A stretch of 64,000 nucleotides of DNA from Flavobacterium psychrotolerans (GTDB lineage Bacteria > Bacteroidota > Bacteroidia > Flavobacteriales > Flavobacteriaceae): positions 1 to 64,000 of the forward strand of contig NZ_QCZI01000017.1 in the NCBI RefSeq assembly GCF_003097635.1. Reading direction: 5' to 3'. Below the pieces are notes generated by a model. It ran no database searches and was not told the DNA's origin. It worked only from the letters and a program-made list of their open reading frames with translations. The stretch's first letter is position 1, and each line of letters starts with the position of its first letter. Below are positions 1-64,000 of this stretch, in pieces. The translations under genes and the position numbers were made by a program.

Positions 1-3000
1 GAATTGTTACACCCATCTTTAGCCGTCCAAGTTCTGGTTACAGAATAGGAACCGGCACAAACACCAGGAGTAGTTACATCAGCCGAAGTCAAAGTGAAGG
101 CAGAGCCGCACCCATCCGTTGCGGTTGCTACTGCAAAGACTGGTGTTGCAGGACAAGAAATGGTTGATGGAGCCGGCAAAGCCGCAATCACAGGAGCCGT
201 GATGTCTTGGACGTTTATAGTTTGCGAAATTGAGGATGAATTGTTAGATGCATCAGTAAATGTCCAAATTCTAGTTATAACGAATGAGTTGGGACAATTT
301 CCTTGAACTATCGAATCTACTCCCAATGTAGTTATTATGCCACTACAATTATCAGTTGCAGTGAGAGCTATTGTAGTGGGAACATTAATGGCACAATCCA
401 CTATTAAATTAGCAGGGGCTAAAGGAGGGATAGGACTTATATTATCAGCTAAAATTACATTTTGTGTAGCTGTTATTGAATTACCATTTCCATCATTAAA
501 AGTCCAAGTGATAATATGTGTGCCTTGAGTATTGTATGTTAAAGAATCGGCAGTTGTTCCAGTAACCGTACCACTGCAATTATCGGTTGTGGTTGGAGTC
601 GTTGCAGTTGCGGAACATTGTCCGATAACATCAGCTAGGACTGGAGCTATTGGTTTAGTTGTATCAGTAATAATTACATTTTGTGTAGCTGTTATTGAAT
701 TACCATTTCCATCATTAAAAGTCCAAGTGATAATATGTGTGCCTTGAGTATTGTATGTTAAAGAATCGGCAGTTGTTCCAGTAACCGTACCACTGCAATT
801 ATCGGTTGTGGTTGGAGTCGTTGCAGTTGCGGAACATTGTCCGATAACATCAGCTAGGACTGGAGCTATTGGTTTAGTTGTATCAGTAATATTAATTACA
901 ATGTTAGCAGTATCACAATTATTTAGATTAATTGCTTGGCATATTTTATAAACTAAAATATACTGACCTACGGCAAGTCCGCTAATTATTGAAACAGCTC
1001 CAGTGGTTGTATTAAATGATACGTTTGGATTATCACCCGAAACTAAAGTGATAATCACATCACTTGGATTGACTGTTAAAAGATTTAATGTATCATTATT
1101 TAATACACTACCCAAGCTAACATTTAATGAACATTGGGAACTGTAAGAATTATCTACTGCATCGATAATAGGGGCAGCAGAAGTTATGGTAACAGTTGCA
1201 GAATCACAGTTAGTCGGATTTAATTTTTCGCAAATTTGATAAATTATTGTATACGTTCCTGCTGGAGTACCAGTTGGGATACTTATTTGTCCCGAGGACG
1301 GGTTTATTGCTGGCACAGGATTTCCGTTAATGGCAGTAGCAGGCGTAGTTATCGTTAAATTAACCTGGTCGATAGTTATAGGGTTTCCATTTAAAGAATC
1401 AGGACCATTGCCATTGTTTGCTAAGACATTTCCGGCATTTGGATTTCCAGTGGTGCCATTTCCGCCATCAATAGTATCATTGTTGGCAATAATTTGCGCT
1501 TTTGAAACAGGGACAGTCACGATAGCAGTATCGCAATTCGAAAGATTACCCACTTCACATATTTGATAGGATAATGTATAGTTGCCTTCTGGAGTTCCGG
1601 GCGCAACAACTACATCGCTTCCTGATAAGGTGACACTTGCATTGGTAGAACTGACAAAAGTTAGTTTAACTTGTGCAGGGGTTACTGTTACGCCATTTAA
1701 AGTATCGTTTATCAATACATTAGTAAAAGATGTGCCTCCAGTTAAGCCGTTTACAGCGATACCAGCATCGTCATTTGCTAGTATTTTTTTACATTTTGAA
1801 ATAGTAAATGGAAAATTACAACCAGGGTTACTGCTTGGAGGTAATGCATAATAAGTTGCGGTTGAACCATCTACCAAAGGGAAGGGATTACTAGCAGTAT
1901 ATTGAATAGATGAAGTCGTTACAGGAAAGGAATCATAGAATAATGATCCATTTGGAAAGTTAGAAGTGATTTCTGAGGGTGATACTAAACTACTGCCGTT
2001 GCAATAAGAAAAATTTCTTACCAACGGCGTATTTTGACAATATGTAGCAACATAATTGGCACTATCGATTCCTATTGTTAAGGATTGAGCTATTGGTTGT
2101 CCGATGCACGTTCCGTTTTGGGTATATCCTTGGATGAATTTTGTTCCATTAAAAATAATGCCAGTGGTTGCACCAGCTCCTGTTGAAATACCGTCCACCA
2201 CAATTGCACTTCCACAACTTGAATTGCTTAAAATTTGACAATCAATAGTTGCTTTTATTTTAAAATTTAATTTAGCTAAAAGGGTACTGGGATTTGACGG
2301 TAAAGGCAATTTTCCAAAATCCCAAACAATTGAGCCAGTTATTCCTAAAGCAGGATCAAAATAAATATTATTTGGAGTTGGCAGAGGCGTAAACAATACA
2401 GATACTATGGCACTTCCGGCAACATAAGTGGCGTTGTAAGGGATAGGTATGATTACTTTATAATTATTAATTGCTTCTGTGCCTAAGTTTTTAACATCAA
2501 CATTAAATCCTATTTCTTGTCCAGGCAATGTAGAAAAAGGTTGGGTAGCCACAGGTACATTATTGATAGTCGTAGCCGATATTAATCCTTCAACTTCAGG
2601 AATATAGGCATCAACAGCCATTGCAATAGCAAATATAGAATAGGTGTCTCCGCTTGTGCCATATTTAAAATTGGTTGATGTTTGACTATTACCAATTACA
2701 GTATTTCCGGTATTTGGGACATTAAACATACTAATATCAATTCCGGTGTTGTTTTGTAAAGAAGGATTTCTAAATCCTCCGCCCGTATTTATGGAAGAGT
2801 TAAAAAAGTTGGTAGTTGAATTTAAACTATGATTTAAACTCAAATAGCTGGCATCGCTCTTTTTTTGAATTTGAAAATAATCTCCAGTATAGGCAACATC
2901 TCCCTCACTGGCCATTATACCTAATTTTACCCCAACATTTCCAGATTGAACAGTGTTGAAACCAGAAACTGGTAAAGTAAACCCTGTACTATTACTTGAG

Positions 3001-4163
3001 TTCACATATGCATATCCATCAAATATGGTAACATCACGATATTTCATTTTGGAGTTTTCGTAAACTACTATTATTCCCCAACCACCAGAATAACCAGTTC
3101 CTCCGGGATCTCCTTGCAATAAAGCTATATCCGCAGCGAAATACTCACCAATACCGTTTGTTTTTACATAATCAGTAATTTCTTTATGTGCAGAATAGAT
3201 GTCATCATCAATACCATTTGGATAATAAATATCAGTAGCAGCAGCTGTAAATTGTGTGTAAGAAGTAGAATTAGGTCCTTTTAATGAAATGACTCTTTTG
3301 TCATAATTTTTTGTAATTGTTAGAATTACCGGAATGGTACCAGAAACATTAACCAAAGCGGTCGAGGTATTTTGTGTATTTCCTGAATTCAGATTTATTG
3401 CAGTACTTCGAACTAAATTATTGATTTTTAAAGTTACTGTTCCATCAGTAATGGAGTAAGGTGTCGTGAGTGTAGCTGTAGCATTCGTCCCTGATACGAC
3501 TACTGTTACCGGAATATTTGCCGCCAATCCGCCATTTACAGAAAGAGTAACTTTGGCAGGTGCCGCATTGTTGGTATAGTTAAAGACATATGTGTTTCCG
3601 TTTCCTGAAAAAGTATAAATCGGACTTGTATTGGAGTTGTTAGGATTAGGATTATTTCTTGTGATAGATAATGAATAATTCGTATTAGCTATATTTTGAT
3701 TGTGAGCTATAGTCAGATTATTGTTAATAGCTTGTGTACCATTTGGAACATCCTTAGTGACAGTAAAAGTATTGGAGGCAGATGATTTTCCAGTCCAATA
3801 CAAACCGGCATAAACAATATTGGAACAACTTGGTATAGCTCCATTTTCTGTAGACAACGCCAACGTTGATGATGATGAGTTTAAAGTATTTGGATCATTA
3901 TCAATATCAACATATTGCATATATTGACCATTGTTATTTGTATTGACACCATAATTTTGTGGTGTCAAGTTAGTGTTCCCTAACATGGCAAAGTCCCCCT
4001 TCACGTTGTAAATCTTTTTTGTAGGAGTATATTGTGACGTTCTTTGGGTAAAATTAACTCTAACTTGGGCAGTAGTAGTAAAAGCATTTCCAATCAGGAA
4101 TGCAATAAATAATACTAAATACTTAAGGTTGTTATTTATCGATTTAATGTATATATTTTTCAT
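1..4163 (-). CDS. Giant HYR-repeat surface adhesin (3' end outside window)
   Basis: The frame is open from an ATG at 4163 to the left edge, about 1387 codons, and has no stop in the window, so the C-terminus is missing. A signal peptide (residues 1-33, ending TTTAQ) precedes an N-terminal beta-rich region that contains a GGWGIIVVYE segment typical of flavobacterial surface proteins. About residues 535-645 resemble a DUF11-type domain. About 790-1090 are repeats ending in CEKLNPTNCD-like strings. From about 1090 to the edge are HYR-like repeats (DTTKPIAPVL, TRTWTAKDGC). Proteins of this kind are cell-surface adhesins, usually exported by the type IX system with a C-terminal sorting domain; that end is not visible. 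Two HYR units are an exact 219-bp duplication. The gene lies 18 bases downstream of a small exported-protein gene, so the two are probably cotranscribed. The function is inferred from the repeat architecture only. Confidence 0.85.
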   Translation of the reverse strand, partial: MKNIYIKSINNNLKYLVLFIAFLIGNAFTTTAQVRVNFTQRTSQYTPTKKIYNVKGDFAMLGNTNLTPQNYGVNTNNNGQYMQYVDIDNDPNTLNSSSSTLALSTENGAIPSCSNIVYAGLYWTGKSSASNTFTVTKDVPNGTQAINNNLTIAHNQNIANTNYSLSITRNNPNPNNSNTSPIYTFSGNGNTYVFNYTNNAAPAKVTLSVNGGLAANIPVTVVVSGTNATATLTTPYSITDGTVTLKINNLVRSTAINLNSGNTQNTSTALVNVSGTIPVILTITKNYDKRVISLKGPNSTSYTQFTAAATDIYYPNGIDDDIYSAHKEITDYVKTNGIGEYFAADIALLQGDPGGTGYSGGWGIIVVYENSKMKYRDVTIFDGYAYVNSSNSTGFTLPVSGFNTVQSGNVGVKLGIMASEGDVAYTGDYFQIQKKSDASYLSLNHSLNSTTNFFNSSINTGGGFRNPSLQNNTGIDISMFNVPNTGNTVIGNSQTSTNFKYGTSGDTYSIFAIAMAVDAYIPEVEGLISATTINNVPVATQPFSTLPGQEIGFNVDVKNLGTEAINNYKVIIPIPYNATYVAGSAIVSVLFTPLPTPNNIYFDPALGITGSIVWDFGKLPLPSNPSTLLAKLNFKIKATIDCQILSNSSCGSAIVVDGISTGAGATTGIIFNGTKFIQGYTQNGTCIGQPIAQSLTIGIDSANYVATYCQNTPLVRNFSYCNGSSLVSPSEITSNFPNGSLFYDSFPVTTSSIQYTASNPFPLVDGSTATYYALPPSSNPGCNFPFTISKCKKILANDDAGIAVNGLTGGTSFTNVLINDTLNGVTVTPAQVKLTFVSSTNASVTLSGSDVVVAPGTPEGNYTLSYQICEVGNLSNCDTAIVTVPVSKAQIIANNDTIDGGNGTTGNPNAGNVLANNGNGPDSLNGNPITIDQVNLTITTPATAINGNPVPAINPSSGQISIPTGTPAGTYTIIYQICEKLNPTNCDSATVTITSAAPIIDAVDNSYSSQCSLNVSLGSVLNNDTLNLLTVNPSDVIITLVSGDNPNVSFNTTTGAVSIISGLAVGQYILVYKICQAINLNNCDTANIVINITDTTKPIAPVLADVIGQCSATATTPTTTDNCSGTVTGTTADSLTYNTQGTHIITWTFNDGNGNSITATQNVIITDTTKPIAPVLADVIGQCSATATTPTTTDNCSGTVTGTTADSLTYNTQGTHIITWTFNDGNGNSITATQNVILADNISPIPPLAPANLIVDCAINVPTTIALTATDNCSGIITTLGVDSIVQGNCPNSFVITRIWTFTDASNNSSSISQTINVQDITAPVIAALPAPSTISCPATPVFAVATATDGCGSAFTLTSADVTTPGVCAGSYSVTRTWTAKDGCNN
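453..891. repeat. Exact 219-bp tandem duplication of one HYR unit
   Basis: Bases 453-672 recur without a mismatch at 672-891, a period of 219 bases or 73 codons, so the reading frame is kept. Each unit encodes one HYR-like domain with the motifs QCSATATTP, DNCSGTVTG and WTFNDGNGNS on the minus strand. Neighbouring HYR units in the same gene are far more diverged, so this copy is recent or kept identical by recombination. Confidence 0.95.
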
Positions 4164-4181
4164 AATGATTTTTATTATATA

Positions 4182-4784
4182 TTATTGATTATTGTCTCCT
4201 TTATCAATTTTATAAAAAATGCTATATTTTTCATCGTAATTACGAATCATGTTAGTAATGATTTGAGCAGTAGTTGTTATTTCTGATAAAATAAAGATGT
4301 ATTTTAAATTTTTAAAATTGGAGAATACAGATAAATCAATTTTAGAATTTAATTCGAGATCATTATTTATTTTGATAGTTACAATCTCAATATTATTGAT
4401 CAATAAATTTGAATTGTTTATGCGATTCAAGGAACGAAAGTCTGTAAAAAAACTTTTTGGTTTTTCACCATAAGTTTTTGCTTCGCCGTAATTAAAATAA
4501 ATTGCCGGTTGGATTTTATATAATAAATCCTCCAGATTTTGTGATTTTGAAAAGGTTATTCTGGAACGTACATCTGGAGTTTTCAAACTTGAAATAAAAG
4601 TTTTTACATCCACAATTTCTGACATATCATTTCTTAGCCTCGTTCCTTGAGCTGAAATAGTTTCACTACAGAATGTAAATACTAGTAATAGTATAATTCT
4701 TCCTGCCATTAAATCTGTGAATTTTCTGAATAATAAATTTTTCATCAGTTGGTTCATCAATTGCTTTGGGGTATCTGATTTCAT
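4182..4784 (-). CDS. Exported hypothetical protein paired with the adhesin
   Basis: This is a 200-residue protein I do not recognise. A hydrophobic stretch near residues 28-46 (AGRIILLLVFTFCSETISAQ) looks like a signal peptide with its cleavage site after SAQ, so the real start may be the internal Met at residue 15 (MKNLLFRKF) rather than the first ATG. The mature part has no cysteine pairs, repeats or membrane segments. It contains several IxNNxEIVTIKINN-like strand patterns. It lies 18 bases upstream of the giant adhesin on the same strand, which suggests an operon and perhaps a role in export or anchoring of the adhesin. That role is only an inference from position. Confidence 0.7.
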   Translation of the reverse strand: MKSDTPKQLMNQLMKNLLFRKFTDLMAGRIILLLVFTFCSETISAQGTRLRNDMSEIVDVKTFISSLKTPDVRSRITFSKSQNLEDLLYKIQPAIYFNYGEAKTYGEKPKSFFTDFRSLNRINNSNLLINNIEIVTIKINNDLELNSKIDLSVFSNFKNLKYIFILSEITTTAQIITNMIRNYDEKYSIFYKIDKGDNNQ

Positions 4785-5640
4785 AGTAGTAATGTTTTTT
4801 AATTCTTAATTATTCCCGTTTTTATTCCTTAAATAGCTAACTGTATTGGTTTTATTGATGGGAAAATTACCTACAAATACTATTATAAAATAATTTTTTC
4901 TATGAATAACCTGAAAATCTGTTTAAGTGATATTTAGAGATAGTTTTGGTCCCATTTTCTTTTTTTTCTTTTAAGTTTATATTAATCAGAGAATGTTTTT
5001 TTTAACATTTTTGCCTTGTGTTTCAAGGTATCTAAATTGTATCTTGAGATATAATTAGATTAAAAGTGGATAGAACATTTTTGAAGTGAAAAGAAACTAT
5101 ATTCATATTTCTTTGGATTGAATTAATAGAATTAGTTCCTTATAAATCGAAAACGTAGAATGATTAGCAAGTAGGGAGGTGGGTATTATGCAATGAAAAT
5201 CTCTCATTTTCGTAAATTGTTCAAACGAATGAAATAATTTAGTCGAAAATTAAAAATGAAGTTGATTTAGAACAGGCTACTATGATAAAATTTTATTCCA
5301 TTGAAGTCAGCGCTAAATTATGGATTTGGAATAAGAATTGGAGTAATGAAAAAATGCCATATTCGCAAATGTATGGCTTGATCAGACAGATTATGTGTTT
5401 TAGGATAAAACAATGAAGACGAACAATAGAAACAAAAAAATCTTTCTAAAATTTTAATGAAAAGACATTCTGATTCGTAATTTATTTTGATAAGAAGGAA
5501 AGCGTTTCTGTATAAAGCTTAATGTTTAGTACTGAATAATAGATATTTCAATATCATGAAATATGTTTAAGGAATCATACAATTGCTCGATAGTTAACTT
5601 TAACAACACTATGTTATTAATTAGAACGTACTAACTATAA
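4785..5640. other. Long gene-poor intergenic stretch
   Basis: About 850 very AT-rich bases hold no convincing gene. The only near-intact plus-strand frame is 5282-5416 (45 codons, with the string LWIWNKNWSNEKM), followed by stop-riddled sequence. I see no inverted terminal repeats and no TAnnTTTG box with a matching -33 element. The stretch separates the adhesin pair from the OmpA gene and may contain the adhesin promoter and decayed coding sequence. Confidence 0.5.
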
Positions 5641-5678
5641 AAAAAAAGGGATAAAGTTAAATACTTAACTTTATCCCC
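5641..5678 (-). terminator. Rho-independent terminator of the OmpA gene
   Basis: A perfect 13-bp stem (GGGATAAAGTTAA with its complement) and a 4-base loop lie just past the stop of the OmpA-family gene. On the minus strand the stem is followed by an unbroken run of T residues. Confidence 0.9.
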
Positions 5679-5700
5679 TAACTTTAATTTATTGAGTACT

Positions 5701-7044
5701 TTAATTTTTTATTTTAAAAGTAACTCTTCTAACCAAACTTCTTGCATCTTTAGATTTAGGATCAACTGATGTGTCTTCACCTTCAGATTTAACATTTAAT
5801 CTATATGGATTTATTCCTGCTTTGATCAATGTATTTTTTACATTAGTGGCTCTCGTAAGGGCTAATTTTTGATTGGATTTAGTATTTCCAATTTCGTCAG
5901 CATGACCGGTGATGTCAACGGATGTTGTAGGATTAGATCTCAAAAAGTTTAAAATAAAATCTACACCTTCAGTTGATATATTAGTTAAGTTTGATTTATT
6001 AGAATCAAAATATACAGTAGCATAGCCTTCATTTATTAATTTTTTAATCACTTCAGCAATAGCGGTATCAGATGTTTTTGGGTCTTTTGATTTACCCACA
6101 TAAGTTTTGTCCATGAATTTTTCTAGTTCATCAGGAACACCATTTTTATTAGTATCTACCATTCTTCCTTTGGTATCAACTGCAATACCAGTAATAGAAT
6201 TATTTTCAGCATCTAAATAGTCAGGAACGCCATCCTTATCCGTATCATTTAACATGTTTTCTAATTCACTAACTTTATCATCTAAGGCTTTGAAATTGGC
6301 TGATTTCTTGTCATCGATATCCGCCCAATCTCCGTGTATTTCTCCTTTTCCTAAAGAGTAGGTAATGCCGAATGTTGTAGTTACCATACTTCCCGTTAAA
6401 TTGGTCGGTTCTTTATCCCAATGTCCGTCCCAATTAAAATTTTGTCTTAAATTGCTTGCAAAGCTTATGTCGGTCATCAAGGATATTTTTTTAGTAACTC
6501 TAAATTCTGGGGAAATACCAAATATAATACCTCCATTATCCTCCGTATGATTGTAGGCTGGATTGGCTTTTCCGTCGTCATCAATGGCCAATTTAGGTGT
6601 CATTTGTGCAATTTGGATACCGCCATGAAATAATAAACCAAATCTACCTAATTCCTTTTGCATATCCAAAAAGCGGGCAGCATTTATGACTCCCTGTACT
6701 CCAATACGATATTGTTGCACTTTAAAAATGCGACTATCCGTATCCTTATTATTCTCAAGTAAATCAGAACTTAAATCTAATTTAAATCCAAATTTAGGAC
6801 TAATCATGTATCGTACACCAATACCGTAGCTATCTAATGCAAAACTGCCAAAATAGGAATCGGTATTACTTGCAAAATAGCCTGTAGTATATGGTTTTAA
6901 TCCTTTACTATTTCCGGCATTTAATTCAACTGTCCATTTATTGAAAGTACTACCTTCATTTGAATCTTCATTGTCTTTACTTTGCGCAATTCCATTGGAA
7001 ATTGTCAATAAGGTAAAAGATAATAATATTAGACTTTTCTTCAT
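5701..7044 (-). CDS. OmpA-family outer membrane protein with TSP3 repeats
   Basis: The 447-residue protein has a signal peptide (1-20, cut at GIA/QS) and a predicted N-terminal beta-barrel (about 35-230). Two thrombospondin type 3 calcium-binding motifs follow (DTDKDGVPDYLD and DTNKNGVPDELE, about 270-312). A C-terminal OmpA domain starts at residue 342 (ATVYFDSNKSNL) and includes VDITGHADEIG and NQKLALTRA. In this family the barrel sits in the outer membrane and the OmpA domain binds peptidoglycan, tying the two layers together. The gene is monocistronic, with a good promoter upstream and a strong terminator downstream. The domain order is the common Bacteroidetes one; substrate or porin activity cannot be read from the sequence. 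Confidence 0.92.
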   Translation of the reverse strand: MKKSLILLSFTLLTISNGIAQSKDNEDSNEGSTFNKWTVELNAGNSKGLKPYTTGYFASNTDSYFGSFALDSYGIGVRYMISPKFGFKLDLSSDLLENNKDTDSRIFKVQQYRIGVQGVINAARFLDMQKELGRFGLLFHGGIQIAQMTPKLAIDDDGKANPAYNHTEDNGGIIFGISPEFRVTKKISLMTDISFASNLRQNFNWDGHWDKEPTNLTGSMVTTTFGITYSLGKGEIHGDWADIDDKKSANFKALDDKVSELENMLNDTDKDGVPDYLDAENNSITGIAVDTKGRMVDTNKNGVPDELEKFMDKTYVGKSKDPKTSDTAIAEVIKKLINEGYATVYFDSNKSNLTNISTEGVDFILNFLRSNPTTSVDITGHADEIGNTKSNQKLALTRATNVKNTLIKAGINPYRLNVKSEGEDTSVDPKSKDARSLVRRVTFKIKN

Positions 7045-7098
7045 AATTTGTTTGAATATTATTAATAATATTTGTAATTAGATTTTACTATTAACCCA

Positions 7099-7128
7099 CA
7101 AATATAGATTTTTTTTTTTAAAATTCAA
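7099..7128 (-). promoter_or_regulatory. Bacteroidetes-type promoter of the OmpA gene
   Basis: On the minus strand a TATATTTG box (7106 to 7099) fits the -7 consensus TAnnTTTG, and a TTG (7128 to 7126) lies 19 bases upstream, as expected for the -33 element. The gene start at 7044 is about 55 bases downstream. Confidence 0.75.
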
Positions 7129-7538
7129 TTTTTTGTAAAAAAATCACTATGATTAAATGTTAATGATAATTTCATTTAAAATGGGTATATGGTAACATTT
7201 TTTAGTTGGATTCTTTTCTTTTTAGGAAAATTGACGGTTATTGTTAAAAAAATAAATAAATCTTTAGGAGGGATTATAATAGTTGCTTTTAAAGATTATT
7301 CATAAAAATGAATATTTTAAAGCGATAGTTTGAGATTGTCATTTGAATTGGTCAAGACAAAAAATAAAAAAATATACGTAAAAAACAAGGTGTCATAAAA
7401 AATGAATTAATGGCATTTGAATTTATTTTTTCTAGTATTTTAAATACTTTGATAAATAATTATAATAGAGACATATTAGATTTAATTAAAGATAAATTTT
7501 TAACATCATAAAATTTATAATAAAATTAAAACATTCCC
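7129..7538. other. AT-rich divergent intergenic region
   Basis: This is the shared upstream region of the divergent OmpA and T9SS-protein genes. It is very AT-rich. I see no gene, repeat or hairpin of note apart from the promoter boxes listed at either end. Confidence 0.5.
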
Positions 7539-7546
7539 TATATTTG
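7539..7546 (+). promoter_or_regulatory. Probable -7 box of the T9SS-protein gene
   Basis: TATATTTG matches the Bacteroidetes -7 consensus and lies 33 bases before the ATG at 7579. No clear TTG is present at the -33 distance, so the call rests on one box. Confidence 0.5.
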
Positions 7547-7578
7547 TCAGATATTTAATTTAAACTCAATAAAAATTT

Positions 7579-9096
7579 ATGAAAAAACTATTACTTTCAT
7601 GTTTTATGCTAATTATTGGCATAAATGTTTTTGGACAAGCTTCTTGTGCAGCCGCAATAAACATTACTACAAATGGTACAAAAACAGTAGCACCTGCCAC
7701 GGGAACGTATCAAACTTTGTGTTTGGACAGCAATGTAGGTATTAAAGCAATGTGGTACAAATACACTCCTACTGTTAATGGTGAAATGACAATTTCATCC
7801 GATTTGCCAGTTAATGATGGTACAACTTACAGTGACGATACTAGATTGTCCGTTTTAAGCGGTACTTCTTGTACTACTTTGTCTTGTGTAGATTCTAATG
7901 ATGATGTTGATGCGTCTAATTATTTATCAACTTTAACTGTTCCAGTTGCTGCCGGAACAACGTATTACATTCAATGGGATAATTTTTGGATAATAGATGG
8001 TGGATTGACGAATCTCGGATTTAAATTCACATTTACATTTACTCCTGTTTCTTGCGTACGATTAGGTTCTAGTGATTTTTATTCTCCAGATTCCTATACT
8101 ACGACTTCAGCAAATTTATATTGGGATCCGGCAATTGGAGCGCCATCAAATTACGATGTTGACTGGAGTACTGATTTTACTGCAGCCGCTGGTTCAGGAA
8201 CGAGTGTGTCAGTTCCTGCGGGTAGCCTATCATATGTTGTAGGTTCTTTAACGGACTTACCGGTTTCGTCAAACTTTAGATATTATGTTCGTTCTAATTG
8301 TGATGTAAATTCTCAAAGTGAATATCAGGGACCATATTATGGATATCTGGCAAAATCATTACCTTATTCAAATGGATTTGAAGATCCTGCAAATAATTTA
8401 AGAGATGGCTTCAAAGGATTTTCACTTTTTACAAGTGATGGTACAACTAATCCTGCAAGTTATGCTGATGGTGGCGATGGTTCATCATTGTATTCTTTTA
8501 ATAGTACTACAGCGGCAACGGATGATTGGGCATATTCAAGAGCTTTAAGTTTAAGTGCAGGAGAAACTGTAACGATAAATTTTAAAACAAGATTGTATTC
8601 AGGTGGAACTCCTACAGATTTGGCATTAGATTTAAAAGTTGGGGATAGTCAGACAAGTGCAGGTCAAACTACTTTAGTTAAAAGCTTTGTTATCACTGAC
8701 GATACTGCCTATACACAGCAAACTGCAACATGGACTGCTACTACAGGTGGGATTTATTATTTTGGTTTTAATAATAATTCTCCAATTGGTGCAACCGATA
8801 CGGCTATGTTTTTTGATTCTTTAGAGTTCTCTTCAGTACTTTCTGTTAATAACTTTAATGCGAATAAATTTTCTGTTTCCCCTAATCCGGCTAAAGATAT
8901 AGTGTCAGTTTCTTCAGAAAATAGTTTAATTGACAATGTGAACATTACAGATTTAAACGGAAGAATAGTAGTGCAAAAAGCATTTGATAAAACTTCAAAA
9001 CTTCAAATGAACATTTCTGGACTTGCTTCTGGAGTATATATGATGAATATTAAATCTGATTTAGGAATTATTACCAAAAAAATCATCAAAGAGTAA
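7579..9096 (+). CDS. T9SS-secreted protein with type A sorting domain
   Basis: The 505-residue protein starts with a signal peptide (MKKLLLSCF to VFGQ, about 20 residues). An N-terminal domain follows with paired cysteines (SCTTLSCVDSNDD). A fibronectin III-like segment lies around 155-255, and a jelly-roll or cleaved-adhesin-like segment around 258-420 (LPYSNGFED, WAYSRALSL). The last 75 residues are a type A type IX secretion sorting domain (FSVSPNPAKD, ITDLNGRIV, LASGVYMMNI, KKIIKE). It should cross the outer membrane through the type IX system and be anchored or released. The ligand is unknown. The gene stands alone between its promoter and a strong terminator. Confidence 0.88.
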   Translation: MKKLLLSCFMLIIGINVFGQASCAAAINITTNGTKTVAPATGTYQTLCLDSNVGIKAMWYKYTPTVNGEMTISSDLPVNDGTTYSDDTRLSVLSGTSCTTLSCVDSNDDVDASNYLSTLTVPVAAGTTYYIQWDNFWIIDGGLTNLGFKFTFTFTPVSCVRLGSSDFYSPDSYTTTSANLYWDPAIGAPSNYDVDWSTDFTAAAGSGTSVSVPAGSLSYVVGSLTDLPVSSNFRYYVRSNCDVNSQSEYQGPYYGYLAKSLPYSNGFEDPANNLRDGFKGFSLFTSDGTTNPASYADGGDGSSLYSFNSTTAATDDWAYSRALSLSAGETVTINFKTRLYSGGTPTDLALDLKVGDSQTSAGQTTLVKSFVITDDTAYTQQTATWTATTGGIYYFGFNNNSPIGATDTAMFFDSLEFSSVLSVNNFNANKFSVSPNPAKDIVSVSSENSLIDNVNITDLNGRIVVQKAFDKTSKLQMNISGLASGVYMMNIKSDLGIITKKIIKE

Positions 9097-9134
9097 TTCT
9101 TATTTTTTATAATACATACTCAAAAAAAACTAAG

Positions 9135-9163
9135 ACTCCTCAAGTAATTGAGGAGTTTTTTTT
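9135..9163 (+). terminator. Rho-independent terminator of the T9SS-protein gene
   Basis: A 9-bp stem (ACTCCTCAA with its complement), loop GTAA and an eight-T tail lie 39 bases after the stop codon at 9096. Confidence 0.92.
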
Positions 9164-9383
9164 GAGCCAGTTGTAGGGGATAGTCTCTATGAGGAGGGCT
9201 GTTCGTCGAAAATAATGAGTTGTTGAGATATTATAAGTTTGTGTAATTACTTTTTTTAAAGCTATACATTTGATTGTTAATGATTTTGATTTTAGGATAA
9301 AAAAAACACTGTATTTGTTTGTGAAATAGAGAATAGAAAGTTATATTTGCAACCGCTTAAATAAAGACACGTTCTTTGAGCTT

Positions 9384-9470
9384 GGAGAGTTGCCTGAGTG
9401 GCCGAAAGGACATGTTTGCTAAACATGCGTATGGGTAACTGTACCAAGGGTTCGAATCCCTTACTCTCCG
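9384..9470 (+). tRNA. tRNA-Ser (GCT)
   Basis: The acceptor stem GGAGAGT pairs with ACTCTCC. The anticodon GCT sits in TTTGCTAAAC. A long variable arm typical of class II tRNA and the T-loop GGTTCGAATCC are present. CCA is not encoded. It is the first gene of a three-tRNA cluster. Confidence 0.97.
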
Positions 9471-9486
9471 CTTTTTTTAAGTTTTT

Positions 9487-9561
9487 CGGGGTGTAGCGTA
9501 GCTCGGTTATCGCGCCTGCTTTGGGAGCAGGAGGCCGCAGGTTCGAATCCTGCCACCCCGA
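9487..9561 (+). tRNA. tRNA-Pro (TGG)
   Basis: The acceptor stem CGGGGTG pairs with CACCCCG, the anticodon is TGG (CTTTGGGAG), and the T-loop is GGTTCGAATCC. It lies 16 bases after tRNA-Ser, so the two are probably cut from one transcript. Confidence 0.97.
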
Positions 9562-9584
9562 CTAATTTTTTTTACATGAGCCAT

Positions 9585-9658
<74 letters not shown>

Positions 9659-9664
9659 CTTCAA

Positions 9665-9691
9665 AACCCACTGAATTCAGTGGGTTTTTTT
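9665..9691 (+). terminator. Rho-independent terminator of the tRNA cluster
   Basis: A near-perfect palindromic stem (AACCCACTGA / TCAGTGGGTT) is followed by a T tail 7 bases past tRNA-Arg. Confidence 0.9.
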
Positions 9692-9806
9692 GTTTTTTAT
9701 ATGGTTTGTTGATGTAAAATTCAATTAGACTCCTTATTTAAGTTTTGTTTATTCATAAAATATAAAAAATACTTTATTTTTACACTAAAATAATCAAAAC
9801 AAGAAA

Positions 9807-10640
9807 ATGATACATTGGAAAACCGTCAAAGACTTCGAAGATATAACCTATAAAAAATGTGATGGAGTAGCGCGTATTGCCTTTAACCGTCCCGACGTCC
9901 GCAATGCCTTTCGTCCAAAAACCACATCGGAATTGTATCAAGCCTTTTATGACGCTCAAGAAGATACTTCAATAGGTGTAGTTTTACTTTCTGCCGAAGG
10001 CCCTTCATCTAAAGACGGTATTTATTCTTTTTGTAGCGGGGGTGATCAAAATGCTCGGGGTCATCAAGGCTATGTCGGAGAGGATGGACAACACCGTTTG
10101 AATATTCTTGAAGTACAACGTCTCATTCGGTTTATGCCAAAAGTAGTTATAGCAGTAGTTCCTGGTTGGGCAGTTGGTGGCGGACACAGTTTGCACGTGG
10201 TTTGTGATTTGACACTAGCCAGTAAGGAACATGCCATTTTTAAACAAACGGATGCTGATGTAACTAGTTTTGATGGAGGATATGGGTCAGCCTATTTGGC
10301 CAAAATGGTGGGTCAGAAAAAAGCGAGAGAAATTTTCTTTTTAGGACGTAATTATTCTGCACAAGATGCCATGGATATGGGGATGGTCAATGCCGTGATT
10401 CCGCATGCGGAGCTGGAAGATACCGCTTATGAATGGGCACAGGAAATTCTGCAAAAATCGCCAACATCCATAAAAATGCTAAAATTTGCCATGAATCTTA
10501 CGGATGATGGAATGGTGGGACAACAGGTTTTTGCAGGAGAAGCTACACGCTTGGCTTATATGACTGATGAGGCGAAAGAAGGAAGAAATGCTTTTTTAGA
10601 AAAGCGCAAACCGAATTTTGAAAAAAAATGGTTGCCATAA
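9807..10640 (+). CDS. menB: 1,4-dihydroxy-2-naphthoyl-CoA synthase
   Basis: This 277-residue crotonase-fold enzyme closes the second ring of the naphthoquinone by converting o-succinylbenzoyl-CoA to 1,4-dihydroxy-2-naphthoyl-CoA in menaquinone synthesis. The MenB signatures are present: the oxyanion and substrate segments SGGDQNARG and GGGHSLHVV, the active-site segment TSFDGGYGSAY, and the C-terminal EGRNAFLEKRKPNF that reaches into the neighbouring subunit. The length is normal for the family. The ATG at 9807 follows an A-rich leader with no Shine-Dalgarno sequence. menA follows after 66 bases, so an operon is likely. Confidence 0.96.
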   Translation: MIHWKTVKDFEDITYKKCDGVARIAFNRPDVRNAFRPKTTSELYQAFYDAQEDTSIGVVLLSAEGPSSKDGIYSFCSGGDQNARGHQGYVGEDGQHRLNILEVQRLIRFMPKVVIAVVPGWAVGGGHSLHVVCDLTLASKEHAIFKQTDADVTSFDGGYGSAYLAKMVGQKKAREIFFLGRNYSAQDAMDMGMVNAVIPHAELEDTAYEWAQEILQKSPTSIKMLKFAMNLTDDGMVGQQVFAGEATRLAYMTDEAKEGRNAFLEKRKPNFEKKWLP

Positions 10641-10706
10641 ATTAGATAACAGATTTCAGGCACGTCCAAATCAACAAATAACCAAATTAACGATTAAACA
10701 TTAACA

Positions 10707-11636
10707 ATGAAACATTGGATTCAAGCTGCACGATTGAGAACATTACCACTTTCGGTGTCAGGAATAATATTGGGGAGTTTTTATGCCATGTCGCAATCTA
10801 TGTTCAATTGGAAAATTGTGTTTTTTGCGCTTTCCACCACTTTAGGATTGCAGATACTTTCCAATTTTGCGAATGATTATGGCGATGGTATTAAAGGGAC
10901 AGATAACGAGGATCGAATAGGGCCAAAACGAGCTATTCAAAGTGGGGTAATTTCACCTAAAGAGATGAAACGCGCCATAATTATGACTTCGGTATTAACG
11001 TTGCTTTCGGCGATTCTACTCATCTATTGTTCGTTCAAAGGTCATAATTTGCTGTTTTCACTTTTTTTCCTAGTACTCGGGATTTTGGCCATCGCCTCCG
11101 CAATTCGATATACAGTTGGCAGTAGTGCCTACGGATACCGTGGTTATGGGGATATTTTTGTTTTTATCTTTTTCGGATTAGTAAGCACTTTAGGTATCTA
11201 CTTCATGTTTGCCAAAACTTTTGAAAACGGATATTTACTATTTCTGCCAGCTACAGCCATTGGATTGTTGAGCGTGGCCGTTTTGAACTTAAATAATATG
11301 CGAGACGAAATCTCAGACAAAAAATCAGGAAAGAACACCATTGTGGTAAAAATCGGCACTGCAAAAGCGAAAACATATCATTATTTTTTGATTGTTTCCG
11401 CCATGATTTTAGTGCTAGTGTTTGCCTATTTAAGTGACTTCCATTTTGATCAATACATTTTTGTTGTTGCTTATTTTCCGCTAACCAAGCATTTGATTAC
11501 GGTTTACAAAACGAAAGACAGCCGAAATTTAGATCCCGAATTAAAAAAAGTGGCCCTAAGTACTTTTTTATTGTCGGTATTGCTCTCATTGTGCTTAATT
11601 TTCTTTTTGTCTGACATCATTGTCAATAACTCTTAA
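10707..11636 (+). CDS. menA: 1,4-dihydroxy-2-naphthoate polyprenyltransferase
   Basis: This 309-residue membrane protein of the UbiA superfamily attaches the polyprenyl tail to 1,4-dihydroxy-2-naphthoate, giving demethylmenaquinone. Both aspartate-rich motifs are visible: NDYGDGIKGTD (about residue 70) for prenyl diphosphate binding and NNMRDEISDKKSGKNT (about 197). About eight hydrophobic segments are present, including the first at about 13-33 and the last at about 285-305. It is placed between menB and a metallo-hydrolase gene, with only 9 bases to the latter. Confidence 0.95.
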   Translation: MKHWIQAARLRTLPLSVSGIILGSFYAMSQSMFNWKIVFFALSTTLGLQILSNFANDYGDGIKGTDNEDRIGPKRAIQSGVISPKEMKRAIIMTSVLTLLSAILLIYCSFKGHNLLFSLFFLVLGILAIASAIRYTVGSSAYGYRGYGDIFVFIFFGLVSTLGIYFMFAKTFENGYLLFLPATAIGLLSVAVLNLNNMRDEISDKKSGKNTIVVKIGTAKAKTYHYFLIVSAMILVLVFAYLSDFHFDQYIFVVAYFPLTKHLITVYKTKDSRNLDPELKKVALSTFLLSVLLSLCLIFFLSDIIVNNS

Positions 11637-11645
11637 AAATAATTT

Positions 11646-12326
11646 ATGAAAATTACTTTTTACGGACACGCTTCATTAGGAATACAAGTCAGTGGCAAAA
11701 GCATTCTGGTAGACCCCTATATTTCAGCAAATCCTAAAGCATGCCACATTAATATTAACGAGTTGAAACCCGATTATATTTTTCTAACCCATGCGCATCA
11801 AGATCATGTGTTGGACGTGGAATATATCATGCAAAATAATCCGAATGCAATTATTGTTTCAAATTATGAAGTGGCTACGCATTTTGGGAATAAAGGGCTA
11901 AAAAATCATCCTATGAATCATGGAGGGAGTTGGAAATTTGATTTCGGAACGGTAAAGTATGTCAATGCCGTCCATTCCAGTTCTTTTGCAGACGGCACTT
12001 ACGGAGGAAATCCTGGAGGCTTTGTTATTGAAGGCGAACATAAAAACATATACATTTCTGGAGATACCGCCCTAACGATGGATATGAAACTTATTCCGAT
12101 GCGCACCAAACTCGATTTGGCAATTTTTCCCATAGGCAACAATTTCACCATGGATGTTGAAGACGCTATTCTTGCTTCTGATTTTGTGGAATGCGACAAA
12201 GTTCTCGGATGCCATTACGACACCTTTGGTTATATCGAAATTAACCATGAAGAGGCCATTCGCAAGTTTTTCAACAAGGGAAAGGACTTAATGTTATTGG
12301 AAATCGGAGAAAGTATCGAATTGTAA
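11646..12326 (+). CDS. Metallo-beta-lactamase fold hydrolase, UPF0173 type
   Basis: This 226-residue cytosolic protein has the metal-binding motif THAHQDHVLD (about residues 50-59) and further ligands in VNAVHSSSFADG, ISGDTAL and GCHYDTF. That pattern is the UPF0173 or YtkL-like branch of the metallo-beta-lactamase superfamily; the family's natural substrate is not well established. It starts 9 bases after menA and probably belongs to the same transcript. A role in menaquinone metabolism would be only a guess from position. A 14-bp hairpin follows the gene. Confidence 0.9.
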   Translation: MKITFYGHASLGIQVSGKSILVDPYISANPKACHININELKPDYIFLTHAHQDHVLDVEYIMQNNPNAIIVSNYEVATHFGNKGLKNHPMNHGGSWKFDFGTVKYVNAVHSSSFADGTYGGNPGGFVIEGEHKNIYISGDTALTMDMKLIPMRTKLDLAIFPIGNNFTMDVEDAILASDFVECDKVLGCHYDTFGYIEINHEEAIRKFFNKGKDLMLLEIGESIEL

Positions 12327-12367
12327 ATACAAATCATTTGAAGCTTTTTCCAGCTATTCATTACAAT

Positions 12368-12400
12368 CTTTTTATCTCGTTAAAGAAACGAGATAAAAAG
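12368..12400. terminator. Hairpin between hydrolase and TPR genes
   Basis: A perfect 14-bp stem (CTTTTTATCTCGTT / AACGAGATAAAAAG) with a 5-base loop lies 41 bases after the hydrolase stop. The T runs lie inside the stem rather than after it, so it may act as a weak terminator, attenuator or RNA-stabilising end. Confidence 0.55.
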
Positions 12401-12470
12401 GATTTTCATTACTATCTGGGCTAGGGTTTTCGTTTTGAATCAAAATCCCGTGACTTTTACAAATTTAATC

Positions 12471-13670
12471 ATGCAAAATAAACAGTTCACTTTCCTCTTT
12501 TTCTTTTTCATCGCAATACAATCCTTTGCGCAACAAGACGGCTATTGGGACAAGGAGCGTGCTACCTCCAAACAAGTGGTGGTAAGTGCAAGGAAAAGAA
12601 TTATTATCAATACTGAAGATTTACCCATTGGAACCACAGAAGTGGTATTCAGAATCACGCTACTCGACGAAAACCAGCAAATGGCTAATAGTTTGGTTTC
12701 TGTCCTCAAAGCAATACCTGACCCAACGGGAATAAGCCAAGGTTCGGCTGGAGCAGTTTTGTTGTTGTCAAAAATTTCAGGGGAAGACAAATGCAAATAC
12801 GCTATTTTCTCAAATGCAACATTGGCTGCTGATTATAAAGAAAAAGGAACGACGAATAAGGCCTGTTTAGCTCAAAACAATCCAGTAAACAAAGATGCGA
12901 AACGCCTTTCTATAAACTCATCTAGTTGCTTAAAATCGAATTCCATGTGGTTTGGTTTTGAAAACAAAAACTGGATCATGAACCAACGCATCGTTTTAGA
13001 AGTGGTGCCGTGGGTGAATACAAGATTGAGTAGCGGTTGGAGTCTTGAAAACAGAAAATCGGTTTTGAGTCTTTGTAAATCTACCGATTTGGCAAAAAAA
13101 ATCCCGAATTCAGACAATTACTGTGTCTGCATTTTGGAGAAATTGCAAAAAGAATACCGCTTTAATGAGTATCAAAGTCTATTGGCAGCAGAAAAAACCA
13201 AAGTCATCAAAGATTTCGGTAAGGCTTGTTTTACGGAAACGGGAGGTTCTGACGAGGTTTACAGCGCCTTACGCAGTCAGGCTTCTGATTTGGCAAAACA
13301 AAAGAAATATGGTGAAGCAATAGTCAAATTAGGGGCGATTATTGAAAATGATAAAGCAATCGTTTCTGATTTTAATGCTATTGGAAGTTGTTATATTTTA
13401 ACGAAGCAATACGATAAAGCCATCAGATTTCTAAAAATAGGAGAGAAGTTGGACGATTCGGAATTATTGACTAAATTGAATTTAGCCCATGCCTATTTAT
13501 TGAATAATGAATATAGTCAAGCCAAATCGATTTATAAAAAATACCAGTCGCAAAATGTAACCGATAGTTTAAGTTGGACACAAAAAGTAAAGCAGGACTT
13601 TGAAACTTTTGAAAAAGCAGGATTGCCTTCGGAGGATTTTAAAAGGATATTGAATAGTATCGATAATTAA
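12471..13670 (+). CDS. Exported TPR-repeat protein
   Basis: The 399-residue protein starts best at the ATG at 12471, which gives a clean signal peptide (MQNKQFTFLFFFFIAIQSFAQ). A longer frame exists only from a TTG at 12435. The N-terminal half (about 30-240) matches no family I know and contains cysteines in CLKSNSMWFGFENKNW. The C-terminal part (about 245-390) holds tetratricopeptide-like helices (LAKQKKYGEAIVKLGAI, AIGSCYILTKQYDKAIRFL, LNLAHAYLLNNEYSQAKSIY). It should be periplasmic or surface-attached and act in protein binding. It lies between menaquinone genes and ends 19 bases before menC, so it may share that transcript without sharing the pathway. Confidence 0.8.
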   Translation: MQNKQFTFLFFFFIAIQSFAQQDGYWDKERATSKQVVVSARKRIIINTEDLPIGTTEVVFRITLLDENQQMANSLVSVLKAIPDPTGISQGSAGAVLLLSKISGEDKCKYAIFSNATLAADYKEKGTTNKACLAQNNPVNKDAKRLSINSSSCLKSNSMWFGFENKNWIMNQRIVLEVVPWVNTRLSSGWSLENRKSVLSLCKSTDLAKKIPNSDNYCVCILEKLQKEYRFNEYQSLLAAEKTKVIKDFGKACFTETGGSDEVYSALRSQASDLAKQKKYGEAIVKLGAIIENDKAIVSDFNAIGSCYILTKQYDKAIRFLKIGEKLDDSELLTKLNLAHAYLLNNEYSQAKSIYKKYQSQNVTDSLSWTQKVKQDFETFEKAGLPSEDFKRILNSIDN

Positions 13671-13689
13671 TTTGACTTTCTAAAGTAAT

Positions 13690-14742
13690 ATGAAAGCAAC
13701 TTACCACAAATACATCCTCAACTTCAAAAGACCGTCAGGAACTTCCCGTGGCGTGATGACCGAAAAAGAAACATGGTTTATTATTCTTGAAGAGAACGGA
13801 AAAAGAGGAGTAGGCGAGTGCGGCATCTTGAGAGGTTTGAGTATTGATGATCGCCCCGATTATGAAGAAAAGTTGCAATGGACTTGTGAGAATATCCATT
13901 TAGGTAAAGACCAACTTTGGGAAAGCTTGCTGGAGTTTCCTTCCATACAATTTGGAGTGGAAATGGCGTTCCAATCTCTAGCCAGTGAAACCCCTTTTTT
14001 GTTGTTTCCTTCGGGCTTCACGAAAGGCAAAAAAAGCATCCCAATTAATGGTTTGGTTTGGATGGGAAATGAGGCTTTTATGATGGAACAGATTCGGGAA
14101 AAATTGGCTGACGGTTTCCATTGCATCAAACTTAAAATTGGCGCTATAGATTTTGATAAGGAACTTCAATTATTGCGATTTATTCGACAACATTTCACAT
14201 CGGAAGAAGTGGAAATTCGGGTAGATGCAAATGGCGCTTTCAATGCAATTGATGCTTTATATAAATTAAAACAACTTACTGAATTTAAAATACATAGCAT
14301 TGAACAGCCTATTCAAAAAAACAATACTGACAGTATGGCAGAGCTCTGCAAAAACACTCCAATTTCCATAGCTTTAGATGAAGAGTTAACAGGTGTGTTT
14401 TCACTTCAGGAAAAAGAAGAATTACTTCAAAAAATCAGGCCGCATTACATCATTTTGAAGCCGAGTTTCGTGGGTGGTTTTCGAGGTACCCAAGAATGGA
14501 TTTCATTGGCTAAAAAACACCAAATTGGCTGGTGGATTACCTCTGCTTTAGAAAGTAATATTGGACTCAATGCCATTGCACAATGGACTTTTTTACACCA
14601 CAATTTAATGCCTCAAGGTTTAGGAACCGGAGCCCTTTATACCAATAATTTTGATTGCCCATTAGAAGTTTCAGAAGGACAATTGTGGTATGAAAAAACG
14701 AGTGATTGGAATTTTAATTTTGAGAATTTTGAAACCGTTTGA
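13690..14742 (+). CDS. menC: o-Succinylbenzoate synthase (enolase superfamily)
   Basis: The 350-residue enzyme belongs to the muconate-lactonising branch of the enolase superfamily. Catalytic positions are visible in order: the lysine pair in HCIKLKIGA, metal ligands in VRVDANGAF-like (read as VEIRVDANGAF), SIEQPI and ALDEEL, and the second-side lysine in ILKPSFVGG. MenC dehydrates SHCHC to o-succinylbenzoate. The superfamily also contains dipeptide epimerases with similar motifs, so the MenC call leans on the neighbouring menB and menA. menE, which often accompanies menC, is not next to it. Confidence 0.85.
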   Translation: MKATYHKYILNFKRPSGTSRGVMTEKETWFIILEENGKRGVGECGILRGLSIDDRPDYEEKLQWTCENIHLGKDQLWESLLEFPSIQFGVEMAFQSLASETPFLLFPSGFTKGKKSIPINGLVWMGNEAFMMEQIREKLADGFHCIKLKIGAIDFDKELQLLRFIRQHFTSEEVEIRVDANGAFNAIDALYKLKQLTEFKIHSIEQPIQKNNTDSMAELCKNTPISIALDEELTGVFSLQEKEELLQKIRPHYIILKPSFVGGFRGTQEWISLAKKHQIGWWITSALESNIGLNAIAQWTFLHHNLMPQGLGTGALYTNNFDCPLEVSEGQLWYEKTSDWNFNFENFETV

Positions 14743-14778
14743 GAGATTGTGAATTGAGTATAATTCATTTAATAATCA

Positions 14779-17274
14779 CTATATAGTGTTGTTTTTCCTG
14801 TTTTTAAAATATTTTTCCGTTTCCAGAATAATTAGTAGTGCAAAGGCTCCTAAAAATGCTGAAATAAAATGGAGATAACTTGTGATTTGAAAATTAAAAA
14901 TTTCTTGTAAAAAGGGAACGGTCAAAATCAAAAATAGCATAATGAATGCAGCCAACAGAATTAGAAAAATGACACTTTTTATTTCTGTAATCACTGAAAT
15001 AAAGCTTCTTGTTACGGAAAGGTTGGTTACTATGAGAAAAATATTTCCTATTATGAGAGTAGAAAAGGCAATAGCTCTTACTTCTCCTTCGCTATGTTTT
15101 TCATATAGGGAATAAAAATAGACAGACAAAACCGTGGTGAGTAAAAGGAAACCCTGCAAAATACTCAGAAATATTTTTTTTCTCCCAAAAAAATGTTCCT
15201 TAGCATCTCTGGGAGGTCGTTTCATTATTCCTTTTTCTTCCTGTTCTGATTCAAATGCAATGGAGCATACGGGGTCATTTATTAATTCTAAAAACACGAT
15301 ATGTAAGGGCATGAGCAATAAGGGAAGCGAACTAAAAAAAGCAGGTAAAAGTGTTAATCCTATAATTGGGACATGAAGAGCAAGTATGTAAGACATCGCT
15401 TTTTGTAGGTTATCAAAGATTCTTCTACCGGAACGAATTGCCGAAACGACGGAAGCAAAATTATCGTCCAATAGGACTAATGAAGCCGCTTCTCTTGCCA
15501 CATCAGTCCCTTTGTTACCCATTGCAATGCCAATGTTTGCTGCCTTTAACGCAGGAGCATCGTTTACGCCATCGCCCGTCATTGCTACAATTTCATTATT
15601 GGATTTTAGTGCCTGAACAATTCGCAGTTTTTGTTCAGGAACTACGCGAGCAAAAATGTTAGTATCTCTTATTTTTATTTTTAATTCTTCATCATTCATT
15701 TTTTTTAGTTCTTCTCCCGTAATAATTCCCTTTTCTGGATCTAAACCAATTTGCCCTGCAATACTTTTTGCAGTTGCGGGAAAATCCCCCGTAATCATAA
15801 TTACCTTAATTCCGGCCTCTTTACATTCCTTTATTGCCTGAGGAACTTCGGCTCGAATGGGATCTTGTAATCCAATAAGTCCCAGAAACTTAAAATTGAA
15901 ATCATGTTGAATACTAGGAAGTGTTTTATTTTGATGTGAGGCATTTGCAACCGCGATAACTCGCAATCCTTGTTCTGCCATTTGACGGACAGCTAACAAA
16001 TGAGTCGCTTTTGCATTTTCGTCCATTTTGCACAAAATAAAAACAGATTCTGGAGCTCCTTTGGCTGAAACCGAAAAGGAATATTCTGAATCGCTTTCCA
16101 AAACGCGTGTCATTGCAAGTAATTCATGGCTTAATGGATATTCTTTAATGAGTTTGGTTTTTTCATCTGGCAAAAGTATTTCCTCATGGACTTTGCTAAT
16201 CGCTTTTTCCATTGGATCAAAGGAATCTTTTGCTGAAGCGCGATGCGCAGCGAGAATCAGATTATTAATTTGATTTTGTCTTTCTAAAAAAATATTTTTA
16301 TTGAAAAATTCATTGCCATTATATAAAGCGACCACTTCCATTTTATTTTGGGTAATCGTTCCTGTTTTATCAGTACATAAAACAGTTGCAGAACCCAGTG
16401 TTTCAATGGCAGAAGATTTTCGGGTCAAAACATTATTTTTGGATAATCTCCAAGCCCCCAGTGCAAGAAAAATAGTTAGGACAACTGGAAATTCTTCAGG
16501 TAAAATAGACATTGCCGCCGCCAGACCGTTTAGTAATGATTGAACAAAATTTCCTCTTGTGTAATAAAAAGCCATAACGATTCCGATACTGATGAATGCC
16601 CCAATAATGAAAAAAGATTTAATAAGGACCTTCATCTCTTTTTGCAAACGGGTTTCGTCTTCGTCAATATTTTGCAAAGTAGTTCCAATTTTACCAAACT
16701 GTGTTTTAAAACCCGTAGCAACAACTTTAACCTCAGCCTTTCCTTGCACTACAAGCGTTCCGCTAAACACAAGTCCGTTTGTATTTGAAGAATCTACAGC
16801 CACACTTTTAGAAACGGCAATAGATTCACCGGTAAGCATCGATTCGTCAATAACAAGGTTAGCTGTGTTCAACACTATTGCATCAGCCGAAATCCGGTCG
16901 CCTTCATTTAATATAATGATGTCGTCGGGTACGACTTCACGTCCTGGAATTCTAATTTCAATTCCGTCCCGAATCACCAAAGCTCTTGGGGAAGAAAGTT
17001 TTTTTAATGCCTCTAGTGCCTTTTCTGTTTTTCGGTATTGATAAAATGTAATGAAAATGATGACTGAAATAGTGGCAAGCATTACACTTCCTTCTTTATA
17101 ATCGCCAAGAATCATGTAAAGCAAACCACAACTTATTAATAAAAGAAACATGGGCTCTTTCATTACCTCACGGGCAATTCGCCAGATGTTTTTTGGCTTT
17201 ACTGATGGCAGCTCATTGTAGCCATGAATTTTTAATTTTTCTACCGCTACAGCTGTGCTTAATCCTGGATTCAT
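14779..17274 (-). CDS. P-type cation ATPase, calcium-pump-like (P2)
   Basis: This is an 831-residue inner-membrane ATPase. Core motifs are TGES (148-151) in the actuator domain, the phosphorylated Asp302 in DKTGT, KGAPE in the nucleotide domain, and GDGVNDAPALKAA. The fourth-helix ion motif reads PEEFP (259-263) where calcium pumps have PEGLP, and the sixth-helix segment reads LELINDP. About ten membrane segments are present. It resembles SERCA/PMCA-type calcium pumps, but the altered ion-site residues leave the substrate open (Ca, Mn or another cation). The gene is 12 bases downstream of the AI-2E family gene on the same strand, and its stop faces menC. Confidence 0.9.
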   Translation of the reverse strand: MNPGLSTAVAVEKLKIHGYNELPSVKPKNIWRIAREVMKEPMFLLLISCGLLYMILGDYKEGSVMLATISVIIFITFYQYRKTEKALEALKKLSSPRALVIRDGIEIRIPGREVVPDDIIILNEGDRISADAIVLNTANLVIDESMLTGESIAVSKSVAVDSSNTNGLVFSGTLVVQGKAEVKVVATGFKTQFGKIGTTLQNIDEDETRLQKEMKVLIKSFFIIGAFISIGIVMAFYYTRGNFVQSLLNGLAAAMSILPEEFPVVLTIFLALGAWRLSKNNVLTRKSSAIETLGSATVLCTDKTGTITQNKMEVVALYNGNEFFNKNIFLERQNQINNLILAAHRASAKDSFDPMEKAISKVHEEILLPDEKTKLIKEYPLSHELLAMTRVLESDSEYSFSVSAKGAPESVFILCKMDENAKATHLLAVRQMAEQGLRVIAVANASHQNKTLPSIQHDFNFKFLGLIGLQDPIRAEVPQAIKECKEAGIKVIMITGDFPATAKSIAGQIGLDPEKGIITGEELKKMNDEELKIKIRDTNIFARVVPEQKLRIVQALKSNNEIVAMTGDGVNDAPALKAANIGIAMGNKGTDVAREAASLVLLDDNFASVVSAIRSGRRIFDNLQKAMSYILALHVPIIGLTLLPAFFSSLPLLLMPLHIVFLELINDPVCSIAFESEQEEKGIMKRPPRDAKEHFFGRKKIFLSILQGFLLLTTVLSVYFYSLYEKHSEGEVRAIAFSTLIIGNIFLIVTNLSVTRSFISVITEIKSVIFLILLAAFIMLFLILTVPFLQEIFNFQITSYLHFISAFLGAFALLIILETEKYFKNRKNNTI

Positions 17275-17286
17275 GTATATATGGAA

Positions 17287-18357
17287 TTAAAATTCTGGGG
17301 TCTCTTTTTTAATTTTTCCATCTCCCAATAGCAAAGACACTGTTTTTAAGCTTTCGGTTCGGTCGGCAATTAATTTTAAGATACTAATGAACGGAATGAA
17401 TATGATCATTCCGGCTCCACCCCATAAAATGCCACCAACAATTACCATAATTATAATTGCCAAAGTATTTATTTTTAAACGACTACCTACTGCAAATGGG
17501 AATATAATATAGGCTTCTAACGCTTGAACAATGGAAAAAACTGCTATAACACCAAGTGGATACCAAATGGAATTAAACGTAATCCATGAAACGGCAATTG
17601 GCAAAAGAGAAGATGTCATAATTCCGATATAGGGAATAAAGGTTAATATGGACGCTATAAATCCAAACAAAATGGGGTGGGGAACACCTATAATGGCGAG
17701 TCCGATACTATTTAAAATCCCGACAATCAAATAAACGATGACCATTCCTTTGATGAAATTATAATAAGCCTGAATGGTTTCAAGCAGAATTTCGTGGATG
17801 ATTCCTTTTCTGTCTGAAGGGAAAAATTGATATAAAGCATTCACCAACATTTGACGGTGGAATAGGATAAGGGCAGAAAAAACAGGAATCATCAACAGAT
17901 AAAATAGAGATTCAGAAAAGGAATAGGCTGTGCTTTGCAATATTGAAATAGCTTGCATTCCGGAGTTGTTGACGGAATTTTTAAGAAATGTCAGTTGCCT
18001 TTCAGAACTTACGCCAAATTGCTCCGTCAGAAAAGCACTTAATTGAGATAGGGATTCTAAAAGCTTTATTTCGAGCATCTGCCATTCCTGCAAAAATTCA
18101 GTCACTTGCTTAAACAATAAATATATAATGGTGCCGAAAAAAAGAGTTACAAAAAAAAGAGAAATAAAGATGCTAACGCCTCGGCCTATTCCTTTTTGTT
18201 CCATCCATTTGCAAATAGGGTATAGAATGAAGCTAATAAGCATGGCAAAACTTAAAGGAATAAAAAGCGTTTTTCCGAAGTAAAGTATCAAGGAGAGAAG
18301 TACGGTATACTGAAGTATCTTAAGCGCAGAAAATTTGTTATTTGAAATTTGTACCAT
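17287..18357 (-). CDS. AI-2E family (PerM/YdiK-type) membrane transporter
   Basis: This 356-residue polytopic membrane protein has about eight hydrophobic segments, in pairs at the N-terminus (about 13-50), a central amphipathic region (about 90-150), and a C-terminal block with the family signature PHPILFGFIASILTFIPYIGI and later IIIMVIVGGILWGGAGMIIFIP. Members are linked to autoinducer-2 export or to sodium/proton exchange; the transported substrate cannot be read here. It lies between two P-type ATPase genes on one strand. The gap to the downstream ATPase is 12 bases, suggesting cotranscription. Confidence 0.9.
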   Translation of the reverse strand: MVQISNNKFSALKILQYTVLLSLILYFGKTLFIPLSFAMLISFILYPICKWMEQKGIGRGVSIFISLFFVTLFFGTIIYLLFKQVTEFLQEWQMLEIKLLESLSQLSAFLTEQFGVSSERQLTFLKNSVNNSGMQAISILQSTAYSFSESLFYLLMIPVFSALILFHRQMLVNALYQFFPSDRKGIIHEILLETIQAYYNFIKGMVIVYLIVGILNSIGLAIIGVPHPILFGFIASILTFIPYIGIMTSSLLPIAVSWITFNSIWYPLGVIAVFSIVQALEAYIIFPFAVGSRLKINTLAIIIMVIVGGILWGGAGMIIFIPFISILKLIADRTESLKTVSLLLGDGKIKKETPEF

Positions 18358-18415
18358 GATATTTTCCGAATTTTAAATAAATCTACTATAAATATAAAAA
18401 ATTATCTCCTAAGTT

Positions 18416-18427
18416 ACAGTTAACTGT
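18416..18427. promoter_or_regulatory. 12-bp perfect palindrome between mgtA and the AI-2E gene
   Basis: ACAGTTAACTGT is a perfect dyad about 60 bases before the AI-2E family start and about 67 bases after the mgtA stop. It could be an operator, but a single 12-mer in AT-rich DNA is weak evidence. Confidence 0.3.
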
Positions 18428-18493
18428 TTGTTTTTCAGAATAAAAAACATATTGTATACGGCATAAATGACTCTTTTTATGGTATTAAAAAGC

Positions 18494-21010
18494 TTAACTT
18501 CTATGTCTCTTAAAAAACCAAACTTTTAATAAGTCTGCCGTAAGAATATAACTTGCCACAATAACCAGCATTATGCCTAAATTAAGGAGCGGCAAGGGAG
18601 TTAGTCCCACTTGGTCTGCAAAAGGAACATAAGGAAGCGTCAGGGTTAAAAATAATCCTAAAATGCTCAAAATGAAAAGATATTTTCCGGGCTGGCTTTT
18701 GAAGAAATTTTTATGGGTTCTAATGATAAATAGTATGAATAACTCAGTAAGTATTGATTCTACAAACCAAGCCGTTTGGAAGGCCGATTCTTTTACTTTT
18801 AAGACATATAGAAGCGTCAGAAAGGTAATCACATCAAAAATGGAACTGTGTATCCCGAAAATAACCATGTAGTTTCGGATGAGTTTCAAATTCCATTTGC
18901 CGGGTCTTTCTAGCTGTTCTTGGTCAACATTGTCGGAAGCTATGGTAAGATAGGGAAAATCCGTAATGAAATTGGTCAGCAAAATTTGCTTTGGTAACAT
19001 CGGAAGAAACGGCAGAATTAAAGAAGCAATAGCTACACTAAACATATTGCCAAAAGTGGATCCTGTATTTATGAAAATGTATTTCAGGGTATTTGCAAAA
19101 GTTTTTCGCCCTTCCTTAATACCGTCCACCACCACCATCAAATCTTTTTCCATCAAAACAAAATCAGCGGCCTCACGGGCCACATCAACAGCGTTTTCTA
19201 CAGATATTCCAACATCTGCCGCGCTAATAGCCGATACATCGTTAATGCCATCACCCATATAAGCAACAGTGTATATTTTTCGCAATGCTTGTATGATGTG
19301 CTCTTTTTGTTGGGGTTCTACTTCGGCAAAAATATGCGTTTTCCGTACCAAATGTTTCAATGCTTCTGGACTCACGCTGAAAAGTTCTTGTCCTGTCATA
19401 ACCACAGGATCACTAATTCCGATATTTAATGCAATAGATTTTGCCACATTTTTATTGTCTCCCGATATTATTTTCAGGTGAACTTGTAGCTTTTTCAATT
19501 CGGATATAGTTTCTGTAATGCCAGCTTTAACAGGATCTTGCAGCAAAATGAAGCCTGCAAAAATCATATCATTTTCGTCTTCTTTTGAAATGGCATTAGC
19601 ATCAATATTCTTGTAGCAAATTCCTATAGATCGCAGTCCATCAATACCGAATTGCTCGTATTTTTTTGCGATTTCCTCTTTATGGACGACAATATTCTCT
19701 AAGGTTCCGTTACTTAATCTTATTTTGTTGCAAATGGATACGATTTGATTATAAGCTCCTTTACTAATCAGCAATTTATCCTTGTCGGCTGCAACGGCAA
19801 TACTAATTCGCTTGCGGATGAAATCATAAGGAATCTCTCCAAACTTGGTGGCTTTCATTTTTGTTTCTATTATAAGATGTCTTAGGGCTTCATCAATGGG
19901 GTTGGCATAACCCGTTTCGAATTTTGCATTCCAATAAGCCAGTTCTTTCACAAATTCATTTTCAACTCCTAAACCATCCACCGTTCCCGCCACTTTAATA
20001 GAGCCTTCGGTAATGGTTCCCGTTTTGTCGGTACATAATAAATTTACTTCCCCTAAATTCTGAATAGAAGCCAGCTTTTTAACAATAACCTTTTTGTTCA
20101 ACATTCGTTTAGCCCCAGCACTCATGGCAATGGTGGTAATGGCGGGAAGCAATTCGGGTGCCATTCCTACGGCTAAAGCCAATGCGAATAAAGCAGATTC
20201 AATGACGCTTTTGTGATTGAGTAAATTCACTACCAGAATGAAGAGCGAAAGCACCAAGGTGATTTTCATCAGGAAAAAACCAAAGTCTTTGATCCCTTTT
20301 TCAAATGTGGTTTCTACCGTGGTGGAAGCACTTTTGGCGATACTACCAAAAATAGTATTTTCTCCAGTATTAATGACCAAAGCTTTTGCGGTGCCACTAA
20401 CAATATTAGTTCCTTCCCAAAGGCAATTGGTTCTTTTAGATAGTTCGATATTGGAATCTAAAACACCAGCTTGTTTCGCAGTGGGATAGGATTCTCCCGT
20501 TAAGCTGGCTTCGTTGGCATGCAATTCATTAGATTCAAGAATCAGGCAGTCAGCCGGTAACATATCGCCCGCTTTCAATACAAGAATATCACCCGATACA
20601 ATTTCTAACGAAAAAATTTCCTGCTCCTGACCATCTCTCACAACTTTACTTTTCAAGGCAATCATGGATTGTAATTTTTCAACAAATCGGCTTGCATTTC
20701 TTTCCTGAAAAAAGCTGAGCAAGCCCGTCGACAAAACAATAAAGAGTATAATAAACACGTCTGACGTGTCTCCCAGAAAAGCCGACAACAAAACGGCACC
20801 AATAAGGAGTAACATTAATGGACTTTTGAATTGTCCTAAGAAAAGGGAGGTATCTCTTCTAAAAACGGACTTGGTTTTTTTTAAATGCCCTGATTGACTG
20901 AGAATTTTGTCAACAGCTGTTTTAGACAACCCTTTATTGGAACTGTTTAGTTTTTGAAACCAATAGGCGGTATCAAATTGCCAAAAATTGACTGTTGGTG
21001 AGGTTTGCAT
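18494..21010 (-). CDS. mgtA: Magnesium-translocating P-type ATPase
   Basis: The 838-residue protein has the P3B (MgtA/MgtB) pattern: TGES at about 171, ion-site motif APELLPAI (284-291), phosphorylation motif DKTGT with Asp328, and GDGINDVSAISAADVGISV in place of the usual DAPAL hinge. The C-terminal helices contain NFITDFPYLTIA. MgtA pumps magnesium into the cytoplasm when it is scarce. The length is a little under that of the enterobacterial enzyme. A TAnnTTTG box lies about 65 bases upstream. I see no obvious magnesium-sensing leader hairpin, so regulation cannot be read. Confidence 0.93.
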   Translation of the reverse strand: MQTSPTVNFWQFDTAYWFQKLNSSNKGLSKTAVDKILSQSGHLKKTKSVFRRDTSLFLGQFKSPLMLLLIGAVLLSAFLGDTSDVFIILFIVLSTGLLSFFQERNASRFVEKLQSMIALKSKVVRDGQEQEIFSLEIVSGDILVLKAGDMLPADCLILESNELHANEASLTGESYPTAKQAGVLDSNIELSKRTNCLWEGTNIVSGTAKALVINTGENTIFGSIAKSASTTVETTFEKGIKDFGFFLMKITLVLSLFILVVNLLNHKSVIESALFALALAVGMAPELLPAITTIAMSAGAKRMLNKKVIVKKLASIQNLGEVNLLCTDKTGTITEGSIKVAGTVDGLGVENEFVKELAYWNAKFETGYANPIDEALRHLIIETKMKATKFGEIPYDFIRKRISIAVAADKDKLLISKGAYNQIVSICNKIRLSNGTLENIVVHKEEIAKKYEQFGIDGLRSIGICYKNIDANAISKEDENDMIFAGFILLQDPVKAGITETISELKKLQVHLKIISGDNKNVAKSIALNIGISDPVVMTGQELFSVSPEALKHLVRKTHIFAEVEPQQKEHIIQALRKIYTVAYMGDGINDVSAISAADVGISVENAVDVAREAADFVLMEKDLMVVVDGIKEGRKTFANTLKYIFINTGSTFGNMFSVAIASLILPFLPMLPKQILLTNFITDFPYLTIASDNVDQEQLERPGKWNLKLIRNYMVIFGIHSSIFDVITFLTLLYVLKVKESAFQTAWFVESILTELFILFIIRTHKNFFKSQPGKYLFILSILGLFLTLTLPYVPFADQVGLTPLPLLNLGIMLVIVASYILTADLLKVWFFKRHRS

Positions 21011-21073
21011 AAGATGAATTTATAATAGATTATGAAATCCAGCCATCGAGATGAAAACAAATGTTTATATACC

Positions 21074-21081
21074 CAAATTTA
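21074..21081 (-). promoter_or_regulatory. Probable -7 box of mgtA
   Basis: TAAATTTG on the minus strand matches TAnnTTTG. A TTG lies 24 bases further upstream, a little beyond the ideal spacing. It is 63 bases before the ATG. Confidence 0.45.
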
Positions 21082-21201
21082 CAAATAAATTAGTAAATAA
21101 ATTTTCAATAAGTGAATCTATATTTCACATTTTTAATTGGTTAATTCTCAACTACCGCCGTCAATAATGTCACTATTCGTCAGAGCATTCTTTTGTAAAA
21201 T

Positions 21202-21229
21202 AAAAAAAAAACAGGATTTTACTCCTGTC
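21202..21229 (-). terminator. Rho-independent terminator of the OmpA-like gene
   Basis: The stem ACAGGA/TCCTGT is followed on the minus strand by nine or more T residues, about 40 bases beyond the stop of the gene at 21271. Confidence 0.85.
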
Positions 21230-21270
21230 TTTTTGTGGTATTTGCAATCTGAATTTTGAGAATTTTATTT

Positions 21271-21738
21271 TTAGGCAACAATATTAATCACAACGGTTTG
21301 GTTATAATAACGATCTTTTTGAAATAAATTATCATAAGAAAATATTTTTAAATCCTTATCAAAAGTATTTACTTCAAATATCACATCGGTTCTACCGGAT
21401 TTCAATAAAATTTTTTCAATAATGGTTTTCACTTCATTTGCTGAAACCAAAGACAAATTTTGATTTTGTTCTCCAATAGTATTGTTGTGACCGTTAATAA
21501 TAACCGTTCCTTCAATAGGAATTTTGGCAGTTATAATAGCGGTAAGATATTTTTCATAAATAATTTTATTTTGTTTTTTAATGCGTATCGGTCTTTCTTG
21601 TTTAGTTATAAAGAGCTCTTTTTCTTCAGGGGTGAATTTTGATTCACTGGAATTTATTTCAAAAATGTTAGCCGTAATTTCTATCGAATCCGCTATGGAA
21701 TGTTTCTTTGAAACCTCAACTTTTTTTGATGTTTTCAT
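21271..21738 (-). CDS. Small OmpA-like-domain protein without signal peptide
   Basis: The 155-residue product starts at the ATG at 21738 (MKTSKKVEVSKKHS); a longer frame begins only at a TTG. There is no signal peptide or membrane segment. The C-terminal 90 residues follow the spacing of an OmpA-like domain: VIINGHNNTIGEQNQNLSL corresponds to the usual xIxGHTDxxGxxxxNxxLS, then ANEVKTIIEKIL, and an ending YYNQTVVINIV in place of NRRVxIxI. The peptidoglycan-contact Asp and Arg are not conserved (HNN for HTD, SA for RA). It could be a repurposed cytosolic fold. The domain call is by eye and moderate. It is terminated separately from mgtA. Confidence 0.6.
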   Translation of the reverse strand: MKTSKKVEVSKKHSIADSIEITANIFEINSSESKFTPEEKELFITKQERPIRIKKQNKIIYEKYLTAIITAKIPIEGTVIINGHNNTIGEQNQNLSLVSANEVKTIIEKILLKSGRTDVIFEVNTFDKDLKIFSYDNLFQKDRYYNQTVVINIVA

Positions 21739-21910
21739 GTATGATTTCCTTAAATAGTTTTTTATAAAAGTGTAGGTAAAAAACAATAGTATTAATTATT
21801 TATAACATTTAAAGGTCATTTTTTTTTAAAACAAATGAATTATACAATTTTAGAATTAAGTTATATAATTCGCATAATTTTACGATTTGAATTTTTAGGT
21901 ATATTTATAA

Positions 21911-21938
21911 AAAAAAGGCTGTCATTTAAGACAACCCT
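21911..21938 (-). terminator. Terminator downstream of the Dps-hypothetical pair
   Basis: An imperfect stem (GGxTGTC / GACAxCC) is followed on the minus strand by a run of eight T residues. It lies about 130 bases after the stop of the 89-codon gene. Confidence 0.7.
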
Positions 21939-22065
21939 TCTCTCAACATACAAAAAAACCTAATTAATATTGTTTTAAATTTCATTATTTTCTTTTTGCA
22001 AGAACTAAGTTTTTATGAGTTCTTAGGCATGAAAAATATTTCTAATAAAAAGAATTCATCATTTT

Positions 22066-22335
22066 CTAAAGCGTTTGCAAAGCATGCATTATCGAGAAAA
22101 AATTTATTTTTCCGAGATTTTTTATAGTACTTATATATTTTTCAACATCAGAAGATATCATTCTTTCCGCATCAGTAAAAAACGGGATATTCTCATTTAA
22201 TTCTTTAATGGATTTTATAGAATCTTTAAAAACGTTTTTTGTGTTTTCTTCCAGAATTATTTTGGTTGTTTTGCCCACTCTGCAATTACTATCGTTTGTT
22301 GCAGCTGTTAAGATTTCTAATTTTTTCATTTCCAT
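22066..22335 (-). CDS. Small hypothetical protein downstream of dps
   Basis: This 89-residue protein has no family I recognise. It is soluble and charged, with a lysine-rich middle (TTKIILEENTKNVFKDSIKSI) likely to be helical. It has one cysteine and no signal peptide. The start may be Met1 or Met3. It follows the first Dps gene by 33 bases and precedes a terminator, so the two are probably cotranscribed and it may be stress-induced with Dps. It could also be a decayed remnant of a longer gene. Confidence 0.6.
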   Translation of the reverse strand: MEMKKLEILTAATNDSNCRVGKTTKIILEENTKNVFKDSIKSIKELNENIPFFTDAERMISSDVEKYISTIKNLGKINFFSIMHALQTL

Positions 22336-22368
22336 TTTTGAATTTATTAAGGTTGATTCCCTAGTTAA

Positions 22369-22842
22369 TTAGCTTAAATATCGCCTTAATATCCATGCCG
22401 TTGTTTCATGCTGTTCCATTAATTTTGTTAAAAAATCGATAGTTCCTGCATCTTTATTTTCATCAGCACAGCTTTCAATGTCTTTACGTAGCTGAATTAC
22501 AACAGTTTCATGATCGCCCAACAATTCCTGAATCATTTCTTTTTGACATGGATACTGATTTGAAGTTTCTTTGATGATGGTTAACTCCGTAAATTCTTTC
22601 ATTGTACCAATGGTTTTTTCGCCTAATTTATTGATGCGTTCCGCTATTTCATCAATGGATACTTCCATTTGGTTGTATTGGGCTTCAAATAATTTATGGA
22701 GTTCCATAAAACTTTCGCCGGATACATTCCAATGAAATTTTCTTGTTTTAACGTATAAAGTCATTTCATTTGCTAAAGTAGAAGAAAGAATTGAGATGCT
22801 TTTTTTTAAATGTTCCTCTGATATTCCAATTTGTGGTTTCAT
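22369..22842 (-). CDS. dps: Dps-family ferritin-like DNA protection protein (copy 1)
   Basis: The 157-residue protein has the Dps ferroxidase ligands in their usual spacing: His37 (FHWNV), His49 (ELHKLF), Asp64 and Glu68 (SIDEIAER). Dps forms a 12-subunit shell that oxidises and stores iron using peroxide and shields DNA in stationary phase or oxidative stress. There is no long lysine-rich N-terminal tail, so direct DNA binding is uncertain. It heads a probable two-gene unit with the 89-residue protein. A paralogue about 73 percent identical by hand count lies at 24391-24864 on the same strand. Confidence 0.94.
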   Translation of the reverse strand: MKPQIGISEEHLKKSISILSSTLANEMTLYVKTRKFHWNVSGESFMELHKLFEAQYNQMEVSIDEIAERINKLGEKTIGTMKEFTELTIIKETSNQYPCQKEMIQELLGDHETVVIQLRKDIESCADENKDAGTIDFLTKLMEQHETTAWILRRYLS

Positions 22843-23218
22843 AATTTTCGAATTGTATTTATTTTAGATTCTTCCAATGAATTTTTCTGAATTCGTATCT
22901 TTTAGTTTATAAGAAAAGAAGGGTTTAAATAAAAATTTGATACTGCAAAGATGGGAAACAGTTTGAGGTTTAATGTTACATAACTTTTTAAAGGAGTTAC
23001 AATATTATCACTTTTTATGATTTGGCATCTTTATTTCAGCTTGTCTATATTGCTATTTAAAATGACCTTTTTACAAAAGCGCTATTGATGATTTGTAATA
23101 AAATAGTTATATATTAGCAAATGAAAAGGATGATATCTGACAGATATATAACGAGTTGGAGAACTGTATGAATCAAAATTCTGTAAAAAAATAATTAAAA
23201 AAAATCAAGATTTAAAAT
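22843..23218. other. Divergent intergenic region with one dyad
   Basis: This is the shared upstream region of dps copy 1 (minus) and the Coa1-like gene (plus). It is AT-rich and without coding potential. The only ordered element is the 15-bp dyad at 23133-23147. I see no clear TAnnTTTG box for either gene. Confidence 0.5.
23133..23147. promoter_or_regulatory. 15-bp perfect dyad upstream of the Coa1-like gene
   Basis: ATATCTG-A-CAGATAT has 7-bp perfect arms around a single base, like a binding site for a dimeric regulator. It lies about 72 bases before the ATG at 23219. The protein that might bind it is unknown. Confidence 0.4.
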
Positions 23219-23710
23219 ATGGATAATGAATTAATAGTTGAGAAAAGTTGGTGGAAAAGAAATTGGAAATGGTTAATACTAACTTTAACAATAATCTTTT
23301 TGTTTCTATTTGGGTTAATTTTGAGTTCAAGTATCGACGGAAATATAACTGATATTGCTCAAGCGTATTCTGACACTGCACTTTATGAAAAAGCAATTGA
23401 AAAAGCAAAAACTAATCAAAGAGTTCTCGAAGTTATTGGAGAAATAGAACCGATTGATAAATTAGCACTTTTTGAAGGAAATGCAATTTATTCAAACGAC
23501 AATAATTCAGTTGAATTATCCGTAAGAATAAAGGGAAGCAAAGGAAAAGGAAAAATGGATATTATAGCTGATAAAAATGGATCAGAATGGGGATATAAAA
23601 AAATAAACATAAGAGTTAAAGATCCCAAAGAAGAAATCCAAATTTTAAAAGCTACAATAGAGAAAAAAAATAGTGAAAATTCAAAAAAAAATAGGCTAAT
23701 TCAGTCTTAA
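23219..23710 (+). CDS. Coa1-family membrane-anchored protein
   Basis: The 163-residue protein has a short N-terminal cytosolic segment (EKSWWKRNWKW), one membrane helix (about 18-38) and an extracytoplasmic domain with the pattern AIEKAKTNQRVLEVIGEIEPID and later ELSVRIKGSKGKGKMDIIADKNGSEW. That matches the cytochrome c oxidase assembly factor Coa1 family as found in bacteria, where the function is untested and the name comes from the mitochondrial relative. The last 25 residues are lysine- and asparagine-rich. A gene for a four-helix membrane protein follows after 67 bases. Confidence 0.75.
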   Translation: MDNELIVEKSWWKRNWKWLILTLTIIFLFLFGLILSSSIDGNITDIAQAYSDTALYEKAIEKAKTNQRVLEVIGEIEPIDKLALFEGNAIYSNDNNSVELSVRIKGSKGKGKMDIIADKNGSEWGYKKINIRVKDPKEEIQILKATIEKKNSENSKKNRLIQS

Positions 23711-23777
23711 AACAAAACCTTCCGACAATGAAACTCTAATTATAAACAGTAACACAAATCTAAACATAATAACGACT

Positions 23778-24374
23778 ATGACTGAAAAATTCTTAAAAGC
23801 AAAGCATTGGCAATTATTCTTATTAACCTTTGGAATACCAATGCTTTTTCAAGTGGTACTGATGATAGCTATGTTTGCAAATATCGGTAATGGAAATAAT
23901 TCTGACGTTTCATTCCTGTTTAATTATATGATGTTTTTTCCAATAATCATGATTCTTCTCCTAGCAACACAATTTGGTTGGTTTTGGTCTATGGCTATTG
24001 GACTACAGAGTAAAGTTCCCGAAAATGTAAAAATGAAAGTCAAAAAATTTAAAATATTCTTTTTTATTCCGTTGATATATTTAATTCTGATTTCAATATT
24101 TATTGGCGTGGCCGCTAGTGGAATGATGGAAAGCGGAAAAGCCCCAAGCGTTGGATTAATCATAAGTCTTGTTGTAATTATAATACCATTACATTTATTT
24201 TCAATGTTTTGCATTTTCTATTCATTATATTTTGTAGCAAAAACATACAAAACTGTTGAATTACAGCGTCAAGTGAGTTTTTCTGATTTTGCAGGAGAGT
24301 TTTTAATGATTTGGTTTTACCCAATAGGAATATGGATTATCCAGCCGAAAATTAACAAAATGATTGAAAATTAA
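23778..24374 (+). CDS. Conserved hypothetical four-helix membrane protein
   Basis: The 198-residue protein has hydrophobic segments at about 13-34, 47-72, 91-115 and 126-152, plus a weaker C-terminal one near 175-190 (LMIWFYPIGIWIIQPKIN). I recognise no family. The C-terminal YPIGIWIIQPKINK resembles endings seen in other Bacteroidetes membrane proteins of unknown role. It follows the Coa1-like gene on the same strand and runs tail-to-tail into the second Dps gene with 16 bases between the stops. Confidence 0.75.
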   Translation: MTEKFLKAKHWQLFLLTFGIPMLFQVVLMIAMFANIGNGNNSDVSFLFNYMMFFPIIMILLLATQFGWFWSMAIGLQSKVPENVKMKVKKFKIFFFIPLIYLILISIFIGVAASGMMESGKAPSVGLIISLVVIIIPLHLFSMFCIFYSLYFVAKTYKTVELQRQVSFSDFAGEFLMIWFYPIGIWIIQPKINKMIEN

Positions 24375-24390
24375 AGTATTACAGTTAATA

Positions 24391-24864
24391 TTAACTCAAA
24401 TATCTTCGTACTACCCAAGCCATGGTTTCGTGGTTTTCCATCAATCCCGTTAAGAAATCGGCTGTACCAGCATCACCAATTTTTTTGGTACATACCTCAA
24501 TATCGTTTCGCAGTTGAAAAATAACGGTTTCATGATCTTCTAATAATTCTCTAAGCATTTCTGCTTGGGAAGGATACTTGCCTGGGGATTCCAAAAGAAT
24601 GGTTAAACCAGAGAATTCTTCCATGGTTCCAATGGTATTTCCTCCTAATTTACTGACACGTTCCGCTATTTCGTCTATAGATTCTTCCAGTTGTTTGTAC
24701 TGGCTTTCAAATAATTTGTGGAGTTCCATAAAGCTCTCGCCGGACACGTTCCAATGAAATTTTCTGAGTTTGATATACAAAGTCATTTCATTTGCTAAAA
24801 TGGAAGAAAGATAGGAAATACTTTCTTTTAAATGCTCTTCTGTAATTCCAATTTGTGGTTTCAT
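24391..24864 (-). CDS. dps: Dps-family ferritin-like DNA protection protein (copy 2)
   Basis: This 157-residue paralogue of the gene at 22369-22842 has the same length, and all four ferroxidase ligands are kept (FHWNVSGESFMELH and SIDEIAER). About 43 of 157 residues differ, concentrated in the central helix and loop region (about 70-135), while the metal site and both ends are conserved. Such pairs may form separate or mixed shells, or respond to different stresses. It is probably monocistronic. I see no clear promoter box in the 139 bases upstream. Confidence 0.94.
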   Translation of the reverse strand: MKPQIGITEEHLKESISYLSSILANEMTLYIKLRKFHWNVSGESFMELHKLFESQYKQLEESIDEIAERVSKLGGNTIGTMEEFSGLTILLESPGKYPSQAEMLRELLEDHETVIFQLRNDIEVCTKKIGDAGTADFLTGLMENHETMAWVVRRYLS

Positions 24865-25003
24865 AATTTCCTGAATTTAAATTTAAATCTACATAAATTT
24901 ACGAAAAAATATTCGTAAGTTCCTTGTATTCAATGGGTAATAATTATATAAATGATTCTTAAAATTCATTAATGTGGAGTAGGGGAATCTAAATAATTTT
25001 GAT

Positions 25004-25981
25004 TTATTTTTTTGAGTCGTTTTTTTTAGCCTCTTTATTTTTTTTCCTGAAATAGCCTTTCAATAAAAAATTGTGTCGAACTGCCTCCAAATCTTCATTC
25101 AGTTTTTCGGAACTGCTTTCTAAGTTTTTTATGGTTTTTTTCAAATTGGAACCTGCTTCCTCATCGTGCAACAAAATGCCAATTGTCGTGTTACGATTGC
25201 CACTGGTTTCTTTGAGATTATTCACAAATACATTGGCCGTTTCGGTCATTTGATGCAATTGCAAAACCGATTTTTTAATCGAACTGTAAACAATCGTGTC
25301 TGTTACCAATTCATTGGCAAGAGTACCTTTTTTATTCAGTTTTGAGCTGAAATCATTAAGGGAATGTATCAATTTTTGTGCTTTTGCGGAAGCGTCGTTG
25401 AGCGATACCGCCACAGAATTGATGTTATTGTATAAGGTATTGTCGTTCAATAATTTCCCTACTGTTCCCTCGCTTGTAGTCATTTTTTTGATTATCGATT
25501 TGAAATCCGTTGTGATGGCCAAAAGGTTTTCATTGTTTTTCTGTAGAGTAGTCAAAATGGTTTCTGTAGAAAATGAATTTTCAACAACTAAAGTGTCTCC
25601 TTCCTGCACGGCTTTAGATTTTTCAGTGCCACCATAAATAACGATGACTTTATTTCCTATAAGTCCATCGGTGCTTATTTTGACCTTGGCATCTTTATGA
25701 ATATAGTTTTGGGCTTTTCTTTCAACATTTAAACGGACCAAAACATGGGTTTTGTTGTCGATGTTGATGCTGCCCACCGTTCCTATTTTGACACCAGAAA
25801 ACCAAACATTAGCACCTTTTTGTAACCCATTCACATTATCAAATGAGGAAATGAGCTGCATTTTTCTTCTGAACGTTTCGTGCAAATCACCCACCATAAG
25901 AATTCCAGCAATTAGAAATACCAGTCCCAATAAAATAAAGAAGCCTACAATTACAGCGCGTTTATTTGATGATTCGTTCAT
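25004..25981 (-). CDS. mlaD: MlaD-type MCE-domain lipid-binding protein
   Basis: The 325-residue protein has a single N-terminal membrane helix (about 10-30) and then an MCE domain (about 38-120, with [22 protein letters not shown]). The rest is a long, mostly helical region (about 140-310) that could form the stalk or tunnel seen in MCE proteins. It should be held in the inner membrane, facing the periplasm, and receive phospholipid. It is the last gene of the operon, 5 bases after the ATPase gene. A very lysine-rich tail ends the protein. Confidence 0.9.
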
Positions 25982-25986
25982 GAGAT

Positions 25987-26766
25987 TTATTGAATAAAAT
26001 TATAGGCAAAAAACTTTTTTATTTGTTCCTCATCAGTGTTTAAAACTTCTTCAAATGTTCCTATTTTTAAAAAAGCCCCATCTATCAACATGGCAAGGCG
26101 GTCACAGGTATGCTTCGCACAGGTAAGATCGTGAGTAATGATAACTGAACTGGTTTTATATCGCTCTTGAACTTCAATGATGAGCGTATTGATTTCGGCA
26201 CACGTAATGGGATCCAAACCAGATGTGGGTTCGTCGTAGAGCATTATTTCGGGCTTCAGAATCAAAGTGCGGGCAATACCCAGCCTCTTGCGTTGCCCCC
26301 CAGAAAGGTCAGCGGGAAGCTCGTCTATTTTATCTTCAAGGCCTACTGCTTCCAAGGCTTCTTCCACGGCGGTGTCCACTTGCTTTTGGGTTAGATTTTT
26401 CACATTCATGATTAACGGAAAAGCCAAATTTTTATAAACGCTCATACTGTCATACAAGGCACTGCTTTGAAATGAAAATCCCATGTGCAATCGAAGTTCA
26501 TCCAGTTCTTTTCCGCTTATTTTATCAACGGTTTTCCCTAGCACCGTTACTTCCCCTTTATCGGGTTTTAATAAACCCGCAATGATTTTTATTAATACCG
26601 ATTTTCCCGAACCGGATTTGCCAAGTACTGCCACATTTTCACCTCTGTAAACAGTTAAGTTCACGTTTTTTAAAACCTCCAGTTCATCAAAGGATTTATA
26701 CAATCTGTTAATTTTTATAACCGTTTCTTCTTTGTTTACACTATTTTGTTTTTTGCCTTTTTCCAT
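25987..26766 (-). CDS. mlaF: Mla-type ABC transporter ATPase
   Basis: The 259-residue ATPase contains Walker [13 protein letters not shown], signature [14 protein letters not shown], Walker [14 protein letters not shown] and the switch His in ITHD. It powers phospholipid movement together with MlaE and MlaD. I place the start at the ATG at 26766 (MEKGKKQ); the longer frame begins at a TTG at 26787 that overlaps mlaE. With this start the genes are 2 bases apart, consistent with translational coupling. Confidence 0.92.
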
Positions 26767-26768
26767 GA

Positions 26769-27563
26769 TCAGAAATATCGAATCCAATTGACAACTTGTA
26801 CAATTATAACTTCTTCAAAGAAGATTGCAAATATGGCAAGTACTACCGCCTGATTGGTTGCCTTACCAACGCCCCGGGTTCCTTGTGTGGCAAAATAGCC
26901 TTTGTAACAGCCTATAATCCCAATGGTAAACCCATAAACAATGGATTTGGTTACTGATGAAAAAATGTCTAGAAATGAAATATTTGAAAAAGCATTTTTA
27001 TAGAAGATTTCAAAACTGGTGGCTTCTTGGTTATGAACATTATAAAACGAACCTATCAATCCTACAAAACTGCAATATAGTGCCAGTATGGGTATGGAAA
27101 TTGTTGTGGCGATTACCCGGGTTACTACCAAGTATTTAAAGGGGTTGATTGCGGAGACTTCCATCGCCTCAATTTGCTCGGTTACTTTCATGGAACCCAG
27201 TTCGGCACTAATGCTGGACCCCACTTTTCCGGCGCAAATAAGTGCCGTTACCAGTGGTCCCAAAGCCCTCACGATGGCGATGCCAATTAAGGAAGGGAGC
27301 CAGGAAACCGCCCCGAAATTTTCCAGCGATGGGCGTGATTGTTTTGTAAAAACCACTCCTACAATAAAGGCGGTCAGCGTTATTAAGGACAGCGATTTTA
27401 ATCCAATCTCGAAACATTGATTGATGATTTCTCGCCAGTGAAAAGGAAGTACAAAGGCTTCTTTAAAAAAACGAATGGTAAACTGATAGCCCTTATAAAC
27501 ACCTTCCAGATAGGAATCGATTCCTTTTGAAAAAAAATATTTCTTTGAGTCGATAGTATTCAT
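26769..27563 (-). CDS. mlaE: Mla-type ABC transporter permease
   Basis: This 264-residue inner-membrane permease has about six hydrophobic segments. The family core is present: GSSISAELGSMKVTEQIEAMEVSAINPFKYLVVTRV (about residues 112-147) and GYFATQGTRGVGKATNQAVV near the C-terminus. It is the first gene of the mlaE-mlaF-mlaD unit. No separate mlaB or mlaC genes are in the window, which is common outside proteobacteria. A weak TATTTTTG box lies about 100 bases upstream on the minus strand. Confidence 0.92.
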   Translation of the reverse strand: MNTIDSKKYFFSKGIDSYLEGVYKGYQFTIRFFKEAFVLPFHWREIINQCFEIGLKSLSLITLTAFIVGVVFTKQSRPSLENFGAVSWLPSLIGIAIVRALGPLVTALICAGKVGSSISAELGSMKVTEQIEAMEVSAINPFKYLVVTRVIATTISIPILALYCSFVGLIGSFYNVHNQEATSFEIFYKNAFSNISFLDIFSSVTKSIVYGFTIGIIGCYKGYFATQGTRGVGKATNQAVVLAIFAIFFEEVIIVQVVNWIRYF

Positions 27564-27774
27564 TTTAGGGAAGTTTCTATTAAATTACCACTCTGTCTCA
27601 TTATTCGTTCATATAAAAATCTCTTTAAAGACGGATTAATTTCCACCAAAAAGCAGTATAAATTTACAAAAATAAGTTACACGATTGACGCTTGTTTCGA
27701 TTATATTACATTTTAATTCAGTAGTTTATGGTATTTTTTTGTAATTTGTATGTCATTAAATTAATTAAAAAAGA

Positions 27775-28380
27775 ATGGCTCTTTTAACGCTTATTCGGCA
27801 TGGACAGTCCATCTACAATTTAGAGAACCGTTTTACGGGATATCTGGATGTGGCGCTCACCCCTTTTGGGGAACAAGAAGCGAAACAGGCAGGAGCAAAA
27901 TTGAAAGGGTATAAGTTTTCAATTGCCTATACTTCTATGCTCAAAAGGGCACAGGATTCCTTGAGGATAATTTTAGAAGAAATAGAGCAAACCGATATCC
28001 CGGTTATAAAAAACGAAGCTTTAAACGAAAGAATGTACGGAAGCTTGCAAGGGCTAAATAAAGCAGAAACTGCAGAAAAATATGGCGCCAATCAGGTTGA
28101 AATCTGGAGGAGAAGTTATAAAACTCACCCGCCGGATGGAGAAAGCCTAGAAGATACTTACAAAAGAACCGTTCCGTATTACAGACAAGAAATCGAGCCA
28201 AAGCTAAAAGCCGGAAAAAATGTTTTGATAGTCGCCCACGGCAATTGTCTCAGGGCATTGATGATGTATTTGGAAAACATTAGCCCGACGACCATAGCGA
28301 AAGTGAACATTCCTACGGGAACCCCAAGACTTTATAATTTAGATAATAACTTAAGGATAGTTAGTGTAAAGTATTTGTAA
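27775..28380 (+). CDS. gpmA: 2,3-bisphosphoglycerate-dependent phosphoglycerate mutase
   Basis: The 201-residue enzyme interconverts 3- and 2-phosphoglycerate in glycolysis. The phosphorylated His9 lies in LIRHGQSIYN, followed by RFTGYLDVALTPFG, ERMYGSLQGLNK and the second histidine in VAHGNCLRAL. It is shorter than the roughly 250-residue E. coli enzyme, lacking part of the C-terminal region, as in many Bacteroidetes. Its stop is 8 bases from the stop of the convergent class I aldolase, so two enzymes of the same pathway meet end to end. Confidence 0.93.
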   Translation: MALLTLIRHGQSIYNLENRFTGYLDVALTPFGEQEAKQAGAKLKGYKFSIAYTSMLKRAQDSLRIILEEIEQTDIPVIKNEALNERMYGSLQGLNKAETAEKYGANQVEIWRRSYKTHPPDGESLEDTYKRTVPYYRQEIEPKLKAGKNVLIVAHGNCLRALMMYLENISPTTIAKVNIPTGTPRLYNLDNNLRIVSVKYL

Positions 28381-28388
28381 ATAAATGA

Positions 28389-29450
28389 TTATGCTAAATT
28401 AATTTCTTTAGATAGGTAGATTTCTTGCACGGCGTTTATAAGTTCTACGCCTTCGACAAAGGGTTGCTGGAAGGCTTTTCGTCCCATAATCATTCCGGCT
28501 CCTCCGGCACGTTTGTTTATTACGGCGGTTTTTATGGCCTCCGCCAAATCGGTTTTGCCTTTTGATTCCCCGCCTGAATTGATCATTCCAATGCGCCCAG
28601 AATAACAATTCATCACTTGATAGCGGCATAAATCTATGGGATGGTCACTGGCTAATTTGGTGTACATATCAGGATTAGTTTTGGCAAATTTGATAGCAGT
28701 AAAACCTCCATTGCAAGTTGGCAACTTTTGTTTGATGATATCTGCTTGAATGGAAACACCCAAATAATTGGCTTGTCCTGTAATATCAGCTGCAGTATTG
28801 TAGTCGATTCCGTCTTTTATAAAGGCATCATTTCTGGAATAGCACCAAAGAATAGTGGCCATGCCTAAATGATGTGCCTCTTCAAAAGCCCTTGAAACTT
28901 CCATAATCTGCCTGTCTGATTCGGCGGAGCCAAAGTAAACGGTAGCTCCAACAGCCACTGCACCCATATTCCAAGCGTTTCGCACGCTACCAAACATAAT
29001 TTGATCGTGTTTATTAGGATAAGTCAACAGTTCGTTGTGATTGATTTTGACCACAAATGGAATTTTATGCGCATATTTCCGCGAAAGCATCGCCAAGCCA
29101 CCCATGGTAGAGGCCACAGCATTACAACCCGCTTCGATGGCCAATTTCACAATGTTTTCCGGATCAAAATAAATGGGGTTTGGAGCAAATGAACTCCCTG
29201 CAGTATGCTCAATGCCTTGGTCTACAGGTAAAATAGATAGGTACCCCGTTCCCGAAAGCCGACCATGTTGGTAAAGTTGAGTCAGACTCCGAATAGTTTG
29301 CCCGTTTCGATTGCTTTGCAGAAAATGAGAGTCAATATGAAAAGGAGTAGGGACATGAATTTGATCTTTTGAAATGGTTTCACAAACATGATTTAATAAG
29401 GAGTCTTTATCACTGCCTAATAGGTTTAACAATTGAGTTAGATCTTCCAT
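28389..29450 (-). CDS. fbaB: Class I fructose-bisphosphate aldolase
   Basis: The 353-residue enzyme belongs to the DhnA/FbaB-type class I aldolases, which use a Schiff-base lysine rather than zinc. Family segments are [44 protein letters not shown] (likely the region of the Schiff-base lysine), NSGGESKG for phosphate binding, and [14 protein letters not shown]. It cleaves fructose 1,6-bisphosphate to two triose phosphates, or runs in reverse for gluconeogenesis. The old yellow enzyme gene ends 34 bases upstream on the same strand, so cotranscription is possible. Confidence 0.93.
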
Positions 29451-29483
29451 TTTAGGGTTGTTTTTAGAATATTCGGAGCTGTA

Positions 29484-30584
29484 TTAAATATTTTGTAAAA
29501 CTTTATGGGGCGGATAATCAGTATATCCTTTTTCATCGGCGGTATAAAATAAATCCATATTAAGATCTTCTGATAGTGGCCAGTTATTTTTAAATCTTTC
29601 CACCAAATCGGGATTATTGATGAACGGTCGTCCAAAAGCCACCAGATCTGTAAGTCTGCTTTCAATTACCGCTTCGGCACTTTCTTTGTCATATCCCCCG
29701 CAAAGGATCAAGGTATTTTTGAAATTTTGCCGAATCATTTTTTTGATTTCCAAAGGAACAGGGGGTGCTCCCATGGCAGAATGATCCACAAGATGAATAT
29801 AAGCAATGTCCAGTTTGTTGAGTTCTTTAGACAAATAATCATAGGTTTCATCTATTTCGGGGTAGTGCGGCATATCACTGGCAACTCCATAAGGGGATAA
29901 ACGAATGCCTGTTTTTTCTTTTCCAATTGCATTTGCAACGGCAGCAACGACTTCGATTACAAAACGGCATCGGTTTTCAATACTTCCTCCATAACTATCG
30001 GTTCGGGTGTTGCTTACCGGTGAAAGGAATTCTTCTAATAAATAGCCATTTGCGGAATGCAATTCGACACCGTCAAATCCTGCAAATAAAGCATTTTCTG
30101 CTGCGGCAACATATTCTGTTCGGGCATGTAAAATTTCTTGTGGAGTCATTTCTTTAGGAACAACAAAGTCTTGTAACCCTTTTATGTCGGTCCACATTTG
30201 TCCCGCCGCTTTTACTGCAGATGGAGCAAGAATATGGGCATCTTTATGCATGTTTAAGGGGTGACTAATTCTTCCGGAGTGCATTAACTGAACAATTATT
30301 TTACCTCCGTTACTATGGACTGCTGTTGTTATTTTTTTCCAACCTTTTACCTGGAGTTCACTGAATATCCCTGGAATTCTGGCATATCCAAGACCGTTAG
30401 GGGATGGTGACGTCCCTTCAGTTATGATTAATCCAGCGTTGGAACGCTGATTGTAATATTCCATCATCAGTTCATTAGGAACATTATCAATTGCTCTGCA
30501 TCGGGTCATTGGCGCCATCACAATTCTATTTTTTATTTCGATGACACCCACTTTTTTTGAAGTGAATAATTCGTAAGTTTTCAT
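29484..30584 (-). CDS. Old yellow enzyme family FMN ene-reductase
   Basis: The 366-residue flavoprotein has the OYE core: APMTRCRA near the N-terminus for FMN, IVQLMHSGRISHP, the active-site block GFDGVELHSANGYLLEEFL with the His/Asn pair, NTRTDSYGGSIENR, and the phosphate-binding end LVAFGRPFINNPDL. These NAD(P)H enzymes reduce activated C=C bonds, nitro compounds or N-ethylmaleimide, often as part of electrophile detoxification. The length and motifs fit the classical OYE/NemA group. A long inverted repeat lies 56-114 bases upstream of the ATG. Confidence 0.92.
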   Translation of the reverse strand: MKTYELFTSKKVGVIEIKNRIVMAPMTRCRAIDNVPNELMMEYYNQRSNAGLIITEGTSPSPNGLGYARIPGIFSELQVKGWKKITTAVHSNGGKIIVQLMHSGRISHPLNMHKDAHILAPSAVKAAGQMWTDIKGLQDFVVPKEMTPQEILHARTEYVAAAENALFAGFDGVELHSANGYLLEEFLSPVSNTRTDSYGGSIENRCRFVIEVVAAVANAIGKEKTGIRLSPYGVASDMPHYPEIDETYDYLSKELNKLDIAYIHLVDHSAMGAPPVPLEIKKMIRQNFKNTLILCGGYDKESAEAVIESRLTDLVAFGRPFINNPDLVERFKNNWPLSEDLNMDLFYTADEKGYTDYPPHKVLQNI

Positions 30585-30907
30585 GTTTTCTCTGTCTTAA
30601 AAGTTCATATAAAGTTAATTATATTTAATGACTTACGGATTTAAAATGGTAATAAAAATAATGTATTGCTCGCTAAATAAGCATTATACCATTTTAAAAT
30701 CACATTTTTTTAGTTAGTATTATCAATGTAGGTTCCCACTAAACAATGCGTCAATTGCAAAATGGTGCTATGAAATGAAGAAGTGTTTTTTTGTCACTCA
30801 AACAGGAATAGAGGTAAATGAAGTTTACAGACAATGTATCTCCTATTGCATAGCAATAGCAATATTGAGCAATAATTGTATTAGAATGTGAAGGGCAGAA
30901 TACTACT
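30585..30907. other. Intergenic stretch upstream of the OYE gene
   Basis: This holds the inverted repeat at 30640-30698 and otherwise AT-rich sequence. I see no gene longer than a few codons and no TAnnTTTG box on the minus strand for the OYE gene. Confidence 0.5.
30640..30698. repeat. Inverted repeat with 12-bp perfect arms
   Basis: TTTAAAATGGTA (30640-30651) is matched by its exact complement at 30687-30698, and inner arms ATAATG/CATTAT continue the pairing. On the plus strand a seven-T run follows shortly after. It could be a terminator-like hairpin or a two-part operator for the OYE gene. Confidence 0.6.
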
Positions 30908-31102
30908 TTATGATTCGTCCTTTGTTGTACGAATCAAGTTGATTCCGGAAACGAAAAAAACGATACCAAGAACACCGAAAATGATGATCGATTTAATAAC
31001 ACTTGTTTGGGCTGATGCACCAGAAAATAATACTGCGGTATAGATAAGGCCACCAATACCAAGGGCAGTGAGTAATGCCCCAAAGATTCTTTTTAGATTC
31101 AT
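30908..31102 (-). CDS. Small two-helix membrane protein
   Basis: This 64-residue protein consists of two hydrophobic helices (about 5-28 and 36-57) with a short loop and a charged tail (RTTKDES). No catalytic motif is present and I recognise no family. Small membrane proteins of this shape are common in Flavobacterium and of unknown role. It stands alone, with over 300 bases free on the downstream side and about 370 upstream. Confidence 0.65.
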   Translation of the reverse strand: MNLKRIFGALLTALGIGGLIYTAVLFSGASAQTSVIKSIIIFGVLGIVFFVSGINLIRTTKDES

Positions 31103-31470
31103 AATTTTTATTTTAAGATTTGTTCGTGTAAAATTGATTTGAGAACTTATTTGTTTTAAGGTCTAATTTATTGGATAATGAATACATGACATGAATTGTT
31201 CTAACCCTTTTAGGGATGTTATAATTGTATTCAAATGTATTTTAATTGTCTCTTAAAAGAGTTATAGAATTGCCAATAAAAGTTATATCATTCACACCTT
31301 GAGCATCGGGGAATTTGTAGTTTTACGAAAAGGCTATTTTGGTTATTTGAAATTTAAATAACACCGGAAATACAAATAATCTCTAAATAATTGGAATTAT
31401 TTTCACGGTGTAGATTGCATTAGAATAATATATTGTTTAGATTCAAAACAGATTGGTATCTTCAGAATTG
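31103..31470. other. Intergenic stretch without recognisable gene
   Basis: About 370 AT-rich bases. A TACATTTG box on the minus strand (31239 to 31232) fits the -7 consensus and could drive the small membrane protein about 130 bases away, but it lacks a matching -33 TTG. Nothing else stands out. Confidence 0.4.
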
Positions 31471-32001
31471 CTATTGGTATAAAGTGGAAATTTCCGACGC
31501 CGTAGCATAATTTTTTTTCGTTTTGTCTGAAGCAGTCGAAAAGTATGTTTTTCGATTTACGGCCGTGAAATTTCCTATTTGGCTATTAAATTTGTTACTA
31601 ATACCCTTGATGTTGAAATGAATAGATTGGATATCGGTAGTTTTAAGTTTGTTTATCTCTGTGCTTGAAAATGTATAATAAGAAATGATTTGATTTCCAA
31701 TATTTTCCCGAATTCCTTTGTCAGAACATGTAATGATGCTATTGTCAATCAAGTAAACATAAACGGTTCCTGCAATAGTAAACGATGGGTTAGTAGTTTC
31801 GACGGCTAATTTTAATACTCCGCCTTTTTCCGTTTTTGCAATTTGAATGTTGGCAAGACCCGATAAAGCATAATTTTCGCAAATAAAATTCCAAGAGCTG
31901 GTAGCGGGATATTGTTTTAAACCTTTTATAATAATTTGTTCCTGACTCGTTGCAGAAATTGTGACTATAAACAATAGAAAAATCAGGACTTTAAGATTCA
32001 T
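31471..32001 (-). CDS. Secreted hypothetical protein
   Basis: The 176-residue product starts at the ATG at 32001, which gives a signal peptide (MNLKVLIFLLFIVTISATSQ). A longer frame exists only from a TTG inside the upstream gene. The mature part is predicted beta-rich (AGTVYVYLIDNSIITC, IISYYTFSSTEIN) with two cysteines. I know no family for it. It follows the lipoprotein gene by 23 bases on the same strand, so the two probably form a small envelope operon. Confidence 0.72.
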   Translation of the reverse strand: MNLKVLIFLLFIVTISATSQEQIIIKGLKQYPATSSWNFICENYALSGLANIQIAKTEKGGVLKLAVETTNPSFTIAGTVYVYLIDNSIITCSDKGIRENIGNQIISYYTFSSTEINKLKTTDIQSIHFNIKGISNKFNSQIGNFTAVNRKTYFSTASDKTKKNYATASEISTLYQ

Positions 32002-32024
32002 GAATACAGATTTATTATTGTAAG

Positions 32025-32495
32025 TTATTTGTTGGTAAACGTATCTACCCAATCAAATGATTTTATGGCTGAAACCTGATTTTTTTCGTTTAAAAATATC
32101 CGAAGTTCTTTATTGGCTATTTTCTTTTCATATAGAGCTTTATAACGAAAAATGACGTTCTTATCCTCGTTATTCTTAAAAGCTTCTACCAATTGGAGGT
32201 CTTTAAAATCGCCATATTTTAATCGGAATTTCAAACAGGTTTTGGTCAATCGATCTTGGGTCATATTCTTAATTACGGATGGTGTTGCTTCACTTGAATT
32301 AAAAGGTTTGAACTTGGATATGTTGCAAGTCATCAATACCCGTTTTCCTATTTCTAAAGTCTTACTTTTTTGTTTTTCATCTATTAGGGAGAGGGTCAAT
32401 TTTATAATATTTGCTTCGATTGGCTTTTGAATCACATTTTTCGATTTGCATCCTAGTAGCATCAACAAACTTAAAAGGAAAATAACTCTTTTCAT
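32025..32495 (-). CDS. Putative lipoprotein
   Basis: The 156-residue protein has a lipoprotein signal (MKRVIFLLSLLMLLGC) with the lipid-attached Cys16 after LLG. The mature part has no family I recognise. It ends with RIFLNEKNQVSAIKSFDWVDTF, a strand-rich pattern seen in small envelope proteins. It is the first of a two-gene set with the secreted protein downstream. A role in the envelope is inferred only from the signal. Confidence 0.75.
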   Translation of the reverse strand: MKRVIFLLSLLMLLGCKSKNVIQKPIEANIIKLTLSLIDEKQKSKTLEIGKRVLMTCNISKFKPFNSSEATPSVIKNMTQDRLTKTCLKFRLKYGDFKDLQLVEAFKNNEDKNVIFRYKALYEKKIANKELRIFLNEKNQVSAIKSFDWVDTFTNK

Positions 32496-32863
32496 CTTTT
32501 ATACTATTTATTTATAATACTTGGTTTTGATTCGGGTTATCTTTAAAAATCAATTCCGAATCACTTAATTTCCTAACGTACTAGTTGTAAACAATATTGT
32601 TTCAATTTTTTTCAATTAACATTTGGAGTTGTATTTTAACCAAAGTTTATGATTTTTTTTGGGGAAATCTAGATGGATTTGGATTTCAATTTTATGCAAA
32701 CATTATTTTAGTACAAACTCGGGTTTTGATTTGGGTTTGCTTCATTCATCATGGCATAGACTTTTTTATAAATATCTTCTATTAGCAACTTCTTTTACTG
32801 CTTGGAATTAATCTAAGATATAATAATTTGCAATCTATAAATTATATCAAAGTCTTTTTTAGT
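32496..32863. other. Intergenic stretch with a gene fragment
   Basis: AT-rich sequence downstream of the T9SS protein gene. The notable content is the decayed copy of the end of the E1 dehydrogenase gene at 32708-32782. No other gene or clear terminator is seen. Confidence 0.6.
32708..32782 (-). pseudogene. Decayed duplicate of the E1 dehydrogenase 3' end
   Basis: The minus strand encodes IEDIYKKVYAMMNEANPNQ, then NPSLY and a stop. The intact E1 gene at 35826-35900 ends IEDIYEKVYAMVSEASPNQ, then YPSLY and a stop. Over the 24 codons, 19 residues and 64 of 72 bases match, and five of the eight changes are C to T on the plus strand. No start codon or upstream portion of the gene remains here. 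The two copies are direct repeats about 3.1 kb apart that bracket the T9SS protein gene. Confidence 0.9.
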
Positions 32864-35761
32864 TTAATTTTTTATCAATTTAAACGATTGGTTTCCAGTT
32901 TCTCCAATCTTTATAAAATAAATTCCAGAGGACAATGAGTTTAAATAAACTTTTGTAGTTTCTCCAATTAATTTACCAGATAATAATCTTTGGCCAATTG
33001 AATTTAGAATAACATACGCTGAATTTAATTCGTCATTTTTGTTCTCAATTACAATGAAATCATTTGAAGGGTTTGGATAAATCGAAATAGTATTGGCTAT
33101 CTCATTTTCATTGATACCTAAACCGAAGCATAAACCATTCACCAGCCCAGGAGTTGTCCTTTGGGAATAATTTCCGTTTCCTAGCTGTCCCGCCCCATTA
33201 CTTCCCCATGACCAGACAGTATCATCATCTTTTAATGCAAGAGAATACTCGCCACCCCCAGAAATCTGCACAATATTTGTCAGGGAACTTACTTGTACAG
33301 GAATATTGCTGTTTATTTTGCTTCCAATACCAAGCTGTCCACTATTATTTCTTCCCCAAGACCATACTGTACCGTTACCTTTCAATGCAAGAAAGAAATT
33401 ATTTCCGGCAGAAATACTAGTGATGCCACTAAGAGAAGTAATCTGGATGGGGATATTGCTTGATGTGAAATTTCCATTTCCTAATTCGCCATTGTAATTA
33501 CTTCCAAATGACCAAACAGTGCCGTCGCTTTTTAGAACAATAGAGCTATCGGATGATAAAGCTATAGCTGTAACATTCGTCAGTGAATTTATTTGCAAGG
33601 GAGTAAGAGTATAAATGTTGTCTCCTTTGCCCAATTGTCCAAATAAATTATCTCCCCATCCCCAAACCGTACCGTTATTTTTAATAGCAAAGCAGTGTTC
33701 TCCACCTACTGCAATGGCAGTGATACCTGTGAGGGTATTAACCTGACCAGGCGTGTTGGTAGAGACGGAGGTTCCATTTCCGAGTTGGCCATTAGTGTTA
33801 GTGCCCCAAGCCCAAACTGTACCATCATTTTTGAGTGCAAGTGAGCTGCTTGCCGAAGGCGAAGCTGCCCCGGCAATTACTCCAGAGGGTATTATTATTT
33901 GTGGGCTATTGGTATCAGTATTGGTTCCGTTACCAAGAGTACCGGAATAATTAGAGCCCCAAGACCAAAGCGACCCGTCATTTTTCAATGCCGTATTCCA
34001 TCCCCAGCCTCCATAAACGGCCGTAACTCCATCAATAGTGTTCACCGAAACCGGTATTGTGGAATCTGTTGCAGCACCGTTGGTTCCATTTCCAAGCTGT
34101 CCATAAACGTTTTGTCCCCATGCCATTACACTGCCAGTTCCACAAATGAAGAGCCCGTGGGCAGCTGCGCCAATAATTCTTTTGGTTGTTTGTGTTTGCA
34201 AAGGAGCTCCCACTGATACTGAAATCCAGCTGTAACCACCCACGCCGCAATCATTGGCCGTGCTTACTGATATGGAGCCTCCTCCTTCATTTCCGACCAC
34301 AACAGTGATAGAATTGGTAGTAGAATTTCCCGACCAATCGCCGGGTAAGGTCCAGGTATAGCTCGTTGCACCAGGGACTAAAGCAACAGTATAAGTCTCG
34401 GTGGCACCTTGGTTGACCGTTGTGTTTCCGGTAATTTCACCAGGCTGTTCAGGTGCACAAGCAGAGCCATATATCCACAATTCCATTCCATAAAACCAAT
34501 TGGTGGCGCTAAAAAATAAATTGGTATTTACAGGTGTTGAATCGGTTGCAAAAGCATTTTGTCCGGGATGAATATTTGAAATTTGTACGGTTCCTGCTGC
34601 AGTTCCGTCACTTTTCCATAATTCGGATGAGGTAAAAGTCAGAACGTTGTTGAAATTTTGTAAATCTCTGATTGGATATGCGAAACTACTCACGAAATTT
34701 GTACCCAATGTTGTCCCGTCACTTTTCCATAATTCGTACAACAGACTTACATTATTTTGAGTGTAAAAAAACAAGGTTCCGTTTACAGCAATCATCGCAG
34801 GATTATCATATATATTCATTTCGGGAGTGCTGTTCGGAATCTGTTTTACTAGTTGGGTTCCCGTTGCTGTACCATCGCTTTTCCAGAACTCTTTATTGTT
34901 TGATGAATTGACGAAGGTAAAATAAAGTCGATTATTATAACTCGTAAAGTCTGCTAATTGACTATCAGAAGCTCCGGCAGTAATGTTTTTTACCAAGGTT
35001 GTCCCTGCAGTCGTTCCATTAGTTTTCCATAATTCAAGACCATTGACGCTTTCGGTTGCAGTGAAATATATAGTGCCGTTTACTTCTAAAAAGATTTTCC
35101 CTAAATTGTATTCCATCGGACTCACATTTTTCACTAGCACGGTTCCGGCCGTGAAGCCGTCGCTTTTCCATAATGATTTTCCGTTTATCCCGTCATCTAC
35201 TGCAAAAAACAAAGTGCCGTTGATATTTGTCGATACTGAAGGAGGAACCGGAGTTATCTGATTTGAAGGATATATGTCTTTTATCAAAGACGTACCAGCA
35301 ACAGTTCCGTCTGTTTTCCATAATTCTATTCCTGTGGCAGGGTCTTGACAATCAAAAACCAATATACCATTTAAATTTTCCAGATTGAAGATGACAGGAG
35401 AGCTTTTTACTATAGTTGTGCCAATGGCTGTTCCGTCACTTTTCCAAAGGGCTTCTGCAAAAGAAAAATACAATATCCCGTTTACGTTTGTAAAATCCCC
35501 GGCTCCTTGACCGGTTGACGATGAAATTGTTTTGACAGCCACAGTACCTGAGACTGTACCATTGCTTTTCCAGAGCGTCATATCTATACTGGAGCCCCCG
35601 GTACTTTGATACACAACAAAAAACAAGACCCCATTTACATTAGTAAGGCCACTGGGACTGCCGTTACCCATCCCCGGATCTATATCTTTTAATAAGACTG
35701 TGGTTTGGCTATACGTTGCAGCATGTGCCATAACAAACAATAAAAATATAAGTTTTTTCAT
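32864..35761 (-). CDS. T9SS-secreted ELWxxDGT and RCC1 repeat protein
   Basis: The 965-residue protein begins at the ATG at 35761 (signal peptide MKKLIFLLFVMAHAATYSQ); a longer frame from a GTG would overlap the E1 gene. About eight ELWKSDGTxxGT repeats fill residues 15-430. A PKD or Ig-like segment follows (ATSYTWTLPGDWSG). Then come seven RCC1 repeats (VWSWGSNxxGQLGNG type, about 535-885), enough for a seven-bladed propeller. The end is a type A sorting domain (ISIYPNPSND, LNSIGQRLLS, LSSGIYFIKI). It should be exported by the type IX system to the surface. The binding partner is unknown. It sits between a gene and a decayed repeat of that gene's end, suggesting insertion. Confidence 0.9.
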   Translation of the reverse strand: MKKLIFLLFVMAHAATYSQTTVLLKDIDPGMGNGSPSGLTNVNGVLFFVVYQSTGGSSIDMTLWKSNGTVSGTVAVKTISSSTGQGAGDFTNVNGILYFSFAEALWKSDGTAIGTTIVKSSPVIFNLENLNGILVFDCQDPATGIELWKTDGTVAGTSLIKDIYPSNQITPVPPSVSTNINGTLFFAVDDGINGKSLWKSDGFTAGTVLVKNVSPMEYNLGKIFLEVNGTIYFTATESVNGLELWKTNGTTAGTTLVKNITAGASDSQLADFTSYNNRLYFTFVNSSNNKEFWKSDGTATGTQLVKQIPNSTPEMNIYDNPAMIAVNGTLFFYTQNNVSLLYELWKSDGTTLGTNFVSSFAYPIRDLQNFNNVLTFTSSELWKSDGTAAGTVQISNIHPGQNAFATDSTPVNTNLFFSATNWFYGMELWIYGSACAPEQPGEITGNTTVNQGATETYTVALVPGATSYTWTLPGDWSGNSTTNSITVVVGNEGGGSISVSTANDCGVGGYSWISVSVGAPLQTQTTKRIIGAAAHGLFICGTGSVMAWGQNVYGQLGNGTNGAATDSTIPVSVNTIDGVTAVYGGWGWNTALKNDGSLWSWGSNYSGTLGNGTNTDTNSPQIIIPSGVIAGAASPSASSSLALKNDGTVWAWGTNTNGQLGNGTSVSTNTPGQVNTLTGITAIAVGGEHCFAIKNNGTVWGWGDNLFGQLGKGDNIYTLTPLQINSLTNVTAIALSSDSSIVLKSDGTVWSFGSNYNGELGNGNFTSSNIPIQITSLSGITSISAGNNFFLALKGNGTVWSWGRNNSGQLGIGSKINSNIPVQVSSLTNIVQISGGGEYSLALKDDDTVWSWGSNGAGQLGNGNYSQRTTPGLVNGLCFGLGINENEIANTISIYPNPSNDFIVIENKNDELNSAYVILNSIGQRLLSGKLIGETTKVYLNSLSSGIYFIKIGETGNQSFKLIKN

Positions 35762-35825
35762 AAGTTTTTGTTTTAAAAATCTGTAAATACTTTTTAGGCT
35801 TATATTTTTAAAAAGAAATTGGTTT

Positions 35826-38228
35826 CTAATACAAACTCGGGTACTGATTTGGGCTTGCTTCACTCACCATGGCATAGACTTTTTCATAAATATCTTCGAT
35901 GGAAGGTTTTGAAAAATAATCCCCATCCGTTCCATAAGCTGGCCGATGAGGTTTTGATGCCAACGTTTGAGGTTTACTGTCTAGATAATCATATCCGTTT
36001 TGAACTTCAAGAATTTGTTGTAAAATATAGGCAGATGCGCCACCTGGGACATCTTCGTCAATAACCAGCAAACGATTGGTTTTCATTACGCTTTTCGCAA
36101 TATCATGATTGATGTCAAAGGGCAATAGGGATTGGATATCGATGATTTCACAATTAATACCAATCTCCAAAAGTTCACTTGCGGCTTGCTCCACCAAACG
36201 CAACGTAGATCCGTATGAAACTAATGTAATGGAGTCTCCCTCCAGTATGGTTTCTACCACTCCGATTGGGGTTTTGAATTCACCCAAATTGGCTGGCATT
36301 TTTTCTTTAAAACGATACCCGTTTAGACATTCCACCACTAATGCGGGTTCGTCAGATTCTAACAAGGTGTTATAAAAACCAGCGGCTTTTGTCATGTTTC
36401 GGGGTACTAAAACATGAATTCCACGAAGTGCGTTGATTATCATTCCCATTGGTGAACCAGAATGCCAAATACCTTCTAAACGATGGCCTCGTGTACGAAT
36501 GATTAAAGGGGCTTTTTGTTTTCCATGAGATCTGTACTGTAAAGTGGCCAAATCATCACTCAAAATTTGTATGGCATATAATAGATAATCCAAGTACTGA
36601 ATTTCGGCAATTGGTCGTAGCCCTCGCATTGCCATGCCAATTCCTTGGCCTATTATGGAGGCCTCCCGTATGCCTACATCGGCAACACGAAGAATTCCGT
36701 ATTTTTTCTGCATGCCTTCAAGCCCTTGGTTTACATCACCTATATTTCCGGCATCTTCGCCAAAAATTAACGCTTGTGGATATTTGGTGAAAATAACGTC
36801 AAAATTGTCTCGTAAAATCACGCGAGCATCTGCATCTTCGGCATCTTCTTCATAAGCGGGCAGTACTTCTTTTACGGAAAGAGCGGTATTATTTGATTGA
36901 GAAAACAGGTGAGAACTGAATTTGGGCTGAATCTTATTGGTATAGTCGGCAATCCATTTTGAAAGTTCTGTTTTGCAATTTTCGGTTACCACCATTCGTA
37001 AAACTTTACGAGCAGTCATGATGATATCTTTACGAATTGGTTCTTTTATGGAATTTAAATCAGAAGCATATTTTTGGATAAATACTTTATTTACGGATGT
37101 GGTTGCTATTTTTTCCAGCAATTCCACAAGCGCTGTTTTTTCGTTTTTGAAAGGAGTAACAAAGGCTTCCCAAGCCGCTTTTTTTCCATCAAGGACAACT
37201 TTTTTTGCTTTGGTTTCTATTTCATTTATTTCCTCTTCTGTTGCAATACCATTAGAAATCATCCATGATCTCATTTGTTTGATACAGTCAAAATTGCGTT
37301 CCCATTCCAAACGCTCCGCATTTTTATATCGTTCATGGGATCCCGAAGTAGAATGTCCTTGGGGTTGCGTTAATTCACTTACATGTATTAAAACGGGGAT
37401 GTGTTCGTCGCGGGCAATTTTAGCCGCCTTTTCATATGTAGCTACCAAATCGGCATAATCCCAACCCTTTACCTTAAGAATTTCGAATCCGTTTGACCCT
37501 TTGTCACGTTGAAATCCGCTTAATATTTCTGAAATGCTTTCCTTGGTGGTTTGGTATCTGGCGTGAACCGAAATCCCGTATTCGTCATCCCAAACGCTCA
37601 TAACCATCGGCACTTGTAAAACTCCGGCAGCATTTAGGGTTTCAAAAAATATTCCTTCGGAAGTACTGGCATTTCCAATGGTTCCCCATGCAATTTCATT
37701 CCCACCAACCGAGAAGTTTGAGGAGTCAATTCCTTCCACATTACGGTATATTTTTGATGCTTGAGCCAAACCCAACAATCGGGGCATTTGCGCTGCTGTA
37801 GGCGAAATATCGGCACTAGAATTTTTTTGTTTGGTTAAGTTTTTCCAGGAGCCATCATCGTTTAAACTATGTGTTTGAAAATGTCCACCCATTTGTCTAC
37901 CGGCAGACATTGGGTCATGATTAACATCGGCATGACCGTATAAACCTGCAAAAAATTGTTGAACAGTAATTTGGCCAATCGCCATCATGAACGTTTGATC
38001 TCTGTAATATCCCGAACGGAAATCGCCATTTTTAAAGGCTTTTGCCATGGCTAACTGTGGTACTTCTTTTCCGTCACCAAAAATCCCGAATTTTGCTTTT
38101 CCCGTAAGGACTTCGCGTCTTCCTAAAAGGCTACATTCTCTGCTTGTAATGGCAATTTTATAATCATTTAATACTTCTGTTTTGAAATCTTCAAATGTCA
38201 GTGTCGCATTGGTTTCCGCCTGTATCAT
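35826..38228 (-). CDS. Fused E1 alpha-beta 2-oxoacid dehydrogenase
   Basis: The 800-residue protein joins a thiamine-diphosphate-binding E1 alpha part (about 1-400) to an E1 beta part (about 465-800, with LIFGEDAGNIGDVNQG, IIGQGIGMAMRGLRPIAEIQY and LLVIDEDVPGGASAYILQQ). In the cofactor motif the expected NN is DD (VWDDEYGIS). It decarboxylates a 2-oxoacid as part of a multi-enzyme complex; the likely substrate is a branched-chain 2-oxoacid, but pyruvate-type use cannot be excluded from sequence. No E2 or E3 gene is in the window. Single-chain fusions are usual in Bacteroidetes. A TAAATTTG box lies just upstream. Confidence 0.9.
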   Translation of the reverse strand: MIQAETNATLTFEDFKTEVLNDYKIAITSRECSLLGRREVLTGKAKFGIFGDGKEVPQLAMAKAFKNGDFRSGYYRDQTFMMAIGQITVQQFFAGLYGHADVNHDPMSAGRQMGGHFQTHSLNDDGSWKNLTKQKNSSADISPTAAQMPRLLGLAQASKIYRNVEGIDSSNFSVGGNEIAWGTIGNASTSEGIFFETLNAAGVLQVPMVMSVWDDEYGISVHARYQTTKESISEILSGFQRDKGSNGFEILKVKGWDYADLVATYEKAAKIARDEHIPVLIHVSELTQPQGHSTSGSHERYKNAERLEWERNFDCIKQMRSWMISNGIATEEEINEIETKAKKVVLDGKKAAWEAFVTPFKNEKTALVELLEKIATTSVNKVFIQKYASDLNSIKEPIRKDIIMTARKVLRMVVTENCKTELSKWIADYTNKIQPKFSSHLFSQSNNTALSVKEVLPAYEEDAEDADARVILRDNFDVIFTKYPQALIFGEDAGNIGDVNQGLEGMQKKYGILRVADVGIREASIIGQGIGMAMRGLRPIAEIQYLDYLLYAIQILSDDLATLQYRSHGKQKAPLIIRTRGHRLEGIWHSGSPMGMIINALRGIHVLVPRNMTKAAGFYNTLLESDEPALVVECLNGYRFKEKMPANLGEFKTPIGVVETILEGDSITLVSYGSTLRLVEQAASELLEIGINCEIIDIQSLLPFDINHDIAKSVMKTNRLLVIDEDVPGGASAYILQQILEVQNGYDYLDSKPQTLASKPHRPAYGTDGDYFSKPSIEDIYEKVYAMVSEASPNQYPSLY

Positions 38229-38254
38229 AAAATTAGAATTATAGCTTTATGAAA

Positions 38255-38262
38255 CAAATTTA
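38255..38262 (-). promoter_or_regulatory. Probable -7 box of the E1 gene
   Basis: TAAATTTG on the minus strand fits TAnnTTTG and lies 27 bases before the ATG at 38228. A TTG lies 26 bases further upstream, too far for a good -33 element. Confidence 0.45.
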
Positions 38263-38415
38263 ATTAAAAAGTAATTGTATTCATAATACAAAGTGAAATA
38301 TATGTTTTAATTATCATCAAGCAAAGTCGCTATAAAGGCTAATTATTTGTGTATAATTCATTTAAAAATCTTTTATTTTTGTAAAAGTGTAATATTTGGT
38401 ATTTTTTTTGGGGTT

Positions 38416-41241
38416 TTAAAACCATTTTCTGGTAAAAAGGTTAAGCAGTGTATTGGGACTCATAGTCACTACAAATCGTATTTTTTCTGGGTATTTCGTA
38501 TGTGAAATTTCCCATCCATTATTTGAATATACAGGGAAGTAAAGTTCAAAATAATCGGTAACCAGGTTCAAGCGAATGCCACTATCGTAAACAAATTTTT
38601 CACTTTCATTTTTGTTTTTCAGAAATCCTAAATCTCCATATATTTCTACCCAATTCCAAACATTAAAACTCGCATTGGTTGTAACCATCCATTGGTTTGC
38701 AGAAGCAGGAATCAGCTTGGATTTAAAACCACCTTCGGCAAGAATAAATTGTTGGCTAAAAAAACCTGATGTTTCAGATCTTCCAAAGAAATTGTATTCA
38801 AAAAGATAATCTTTTGGTCGGTCTAATCCAAAATCATAAGCATTACTTAAATTTTTATTATAGATAAAAGTTCCTGTATATAATCTCAAATTTATTTGAC
38901 GATTATTGTCGAATAATTTCCGGTATTGTATTTCGCCTGCTATTTTTCCGAAACCACTTGACAGTTGTAAATCATTTCTAAAATTGAGATGGTTTGTAAT
39001 TTCTGTTCTGGTGTTGTAATATTTTGCATTGAAAACAGAGTATTTTTCGCCTGTATCATTGATGATTTTTGAAGGTTCTTTGTTTACGATATTATATCTA
39101 AAAAAAAAGCCCTGTCTTCTATTGTCTCTTAAATTCCATTCCCTCATTGACATGGTAACAGTTGGGTTGATTTTAAAATAAGCAGCATCTGGTGCGTAAT
39201 GAAAATAAGATCCGTTCATGGAATATCGAACATTATAGAGTAATCCGTCTCTATAATTTTGATTCACGGCAAGGGAATAATTTCCTACAAGCGTTTTCGT
39301 ATTTGGGGAATACATGGGATTAATGTCAAACGTAAACGGTTTGTCAAGAATGGTTTTATTGTGAAGTCTCAAACCTGGGGAAAGCCCATCATAAAAATTA
39401 TAATCAAACGTAGGGACATACAACACTTGGTTGTAATAAGGGTCTTCCAAATCTTTCATAAAGGCGAATTTTATGGGGCGATTGGTAGTAGAAAAACCTT
39501 TTAATGATTTCCAGTTGTTTCTTAAATTGTATTCGGGAACCTCGTTTTTGTAATTGATGACTATTTTTTCGGCATCTTTTCGATCAAAGGTAAAAGTACT
39601 ATCTGTTCTAATATTTTCTAACCATTTTTTGAAAACAATTTCTCCTTTTTTTATCCCATAAATGGGAATTGGTACGGTTGCCCCAGTTTTGTTTTTGATA
39701 TTAAAAGTGATGCTGTCTTTAGTTTTTGCTAAAGCGTTAAATTTATAATCAATTATAGCCCTGGAATTTATAATTGTTTCAAAAAACCAATCAATGTTTT
39801 TATTGGCATTATTTTTAAGAAGTGCTTCAAAAGTTGTTCTAGAGGTCTGTTCATGGGTATTTATAGCATAAAATTGCTTAATGGAATTTGTCACAATAGC
39901 ATCATCCAAGTAATTATCTAAGTATTTTAAACTTAAGCCCGCTCTATATTTTGAGGCTATTTTTTCATTGAAACGGATTAAACTGTCTTTAGATTCACTC
40001 AACGGTTGGTCTAAGTTTTTTCGAGCCATTAGCATGTAATAGTAGCTGTACTGTTCATTAAAATCCAGATTGATAATGTTGAAGCTTTTTAATATTTTTA
40101 GTTTGGCTAAATTGCCCATCATCTTGCTGTCGGGATGATTTTCCTCGATGTATTTCATCATAGCATAGACCTGAATTCCATCAAAAATCCAATTGTCTTT
40201 TCTGGCATCCAAATTCAAACTGTTCTTCAAATAATTGTTTAGATAGGTTTTTAGGAATTTAAGTTCATACAGAAATTCGTCAGAAAACGGACTGATAAAT
40301 GCGGGTAGTTGGTTTAAGCCGTAAAACGGATTTCGGTCATAGTCAACTTCGGAAACACTAATTTTTTCATGTGGGTAGGGGCCAATTTTCGAGCTGACGT
40401 AAGTTACAATTCGGTCGATAATTATTGCTTTTTGTATTTCATTTAATCTATTATCTTTTAGGTTTGTAATGACTTCAACTAAACCATTTTTATAACTAAA
40501 AAAACTTGATTTTGGTTCCAAAAACAAACTAAAATCAAGCCGATTTTTTCCTGAAAAGGTATAAATCGTATTTTCTTTATTTTTTGATTTTGAGATTTCA
40601 TTCAAATCGGAACTCAATTCAAAACTTGCAGGTATTTTTACTTCTAAATCAATATCTGAAATGGCATTGGCAATATCATCTAAGTTGGCATTGCTGTATT
40701 TTATAAAGGAATGATTTTCGAAACGGGCAGGGGTAAGATACCAGTTTTTCAGGTTCATTTCCCCATTGCTTCCATAACCATATTTCGTAAACTTGTCGCT
40801 GGGAATTTTTACGACATAGGTGAGGGATAGTTTTATTTTTTGATTGGGAGCTAACTTGGTATTTAAAAATAATTCAATTAAATCGGGATTCTCGTCTGTT
40901 CTATTCCAATTTAAAAAGGATTTATTTTCATCAATTATCGTGATATTCCCAGTGTTTCCTCTTTCGGAATCTTTTGCCAAATGAAAGTTTCTGATAAATT
41001 CATCTGAAAATCGTTTGGCCAAGAGAGAATTTCTGGTAGAATATGCGTTATTCCAATCATTTAAAACGATTGAGGATAAAGTGTCTGTAGATTCATTAAA
41101 AAAAGTTAATTCCTGAAAAACATTAATTGTTTTTTTTTCGGCATTAACCGCAACAGTCATTTTGGAATGATGTTGTGCATATTGTTTGGTCGTGACTGAC
41201 AAAACAAGGATAGAAAGCACGATTTTAAATACGGATTTCAA
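38416..41241 (-). CDS. M1-aminopeptidase-like protein lacking the zinc site, fused to a barrel
   Basis: The open frame runs up to an ATG at 41310, but that ATG lies in the preceding gene's terminator. A TTG at 41241 gives a clean signal peptide (KSVFKIVLSILVLSVTTKQYAQ), so I place the start there (941 residues). The N-terminal half looks like the beta-domain and catalytic fold of M1 aminopeptidases (PLxLxxFNIINL and YGLNQLPAF segments). Where HExxH should be the sequence reads FLKTYLNNY, and where NEGxA should be it reads WIFDGIQVYAMMKY, so catalysis is unlikely. The C-terminal 350 residues are alternating strands ending in RKWF, like an outer-membrane barrel. The fold assignments are by eye. 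Confidence 0.7.
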   Translation of the reverse strand: MKSVFKIVLSILVLSVTTKQYAQHHSKMTVAVNAEKKTINVFQELTFFNESTDTLSSIVLNDWNNAYSTRNSLLAKRFSDEFIRNFHLAKDSERGNTGNITIIDENKSFLNWNRTDENPDLIELFLNTKLAPNQKIKLSLTYVVKIPSDKFTKYGYGSNGEMNLKNWYLTPARFENHSFIKYSNANLDDIANAISDIDLEVKIPASFELSSDLNEISKSKNKENTIYTFSGKNRLDFSLFLEPKSSFFSYKNGLVEVITNLKDNRLNEIQKAIIIDRIVTYVSSKIGPYPHEKISVSEVDYDRNPFYGLNQLPAFISPFSDEFLYELKFLKTYLNNYLKNSLNLDARKDNWIFDGIQVYAMMKYIEENHPDSKMMGNLAKLKILKSFNIINLDFNEQYSYYYMLMARKNLDQPLSESKDSLIRFNEKIASKYRAGLSLKYLDNYLDDAIVTNSIKQFYAINTHEQTSRTTFEALLKNNANKNIDWFFETIINSRAIIDYKFNALAKTKDSITFNIKNKTGATVPIPIYGIKKGEIVFKKWLENIRTDSTFTFDRKDAEKIVINYKNEVPEYNLRNNWKSLKGFSTTNRPIKFAFMKDLEDPYYNQVLYVPTFDYNFYDGLSPGLRLHNKTILDKPFTFDINPMYSPNTKTLVGNYSLAVNQNYRDGLLYNVRYSMNGSYFHYAPDAAYFKINPTVTMSMREWNLRDNRRQGFFFRYNIVNKEPSKIINDTGEKYSVFNAKYYNTRTEITNHLNFRNDLQLSSGFGKIAGEIQYRKLFDNNRQINLRLYTGTFIYNKNLSNAYDFGLDRPKDYLFEYNFFGRSETSGFFSQQFILAEGGFKSKLIPASANQWMVTTNASFNVWNWVEIYGDLGFLKNKNESEKFVYDSGIRLNLVTDYFELYFPVYSNNGWEISHTKYPEKIRFVVTMSPNTLLNLFTRKWF

Positions 41242-41287
41242 TTGTTTAATTTGCAAATTAATATAAACTTCTTTTTGGCCTAAAAAA

Positions 41288-41312
41288 AAATACTTCCGTA
41301 AAGGAAGCATTT
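41288..41312 (-). terminator. Terminator of the LOG-family gene
   Basis: A short stem (GCTTCC/GGAAGT-type, loop TTTAC) followed by nine T residues on the minus strand comes directly after the stop at 41317. It overlaps the first ATG of the next open frame, which argues that the next gene starts further down. Confidence 0.8.
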
Positions 41313-41316
41313 TTTC

Positions 41317-42084
41317 TTAAAAATTAGGGCTTAAATTGTATTTTTTGTAGAAACTATCAAGAGCCTCAACGACCTCATCTTCAGTATCCACAATTTTAAA
41401 TAAATTTAGGTCTTCTATGTTTACTGTCTTTTCTTGTTCAATCAAAACGGTTTTAATCCAATCAATTAGTCCTGCCCAAAAACTAGAACCGACAAGTATT
41501 ATGGGAAACTTCCCAATTTTTTTAGTCTGAATTAAAGTTAACGCTTCAAACATTTCGTCTAAAGTTCCAAAACCACCCGGCATCACCACAAATCCCTGAG
41601 AATATTTCACAAAAATAACCTTCCGAACAAAGAAATAGTCAAAATTCAAATTTTTATCCTTATCGATGTATGGATTGTAATGTTGTTCAAAAGGCAACTC
41701 GATATTCAGTCCTACTGAGGTTCCTCCTCCAAGATGAGCCCCTTTATTACCCGCTTCCATAATTCCGGGTCCGCCACCTGTAATCACTCCATATCCCGCT
41801 TTACTAATTTTATAGGCTATTTTTTCGGCCAATAAATAGTATTTCTCGTCCGGTTTTATTCTTGCCGATCCAAAAATAGTAACACATGGACCAATGCGCG
41901 CCATGGTTTCATAACCGTTAACAAACTCGGACATGATTTTAAAAATCGCCCAGCTGTCATTGGTTCTTATTTCATTCCATGTTTTTTGTTTTAATTTATC
42001 TTGGATTACTTTATCCTCGTCATTGTCAAAATCTTTTAATCTCATTTTCTTTAAATCTAAATTTTTAATTTTTTCTGGATTCAT
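41317..42084 (-). CDS. LOG-family nucleotide 5'-monophosphate nucleosidase
   Basis: The 255-residue Rossmann-like protein belongs to the TIGR00730/LOG family. Motifs are TIFGSARIKPDEKYY, VITGGGPGIMEAGNKGAHLGGG and the catalytic PGGFGTLDEMFEAL. Members cut the N-glycosidic bond of nucleoside monophosphates (PpnN-type, or cytokinin-activating in some). The length and N-terminal extension of about 50 charged residues fit the bacterial housekeeping type rather than the short plant-associated LOG. The gene follows uvrA by 56 bases. Confidence 0.88.
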   Translation of the reverse strand: MNPEKIKNLDLKKMRLKDFDNDEDKVIQDKLKQKTWNEIRTNDSWAIFKIMSEFVNGYETMARIGPCVTIFGSARIKPDEKYYLLAEKIAYKISKAGYGVITGGGPGIMEAGNKGAHLGGGTSVGLNIELPFEQHYNPYIDKDKNLNFDYFFVRKVIFVKYSQGFVVMPGGFGTLDEMFEALTLIQTKKIGKFPIILVGSSFWAGLIDWIKTVLIEQEKTVNIEDLNLFKIVDTEDEVVEALDSFYKKYNLSPNF

Positions 42085-42140
42085 TTCCAGATATTCATTT
42101 TAATCTGCTATTTCAATTTAGCATTTGAAAAAACAGCCTG

Positions 42141-44972
42141 CTAAAGTAATTCTTTTTTTAAAAATTGCGCTGTGTAGCTTTTTTTATTTTTAATAATTTC
42201 TTCTGGGGTTCCTTTTGCAACGACCTGTCCGCCGCCCTTTCCACCCTCGGGACCAATGTCTATGATGTAATCGGCGAGTTTTATGACGTCCATATTATGC
42301 TCGATAATCAAAATAGTATTCCCTTTATCCACTAATTTATTAATCACTTCCATCAACACCCGAATGTCCTCAAAATGCAGTCCTGTCGTGGGTTCGTCTA
42401 AAATATAGAAGGTATTTCCGGTGTCTTTTTTAGACAATTCTCCAGCTAATTTGATACGCTGCGCCTCGCCACCAGAAAGCGTTGTGCTTTGTTGCCCCAA
42501 AGTGATATAGCCCAAACCAACATCCTGAATAGTTTTTACTTTTCTATAAATCTTAGGTATCATTTCAAAAAATGGAACCGCTTCGTCAACAGTCATATTC
42601 AGTACATCCGAAATGGATTTTCCTTTGTATCGAATTTCCAGTGTTTCTCTGTTAAAACGCTTTCCTTGACAGGTTTCGCACTCTACATATACGTCAGGCA
42701 AAAAGTTCATTTCTATCGTTCGCACTCCTGAACCTTCGCAGGTTTCGCATCGTCCTCCCTTTACATTAAAACTAAAACGTCCCGCTTTGTAGCCTCGAAT
42801 CATGCTTTCGGATGTCATCGTAAACAGATTCCTAATTTCCGTAAAAACTTCGGTGTATGTTGCCGGATTAGAGCGTGGCGTTCTTCCAATAGGGCTTTGG
42901 TCAATGTCAATTACTTTATCAATATGCTCTAAGCCTTCAATCTTTTTATACGGTTGTGGTTTTTTTACGCCATTAAAATAAAACTCGTTCAAAATAGGAT
43001 AGAGTGTCTCGTTTATCAGTGTCGATTTTCCACTTCCGGAAACCCCTGTGACACAAATCATTTGTCCCAAAGGCAATTCAATGGAAACATTTTTCAGATT
43101 GTTTCCTGTAGCTCCAGTCAGCTTTAGGAATTTCCCATTACCACTTCGGCGTTTTTCGGGGATTTCAATTTTCATTTCTCCGTTAAGATACATGGCCGTT
43201 ATGGTGTGTTCTTTCAGGATTTCGGCAGGCGTTCCTTTGCTGATGATTTCACCTCCAAATTTCCCCGCTTTTGGACCAATGTCAATTACGTAATCGGCAC
43301 GTTCAATCATGTCCTTATCATGCTCAACTACAATTACCGAATTTCCCAAATCCCGCAATTGCTCGAGAGAATGAATTAATTTTTCATTGTCTCGTTGATG
43401 TAATCCAATACTTGGTTCGTCCAAAATATACAAGACACCAACTAGTTGTGAACCGATTTGGGTTGCCAGTCGAATGCGTTGTGCCTCGCCTCCTGAAAGC
43501 GATTTAGAACTTCGGCTTAAAGCCAAATACTCTAAACCTACATTCATTAAAAAATTCAATCGATCCTTAATCTCTTTGATTACTTCGGTAGCTATAATTT
43601 TTTGTTTATCAGACAAATGTTTTTTTAGATCATGAAACCAAATCGTCAAATCGGATATGTCCAAATCGCATAGTTCAGCAATGTTTTTTTCGTTAATTTT
43701 AAAAAAAAGCGCTTCTTTTTTCAAGCGGGAACCTTCACAAACGGGACATTTTACCTCATCCATGAATTCCTTTGCCCATCGTTTGATGGTTGCCGAACCG
43801 CTTTCGTCATGCTGGCTTTTGATGAAGTGGGAAATTCCCTCAAATTCAATTTTGTATTCTTTGCTAATTCCCAAGCTTTTGGATTCGACGGTAAATTTTT
43901 CTTTGCCGCCATTCAATATCATTTCCATCGCCTCCTCGGAAATGGTTTCGATGGAATCAGTCAGTTTGAAACTGTATTTTTCTCCTATGATTTCCAGTTG
44001 CTTAAAAATCCATGTTGATTTGTATTCGCCCAATGGCGCAAATCCGGCATTTTTTATGGATAATTTAGGATTTGGGATGATCTTTTTGATGTTGATTTCG
44101 TTTACTGTTCCCAAACCGTTACAATGGTCGCAGGCACCCTTAGGGGAGTTGAACGAAAATAAATTGGGTTCCGGATTTTGATAGGAAATTCCCGTTGTGG
44201 GACACATTAAATTCCGACTGAAATAGCGTACTTGATTTGTATCCTGGTCTAAAATCATCAGCACATTTTCGCCGTGATACATGGCGGTTTTGATGCTTTC
44301 AGCAAGTCTTTTTTCATTATCTGGCGTGTCCTCGACAACCATTCTATCAATCACGATTTCAATGTCGTGAGTTTTATAACGATCTAGTTTCATTCCTGCC
44401 GTGATGTCTTTTACATCTCCATCAATTCGGACTTTTAGAAAACCCTGTTTGGCTATTTGTTGGAATAATTCTCCGTAATGCCCTTTTCTGGCTTTAATTA
44501 CAGGAGCAAGAATGTTAATGCGTTTGCCTACAAAATCGTTACTAATTAATTCCTTGATTTGGTCGTCTGAATAGGAGACCATTTTTTCGCCCGTATTGTA
44601 ACTATAAGCATCACCAGCGCGGGCATATAGCAAACGCAGGAAATCATATATTTCAGTTATTGTACCCACTGTGGAACGGGGACTTTTGCTGGTTGTTTTC
44701 TGTTCGATAGCTATAACAGGGGATAAGCCGTCAATTTTATCTACATCGGGACGTTCCAATCCGCCAAGAAATTGTCTGGCATATGCTGAAAAAGTTTCTA
44801 CATACCGACGTTGTCCTTCGGCATAAATTGTATCGAAAGCCAATGACGATTTTCCAGAACCCGAAAGCCCGGTGATGACCACCAATTTCTCTCTAGGAAT
44901 CGTGACGTCAATGTTTTTTAGATTGTGTACTCGCGCACCCAATACTTCAATGTTATTATCGTTTTCTAGCAT
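42141..44972 (-). CDS. uvrA: Excinuclease ABC subunit A
   Basis: The 943-residue DNA damage sensor of nucleotide excision repair has two ABC modules: Walker [13 protein letters not shown] near the N-terminus and [12 protein letters not shown] at about 655. Two signature segments are [13 protein letters not shown] and [13 protein letters not shown]. Zinc-binding cysteine pairs lie in CPVCEGSRL and [18 protein letters not shown]. The ATG at 44972 (MLENDNN) is preferred; a longer frame begins at a TTG four codons earlier. A TAACTTTG box lies 17-24 bases upstream. All motifs are intact and the length is typical. Confidence 0.97.
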
Positions 44973-44988
44973 AATTTTAGGCAAAACG

Positions 44989-44996
44989 CAAAGTTA
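44989..44996 (-). promoter_or_regulatory. Probable -7 box of uvrA
   Basis: TAACTTTG on the minus strand matches TAnnTTTG, 17 bases from the ATG, with a TTG at 45023-45021 about 24 bases upstream. I see no LexA-type palindrome beside it. Confidence 0.5.
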
Positions 44997-45080
44997 ACAT
45001 TTTGGTTTGTTCTTTCGGCGCAACAGTTATGAAGATTTTGTTAAATGAAATGGGAGAATATCGAGTGTTTAAATTAATAT

Positions 45081-46865
45081 TTATTCTATCGTCATCGATT
45101 TCAGTTTGCTTCGATAGGCTTCAAGTGCAATGGATTTAGAGATAAAACCGTAATATTTTCCATTTTTAAGTACTGGCAGGAAGGCAACCTTGGAAGATTC
45201 AAATTTGTTCATCACAGTTTCCATAGTGTCAACGGGATAAATAATTTCCATTGGATCTTTCATTACGTCCTTCACGGAGGTGTATTTAACTTTGAAATTA
45301 CTAAATATAATTTCTCTAATGTCATTAAAGTGAATTACACCAAGAAGTCTATTTTCTGAATTTACCACCGCAAAAACCACTTGGTTAGAATGTGAAATTA
45401 AATCAACTAATCGTTCTAAATTTTCATCTGCTGAAATGGTCAAATAATCGGTTTGAATGATTTTTTCGGTTTCAATTGTCGAAAGGATATTGGTGTCTTT
45501 GTTGCTCGTAAAAGCATTTCCTTTTTTTGCCAAATTTTTAACATCCATAGAATGTTTTTCAAACCGTTTTGAAATAGCGAAGCTTATAGAGGAAACGATC
45601 ATCAACGGAATCATCAAATTATAACCTCCGGTAATCTCAGCAATCAGGAAAATGGCTGTTAATGGTGCATGAAACAATCCACTTAGAATACCTGCCATTC
45701 CCACCATGGTAAAATTACTGATGGGCAATTTAGTGAGCCCCGTAAGATTTAAAAACTTAGAAAAGAAAAAACCAACATACGAACCTAAAAAGAGAGAAGG
45801 AGCAAAGTTTCCACCATTTCCACCACTTCCTAAAGTGATTCCGGTAGCAAAAACTTTCAGCATCATTGTGCATCCCACAAAAAGGAGTAGTGCCCAACTG
45901 TTGTTTCTAAAATCGCTGAATAACGTGTTTTCCAATAATTTTCCGGGATCATTTTCAGACAATGTTTTGATGCTTTCATAACCTTCTCCAAAAAGAGTTG
46001 GGAAAACAAAAATAATTATAGCTAAAAGAGACGCTCCAAACAGCGCTTTTTTATAGGGTTTAAATCGCAATCGGGTAAAAATATGCTCTATTCTCTGAAA
46101 GTTTCGGGAATAATAAACAGAAATAAACCCCGTAAACAAGCCCAATAAGACGTAATAGGGAATATTGTGATAGTTGAAAGTTTGTTGCTGTTTGAAATTC
46201 AACAATATAGATTCATCCAAAGCAATCACGGAAACTAGCGCACCAGTGGCAGCAGCTATCATGATTGGCGTAAAGGCAGAAATACTTACATCAACCAATA
46301 ATACTTCTATGGCAAATAAAACTCCGGCAATTGGGGCGTTAAAGGCGGCGGCAATACCTGCAGCAACTCCGCAACCAATGAGAAGCGTTCTGTCTTTATA
46401 GCTTAATTTGTATTTTTGGGCATAGTTAGAACCGAAAGCGGCCCCTGTGATTACAATGGGACTTTCTAAACCCGCGGAGCCTCCCAAACCCACAGTAAGT
46501 GAACTTGTAATGATTTGGGCATACATTTGTTTTTTTGGAATAATGCTCGCCTTTTTTGCAACAGCAAACAGTATCTGGGATGTTCCTTTTTCTATTGTGC
46601 CTCCTAAAACTCTTTTTATTACAAAAACGGTGAGTAAAATCCCTATTATAGGCAGGATACTGTTAATGAAACTCAATTTTAAAATCCCATTGATGTAAGT
46701 GGCAAATGAAAAGACCCAGTGTGCAAAAGTTTTTAACACAATTACTGCAAAAGCAGCCGAAATACCAACCAAAACACTAGACATGAAAATGAATTGCTTG
46801 TTAGTGAGTTTGGCTTGTCCCCAAACAATTAGTTTTTCGAGTCTGTTAAGGTATTTTCTAAACAT
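45081..46865 (-). CDS. ClC-family chloride channel or antiporter with CBS domains
   Basis: The 594-residue membrane protein has about ten or more hydrophobic segments (about 25-420). ClC selectivity motifs are present as GLGGSAGLESPIV, which keeps the gating glutamate, and GSGGNGGNFAPSLFLG. Two C-terminal CBS domains follow (about 455-590, with ENRLLGVIHFNDIREI and NGKYYGFISKSIALEAY); these usually bind adenine nucleotides and control gating. Whether it is a channel or a proton-coupled exchanger cannot be decided here. It lies 40 bases upstream of the alkD gene's end. Confidence 0.93.
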   Translation of the reverse strand: MFRKYLNRLEKLIVWGQAKLTNKQFIFMSSVLVGISAAFAVIVLKTFAHWVFSFATYINGILKLSFINSILPIIGILLTVFVIKRVLGGTIEKGTSQILFAVAKKASIIPKKQMYAQIITSSLTVGLGGSAGLESPIVITGAAFGSNYAQKYKLSYKDRTLLIGCGVAAGIAAAFNAPIAGVLFAIEVLLVDVSISAFTPIMIAAATGALVSVIALDESILLNFKQQQTFNYHNIPYYVLLGLFTGFISVYYSRNFQRIEHIFTRLRFKPYKKALFGASLLAIIIFVFPTLFGEGYESIKTLSENDPGKLLENTLFSDFRNNSWALLLFVGCTMMLKVFATGITLGSGGNGGNFAPSLFLGSYVGFFFSKFLNLTGLTKLPISNFTMVGMAGILSGLFHAPLTAIFLIAEITGGYNLMIPLMIVSSISFAISKRFEKHSMDVKNLAKKGNAFTSNKDTNILSTIETEKIIQTDYLTISADENLERLVDLISHSNQVVFAVVNSENRLLGVIHFNDIREIIFSNFKVKYTSVKDVMKDPMEIIYPVDTMETVMNKFESSKVAFLPVLKNGKYYGFISKSIALEAYRSKLKSMTIE

Positions 46866-46905
46866 TTATTTTTTGTAAAAATGCTAATTTACTATTATTT
46901 TGAGT

Positions 46906-47574
46906 TTAATGTAAATTTTTTAATGCTTCTTTTTTACTTAAAGGTTTTAAATTGGTTTGATTTACAAAGGTTTTGACCAATTCCGGATTTGTTTTCCCAT
47001 ATTCCCGCAAAGCCCAGCCAATTGCTTTTTGGATAAAAAATGCTGAGGAATCGGAATGTTTTATGCATTCCGAAAATAATATTTCGGCGTTTGTTTTTTG
47101 TTTGTAACCCAATTGAAAAAGTAGGGCACTTCTATTGAGCCACATATTATCGGAATTGGAAAATCGCTCTATTACATTTGTTGTTTCTTCGGGGAATTCT
47201 AACAAATATTCTCCCAAGATAAATTTAGAAATGGTATCTACACTATCCCACCACGAATGGGTAATCAGTAGTTTTTCAATGAGTTGAATGTCTTCCTTGA
47301 TATAATTTTTCTTTAGCGTTTGCATCAGAATTTCAATGGCACAATAATGCAACTCTCTCTGTTTTTTTACGAATAAATCCCAAGCAATTTTTCTGGAATT
47401 GCGAGATACTTCCTCTTTATGTTGTTTAAGGATTGTTTTAAAAATAGCTCTTCTTTCCGTTGTTTTTATTCCAAAAAAGATAAAATGATTTCTCATGTAT
47501 TTTTCCATAGCAACAGCCATTTCACTATTACTATTTTCCTGAAATGCGGACTTTAATTCACTTATAAAACTCAT
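46906..47574 (-). CDS. DNA alkylation repair protein, AlkD-like
   Basis: The 222-residue protein made of HEAT-like helical repeats matches the AlkD family of DNA glycosylases, which remove bulky or positively charged alkylated bases such as 3-methyladenine without base flipping. Family segments are HFIFFGIKTTERR, KQRELHYCAIEIL, THSWWDSVDTISK (with the conserved Trp and Asp of the active groove) and FIQKAIGWALREYGK. It is cytosolic and of normal length. The ggt gene lies upstream on the same strand with 92 bases between. Confidence 0.9.
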   Translation of the reverse strand: MSFISELKSAFQENSNSEMAVAMEKYMRNHFIFFGIKTTERRAIFKTILKQHKEEVSRNSRKIAWDLFVKKQRELHYCAIEILMQTLKKNYIKEDIQLIEKLLITHSWWDSVDTISKFILGEYLLEFPEETTNVIERFSNSDNMWLNRSALLFQLGYKQKTNAEILFSECIKHSDSSAFFIQKAIGWALREYGKTNPELVKTFVNQTNLKPLSKKEALKNLH

Positions 47575-47666
47575 AAAATTAATTTAAATGTCAATAACAA
47601 AGGGAATAGGATGGAAAAAGCAAACATCAGCATTTCTGTATTCTCTTATATCCCTGTCTTTTATCC

Positions 47667-49346
47667 CTAAAACCCCACTGCCTTATCATCGCCTCTATAA
47701 TCGGCTCCACCCTCCAGTTTTTTATTTGGAAGAACCAATATTGCATCTACTTTTCCTATCACTGGCGTATTTTTTTCGTTGATGATATAGCCTTTTTTAC
47801 GCAAATTTGTAATGATTTCATTAGAAAAACCATTGGGCTCAACAATAACTTCGTCGGGTTTCCATTGGTGATGGAATCTTGGTGCATTTACGGCCTCTTG
47901 CATATTCATTTTGTATTCATAAACATTCAATATGGTTTGCAAAACAGAGGTAATAATTGTTGAACCTCCGGGAGAGCCAAGTACCAGAAACAATTTTCCT
48001 TTTTTCTCGACAATTGTTGGAGTCATAGAACTCAACATGCGTTTTTCTGGCGTTATGCTATTGGCTTTTGAGCCAACTAAGCCATAGGAATTCGGAACTC
48101 CTGGTTTGGCGCTAAAATCGTCCATTTCATTATTGAAAAAGAAACCTAATTCGTCCGAATATAATTTAGAACCATAGGCACCATTTAAGGTTGTAGTTGC
48201 TGAAACCGCATTTCCATCAGCATCCACAATCGAATAATGGGTAGTTTCACTGCTTTCGGAAATCGCTATATTTCCATGAGAAACGTCTGAGGATAAAGTG
48301 GCTTTTTCCCAATTGAAAGTATTCATTTTGTTTTTTAAATAATGTTTCTTAAGTAGTTTATTTTTAGGGATTTCAATAAAATCAGGATCGCCTAAAAAAT
48401 AATTTCTATCGGCATAGGCTCTTCGTTCCGCTTCGGTAATTACTTGGATTGCTTTTTCTGAATTGTGTCCGAATTTTGAAAGAGGAAAGGGTTCAATCAT
48501 TTTCATGATTTGTCCCAAAGTAATTCCGCCGCTTGAAGGTGGCGCCATCGAAATGACTTTTAAATCCTTGTACTTAAAATTTATTGGAGTTCTCCATTTG
48601 GCTTCATATTTCGACAAATCTTGCATCGTAATAATCCCACCATTTTTTTGGATAAATGCAACTATTTTCTGGGCAGTTTCTCCTTTGTAAAATTCGTCCT
48701 TGCCGTTTTTCATTATTCGGGTTAATGTTTCGGCAAGAGCAGGGTACTTTATGGTGTCGCCAATTTTATAATGATGAGCCAACAAGGATTCGGTTCCGTT
48801 GATTTTGACAATAGCATCATGATGGGTTAGCAACTGTTTTTCTTGCTTAAGGGTAACCACAATTCCTTTTTTTGCTAAGGCAATGACAGGATTCATGATT
48901 TCCTCCATGGAAAGTTTTCCGAATTTTTCGTGAACGGCAAAAATTCCGGCTATGGTTCCTGGAACACCAATGGCCAAAGCGCCATCAACGCTCAAATTAG
49001 GAATCACGTTTCCCGTTGTGTCTAAAAACATGTCTTTTGAAGCTGCCAATGGTGCTTTTTCCCGATAATCCAATGATCCAATTTCACCGTTTGCTTTTCT
49101 GTACACCATAAAGCCGCCACCGCCAATATTTCCCGCATAGGGATAGGCGACAGCCAGTGCCAATTCGGTGGCAACCATGGCGTCAAAAGCGTTACCTCCT
49201 TTTTTAAGTATATCAATTCCTATTTGAGATGCTTCTTCTCGAGCAGAAACCACCATGGATTTTGAAGCAATCAAGCCAGTTTGTGCACTAATTTTATGAG
49301 GAAATAAAAGGAAAAAACAGGAAATAATCAATATCGTCTGTTTCAT
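47667..49346 (-). CDS. ggt: Gamma-glutamyltransferase
   Basis: The 559-residue enzyme is exported by a signal peptide ([22 protein letters not shown]) and matures by self-cleavage at the threonine of [15 protein letters not shown], which becomes the catalytic residue of the small subunit. Other family segments are [23 protein letters not shown] and [14 protein letters not shown]. It hydrolyses glutathione and other gamma-glutamyl compounds, or transfers the glutamyl group, in the periplasm. Its start overlaps the stop of acpH by 4 bases, so the two are translationally coupled. Confidence 0.95.
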
Positions 49347-49918
49347 AAATTTTGTGATGAAAAGGTTCTGATATCTTCAAAAAATGTGGTGAATTCCAAC
49401 TCAAATTCCGCATAATAGGTTCTCAATTCCAGAATTGAAAAGCGCATATTCGAATCGTTTTTTATCCGGCTGTCCATTTGGGTTAAAATACGCTCAATGC
49501 CTTCGATGGTTTGGTAGCTCACCAGCCAATTGTGTTTTGTCATATAGGGCATCATTCCTTTTGTTCTTTCGGTCAAAAAATCATAGTTTTCTTCTAAGGA
49601 CTGATAAAAACGCGCAGCAAAATCTTCCAATTTCTCGTCGGAATAGTTTTTGAAATTTTTAGCCAGAAAATGATCGTAAAAAACGTCTACAATTACGCCC
49701 GCATAATGATGGTACTTTTCGTGTAATCGTTTGGTGCTCTCTCTGAAAACGGGATGTGCATCGGTAAAGGTGTCGATGCCGCGATGCAAATGAATGCCTT
49801 TCTGAATATCGGATGGGAAGGTATCAAAATGCTTTCCACGAATGCCATCGGCCATAAAATTGCCAATTTTAATAAGATCATTATCGCCAGAAAGATAGAT
49901 ATGTGCCAAAAAGTTCAT
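49343..49918 (-). CDS. acpH: Acyl carrier protein phosphodiesterase
   Basis: The 191-residue protein has the AcpH (DUF479) pattern from the first residues: [50 protein letters not shown] and [15 protein letters not shown]. The repeated His and Asp residues form the metal site of an HD-like fold that removes 4'-phosphopantetheine from acyl carrier protein. It is the first gene of a coupled pair with ggt (4-base overlap). No link between the two functions is known. Confidence 0.9.
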
Positions 49919-50226
49919 TTTTACATCAGGTTTTACGGTTCTAAAAATACCATGTTATGGGGTTAACCATTTGTAAATGTATAAAAAACTTTTTTACTAC
50001 AGGATTAAATAGAATTTCTATCGTAATGAACTTTTTCAGGAAGTTAAAAAGACAATGCATAGATAAAGAGACAATTAATGATGATTTTTTTATAATTGTA
50101 TGATTATTTCTTAAATGAAAATGAATCATTCAATCCCGAAATTCTTTTTTTACAAAAACTTAGTTGCAAGCTTGTTTAGTTAATCGGCAACTTTTTTATA
50201 TTTGTATCAAATAACAAATCAAAAAA
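49919..50226. other. Divergent intergenic region acpH/glmM
   Basis: About 300 AT-rich bases between divergent genes. The glmM promoter at 50172-50204 is the only recognisable element. No gene or hairpin of note is seen. Confidence 0.5.
50172..50204 (+). promoter_or_regulatory. Bacteroidetes-type promoter of glmM
   Basis: TATATTTG (50197-50204) matches the -7 consensus, and TTG at 50172-50174 lies 22 bases upstream. The ATG is at 50227, 22 bases after the box. Confidence 0.7.
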
Positions 50227-51615
50227 ATGACACTAATAAAATCAATATCAGGAATTCGAGGAACTATAGGTGGTAAAGTAGGGGATAACCTGACTCCGCT
50301 TGATGCCGTTAAATTTGCTTCGGCCTATGGAACTTGGCTGAAAGACTATTCTAAAAAAGAAAAACTTACGGTTGTTATTGGTCGTGATGCCCGAATTTCG
50401 GGACCTATGATCCATAATTTGGTGGTGAACACGTTAATTGGTTTAGGAATTGATGTCATTGATTTAGGTCTTTCTACAACACCAACGGTTGAAGTGGCAG
50501 TGCCTTTAGAAAAAGCCGACGGCGGAATTATCCTAACGGCTTCACACAATCCGAAACAATGGAATGCCTTGAAATTATTGAATGAAAAAGGGGAGTTCTT
50601 GAACGGAGCCGAAGGAGAGAAAATTCTCCAAATTGCTGAAGCCGAAGCTTTTGATTTTTTGGATGTGGATAGTTTGGGAACCATTACCGAAAATGATGCC
50701 TACATGGACATTCATATTGATGAAGTGTTGAATTTGCCTTTAGTGGATGTTGAAGCGGTAAAAGCCGCCAAATTTAAGGTGGTGGTTGATGGTGTAAATT
50801 CATCCGGGGGGATCATTATCCCAAAATTATTGGAATTGATGGGTGTTGAAGTCGTGAAATTATACTGCGAACCCAACGGACATTTTCCTCACAATCCAGA
50901 ACCTTTAAAGGAACATTTAACGGATATTTCAGAATTGGTGGTTAAAGAAAAAGCCCATTTGGGTGTTGTGGTAGATCCAGATGTAGATCGTTTGGCTTTC
51001 ATTTGTGAAGACGGTGAAATGTTTGGTGAGGAATACACTTTAGTGGCTTGCGCCGATTATGTGTTGAGCAAAACCCCTGGGAATACGGTTTCCAATATGT
51101 CTTCTTCTCGAGCGTTACGTGACGTGACCAACAACCACAACGGAAGTTACGAAGCCAGTGCGGTAGGAGAGGTGAACGTGGTGGAATTAATGAAAAAAAA
51201 TCACGCTATAATTGGAGGAGAAGGCAATGGAGGAATTATTTATCCGGAACTGCATTACGGACGTGATAGTTTGGTAGGTGTGGCTTTGTTTTTAACGCAT
51301 TTAGCCAACAAAAAAATGACGGTTTCTGCCTTGCGAGCTTCGTATCCGGAATACTACATGAGCAAAAACAAAATTGAGTTGACGCCACAAATAGATGTCG
51401 ATGCGATTCTTGTGGCCATGACCGAGAAATACAAAAATGAAAACATCACTACGATTGATGGGGTAAAAATTGACTTTGCTGAAAATTGGGTACATTTAAG
51501 AAAATCGAATACCGAACCTATTATCCGAATTTATACCGAAGCTCCTTCTCAAGGTCAAGCTGATATCTTAGCCTTAAGAATCATTGATGAGATAAAAGCT
51601 ATAGCTGGGATTTAA
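50227..51615 (+). CDS. glmM: Phosphoglucosamine mutase
   Basis: The 462-residue enzyme converts glucosamine 6-phosphate to the 1-phosphate for UDP-GlcNAc, peptidoglycan and lipid A. The phosphoserine loop reads ILTASHNPKQWNALKLL, the metal loop VVDPDVDRLAF, the sugar loop GGEGNGGIIYPELHYGRDS and the phosphate-binding end RKSNTEPIIRIYTEA. The sugar loop EGNGG is the type found in Bacteroidetes and archaea, where the same family can also act on other phosphosugars. The gene is monocistronic with a good promoter. Confidence 0.92.
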   Translation: MTLIKSISGIRGTIGGKVGDNLTPLDAVKFASAYGTWLKDYSKKEKLTVVIGRDARISGPMIHNLVVNTLIGLGIDVIDLGLSTTPTVEVAVPLEKADGGIILTASHNPKQWNALKLLNEKGEFLNGAEGEKILQIAEAEAFDFLDVDSLGTITENDAYMDIHIDEVLNLPLVDVEAVKAAKFKVVVDGVNSSGGIIIPKLLELMGVEVVKLYCEPNGHFPHNPEPLKEHLTDISELVVKEKAHLGVVVDPDVDRLAFICEDGEMFGEEYTLVACADYVLSKTPGNTVSNMSSSRALRDVTNNHNGSYEASAVGEVNVVELMKKNHAIIGGEGNGGIIYPELHYGRDSLVGVALFLTHLANKKMTVSALRASYPEYYMSKNKIELTPQIDVDAILVAMTEKYKNENITTIDGVKIDFAENWVHLRKSNTEPIIRIYTEAPSQGQADILALRIIDEIKAIAGI

Positions 51616-51701
51616 ACTAATGTGTTTGTCGAATCAACAACAGTCATGAAGAACACGGTCATGCACGATTACAAACGTCATCCACAACACAACTAGGATT
51701 G

Positions 51702-51929
51702 TTAGCAAATTAATAATTGTGAATGTTTTTGAATAGTTGATTTGAACAGACTTGCCACTATTTCTTTTAACGTAAAACATAGAAGCAACTGAATCAGAGC
51801 CAGTACCCAAAACACAAAAATTCCAGAATACAGACCCGTAATTGCAACACCAATAATGCTGAGTATTGCAGCCGTAAGGGTTACTACCATTGCTATGGAA
51901 GTAACAACGCTAAATGTTTTTGTTTCCAT
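51702..51929 (-). CDS. Small two-helix membrane protein
   Basis: This 75-residue protein has hydrophobic segments at about 10-33 and 36-60 and a short polar tail. I recognise no family. The start is an ATG followed by ETKTFSVVTSIAM. It lies alone between glmM (convergent) and a VOC protein gene on the same strand. Too little is present to suggest a function. Confidence 0.6.
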   Translation of the reverse strand: METKTFSVVTSIAMVVTLTAAILSIIGVAITGLYSGIFVFWVLALIQLLLCFTLKEIVASLFKSTIQKHSQLLIC

Positions 51930-52063
51930 TTTGATTTGATATCCTATTTTGTTTAAAGTTAGCTTCTATTTAAATGAAGTTGTTATTTTAGCTTTTGCGG
52001 AAAAGTATTTTTTTGGAGAGGTTGGGTGGCAGCTACCGCTGTTAGGCGTTTGTTATTTTCTGC

Positions 52064-52501
52064 TTATACTTTTCCGTTATATTTTGGATCAAAATCCACA
52101 ATCCATTCAATACCGAATTTGTCTCTAAACATCCCAAAATAGGAACCCCAAGGGCTGTCATCAATAGGCACTTCAATAGTTCCGCCTGCTGAAAGTCCGC
52201 TAAATAACTTGTCTGCTTCTTCACGATTTTCTGCGCTAATAGCTATTTTAGATCTGTTTTCATTTTCATTTACTTGACCCATACTTTCTGGAACATCATT
52301 GCCCATTAAAATATTTTTGCCAATAGGCAAAGCAATGTGCATTATTTTATTGGCCTCATTTTCTGCTATTGGATATTCAGGGCTAGATATATCTTTGAAA
52401 CGCATAATCTTTGCGAACTCTCCACCAAATACTGATTTGTAAAAAAGGAATGCTTCTTCGGCATTTCCGTTGAAGTTAATGTGAGGATTGATAAGTGCCA
52501 T
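52064..52501 (-). CDS. VOC-family (PhnB-like) protein
   Basis: The 145-residue protein belongs to the vicinal oxygen chelate superfamily, PhnB/3-demethylubiquinone-methyltransferase-like branch: NPHINFNGNAEEAFLFYKSVFGGEF at the start, MHIALPIGKNILMGNDVPESM in the middle, and the ending SPWGSYFGMFRDKFGIEWIVDFDP. Members are mostly of unknown substrate, and the name does not imply methyltransferase activity. The downstream sequence between this gene and the next small gene contains a GTTAGGC-type motif discussed in the findings. Confidence 0.9.
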   Translation of the reverse strand: MALINPHINFNGNAEEAFLFYKSVFGGEFAKIMRFKDISSPEYPIAENEANKIMHIALPIGKNILMGNDVPESMGQVNENENRSKIAISAENREEADKLFSGLSAGGTIEVPIDDSPWGSYFGMFRDKFGIEWIVDFDPKYNGKV

Positions 52502-52611
52502 AATTTTAATTTTTTAAGTTGTTGGTTTTAGGTCTTTAAAGATTTAAGTTCCAAGTAGTGCTAAAAAAAACCTTTCAAAAATATACCTGAAAAGGGTATT
52601 GGTACTATGTC

Positions 52612-53481
52612 TTAACGACGGTGTTTCCATCTTTTATGGGTCCATAAATAATATTCCGGAGCTTCATAAATTTGTTGTTCTACGAGTTTTAGGAATTGAT
52701 TTGTAATTTCATAATTGGGAACACTTTTGGGATTTTCGGAAAGGACTTCAAAACTGGCTTCATAATAGCCTCGTTTTACTTTTTTTGTCCGAAGGAAAAT
52801 AACGTTCATGTCGTATTTTTTTGATAACATTTCTGCTCCGGTATGAACAGGAACCTCAATGCCCATGAAAGTATGCCAATGAAAGACAGAAGTTATTTTT
52901 GGGGATTGGTCACTTGCAAACCCATAAAGACTTAATGTTTTGTTTCTGTAATTTCCCGCTATTACCGGAATTGTGTTTTTTGTAGTTATAAGAAAAGCTT
53001 TAAATTTGGAGCGAATGTGATGCACTAATTTATCAAAATAGATATTGTTTATTTTTTTATAGATGCCGTATCCTTTATAATTAATGTGTCTGTTTAGGGA
53101 GACTGCCCATTCATAACTAGCATAGTGGGCACACATTAAGGCAATGCTTTTTTGTTTTTTTTCAAGTTCCTTATAAACCTCAAGATTTGTAATAACGTAT
53201 CGTTTATCAATTTCTTTTTCAGAAATAGTCATCGTTTTAATCATTTCCAGAAACATATCACACATGTGATGGTATGATTTTTTTTCAATAACCAGTCGTT
53301 CTTGTTTTGATAAATGGGGTAAAGCTAGGGTTAAATTTTCTCGAACAGTTTTTTTTCGGTAACCAATTATATAATAGACAATTCCGTAAACAATGTCAGA
53401 GAAAAAGTACAATACTCGAAACGGTAATATGGAGACGAACCAAAGAAAAGGATATACAAGAATATAAACTAAAAATTGCAT
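52612..53481 (-). CDS. Lipid A-type lysophospholipid acyltransferase
   Basis: The 289-residue protein starts best at the ATG at 53481 (MQFLVYILVYPFLWF), because a TATATTTG promoter box lies between it and an earlier ATG at 53508. It has an N-terminal membrane anchor (about 1-20). The catalytic motif is HYASYEW (His-x4-Glu) in MCAHYASYEWAV, followed by a second conserved segment IYKKINNIYFDKLV. Members of the LpxL/HtrB family add secondary acyl chains to lipid A, or act on other lipids; in Bacteroidetes the exact substrate varies. It is divergent from the rhomboid gene. Confidence 0.88.
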   Translation of the reverse strand: MQFLVYILVYPFLWFVSILPFRVLYFFSDIVYGIVYYIIGYRKKTVRENLTLALPHLSKQERLVIEKKSYHHMCDMFLEMIKTMTISEKEIDKRYVITNLEVYKELEKKQKSIALMCAHYASYEWAVSLNRHINYKGYGIYKKINNIYFDKLVHHIRSKFKAFLITTKNTIPVIAGNYRNKTLSLYGFASDQSPKITSVFHWHTFMGIEVPVHTGAEMLSKKYDMNVIFLRTKKVKRGYYEASFEVLSENPKSVPNYEITNQFLKLVEQQIYEAPEYYLWTHKRWKHRR

Positions 53482-53497
53482 TAAGTTAAATTTTTTA

Positions 53498-53505
53498 CAA
53501 ATATA
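53498..53505 (-). promoter_or_regulatory. -7 box that fixes the acyltransferase start
   Basis: TATATTTG on the minus strand lies just upstream of the ATG at 53481 and downstream of the alternative ATG at 53508. Transcription from it would begin after the first ATG, so the second is the likely start. Confidence 0.6.
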
Positions 53506-53588
53506 CATTTAAAACCATATTTACCCAGTGGAGTTTAACAAAAGCTAAAAAAACTATATCTATTTTTACGGCAAATAAAACAGACGAC

Positions 53589-54230
53589 ATGAATATAGTT
53601 CTTCTAGTGATTATTGCACTAAACTTAATTATAAGTTTTAAAGGTTTTGGGGATTTGACATTTTTTAGAAAATATGAATTTCATATCGGGAGCATTCGTT
53701 CCGGTGAACAAATCAGAATGATTTCCTCAGGTTTTCTGCATGCGGATATTGGACATTTATTTTTTAATATGTTTACGTTGTTTATGTTTGCGCCAGTAGT
53801 GATTAATCATCTGGAAAGTTTCTCTTTTTTGACCGTTTATGCCGCAAGTTTAATTTTTGGTAGTTTGCTAACGCTATATTTTCACAAGAACGATTATAAT
53901 TACCGTGCTATTGGAGCTTCGGGTGCGGTTACGGGCATTTTATATTCGGCTATATTATTGCAGCCGGACATGAGCTTATACTTGTTCTTTGTTCCGATCC
54001 CGATACCAGCGTATCTTTTCGGAATAGGGTATTTGTTATATTCTATTTACGGAATGAAAGCCAAGAATGATAACATAGGCCATACGGCGCATTTTGGAGG
54101 TGCTATTGGTGGTTATCTGATTACCATTCTAAAAGAACCACAAATGCTTACCGAAAACACCTTCATGGTGGTCTTATTGGCAATTCCCATTGTGATACTT
54201 TTTGTTATGGCTAAAATGGGAAAGCTATAA
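53589..54230 (+). CDS. Rhomboid-family intramembrane serine protease
   Basis: The 213-residue membrane protein has six hydrophobic segments. The catalytic serine is in GASGAVTGILYS and the histidine in HTAHFGGAIGGYL; the oxyanion Asn/His region reads HLFFNMFTLF. Rhomboids cut transmembrane substrates within the membrane. The N-terminal segment lacks an extra domain, so it is the basic six-helix form. The SIMPL protein gene follows after 50 bases. Confidence 0.93.
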   Translation: MNIVLLVIIALNLIISFKGFGDLTFFRKYEFHIGSIRSGEQIRMISSGFLHADIGHLFFNMFTLFMFAPVVINHLESFSFLTVYAASLIFGSLLTLYFHKNDYNYRAIGASGAVTGILYSAILLQPDMSLYLFFVPIPIPAYLFGIGYLLYSIYGMKAKNDNIGHTAHFGGAIGGYLITILKEPQMLTENTFMVVLLAIPIVILFVMAKMGKL

Positions 54231-54280
54231 TTGGCATAAGATTTGAATACAAATTTTGAAAACAAACTAAATCTATAAAA

Positions 54281-54973
54281 ATGAAAAAAGCAGCATTTAT
54301 TTTAATCATGGTTTTTACAACCCTATTACAGGCTCAAGAGCTAAAACAAGTTCCAATAATAAACGTATCGGGAGAAGGAAAAATAAAAGCAATTCCCGAT
54401 CAGGCCTCCATTTCCATTTCATTAGAAACTAAGGGAACTAATGCTGTGGATGTAAAAAAAGAGAATGACATTAAAATGGATGCAGTTTTAAAATTCATCA
54501 AAAAATCAGCTATTGCAAAAGAAGATTACCAAACCCAACGCGTTTCTTTGAATCCGAATTACGATTATGAAAAAAAGAAACACAATTACCTGGCAACTCA
54601 AACCGTTCAAATCCTTTTGAAAGATTTGTCAAAATACGATGCCTTAATTGACGGGTTAGTTGAAATAGGAATTAACAGAATTGACAATGTAGAGTTCAAG
54701 TCTTCAAAGTTTATCCAAATACAGTCTGACGCACGAAAATTGGCGGTTAAAGATGCTAAGGCAAAAGCAGAAGATTTTGTGTCTGTTTTGGGACAAAAAG
54801 TGGGTAAAGCCATTACAATTTCCGACAATTCACAAAATTACAATCCGCAACCAATTCGTTATGCTGCAATGAAAACGATGGCAATGGCGGATGCTTCAGA
54901 GTCAAGAGAAACCTTAGCAGCGGGAGAAATGGAAATAATTGTAAATGTAAGCGTGAGTTTTATTTTAGAGTAA
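54281..54973 (+). CDS. SIMPL-domain (DUF541) exported protein
   Basis: The 230-residue protein has a signal peptide (MKKAAFILIMVFTTLLQAQ) and a DUF541/SIMPL domain over almost all the rest: IINVSGEGKIKAIPDQASIS, then KKHNYLATQTVQILLKDLSKYDALIDGL and the C-terminal VNVSVSFILE. Members are periplasmic or outer-membrane associated and are tied to oxidative stress protection in some bacteria; the biochemical activity is unknown. It ends in front of a strong terminator shared with the tRNA-Tyr region. Confidence 0.88.
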   Translation: MKKAAFILIMVFTTLLQAQELKQVPIINVSGEGKIKAIPDQASISISLETKGTNAVDVKKENDIKMDAVLKFIKKSAIAKEDYQTQRVSLNPNYDYEKKKHNYLATQTVQILLKDLSKYDALIDGLVEIGINRIDNVEFKSSKFIQIQSDARKLAVKDAKAKAEDFVSVLGQKVGKAITISDNSQNYNPQPIRYAAMKTMAMADASESRETLAAGEMEIIVNVSVSFILE

Positions 54974-54992
54974 AAACAGCAATTTAATATAT

Positions 54993-55025
54993 GAAAAAAG
55001 TCCCAATTAATTGGGACTTTTTTTT
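54993..55025 (+). terminator. Terminator after the SIMPL gene
   Basis: The self-complementary stem AAAAAGTCCCAATT/AATTGGGACTTTTT is followed by further T residues. It is symmetric and may also end transcription of the oppositely oriented tRNA-Tyr gene. Confidence 0.9.
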
Positions 55026-55026
55026 G

Positions 55027-55107
55027 TGGGGAGAGCAGGATTCGAACCTGCGAAGTTCACACAGCAGATTTACAGTCTGCCCTCGTTGGCCGCTTGAGTA
55101 TCTCCCC
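55027..55107 (-). tRNA. tRNA-Tyr (GTA)
   Basis: On the minus strand the acceptor stem GGGGAGA pairs with TCTCCCC. The anticodon GTA lies in ACTGTAAATC, a long variable arm is present as in class II tRNA, and the T-loop is GGTTCGAATCC. CCA is not encoded by the terminal bases as read. Confidence 0.96.
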
Positions 55108-55233
55108 AGTAGTTGAAAAAATAGTATATATTTCCTCCAAGCGGTTGCAAATATAAAAACTGTTTCGATGTTTACAAACTAATTTAGAACTTAATTTTTA
55201 TGCATTTCTTAATCCTTTGGTATTGAATTAAAT

Positions 55234-55262
55234 AAAAAAATCTCCGTTAAGGAGATTTTTTT
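55234..55262 (-). terminator. Terminator of the TlpA-type gene
   Basis: The stem AATCTCC/GGAGATT with loop GTTA is followed by T residues on the minus strand, about 20 bases past the stop at 55283. Confidence 0.85.
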
Positions 55263-55282
55263 AATACTATAGTAATAATGAA

Positions 55283-56437
55283 TTATTTACCCAATAGTTC
55301 AATAACTTTGGCTTTCAATTCAGCACCTCTTAAATCTTTAGCAATGATTTTTCCGGTTGCATCAAGAATGAATGTTGCTGGGATTGATTTTACGTTATAC
55401 GTTACGCCAATTGGATCTTCCCATGATTTCAAATTAGAAATTTGAGTCCAAGTTAGTTTGTCTTTAGCAATTGCTTCTTTCCATTTTGCAGCGTCTTTGT
55501 CAAGAGATACACCAATAATGTTTAATCCTTTTGCATGCAATTCAGCATACAGAGCTACGTTACTTGGATTCTCAGCTCTACAAGGCATACACCATGAAGC
55601 CCAAAAATCAATAATAGTGACTTTTCCCAAACTTTCTTTTAGAGATATTGATTTGCCTTCAGGATTTGGAGCTGAAAAATCAGGGGCCATACTTCCAACT
55701 TCTACTGAACCTGAAACTGCAGCAACTGGTTTTGTTATTTGATCTAATTTAGTTTTGATGGATTTCCCGTGTTTAGTGTCTTGTAATGATTTATCTAAAG
55801 CAGTGTAGTATTTTGTGATTTTTTCAACATCAGGAACCATTTGGTTGAACATTCCTTCAATTATTAAAGTAGAAATAAATGCTTTTGGATGTGTTTTTAA
55901 ATAATCTTCCGATTGTTTTGCAAATTCATCTTGAAATTTACTGTATTCTTTTCTTAAATCATTCATCACAACAGTATCTTTCTTTTGTTGTGCCTCATTC
56001 ATTTTGGCCATATTGTCTTGTTGAAATTTCATCATTTTCTTCTGAATTTTCATTCCATTTTCCTTGTAACCAGTAAGCTCGTCGTTATTATATGTTCCGG
56101 TAACTTTAGTATTGTTAACACTATCTTTATTGATAATCATATCAATATCTCCATTTTCTAAAATAAATGGAATTTTTCCTTCTACTTTTTCTACCTGAAC
56201 TAAATATATTTCAGGCTCCTTAGCAGATCCTTTGAAAGTGAATTTACCGTTTTCAATTTTTACAGTATCGACTGGTTTCAATTGACCTGTAGTTTGATCC
56301 TGAACTTCAAGAGTTACCGTTTTACCATTATCAATGCCTTTAATGGTACCAGTAACGATATATTCGTTTTTTCCAGCTTTATTACAAGAAATTAAAACAG
56401 AAACTACAGCAAGTAATAAAAGAATTTTTTTAGTCAT
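55283..56437 (-). CDS. TlpA-type thioredoxin lipoprotein with DUF4369
   Basis: The start at the ATG at 56437 (MTKKILLLLAVVSVLISC) gives a lipoprotein signal with Cys18. A longer frame from 56476 is possible. The N-terminal DUF4369 domain covers about 20-240 (GTIKGIDNGKTVTLEV), and the C-terminal AhpC/TSA-thioredoxin domain about 245-384 has the redox pair in WASWCMPCRAEN and the cis-Pro in SIPATFILD. Such proteins reduce disulfides or support cytochrome c maturation at the periplasmic face of the envelope. It is monocistronic with a terminator. Confidence 0.92.
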   Translation of the reverse strand: MTKKILLLLAVVSVLISCNKAGKNEYIVTGTIKGIDNGKTVTLEVQDQTTGQLKPVDTVKIENGKFTFKGSAKEPEIYLVQVEKVEGKIPFILENGDIDMIINKDSVNNTKVTGTYNNDELTGYKENGMKIQKKMMKFQQDNMAKMNEAQQKKDTVVMNDLRKEYSKFQDEFAKQSEDYLKTHPKAFISTLIIEGMFNQMVPDVEKITKYYTALDKSLQDTKHGKSIKTKLDQITKPVAAVSGSVEVGSMAPDFSAPNPEGKSISLKESLGKVTIIDFWASWCMPCRAENPSNVALYAELHAKGLNIIGVSLDKDAAKWKEAIAKDKLTWTQISNLKSWEDPIGVTYNVKSIPATFILDATGKIIAKDLRGAELKAKVIELLGK

Positions 56438-56504
56438 TAATGATACATTTTTGTATTGTTGAATCTTCGATTTCATTTTAAATTAGATTTTGAATTTAAG
56501 ATTG

Positions 56505-56512
56505 CAAAAGTA
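56505..56512 (-). promoter_or_regulatory. Probable -7 box of the TlpA-type gene
   Basis: TACTTTTG on the minus strand fits TAnnTTTG and lies 68 bases before the preferred ATG and 29 before the upstream one, so it does not decide the start. No clear TTG element is seen. Confidence 0.4.
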
Positions 56513-56649
56513 TTTAAAAATATAGGTTATTTATAATTTTACGACTTAATTTTATGTTATTGTTTATGTATTTACTATTCTGAAATCCAATTTCAAAACT
56601 TAATTGTAAAATTAATTTATCTTTAACATTCAGCTAACTAAAAATTAAT

Positions 56650-56672
56650 AAATGCTCATTATAGAAGCATTT
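56650..56672 (-). terminator. Weak terminator after the secretion operon
   Basis: The stem AAATGCT/AGCATTT with a nine-base loop lies about 75 bases past the stop of the TolC-like gene. A short T-rich stretch follows on the minus strand. Confidence 0.5.
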
Positions 56673-56746
56673 AAAAAAGGCATAATTTTATGGTCAATGA
56701 ATTTTACGCTTAATATCTAGCGATTGCAGAATAGTAAATACATAAA

Positions 56747-58078
56747 TTATAATGAAAAATTATCTCCTAAATAAAACTTAATTAGGGCATTGTTAAATAA
56801 TAGTTCATATTTTGATTGGATTAACTCTACTTGAGAATTGTTATAAATCATTTTAGTATTGTTAAGTTCATTGATATTTATTTTACCTAATTCAAATTTT
56901 AATATATCGGCATCGTAACTTTTTTGTGAAAATTCAAAAGCCATTGCAGAGGATTCATTTTTTTTTATAGAAGTTTTGGTATCAGTTATTGCTTTTAAAA
57001 CTTCTTTTGATAGATTATTTTGGATTATTTGAGTATCGATTTTGGATTGTTTATAGTTTAATCTACTTGTTTTTATTTTGGAAAAATTCTCCAATTGACT
57101 GAAAATAGGAATCGATAAATTAAGTCGTAATCCTTTGATGAAATTGTTTTGTATTTGGTCGTTATTAGGAATTAACACCTCGTTTTTGTCAAAATAATTA
57201 TCTGTATAATTCGAACCCGATAAAAGGCGCATGCTTAAAACAGGATACCTTGATCCTCTTGCTAGAGAAAGTGAGGTTCTTGCCTTTTTTTCTTTTAATA
57301 GACTCATGGAATGCAAAGGATTTATTTCTATAGCTTGTTTTGTTAATGAAAATGGATTGTCTTCTAATAAGATATTTTCATGAAGTTCTAAAGCAGGTTT
57401 GACCAATTTTATTTCTTTCTCTAATGGGATATTCATTAACTGTTTTAAACTAATAAAATTATCGGTTAGATGATTTTCATTAGTCAACAAATTTAGCTCC
57501 TCTGTTGCTTTTTGAGATCTTATTTTGAAAACTTCACTTTCGGAAATAGCCCCAGAGGTGTATTTTAAAATGGCCAATTCCAATTGTTTCTCACTTGATT
57601 TTATCTGTTCCTGATTGGCTATAATAATTTCTTCTAAATAAAGAATTGTAATGAATTTTTGAGCTAAACTAATCGTGATTTCATTTTTTACTTTTTCTAT
57701 ATTAGCCCTATTTATTTTTACGTCCAGTCGATTAGATTTAATTGTGTTAATTGTTGTAAACCCTGAAAATAAGTTGAAGACGGCATTAATATTCCCCCCG
57801 TAATATTTCAATTCTTTGTCGACAAATAAATTTGTATTTTGGTCTATTTCCCGACCCCATGAATTTTTATTCTCTGCTAATATATAAACTGAAGGCAACA
57901 ATTTTCCATAGCTGGCTTTGTATTGGTAAAGGGCAATCTGTTCATCATTAACGGCACTTTTTAGCAAGAGATTGTTTTTAATCGTAAGATTCAAACAATC
58001 ATTAAATGTGAAAATTTCTTGTCCAAAAACTGAATTGGAAACGATAAAAAACACTACAATTACAACACTCTTTTTCAT
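56747..58078 (-). CDS. TolC-family outer membrane efflux protein
   Basis: The 443-residue protein has a signal peptide (MKKSVVIVVFFIVSNSVFGQ) and two similar halves rich in long helices. The first begins FTFNDCLNLTIKNNLLLKSA, and the second contains KGLRLNLSIPIFSQLENFSK, the strand-then-helix hinge of TolC. It should form a trimeric channel through the outer membrane and periplasm. It is the third gene of a type I secretion operon, 5 bases after the HlyD-like gene. The exported substrate is unknown. Confidence 0.88.
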   Translation of the reverse strand: MKKSVVIVVFFIVSNSVFGQEIFTFNDCLNLTIKNNLLLKSAVNDEQIALYQYKASYGKLLPSVYILAENKNSWGREIDQNTNLFVDKELKYYGGNINAVFNLFSGFTTINTIKSNRLDVKINRANIEKVKNEITISLAQKFITILYLEEIIIANQEQIKSSEKQLELAILKYTSGAISESEVFKIRSQKATEELNLLTNENHLTDNFISLKQLMNIPLEKEIKLVKPALELHENILLEDNPFSLTKQAIEINPLHSMSLLKEKKARTSLSLARGSRYPVLSMRLLSGSNYTDNYFDKNEVLIPNNDQIQNNFIKGLRLNLSIPIFSQLENFSKIKTSRLNYKQSKIDTQIIQNNLSKEVLKAITDTKTSIKKNESSAMAFEFSQKSYDADILKFELGKININELNNTKMIYNNSQVELIQSKYELLFNNALIKFYLGDNFSL

Positions 58079-58083
58079 GATTG

Positions 58084-59313
58084 TTAATGGATACTGCTAT
58101 CAATTTTATTAAATAATTTTTTGATGATGTATTGAAATAGTTTCATCTCCTCGATGATGACTTCTCCTTTAAGTTTGTAACCCGCTTTGAGATTGATGTT
58201 CGGATTGTATTTCTTAATATTAGCCAGACAGTAAAAGGTTTTGTCCACATCCGAGGGTGAAACATAGGTAATATTTCCTTTAATTGCACCGTATCGATAG
58301 TAATTATAAGCATCTAATTTGAGATTGATGTCTTGCCCCTTTTTAATATAAGCAAGGTCTTTTTCGTCTAAAATTACTTTAGCATAGAAGGTTTCTTTTT
58401 TGGGTGCAATAATTGTTAGGAGGTCATTTTTAGAAACAATTTCAATATTTTGTCTTGCATTAAAAAGATTTGATATTGTTCCATTGATTGGAGACACAAT
58501 CACTAATTTTCCTAGTTCATCTGAAATGTATGTTAAATTGGATTTTGCATCTTTTATTTGTGCTTTCAGTTCCACAATATCTCTTTGATAATTTTGAATT
58601 TGATTGTCAACATCAATGATATTTCGTTTCAAATCATTTTTTGTTCTCTCGTAATTATGAAGTAAATTTTCGAAATCATAATTCTTGACACTGAAACTCG
58701 ATTTAATATCCACTTGTCCTTTTTTATCGTCCAGGTTCCTGTTTTTGGTATCGGTCATTTCGTATCTAGAAATCGCACCCTTTGCATACAACAAGGAATC
58801 CGTTTTAAATTTATCGGTGAGAATTGATGTTTGTTGGGACGATAATTTAATTTTATTATTTAAGGAATTAATTTCTTGTGCAGTTTTATTTCGGTCGGAT
58901 TTGTAAATGTTTGATTGAATAGTTAGTAATTGTATTAGTGAGTTTTTACGTTCTAGTGTATTGAAAATCAAATTTTTTATGATTGCAATTTTGTTCTCCA
59001 TTGAAGCAACATCGGTGTTCAGAATATCATAATCTGATTTTGTTTTTTTATTTTCAAGTATAAAAAGGGTATCGTTTTTCTGTACTTCTTGCCCTTCTTT
59101 AACCAGTACTTTTAAAACTTTTACTTCATTTGGGGCATTAATTTTTAATTGTGGAGTATCAGAGAAAATTTGCCCTTCTTTAAAATTTACGGTATCATTA
59201 ATTTTCAACGTAAAAATTAAAACGATGGTAATAATCAAAAATGATATCAGAATCTTATTTAAAATTTTAATAAAGCTGATCGATTTCGTGTTGTAATACG
59301 TATAGTTCTCCAT
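58084..59313 (-). CDS. HlyD-family membrane fusion adaptor
   Basis: The 409-residue protein has an N-terminal membrane helix (about 22-42), then a split biotinyl-lipoyl-like domain (KVLKVLVKEGQEVQKNDTLF and LGKLVIVSPINGTISNLF), a long coiled coil between them (about 95-260), and a C-terminal beta-barrel segment. It should link the ABC exporter to the TolC-like protein across the periplasm. Its ATG lies inside the end of the ABC gene, a 47-base overlap, which implies coupled translation. Confidence 0.88.
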   Translation of the reverse strand: MENYTYYNTKSISFIKILNKILISFLIITIVLIFTLKINDTVNFKEGQIFSDTPQLKINAPNEVKVLKVLVKEGQEVQKNDTLFILENKKTKSDYDILNTDVASMENKIAIIKNLIFNTLERKNSLIQLLTIQSNIYKSDRNKTAQEINSLNNKIKLSSQQTSILTDKFKTDSLLYAKGAISRYEMTDTKNRNLDDKKGQVDIKSSFSVKNYDFENLLHNYERTKNDLKRNIIDVDNQIQNYQRDIVELKAQIKDAKSNLTYISDELGKLVIVSPINGTISNLFNARQNIEIVSKNDLLTIIAPKKETFYAKVILDEKDLAYIKKGQDINLKLDAYNYYRYGAIKGNITYVSPSDVDKTFYCLANIKKYNPNINLKAGYKLKGEVIIEEMKLFQYIIKKLFNKIDSSIH

Positions 59314-61681
59314 TAGTAATTTTGTATTTTTTGGAAAAATTAATGCTGTTTATGGGTTCATGAGAAATGATGATATATGTTTTGTCATCATCAGCGTCAA
59401 TTAAAGATTCTACTTTATTTCTAGATTCAATATCCATTCCCGAAAGTACTTCGTCTAGTATGATCAGATTTGCTTGAGAAAATAGAGCTCTGAGCAAGAG
59501 TATTTTTTTACGTTGTCCGGTAGAAAGATTTTTCCCATTTTCATTAATAACAAAATCTAAACCATCGTCTTTTGAAGCAATAAAATCATAAAAATTAATT
59601 GCTTTTGCTTTATCCAGAATATCTGAAATCGAAATTTCCCTTCCTAAAGCAATATTATTTTGAATCGTATCATTAAATAAAATATCTTCATTAGTGACCA
59701 AGAGGATTTTGTCTCGCATTTTATCCTCATTGTAAAATTTCTTATCCCGATCATTTATCAAAATCGCACCTGAATTGGGAAGATAAAGCGTTGTTAACAC
59801 CTTGCTGAAAGTTGATTTTCCGGAACCATTTTGACCTTCAATTTTTATTTTATCACCTTTCTTTAATTTCAAATTAATGTCTTTCAGGACTAATTCATTC
59901 GGTAAATACCCGAAATTAAGATTTTGAAACTCCATTTTATCGATAGTAAAATCCTTGATTCCTTTTTCAGATATTTTTTTGGCTTGTTCATCAAAATCTA
60001 AATATCTTTTTAATATCACCTCGTTTTCTTGAAGGGTCATGTTGTCATCTAAAATCCCTTTTAAGGAAGAAAATATTTTTGATGATAATGCGATGAAAGT
60101 TATAATTTGACCCAATGTAATCACTTGTGTTTCTATTGCTGATTTTGTTAGGAAAACCATGATAAATATTGTGGAAATAATTACAATCACTGCCACAACC
60201 AGTTTATTGATTAAATCAACATAACCGTTTCTGAGTTGTATTTTTAAGTAACTATTTATGCTATTATAAATTTTATTGGAATGAAAACGTTCTATTTTAA
60301 AACTTTTAATGACTTGGATACCATCTACTTTTTCCATCATTTTAGAGATAAAATCAGCTTTTCTAATGTAACGTAACCTCTCATTTTGTTTGAGATAAGG
60401 AGTTATGAATTTGAACCAAAAAAAGAATAAAATCATAACAATTAACACGATGAAGGTGAGCATTTTGTCAATTAAAAATAGAATGCAAAGGGAGTACATT
60501 GAAACGATAAGATCCACTAAAATCCCCGTAAAAAACTTCATGAAAAAGGTTTTCAATTTTATAGAATCACTCACTCGTTCCATCAAATCACCTTTTTTAT
60601 AGGAATGGATGTAAGAAAGAGAAGAGCTGTTAATTTTTTCATCAAATGAAAATAAGAAATACTTGTCTAAAGCATTGCCCAAATGAATACTTACAAAATT
60701 TTTATACAGTGTCGTGAAAACATCAAAAATTTTATATATTCCCAAACCAATAGCAAATAACACAAGCGTATTTAGGTTATAGGTTGGCAAAACATTGTCA
60801 ATTAATATCTGGTTCGTAAAAACTGCAATTTGGGCTGTTGTTGCTGAAAATAAGGCTGCAAAAATATAGATGTACCACAGTTTTTTATGTTCTCCCAATT
60901 GCTTGAATAATTTCCAATACAAACTGCCTTTTTCTTCTTCTGGATATGATGTTGTGGATTCTTTTTCTGGATCGGGTTTAACCACAAGAATCAAGGGAGA
61001 ATTGTTTTTTATTTTTCCTTTTTCTAACTCAAGGGTTTTAAAATTTGTAGGAACACATGAAATTTCTTGATTTTTTAATAAATCACAAAGAAAATTTTTC
61101 TCTGCAATAGCGTCTTTAAATCCAAAACTTTCCTTCAGATATTTAAAATAGGTAAGTTTATTAAAAAGGGAGGCATGACCATTGTCGGCGATTGCACTTT
61201 CTAAATTTATTTTGAATTCTTTTAAATCTTGCGAACAGAGCGCGACTATTTTGTCTTCCGTTTCGGCTAAATCCCAGTTGTTTTTATTTAATAGTGCGTT
61301 TTTTTTTATTTCCTGTAAAGACAAGTAATATTGGCTTCCTTTGCTAGGGTCATATATTTTTAACCTTTTATTTTTTAATTCATTCGCAACAACATAATGC
61401 ATACCTCGTTTGTTTTGAATGGGAATGATAAACGGGAATAATTGTTCTAAATAGCCTTCATTTCCTTCAATGTAGTTTATATCCAATAACTTAAATTGCG
61501 CAATAAATCCGTTTGCGTTAAAGAAATCTTTTACATCGGCAATGCGAGAACCTTTCTCTTCAATAGGGATATTTTGCTCGATATATTTTCGGGAAATGTT
61601 TTTTTCATAGATATTAAATACGGTCTTGATAGCGCTAATTCCGCAATCGTTGCTTTTTAATTGGGGGTCGGTTTTAGGCAT
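59267..61681 (-). CDS. C39-peptidase ABC exporter (bacteriocin-type)
   Basis: The 804-residue protein starts at the ATG at 61681; a longer frame begins only at a TTG. Residues 1-130 are a C39 peptidase with an intact triad: Gln7 and Cys13 in PQLKSNDCGISA, His95 in GMHYVVA and Asp111 in YDPSKG. A linker of about 110 residues precedes a six-helix ABC membrane domain (about 250-530) and an ATPase domain with GQNGSGKST, LSTGQRKKILLL, LIILDEVLSGMD and the switch His in ISHEP. Such exporters cut a double-glycine leader and pass the peptide outward. No precursor peptide gene is visible nearby. It heads the operon. Confidence 0.93.
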   Translation of the reverse strand: MPKTDPQLKSNDCGISAIKTVFNIYEKNISRKYIEQNIPIEEKGSRIADVKDFFNANGFIAQFKLLDINYIEGNEGYLEQLFPFIIPIQNKRGMHYVVANELKNKRLKIYDPSKGSQYYLSLQEIKKNALLNKNNWDLAETEDKIVALCSQDLKEFKINLESAIADNGHASLFNKLTYFKYLKESFGFKDAIAEKNFLCDLLKNQEISCVPTNFKTLELEKGKIKNNSPLILVVKPDPEKESTTSYPEEEKGSLYWKLFKQLGEHKKLWYIYIFAALFSATTAQIAVFTNQILIDNVLPTYNLNTLVLFAIGLGIYKIFDVFTTLYKNFVSIHLGNALDKYFLFSFDEKINSSSLSYIHSYKKGDLMERVSDSIKLKTFFMKFFTGILVDLIVSMYSLCILFLIDKMLTFIVLIVMILFFFWFKFITPYLKQNERLRYIRKADFISKMMEKVDGIQVIKSFKIERFHSNKIYNSINSYLKIQLRNGYVDLINKLVVAVIVIISTIFIMVFLTKSAIETQVITLGQIITFIALSSKIFSSLKGILDDNMTLQENEVILKRYLDFDEQAKKISEKGIKDFTIDKMEFQNLNFGYLPNELVLKDINLKLKKGDKIKIEGQNGSGKSTFSKVLTTLYLPNSGAILINDRDKKFYNEDKMRDKILLVTNEDILFNDTIQNNIALGREISISDILDKAKAINFYDFIASKDDGLDFVINENGKNLSTGQRKKILLLRALFSQANLIILDEVLSGMDIESRNKVESLIDADDDKTYIIISHEPINSINFSKKYKITNGELYVLQHEIDQLY

Positions 61682-61839
61682 AGAATAGGAGGATTCGTCC
61701 AATTAAGTGTTAATTAAATATTATCTGACAATTAAATAAATAATCACTTACAATATTACTTATTTAAAATTGCTTTTGCTAAATTTTTCCGTGACTAACC
61801 AGAATATTCGATAAAATGATAATTTAACAATAGTGATAT

Positions 61840-61874
61840 AAAAAAAGAGTCTTTTAGTTATTACTAAAAGACTC
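61840..61874 (-). terminator. Terminator of the SRPBCC gene
   Basis: A perfect 12-bp stem (GAGTCTTTTAGT and its complement, loop TATT) is followed on the minus strand by seven T residues, about 30 bases past the stop at 61905. It separates this gene from the secretion operon. Confidence 0.93.
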
Positions 61875-61904
61875 TCTATCTCTTGTTTATAAAGATTTTG
61901 TTAT

Positions 61905-62297
61905 CTATAATTTATTCATGTTTCCGGCTAAAGTTTCAATAAATTTTCCAATTGGTCCTTTTACCATCATTGCCATCATGGCATTAAATTCACCTTCAAA
62001 AAACAATTGGACATCCGATTTGTTTTCTGTTACGGTGTCAATTTTAGCAGTCAAAGTAAACGGTAATTTGTCACTGGCCGCACCAAGAACAATTTTGTTT
62101 GGCGCTATTTTCTCTTTCAGTTGCAATTTTATTTCAGGCATGCCTTTTAAGCCAAAAATAAAAGCATCAGTTCCAATTACTTGAAACTTGGCAATGGATT
62201 CCGGCATTATTTTTTCAAAATTTTTGACATCACTTAAGGAATCAAATAAATGTTGTGCTGATTTTTCTACGCTTATTTTTGGGCTTTCTAAATTCAT
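61905..62297 (-). CDS. SRPBCC-fold small-molecule-binding protein
   Basis: The 130-residue cytosolic protein has the SRPBCC pattern: an opening strand and helix (ISVEKSAQHLFDSLSDVKNF), repeated beta strands in the middle (KIVLGAASDKLPFTLTAKI, DVQLFFEGEF), and a long C-terminal helix (GPIGKFIETLAGNMNKL). The fold forms a deep hydrophobic pocket, but the ligand is unknown. It is orthodox in length. pyrE lies 88 bases upstream on the same strand, so a shared transcript with pyrE is possible. Confidence 0.82.
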   Translation of the reverse strand: MNLESPKISVEKSAQHLFDSLSDVKNFEKIMPESIAKFQVIGTDAFIFGLKGMPEIKLQLKEKIAPNKIVLGAASDKLPFTLTAKIDTVTENKSDVQLFFEGEFNAMMAMMVKGPIGKFIETLAGNMNKL

Positions 62298-62385
62298 CGA
62301 TTAGATTTTTAGATAAATGGACTTCTTGTTATTTTTATTTGTAGGTTAACGAGGGTTTCGTTTTAGACTGAAAATGCCCCAGTTT

Positions 62386-63033
62386 TTAAACTTCAACTCC
62401 CCAAACAGAAGGGGAATTACTCCATTCCTTCAGCGTGATTTGTTCTTTTTCGGTAATATATTTTTTTGTGACAGCTAAATTCAATAAATTTTGATAATTA
62501 CTCAAAGTGCATAAATCCAGATTTGCTTTTTTAAAATTTTCTTCTGCAATATCAAAACCATAAGTAAAAATAGCAACCATTCCTTTTACGTTTGCACCAG
62601 CTGCACGCAAGGCTTCAGTGGCAAGTAAACTACTATTCCCTGTACTGATTAAATCCTCTACAATAACAACGTTTTGCCCTTTTTGAAGAAATCCTTCCAC
62701 CTGATTTTGTCTTCCATGTTTTTTAGGCTCGGGGCGCACATATACAAATGGCAATCCCATATATTCTGCTACAAGCATACCAATTCCAATTGCTCCAGTG
62801 GCAACACCGGCAATTACATCCGGTTTTCCGAATTTTTTTTCAATATTTTTTGAAAATTCTTCCCGAATATAATTTCTTATGGCTGGGAATGAGAGTATTA
62901 GCCTATTGTCACAATAAATAGGCGATTTCCAACCCGATGCCCACGTAAAAGGATTTTTCGGATTCAATTTAATTGCATTTATTTGCAAAAGCAATTCGGC
63001 TGTTTTTTCGGCTGTGTCTTTATTAAAAATCAT
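62386..63033 (-). CDS. pyrE: Orotate phosphoribosyltransferase
   Basis: The 215-residue enzyme makes orotidine 5'-phosphate from orotate and PRPP in pyrimidine synthesis. The PRPP motif is NVVIVEDLISTGNS, with the upstream NPFTWASGWKSPIYCDNR and the flexible-loop segment RPEPKKHGRQNQVEG. I place the start at the ATG at 63033 (MIFNKDT); a longer frame begins at a TTG and would overlap the divergent Nudix gene. Only 7 bases separate the two ATGs. A TACATTTG box sits across that spacer. Confidence 0.95.
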   Translation of the reverse strand: MIFNKDTAEKTAELLLQINAIKLNPKNPFTWASGWKSPIYCDNRLILSFPAIRNYIREEFSKNIEKKFGKPDVIAGVATGAIGIGMLVAEYMGLPFVYVRPEPKKHGRQNQVEGFLQKGQNVVIVEDLISTGNSSLLATEALRAAGANVKGMVAIFTYGFDIAEENFKKANLDLCTLSNYQNLLNLAVTKKYITEKEQITLKEWSNSPSVWGVEV

Positions 63034-63037
63034 AATA

Positions 63038-63045
63038 CAAATGTA
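63038..63045 (-). promoter_or_regulatory. Candidate -7 box of pyrE inside the Nudix start
   Basis: TACATTTG on the minus strand fits TAnnTTTG and ends only 5 bases before the pyrE ATG, so the transcript would have almost no leader. No TTG is found at the -33 distance, so the call is tentative. Confidence 0.4.
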
Positions 63046-63643
63046 TAAAGTTTTTGTCAACGATAAACCACTTTTTTTAACAAATGAAATCGCCAAAGAA
63101 ACCGATTTTCAGATGTTTTTGTTGGAGAGTATTGATATTGAACAAATTATAATTAAAATGTTCAACAATAAAATTAAAAAATGTTATTTATATTATCCCG
63201 ATGAAGAAGTAATTTTAAAAAAATTGAAAGAAAAAATCCCAGTTCAAAGAGCAGGTGGAGGTTTCGTTTACAATAAAAAAGGGGAAGTACTATTCATTCT
63301 TAGAAACGGAAAGTGGGATTTACCCAAAGGCGGAAAAGAAAAAGGAGAAAAAATGTCCCATACCGCTTTGCGTGAAGTAGAGGAGGAGACTGGTGTGGAT
63401 AAATTGGTAGTTACTAAAAAACTACAAAAAACCTATCATATTTTCAAGCGAAACGGCGTTTACAAGCTTAAGATTACGCAATGGTTTGAAATGACTTCCG
63501 ATTATGATGGAATTCCCATTGGTCAAGCCGAAGAAGGAATCGAAAAAGTGGCATGGCTAAATCCGGAACAAGTTCAGGAAGCGTTGAAAAATTCATATGA
63601 AAATATAAAATTATTGTTTGAAGAAGAAAAAGTCTTAAAATAG
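63041..63643 (+). CDS. Nudix hydrolase
   Basis: The 200-residue protein has a full Nudix box, GGKEKGEKMSHTALREVEEE then TGV (Gx5Ex7REUxEExGU), at about residues 92-114. It hydrolyses a nucleoside diphosphate linked to another group, with unknown substrate. The first 65 residues form an extra N-terminal domain with no recognised motif. The ATG at 63041 is preferred over a GTG frame starting at 63014. It is divergent from pyrE with 7 bases between starts. Confidence 0.9.
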   Translation: MYKVFVNDKPLFLTNEIAKETDFQMFLLESIDIEQIIIKMFNNKIKKCYLYYPDEEVILKKLKEKIPVQRAGGGFVYNKKGEVLFILRNGKWDLPKGGKEKGEKMSHTALREVEEETGVDKLVVTKKLQKTYHIFKRNGVYKLKITQWFEMTSDYDGIPIGQAEEGIEKVAWLNPEQVQEALKNSYENIKLLFEEEKVLK

Positions 63644-63704
63644 TTTCAGTTGCAGTTTTCCTGTTTAAGTGAAAACCGAACAATGCCACTGAATACTTAT
63701 TCCT

Positions 63705-63712
63705 TATCTTTG
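63705..63712 (+). promoter_or_regulatory. -7 box abutting the helicase start
   Basis: TATCTTTG fits TAnnTTTG and ends 4 bases before the ATG at 63717, so the message would be leaderless or nearly so. No TTG lies at the -33 distance. Confidence 0.5.
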
Positions 63713-63716
63713 CAAA

Positions 63717-64000
63717 ATGAACAAGAAACAACATTCTAACAATATACTTTTAAATTTGGGTATTGAAAGCCTAAATGAAATGCAAATTGCCGCACAAGAA
63801 ACTATCCTGAATGATAACAATGTATTGCTACTTTCACCAACAGGTTCAGGTAAAACATTGGCTTTTTTGCTACCCATTTTCGAAATGTTGCAACCTGAAA
63901 TCCTTTCCGTTCAATGTTTAATTTTGGTTCCGTCTCGGGAATTAGCATTGCAAATTGAGCAGGTTTGGAAAAAGATGGGAACCGATTATAAAGTAAATGT
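63717..64000 (+). CDS. DEAD-box RNA helicase (5' part, cut by window edge)
   Basis: Ninety-four codons are present and the frame runs off the right edge. The Q motif (SLNEMQIAAQ), Walker A (SPTGSGKTLAF) and motif Ia (LVPSRELALQI) identify a superfamily 2 helicase of the DEAD type. The family unwinds short RNA duplexes in ribosome assembly, mRNA decay or cold adaptation; the C-terminal half that would separate subtypes is not visible. It lies 73 bases after the Nudix gene on the same strand. Confidence 0.88.
   Translation, partial: MNKKQHSNNILLNLGIESLNEMQIAAQETILNDNNVLLLSPTGSGKTLAFLLPIFEMLQPEILSVQCLILVPSRELALQIEQVWKKMGTDYKVN

Follow-up and report, generated by a model that had tools for sequence, protein, structure and literature searches.

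A gene for a secreted protein has been inserted directly behind a fused E1 dehydrogenase gene in Flavobacterium psychrotolerans, with the E1 gene kept whole, its old end displaced to the far side of the insert and no recombinase encoded within the insert, and these features are supported directly. On balance we favour the reading that the locus records a gene insertion at the E1 3' end which left a 75-nt duplication of that end and which arose by homology-anchored illegitimate recombination; the likeliest route would be a homology joint on the E1 side with illegitimate joining on the far side. The DNA analysed, referred to as the window, is a stretch of 64,000 nt (assembly GCF_003097635.1, contig NZ_QCZI01000017.1, positions 1-64,000, forward strand) from a draft genome of 3.24 Mb in 54 contigs.

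A secreted-protein gene between two copies of the E1 gene end

The E1 gene (35826-38228, minus strand, 800 aa) was intact by ORF analysis, its product matched the Pfam families E1_dh, Transket_pyr and Transketolase_C, and full-length relatives were found throughout the genus. A repeat search of the window returned a direct repeat pair at 32706-32782 and 35824-35900, 77 nt in length and 88% identical, with a spacing of 3118. The inner copy (35824-35900, minus strand) is in use as the last 24 codons and stop codon of E1, while the outer copy (32706-32782, minus strand) is attached to no gene. The initial annotation had stated that the last 24 codons of E1 (35826-35900) recur at 32708-32782 in the same orientation, with 64 of 72 coding bases identical and the secreted-protein gene between them, and this was confirmed, the identity being 66 of 75 with the stop codon included. 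In the codon alignment nine differences were counted over 75 nt, eight within the 24 codons and one in the stop codon. The two copies, E1 and the cargo gene are all on the minus strand, and the cargo lies wholly between the copies.

A search of positions 32600-32900 against the draft genome at E <= 0.001 returned the query itself and the E1 end (E = 1e-21), and no third copy of the E1 end was found in this draft at that threshold (40 of 67 candidates scored). Past the stop codon the two copies had no similarity, the best local score of 12 being reached by 85% of 1000 shuffles. An extension of the repeat beyond the stop to 136 nt, obtained by blastn with cheap gaps, was ruled out as being no better than shuffles. 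Upstream of the 24 codons, at the cargo/remnant junction (32783-32863), E1 similarity was not seen (best score 9.5, a score without shuffle control). By inspection, the open frame that starts at the first ATG of the stub is just 14 codons long. A scan for promoters and terminators gave no excess over shuffles. Tandem duplication of a unit made up of the E1 tail and the cargo was ruled out, as a second cargo copy was not seen beyond the stub.

The cargo gene (32864-35761, minus strand) encodes a protein of 965 aa in which Pfam recognised PKD_6, seven RCC1 stretches and a T9SS sorting tail (Por_Secre_tail), and in which ELWxxDGT-type motifs were found by inspection in the N-terminal half. It is the single gene of the insert, in which ORF and Pfam analysis found no recombinase domain and no transposase or integrase. 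No relatives at E <= 1e-100 were found in 397 other genomes of the genus (two candidates scored in the genomes listed), and at E <= 1e-40 the relatives among 196 genomes of the order were partial only, with 33-46% identity. Comparison with plasmids gave one 70-base match and comparison with phages gave none. A donor with this cargo immediately behind E1 was not found in 138 E1 loci or in the genus genome search. Within the same genome (G000), two other genes, in C24 at about 7531-9852 and in C13 at 79697-80659, encode proteins which are 39-46% identical to the cargo protein over its C-terminal half, where RCC1 repeats are found. Elsewhere in the window two similar genes of 157 aa, Dps-like by inspection, are found 1.5 kb apart (22369-22842 and 24391-24864) with two small unrelated genes between them.

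Empty sites in related genomes

On the far side of the stub, at a distance of 212 bp, is a 156-aa gene (32025-32495, minus strand), followed by a 178-aa gene (31471-32007, minus strand). Both are ancestral neighbours of E1: the former is found directly behind E1 in relatives with an empty site and the latter behind the 156-aa gene in several relatives, with a homologue of the 178-aa gene directly behind E1 in one locus (L178). The comparison was based on 138 E1 loci with their surroundings, drawn from two sets (58 and 80) in which some genomes occur twice and a few loci are not Flavobacterium. Within the stretch examined, a homologue of either neighbour was found downstream of E1 in 28 of the 138 loci, and in seven of the 138 the site was empty, the neighbour match starting 77-193 bp behind E1 as measured to the start of the protein match. 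None of the 28 loci contained a match to the cargo gene above 50 bits or a second E1 end; a weak 53-bit match to the T9SS gene was seen in two loci only (L059 and L136), which are apparently one genome. As the 212-bp gap in the window is close to these empty-site gaps, the stub stands where the native E1 end is expected, and its distance from the conserved next gene makes the outer copy best read as that native end, displaced.

The last 38 residues of E1 were also used as a query, and 388 of 398 genus genomes matched at E <= 0.01. Two E1-end matches were found in only three of the 388: the genome of the window, Flavobacterium sp. MK4S-17 (G110) and G417. The last of these was ruled out as a further stub case because it has two E1 genes on two contigs. 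The stub as a conserved separate small gene was likewise ruled out, with no lone copy in cargo-free genus genomes. The proposal in the initial annotation, that the cargo arrived by insertion at the E1 3' end and left a duplicated terminus, is supported by the empty sites: E1 followed by the sequence left of 32708, as it had predicted for relatives without the T9SS gene, is the arrangement of the seven loci, while the isolated 24-codon fragment in a cargo-free relative, which would break the model, was not found, the one other lone fragment being accompanied by its own cargo.

The junction behind E1 varies across the genus even where there are no stubs. The interval between E1 and the 156-aa gene holds other genes in L040, L046, L052, L101, L108, L163, L164 and others, these being an ORF of a 225-aa class, often a small lipoprotein-like ORF and sometimes several genes.

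Base composition of the two repeat copies

When the nine differing sites were compared with the E1 genes of 136 loci, the outer copy was found to have the commoner base at six and the inner copy at three. Six of the nine differences are C in the inner and T in the outer copy on the plus strand; at five of these it is the outer copy that has the more frequent base. The earlier suggestion that the outer copy has decayed chiefly through C to T changes was thus not borne out, the polarity being mixed and for the most part the reverse. The same base polarity was obtained at the first eight of the nine sites in 131 filtered loci. At codons 12 and 16 the base of the inner copy is shared by 1 and 2 of the 136 loci, respectively. 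The outer copy departs from the common base at codon 6 (G in 132 of 136) and codon 20 (T in 130 of 136) and has Glu-to-Lys and Tyr-to-Asn changes at positions which are fixed in all 131 filtered loci. Since rare bases are present in the inner copy and the outer copy differs at almost fixed positions, each copy has substitutions peculiar to it. Unusual bases are more numerous in the inner copy, which is presumably under selection, than in the free stub. A simple duplication with later decay would not predict this, whereas import of the inner copy together with the cargo would.

In an alignment of E1 from 130 distinct proteins, rare residues were found at 2 of 14 conserved columns in the last 24 codons compared to 10 of 540 elsewhere, a slight excess in a small sample. 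The identity of E1 to its nearest relatives showed no sharp change towards the 3' end, and an imported tract along E1 was not seen in this identity profile.

A second insertion at E1 in Flavobacterium sp. MK4S-17

Flavobacterium sp. MK4S-17 (L105) has a lone E1 end near its E1 gene and is the sole other genome of the 388 with such a match. The E1 gene ends at 12406 and is followed by a GNAT acetyltransferase gene (12466-12966, minus strand, PF13302) as cargo, beyond which is a broken E1 end where 13022-13114 and 13110-13211 correspond to 12136-12227 and 12304-12406 of E1. These blocks are about 95% identical, with the intervening stretch deleted, and together they span up to 271 nt of E1; the second block (103 nt, 95%) ends exactly at the stop codon. 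The same gene has thus received different cargo with a different length of repeat in the two genomes, which argues against a fixed attachment site. The close relatives of MK4S-17 were too far removed to serve as witnesses, the best of 39 others being 78% identical at the DNA level.

Duplicated 3' ends of other genes

A self-comparison was carried out on the 138 loci together with the window (2.52 Mb), with a classified rerun on the 138 loci (2.46 Mb), and the same repeat search was run on 1.193 Mb of the genome from which the window was taken. Four pairs of gene end and stub at a 3' end were found in the latter genome, three clear and one weak in the 1.26 Mb examined, and five in the loci. In this genome the further gene ends duplicated around unrelated cargo are those of meaB and mfd and, weakly, of a pseudouridine synthase gene.

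The meaB end is duplicated over 73 nt (93%) around a gene of 262 aa without a Pfam match, and the corresponding empty site, with a 76-aa neighbour within 77 bp, was found in 8 of 17 genus loci. The mfd end is duplicated over 93 nt (82%) around an 887-aa gene, which had no Pfam match in the 695 residues scanned, together with genes for a Porph_ging protein and an HTH protein; the empty site, with mfd followed by the metalloprotease gene, was seen in 1 of 19 loci. The weak case at the pseudouridine synthase gene (41 nt, 88%, E = 0.01) encloses a DUF4153 gene, a winged-helix gene and a 211-aa gene, and the empty site is represented by folD behind the synthase, at a distance of about 84 bp in one of 15 loci and of up to about 400 bp in a second. 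As a homologue of the first cargo gene is beside the synthase in 3 of 15 loci, this insert may be an old one that some species have since lost.

In the loci, the uvrA end is duplicated around a DUF559 gene in G381, where the copies are identical at 100 of 101 positions, and in Flavobacterium sp. Ww15, two cases which may not be independent. The end of an rsmD-like gene is duplicated in Flavobacterium sp. ALJ2 (L129) with a 219-aa gene as cargo, and in F. shii (L128, 2028-5969) two copies of the uvrA end flank a gene for a YobI-like P-loop NTPase located behind uvrA. The F. shii insert shares its target with the DUF559 genes and differs from them in cargo. A first filter had labelled the L128 repeat as a paralogue pair, and this was ruled out by alignment. 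In the window, uvrA (42141-44984) adjoins the next gene (41317-42084), which is the empty state.

Over E1 and the other genes the span of the duplication varies from about 41 to 271 nt, and the cargo is a different one each time. Among the cargo proteins scanned none matched a recombinase family; of those from the other cases, four had no Pfam match, one of the four being scanned in part. In eight of the nine inspected cases the repeat ends at most 15 nt from the stop codon; the ninth is the rsmD-like gene of ALJ2, where the repeat continues for 56 nt beyond the stop. Neither the survey of this genome (1.26 Mb) nor that of the loci gave a clear scar at a gene 5' end. Gene starts and ends in these surveys were taken from mechanical ORFs, and the meaB stub and the E1 end were also labelled as 5' because the mechanical ORF of the cargo starts too early. 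Rows set aside by eye were pairs inside one gene, paralogue pairs and pairs wholly between genes; repeat families, namely a cluster at C3 24.1-28.0 kb (five rows, 5' of a small ORF) and the C4 arrays; a degenerate duplicated stretch in L053, with one row touching a gene start; and internal or short repeats in L040, L052, L056, L112, L116, L144, L163 and one row of L164.

Among 30 DUF559 loci examined (L274-L303), long direct repeats were present in 10 of the 12 at uvrA, where they consist of the uvrA 3' end, and in 5 of the 18 elsewhere; the bracketing is exemplified by L274 (1328-1428 and 2038-2138). In the ten bracketed uvrA loci, two of which are counted above as cases, the repeat ends 1 to 7 nt before the stop codon. 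Away from uvrA the bracketing repeats resemble intergenic repeats of the REP type. DUF559 genes may be mobile units. A 230-nt direct repeat (98%, copies 500 nt apart) was also noted in the genome of the window, outside mechanical genes (G000 C2, 22936-23164 and 23667-23896; L192).

Explanations for the duplicated E1 end

Under the favoured reading, the cargo of one T9SS gene would have entered between E1 and its old neighbour on incoming DNA which carried a related E1 end followed by the cargo. This piece would have recombined by homology within E1 on one side and been joined illegitimately on the other at about 75 nt upstream of the E1 stop codon, such that the inner copy would be the incoming end and the outer copy the recipient's own, pushed to the far side of the cargo and left there as a gene-less stub. 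E1 stayed intact because a complete end is present on the near side of the cargo. That homology stops at the stop codon is expected if the copies came from two genomes which are alike in coding sequence and not downstream of it. Counted against a donor were the failure to find one with E1 and this cargo, the lack of a break in E1 identity and the rare-residue excess, which is slight. A possible, and to us less probable, account is a true target duplication in which about 75 nt at the end of the resident E1 were copied during insertion by an event of a staggered or template-switching kind, so that both copies would derive from the same genome and no E1 sequence would have arrived with the cargo. 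Near-identical copies elsewhere favour it (uvrA in G381 and the 103-nt block of E1 in MK4S-17), as do the Helicobacter restriction-modification insertions, which are so described in the portions of PMC3874152 and PMC1643837 available. The inner copy has the commoner base at six of eight sites in MK4S-17 and at four of five at meaB, some by narrow margins in each; this fits plain target duplication as well, and suggests that the route may differ between cases or that donors were close kin. The outer copy of the window, with the commoner base at six of nine sites, speaks against such copying, and duplications of a target at random would not be expected to end at the stop codon, as they nearly do in eight of the nine cases.

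The initial annotation had likened the event to a site-specific element. Integration of an element that rebuilds the E1 3' end, as integrases do at tRNA genes, would explain the rebuilt gene end, the remnant on the far side in the same orientation and the fact that E1 was struck twice in the genus with different cargo. We regard it as very unlikely, given that the differing lengths and cargos, with no recombinase in the scanned inserts, point away from a fixed-site element: the insert in the window consists of one gene and encodes no recombinase domain, the scanned cargo proteins of the other cases had no match to a recombinase family, the repeat at E1 is 75 nt here against a span of up to 271 nt in MK4S-17, and the targets are unrelated genes. 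The likeness was accordingly set aside. Just as little credence is given to a second complete E1 beyond the cargo which decayed to its last 75 nt. Its stub would be in frame with the stop codon position kept, as is seen, but no E1 similarity was seen on the upstream side of the stub, and at 88% identity the stub is well kept for an otherwise vanished copy; a downstream second end was found in only one of the 138 loci, that of MK4S-17, which itself has cargo, this count covering the stretch examined and fairly similar copies. Chance or an assembly artefact is scarcely credible: the assembly is indeed a draft of 54 contigs, but the match had an E value of 1e-21 in its own genome, the copies differ at nine sites and independent cases were found in other assemblies.

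Implications for gene acquisition

Many singly acquired bacterial genes show no visible trace of their entry, and a stub of the upstream gene end marks such an arrival and shows its boundaries and orientation. It is possible, if less likely than not, that Flavobacterium gains genes repeatedly by a route which needs no recombinase and acts at the 3' ends of housekeeping genes, leaving the gene intact and a stub beyond the cargo. If this is true, each event would place new genes directly behind an intact gene and leave an old-end stub which stops at the stop codon. The outer stubs would then be fossils of the gene end before insertion and could be used to date or trace single-gene acquisitions without a mobility gene, and a search for stubs would be a simple sequence means to count acquisitions that involved neither a transposase nor an integrase. 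That 3' ends are involved repeatedly, and that the duplication stops at the stop codon, offers a clue to how the joints form that can be tested.

Comparison with known systems

Integrases that insert at gene 3' ends rebuild them, so that the gene is whole and a 3' fragment is left at the far end. The present locus is alike in its whole gene and far-end 3' fragment, and differs in that no integrase was found and the length is not fixed.

Homology-facilitated illegitimate recombination acts on DNA uptake and its anchoring is RecA-dependent. It has one homologous and one illegitimate joint, according to the available parts of PMC3240628 and PMC5361080, and as described there it resembles the present case in that it can place foreign genes next to a conserved gene, the route being deduced here from sequence. 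In the T6SS effector clusters and Rhs orphan ends of V. cholerae, as presented in the available sections of PMC5361080, the 3' portion of a gene is the entry point of a new module, by which the former 3' end or its partner is displaced downstream, and the same recombination route is proposed. The V. cholerae modules are effector-immunity modules in which the old immunity genes are kept, in the same sections, whereas here the same 24 codons are duplicated; the stub in the window is without visible function, unlike the retained immunity genes described there.

Narrow literature searches returned no report on long direct repeats with horizontal gene transfer in Flavobacterium and no related report on DUF559 in Bacteroidetes, and the pattern may have been published.

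In insertions with long target duplication, the insert is without transposase or integrase. Such insertion is known for restriction-modification genes of Helicobacter pylori (Nobusato et al. 2000, cited in the available text of PMC1643837 and PMC3874152), where the target duplications are long and variable, in the order of 100 bp, in the part of PMC3874152 available. As far as these partial sources go, the kind is recognised by cargo present or absent between relatives and by a long direct target repeat of variable length on both sides. The window has these features, with an empty site in seven of the 138 loci and a repeat of 77 nt at 88% identity. It differs from the H. pylori type in having a secreted-protein cargo in place of restriction-modification genes, a frequent association there which is not strictly defining, in that the clear cases here duplicate gene 3' ends, an apparent restriction, and in that the two copies in the window seem to have separate histories. 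Mechanism apart, the window locus is classed as an insertion with long target duplication, which is the closest known kind.
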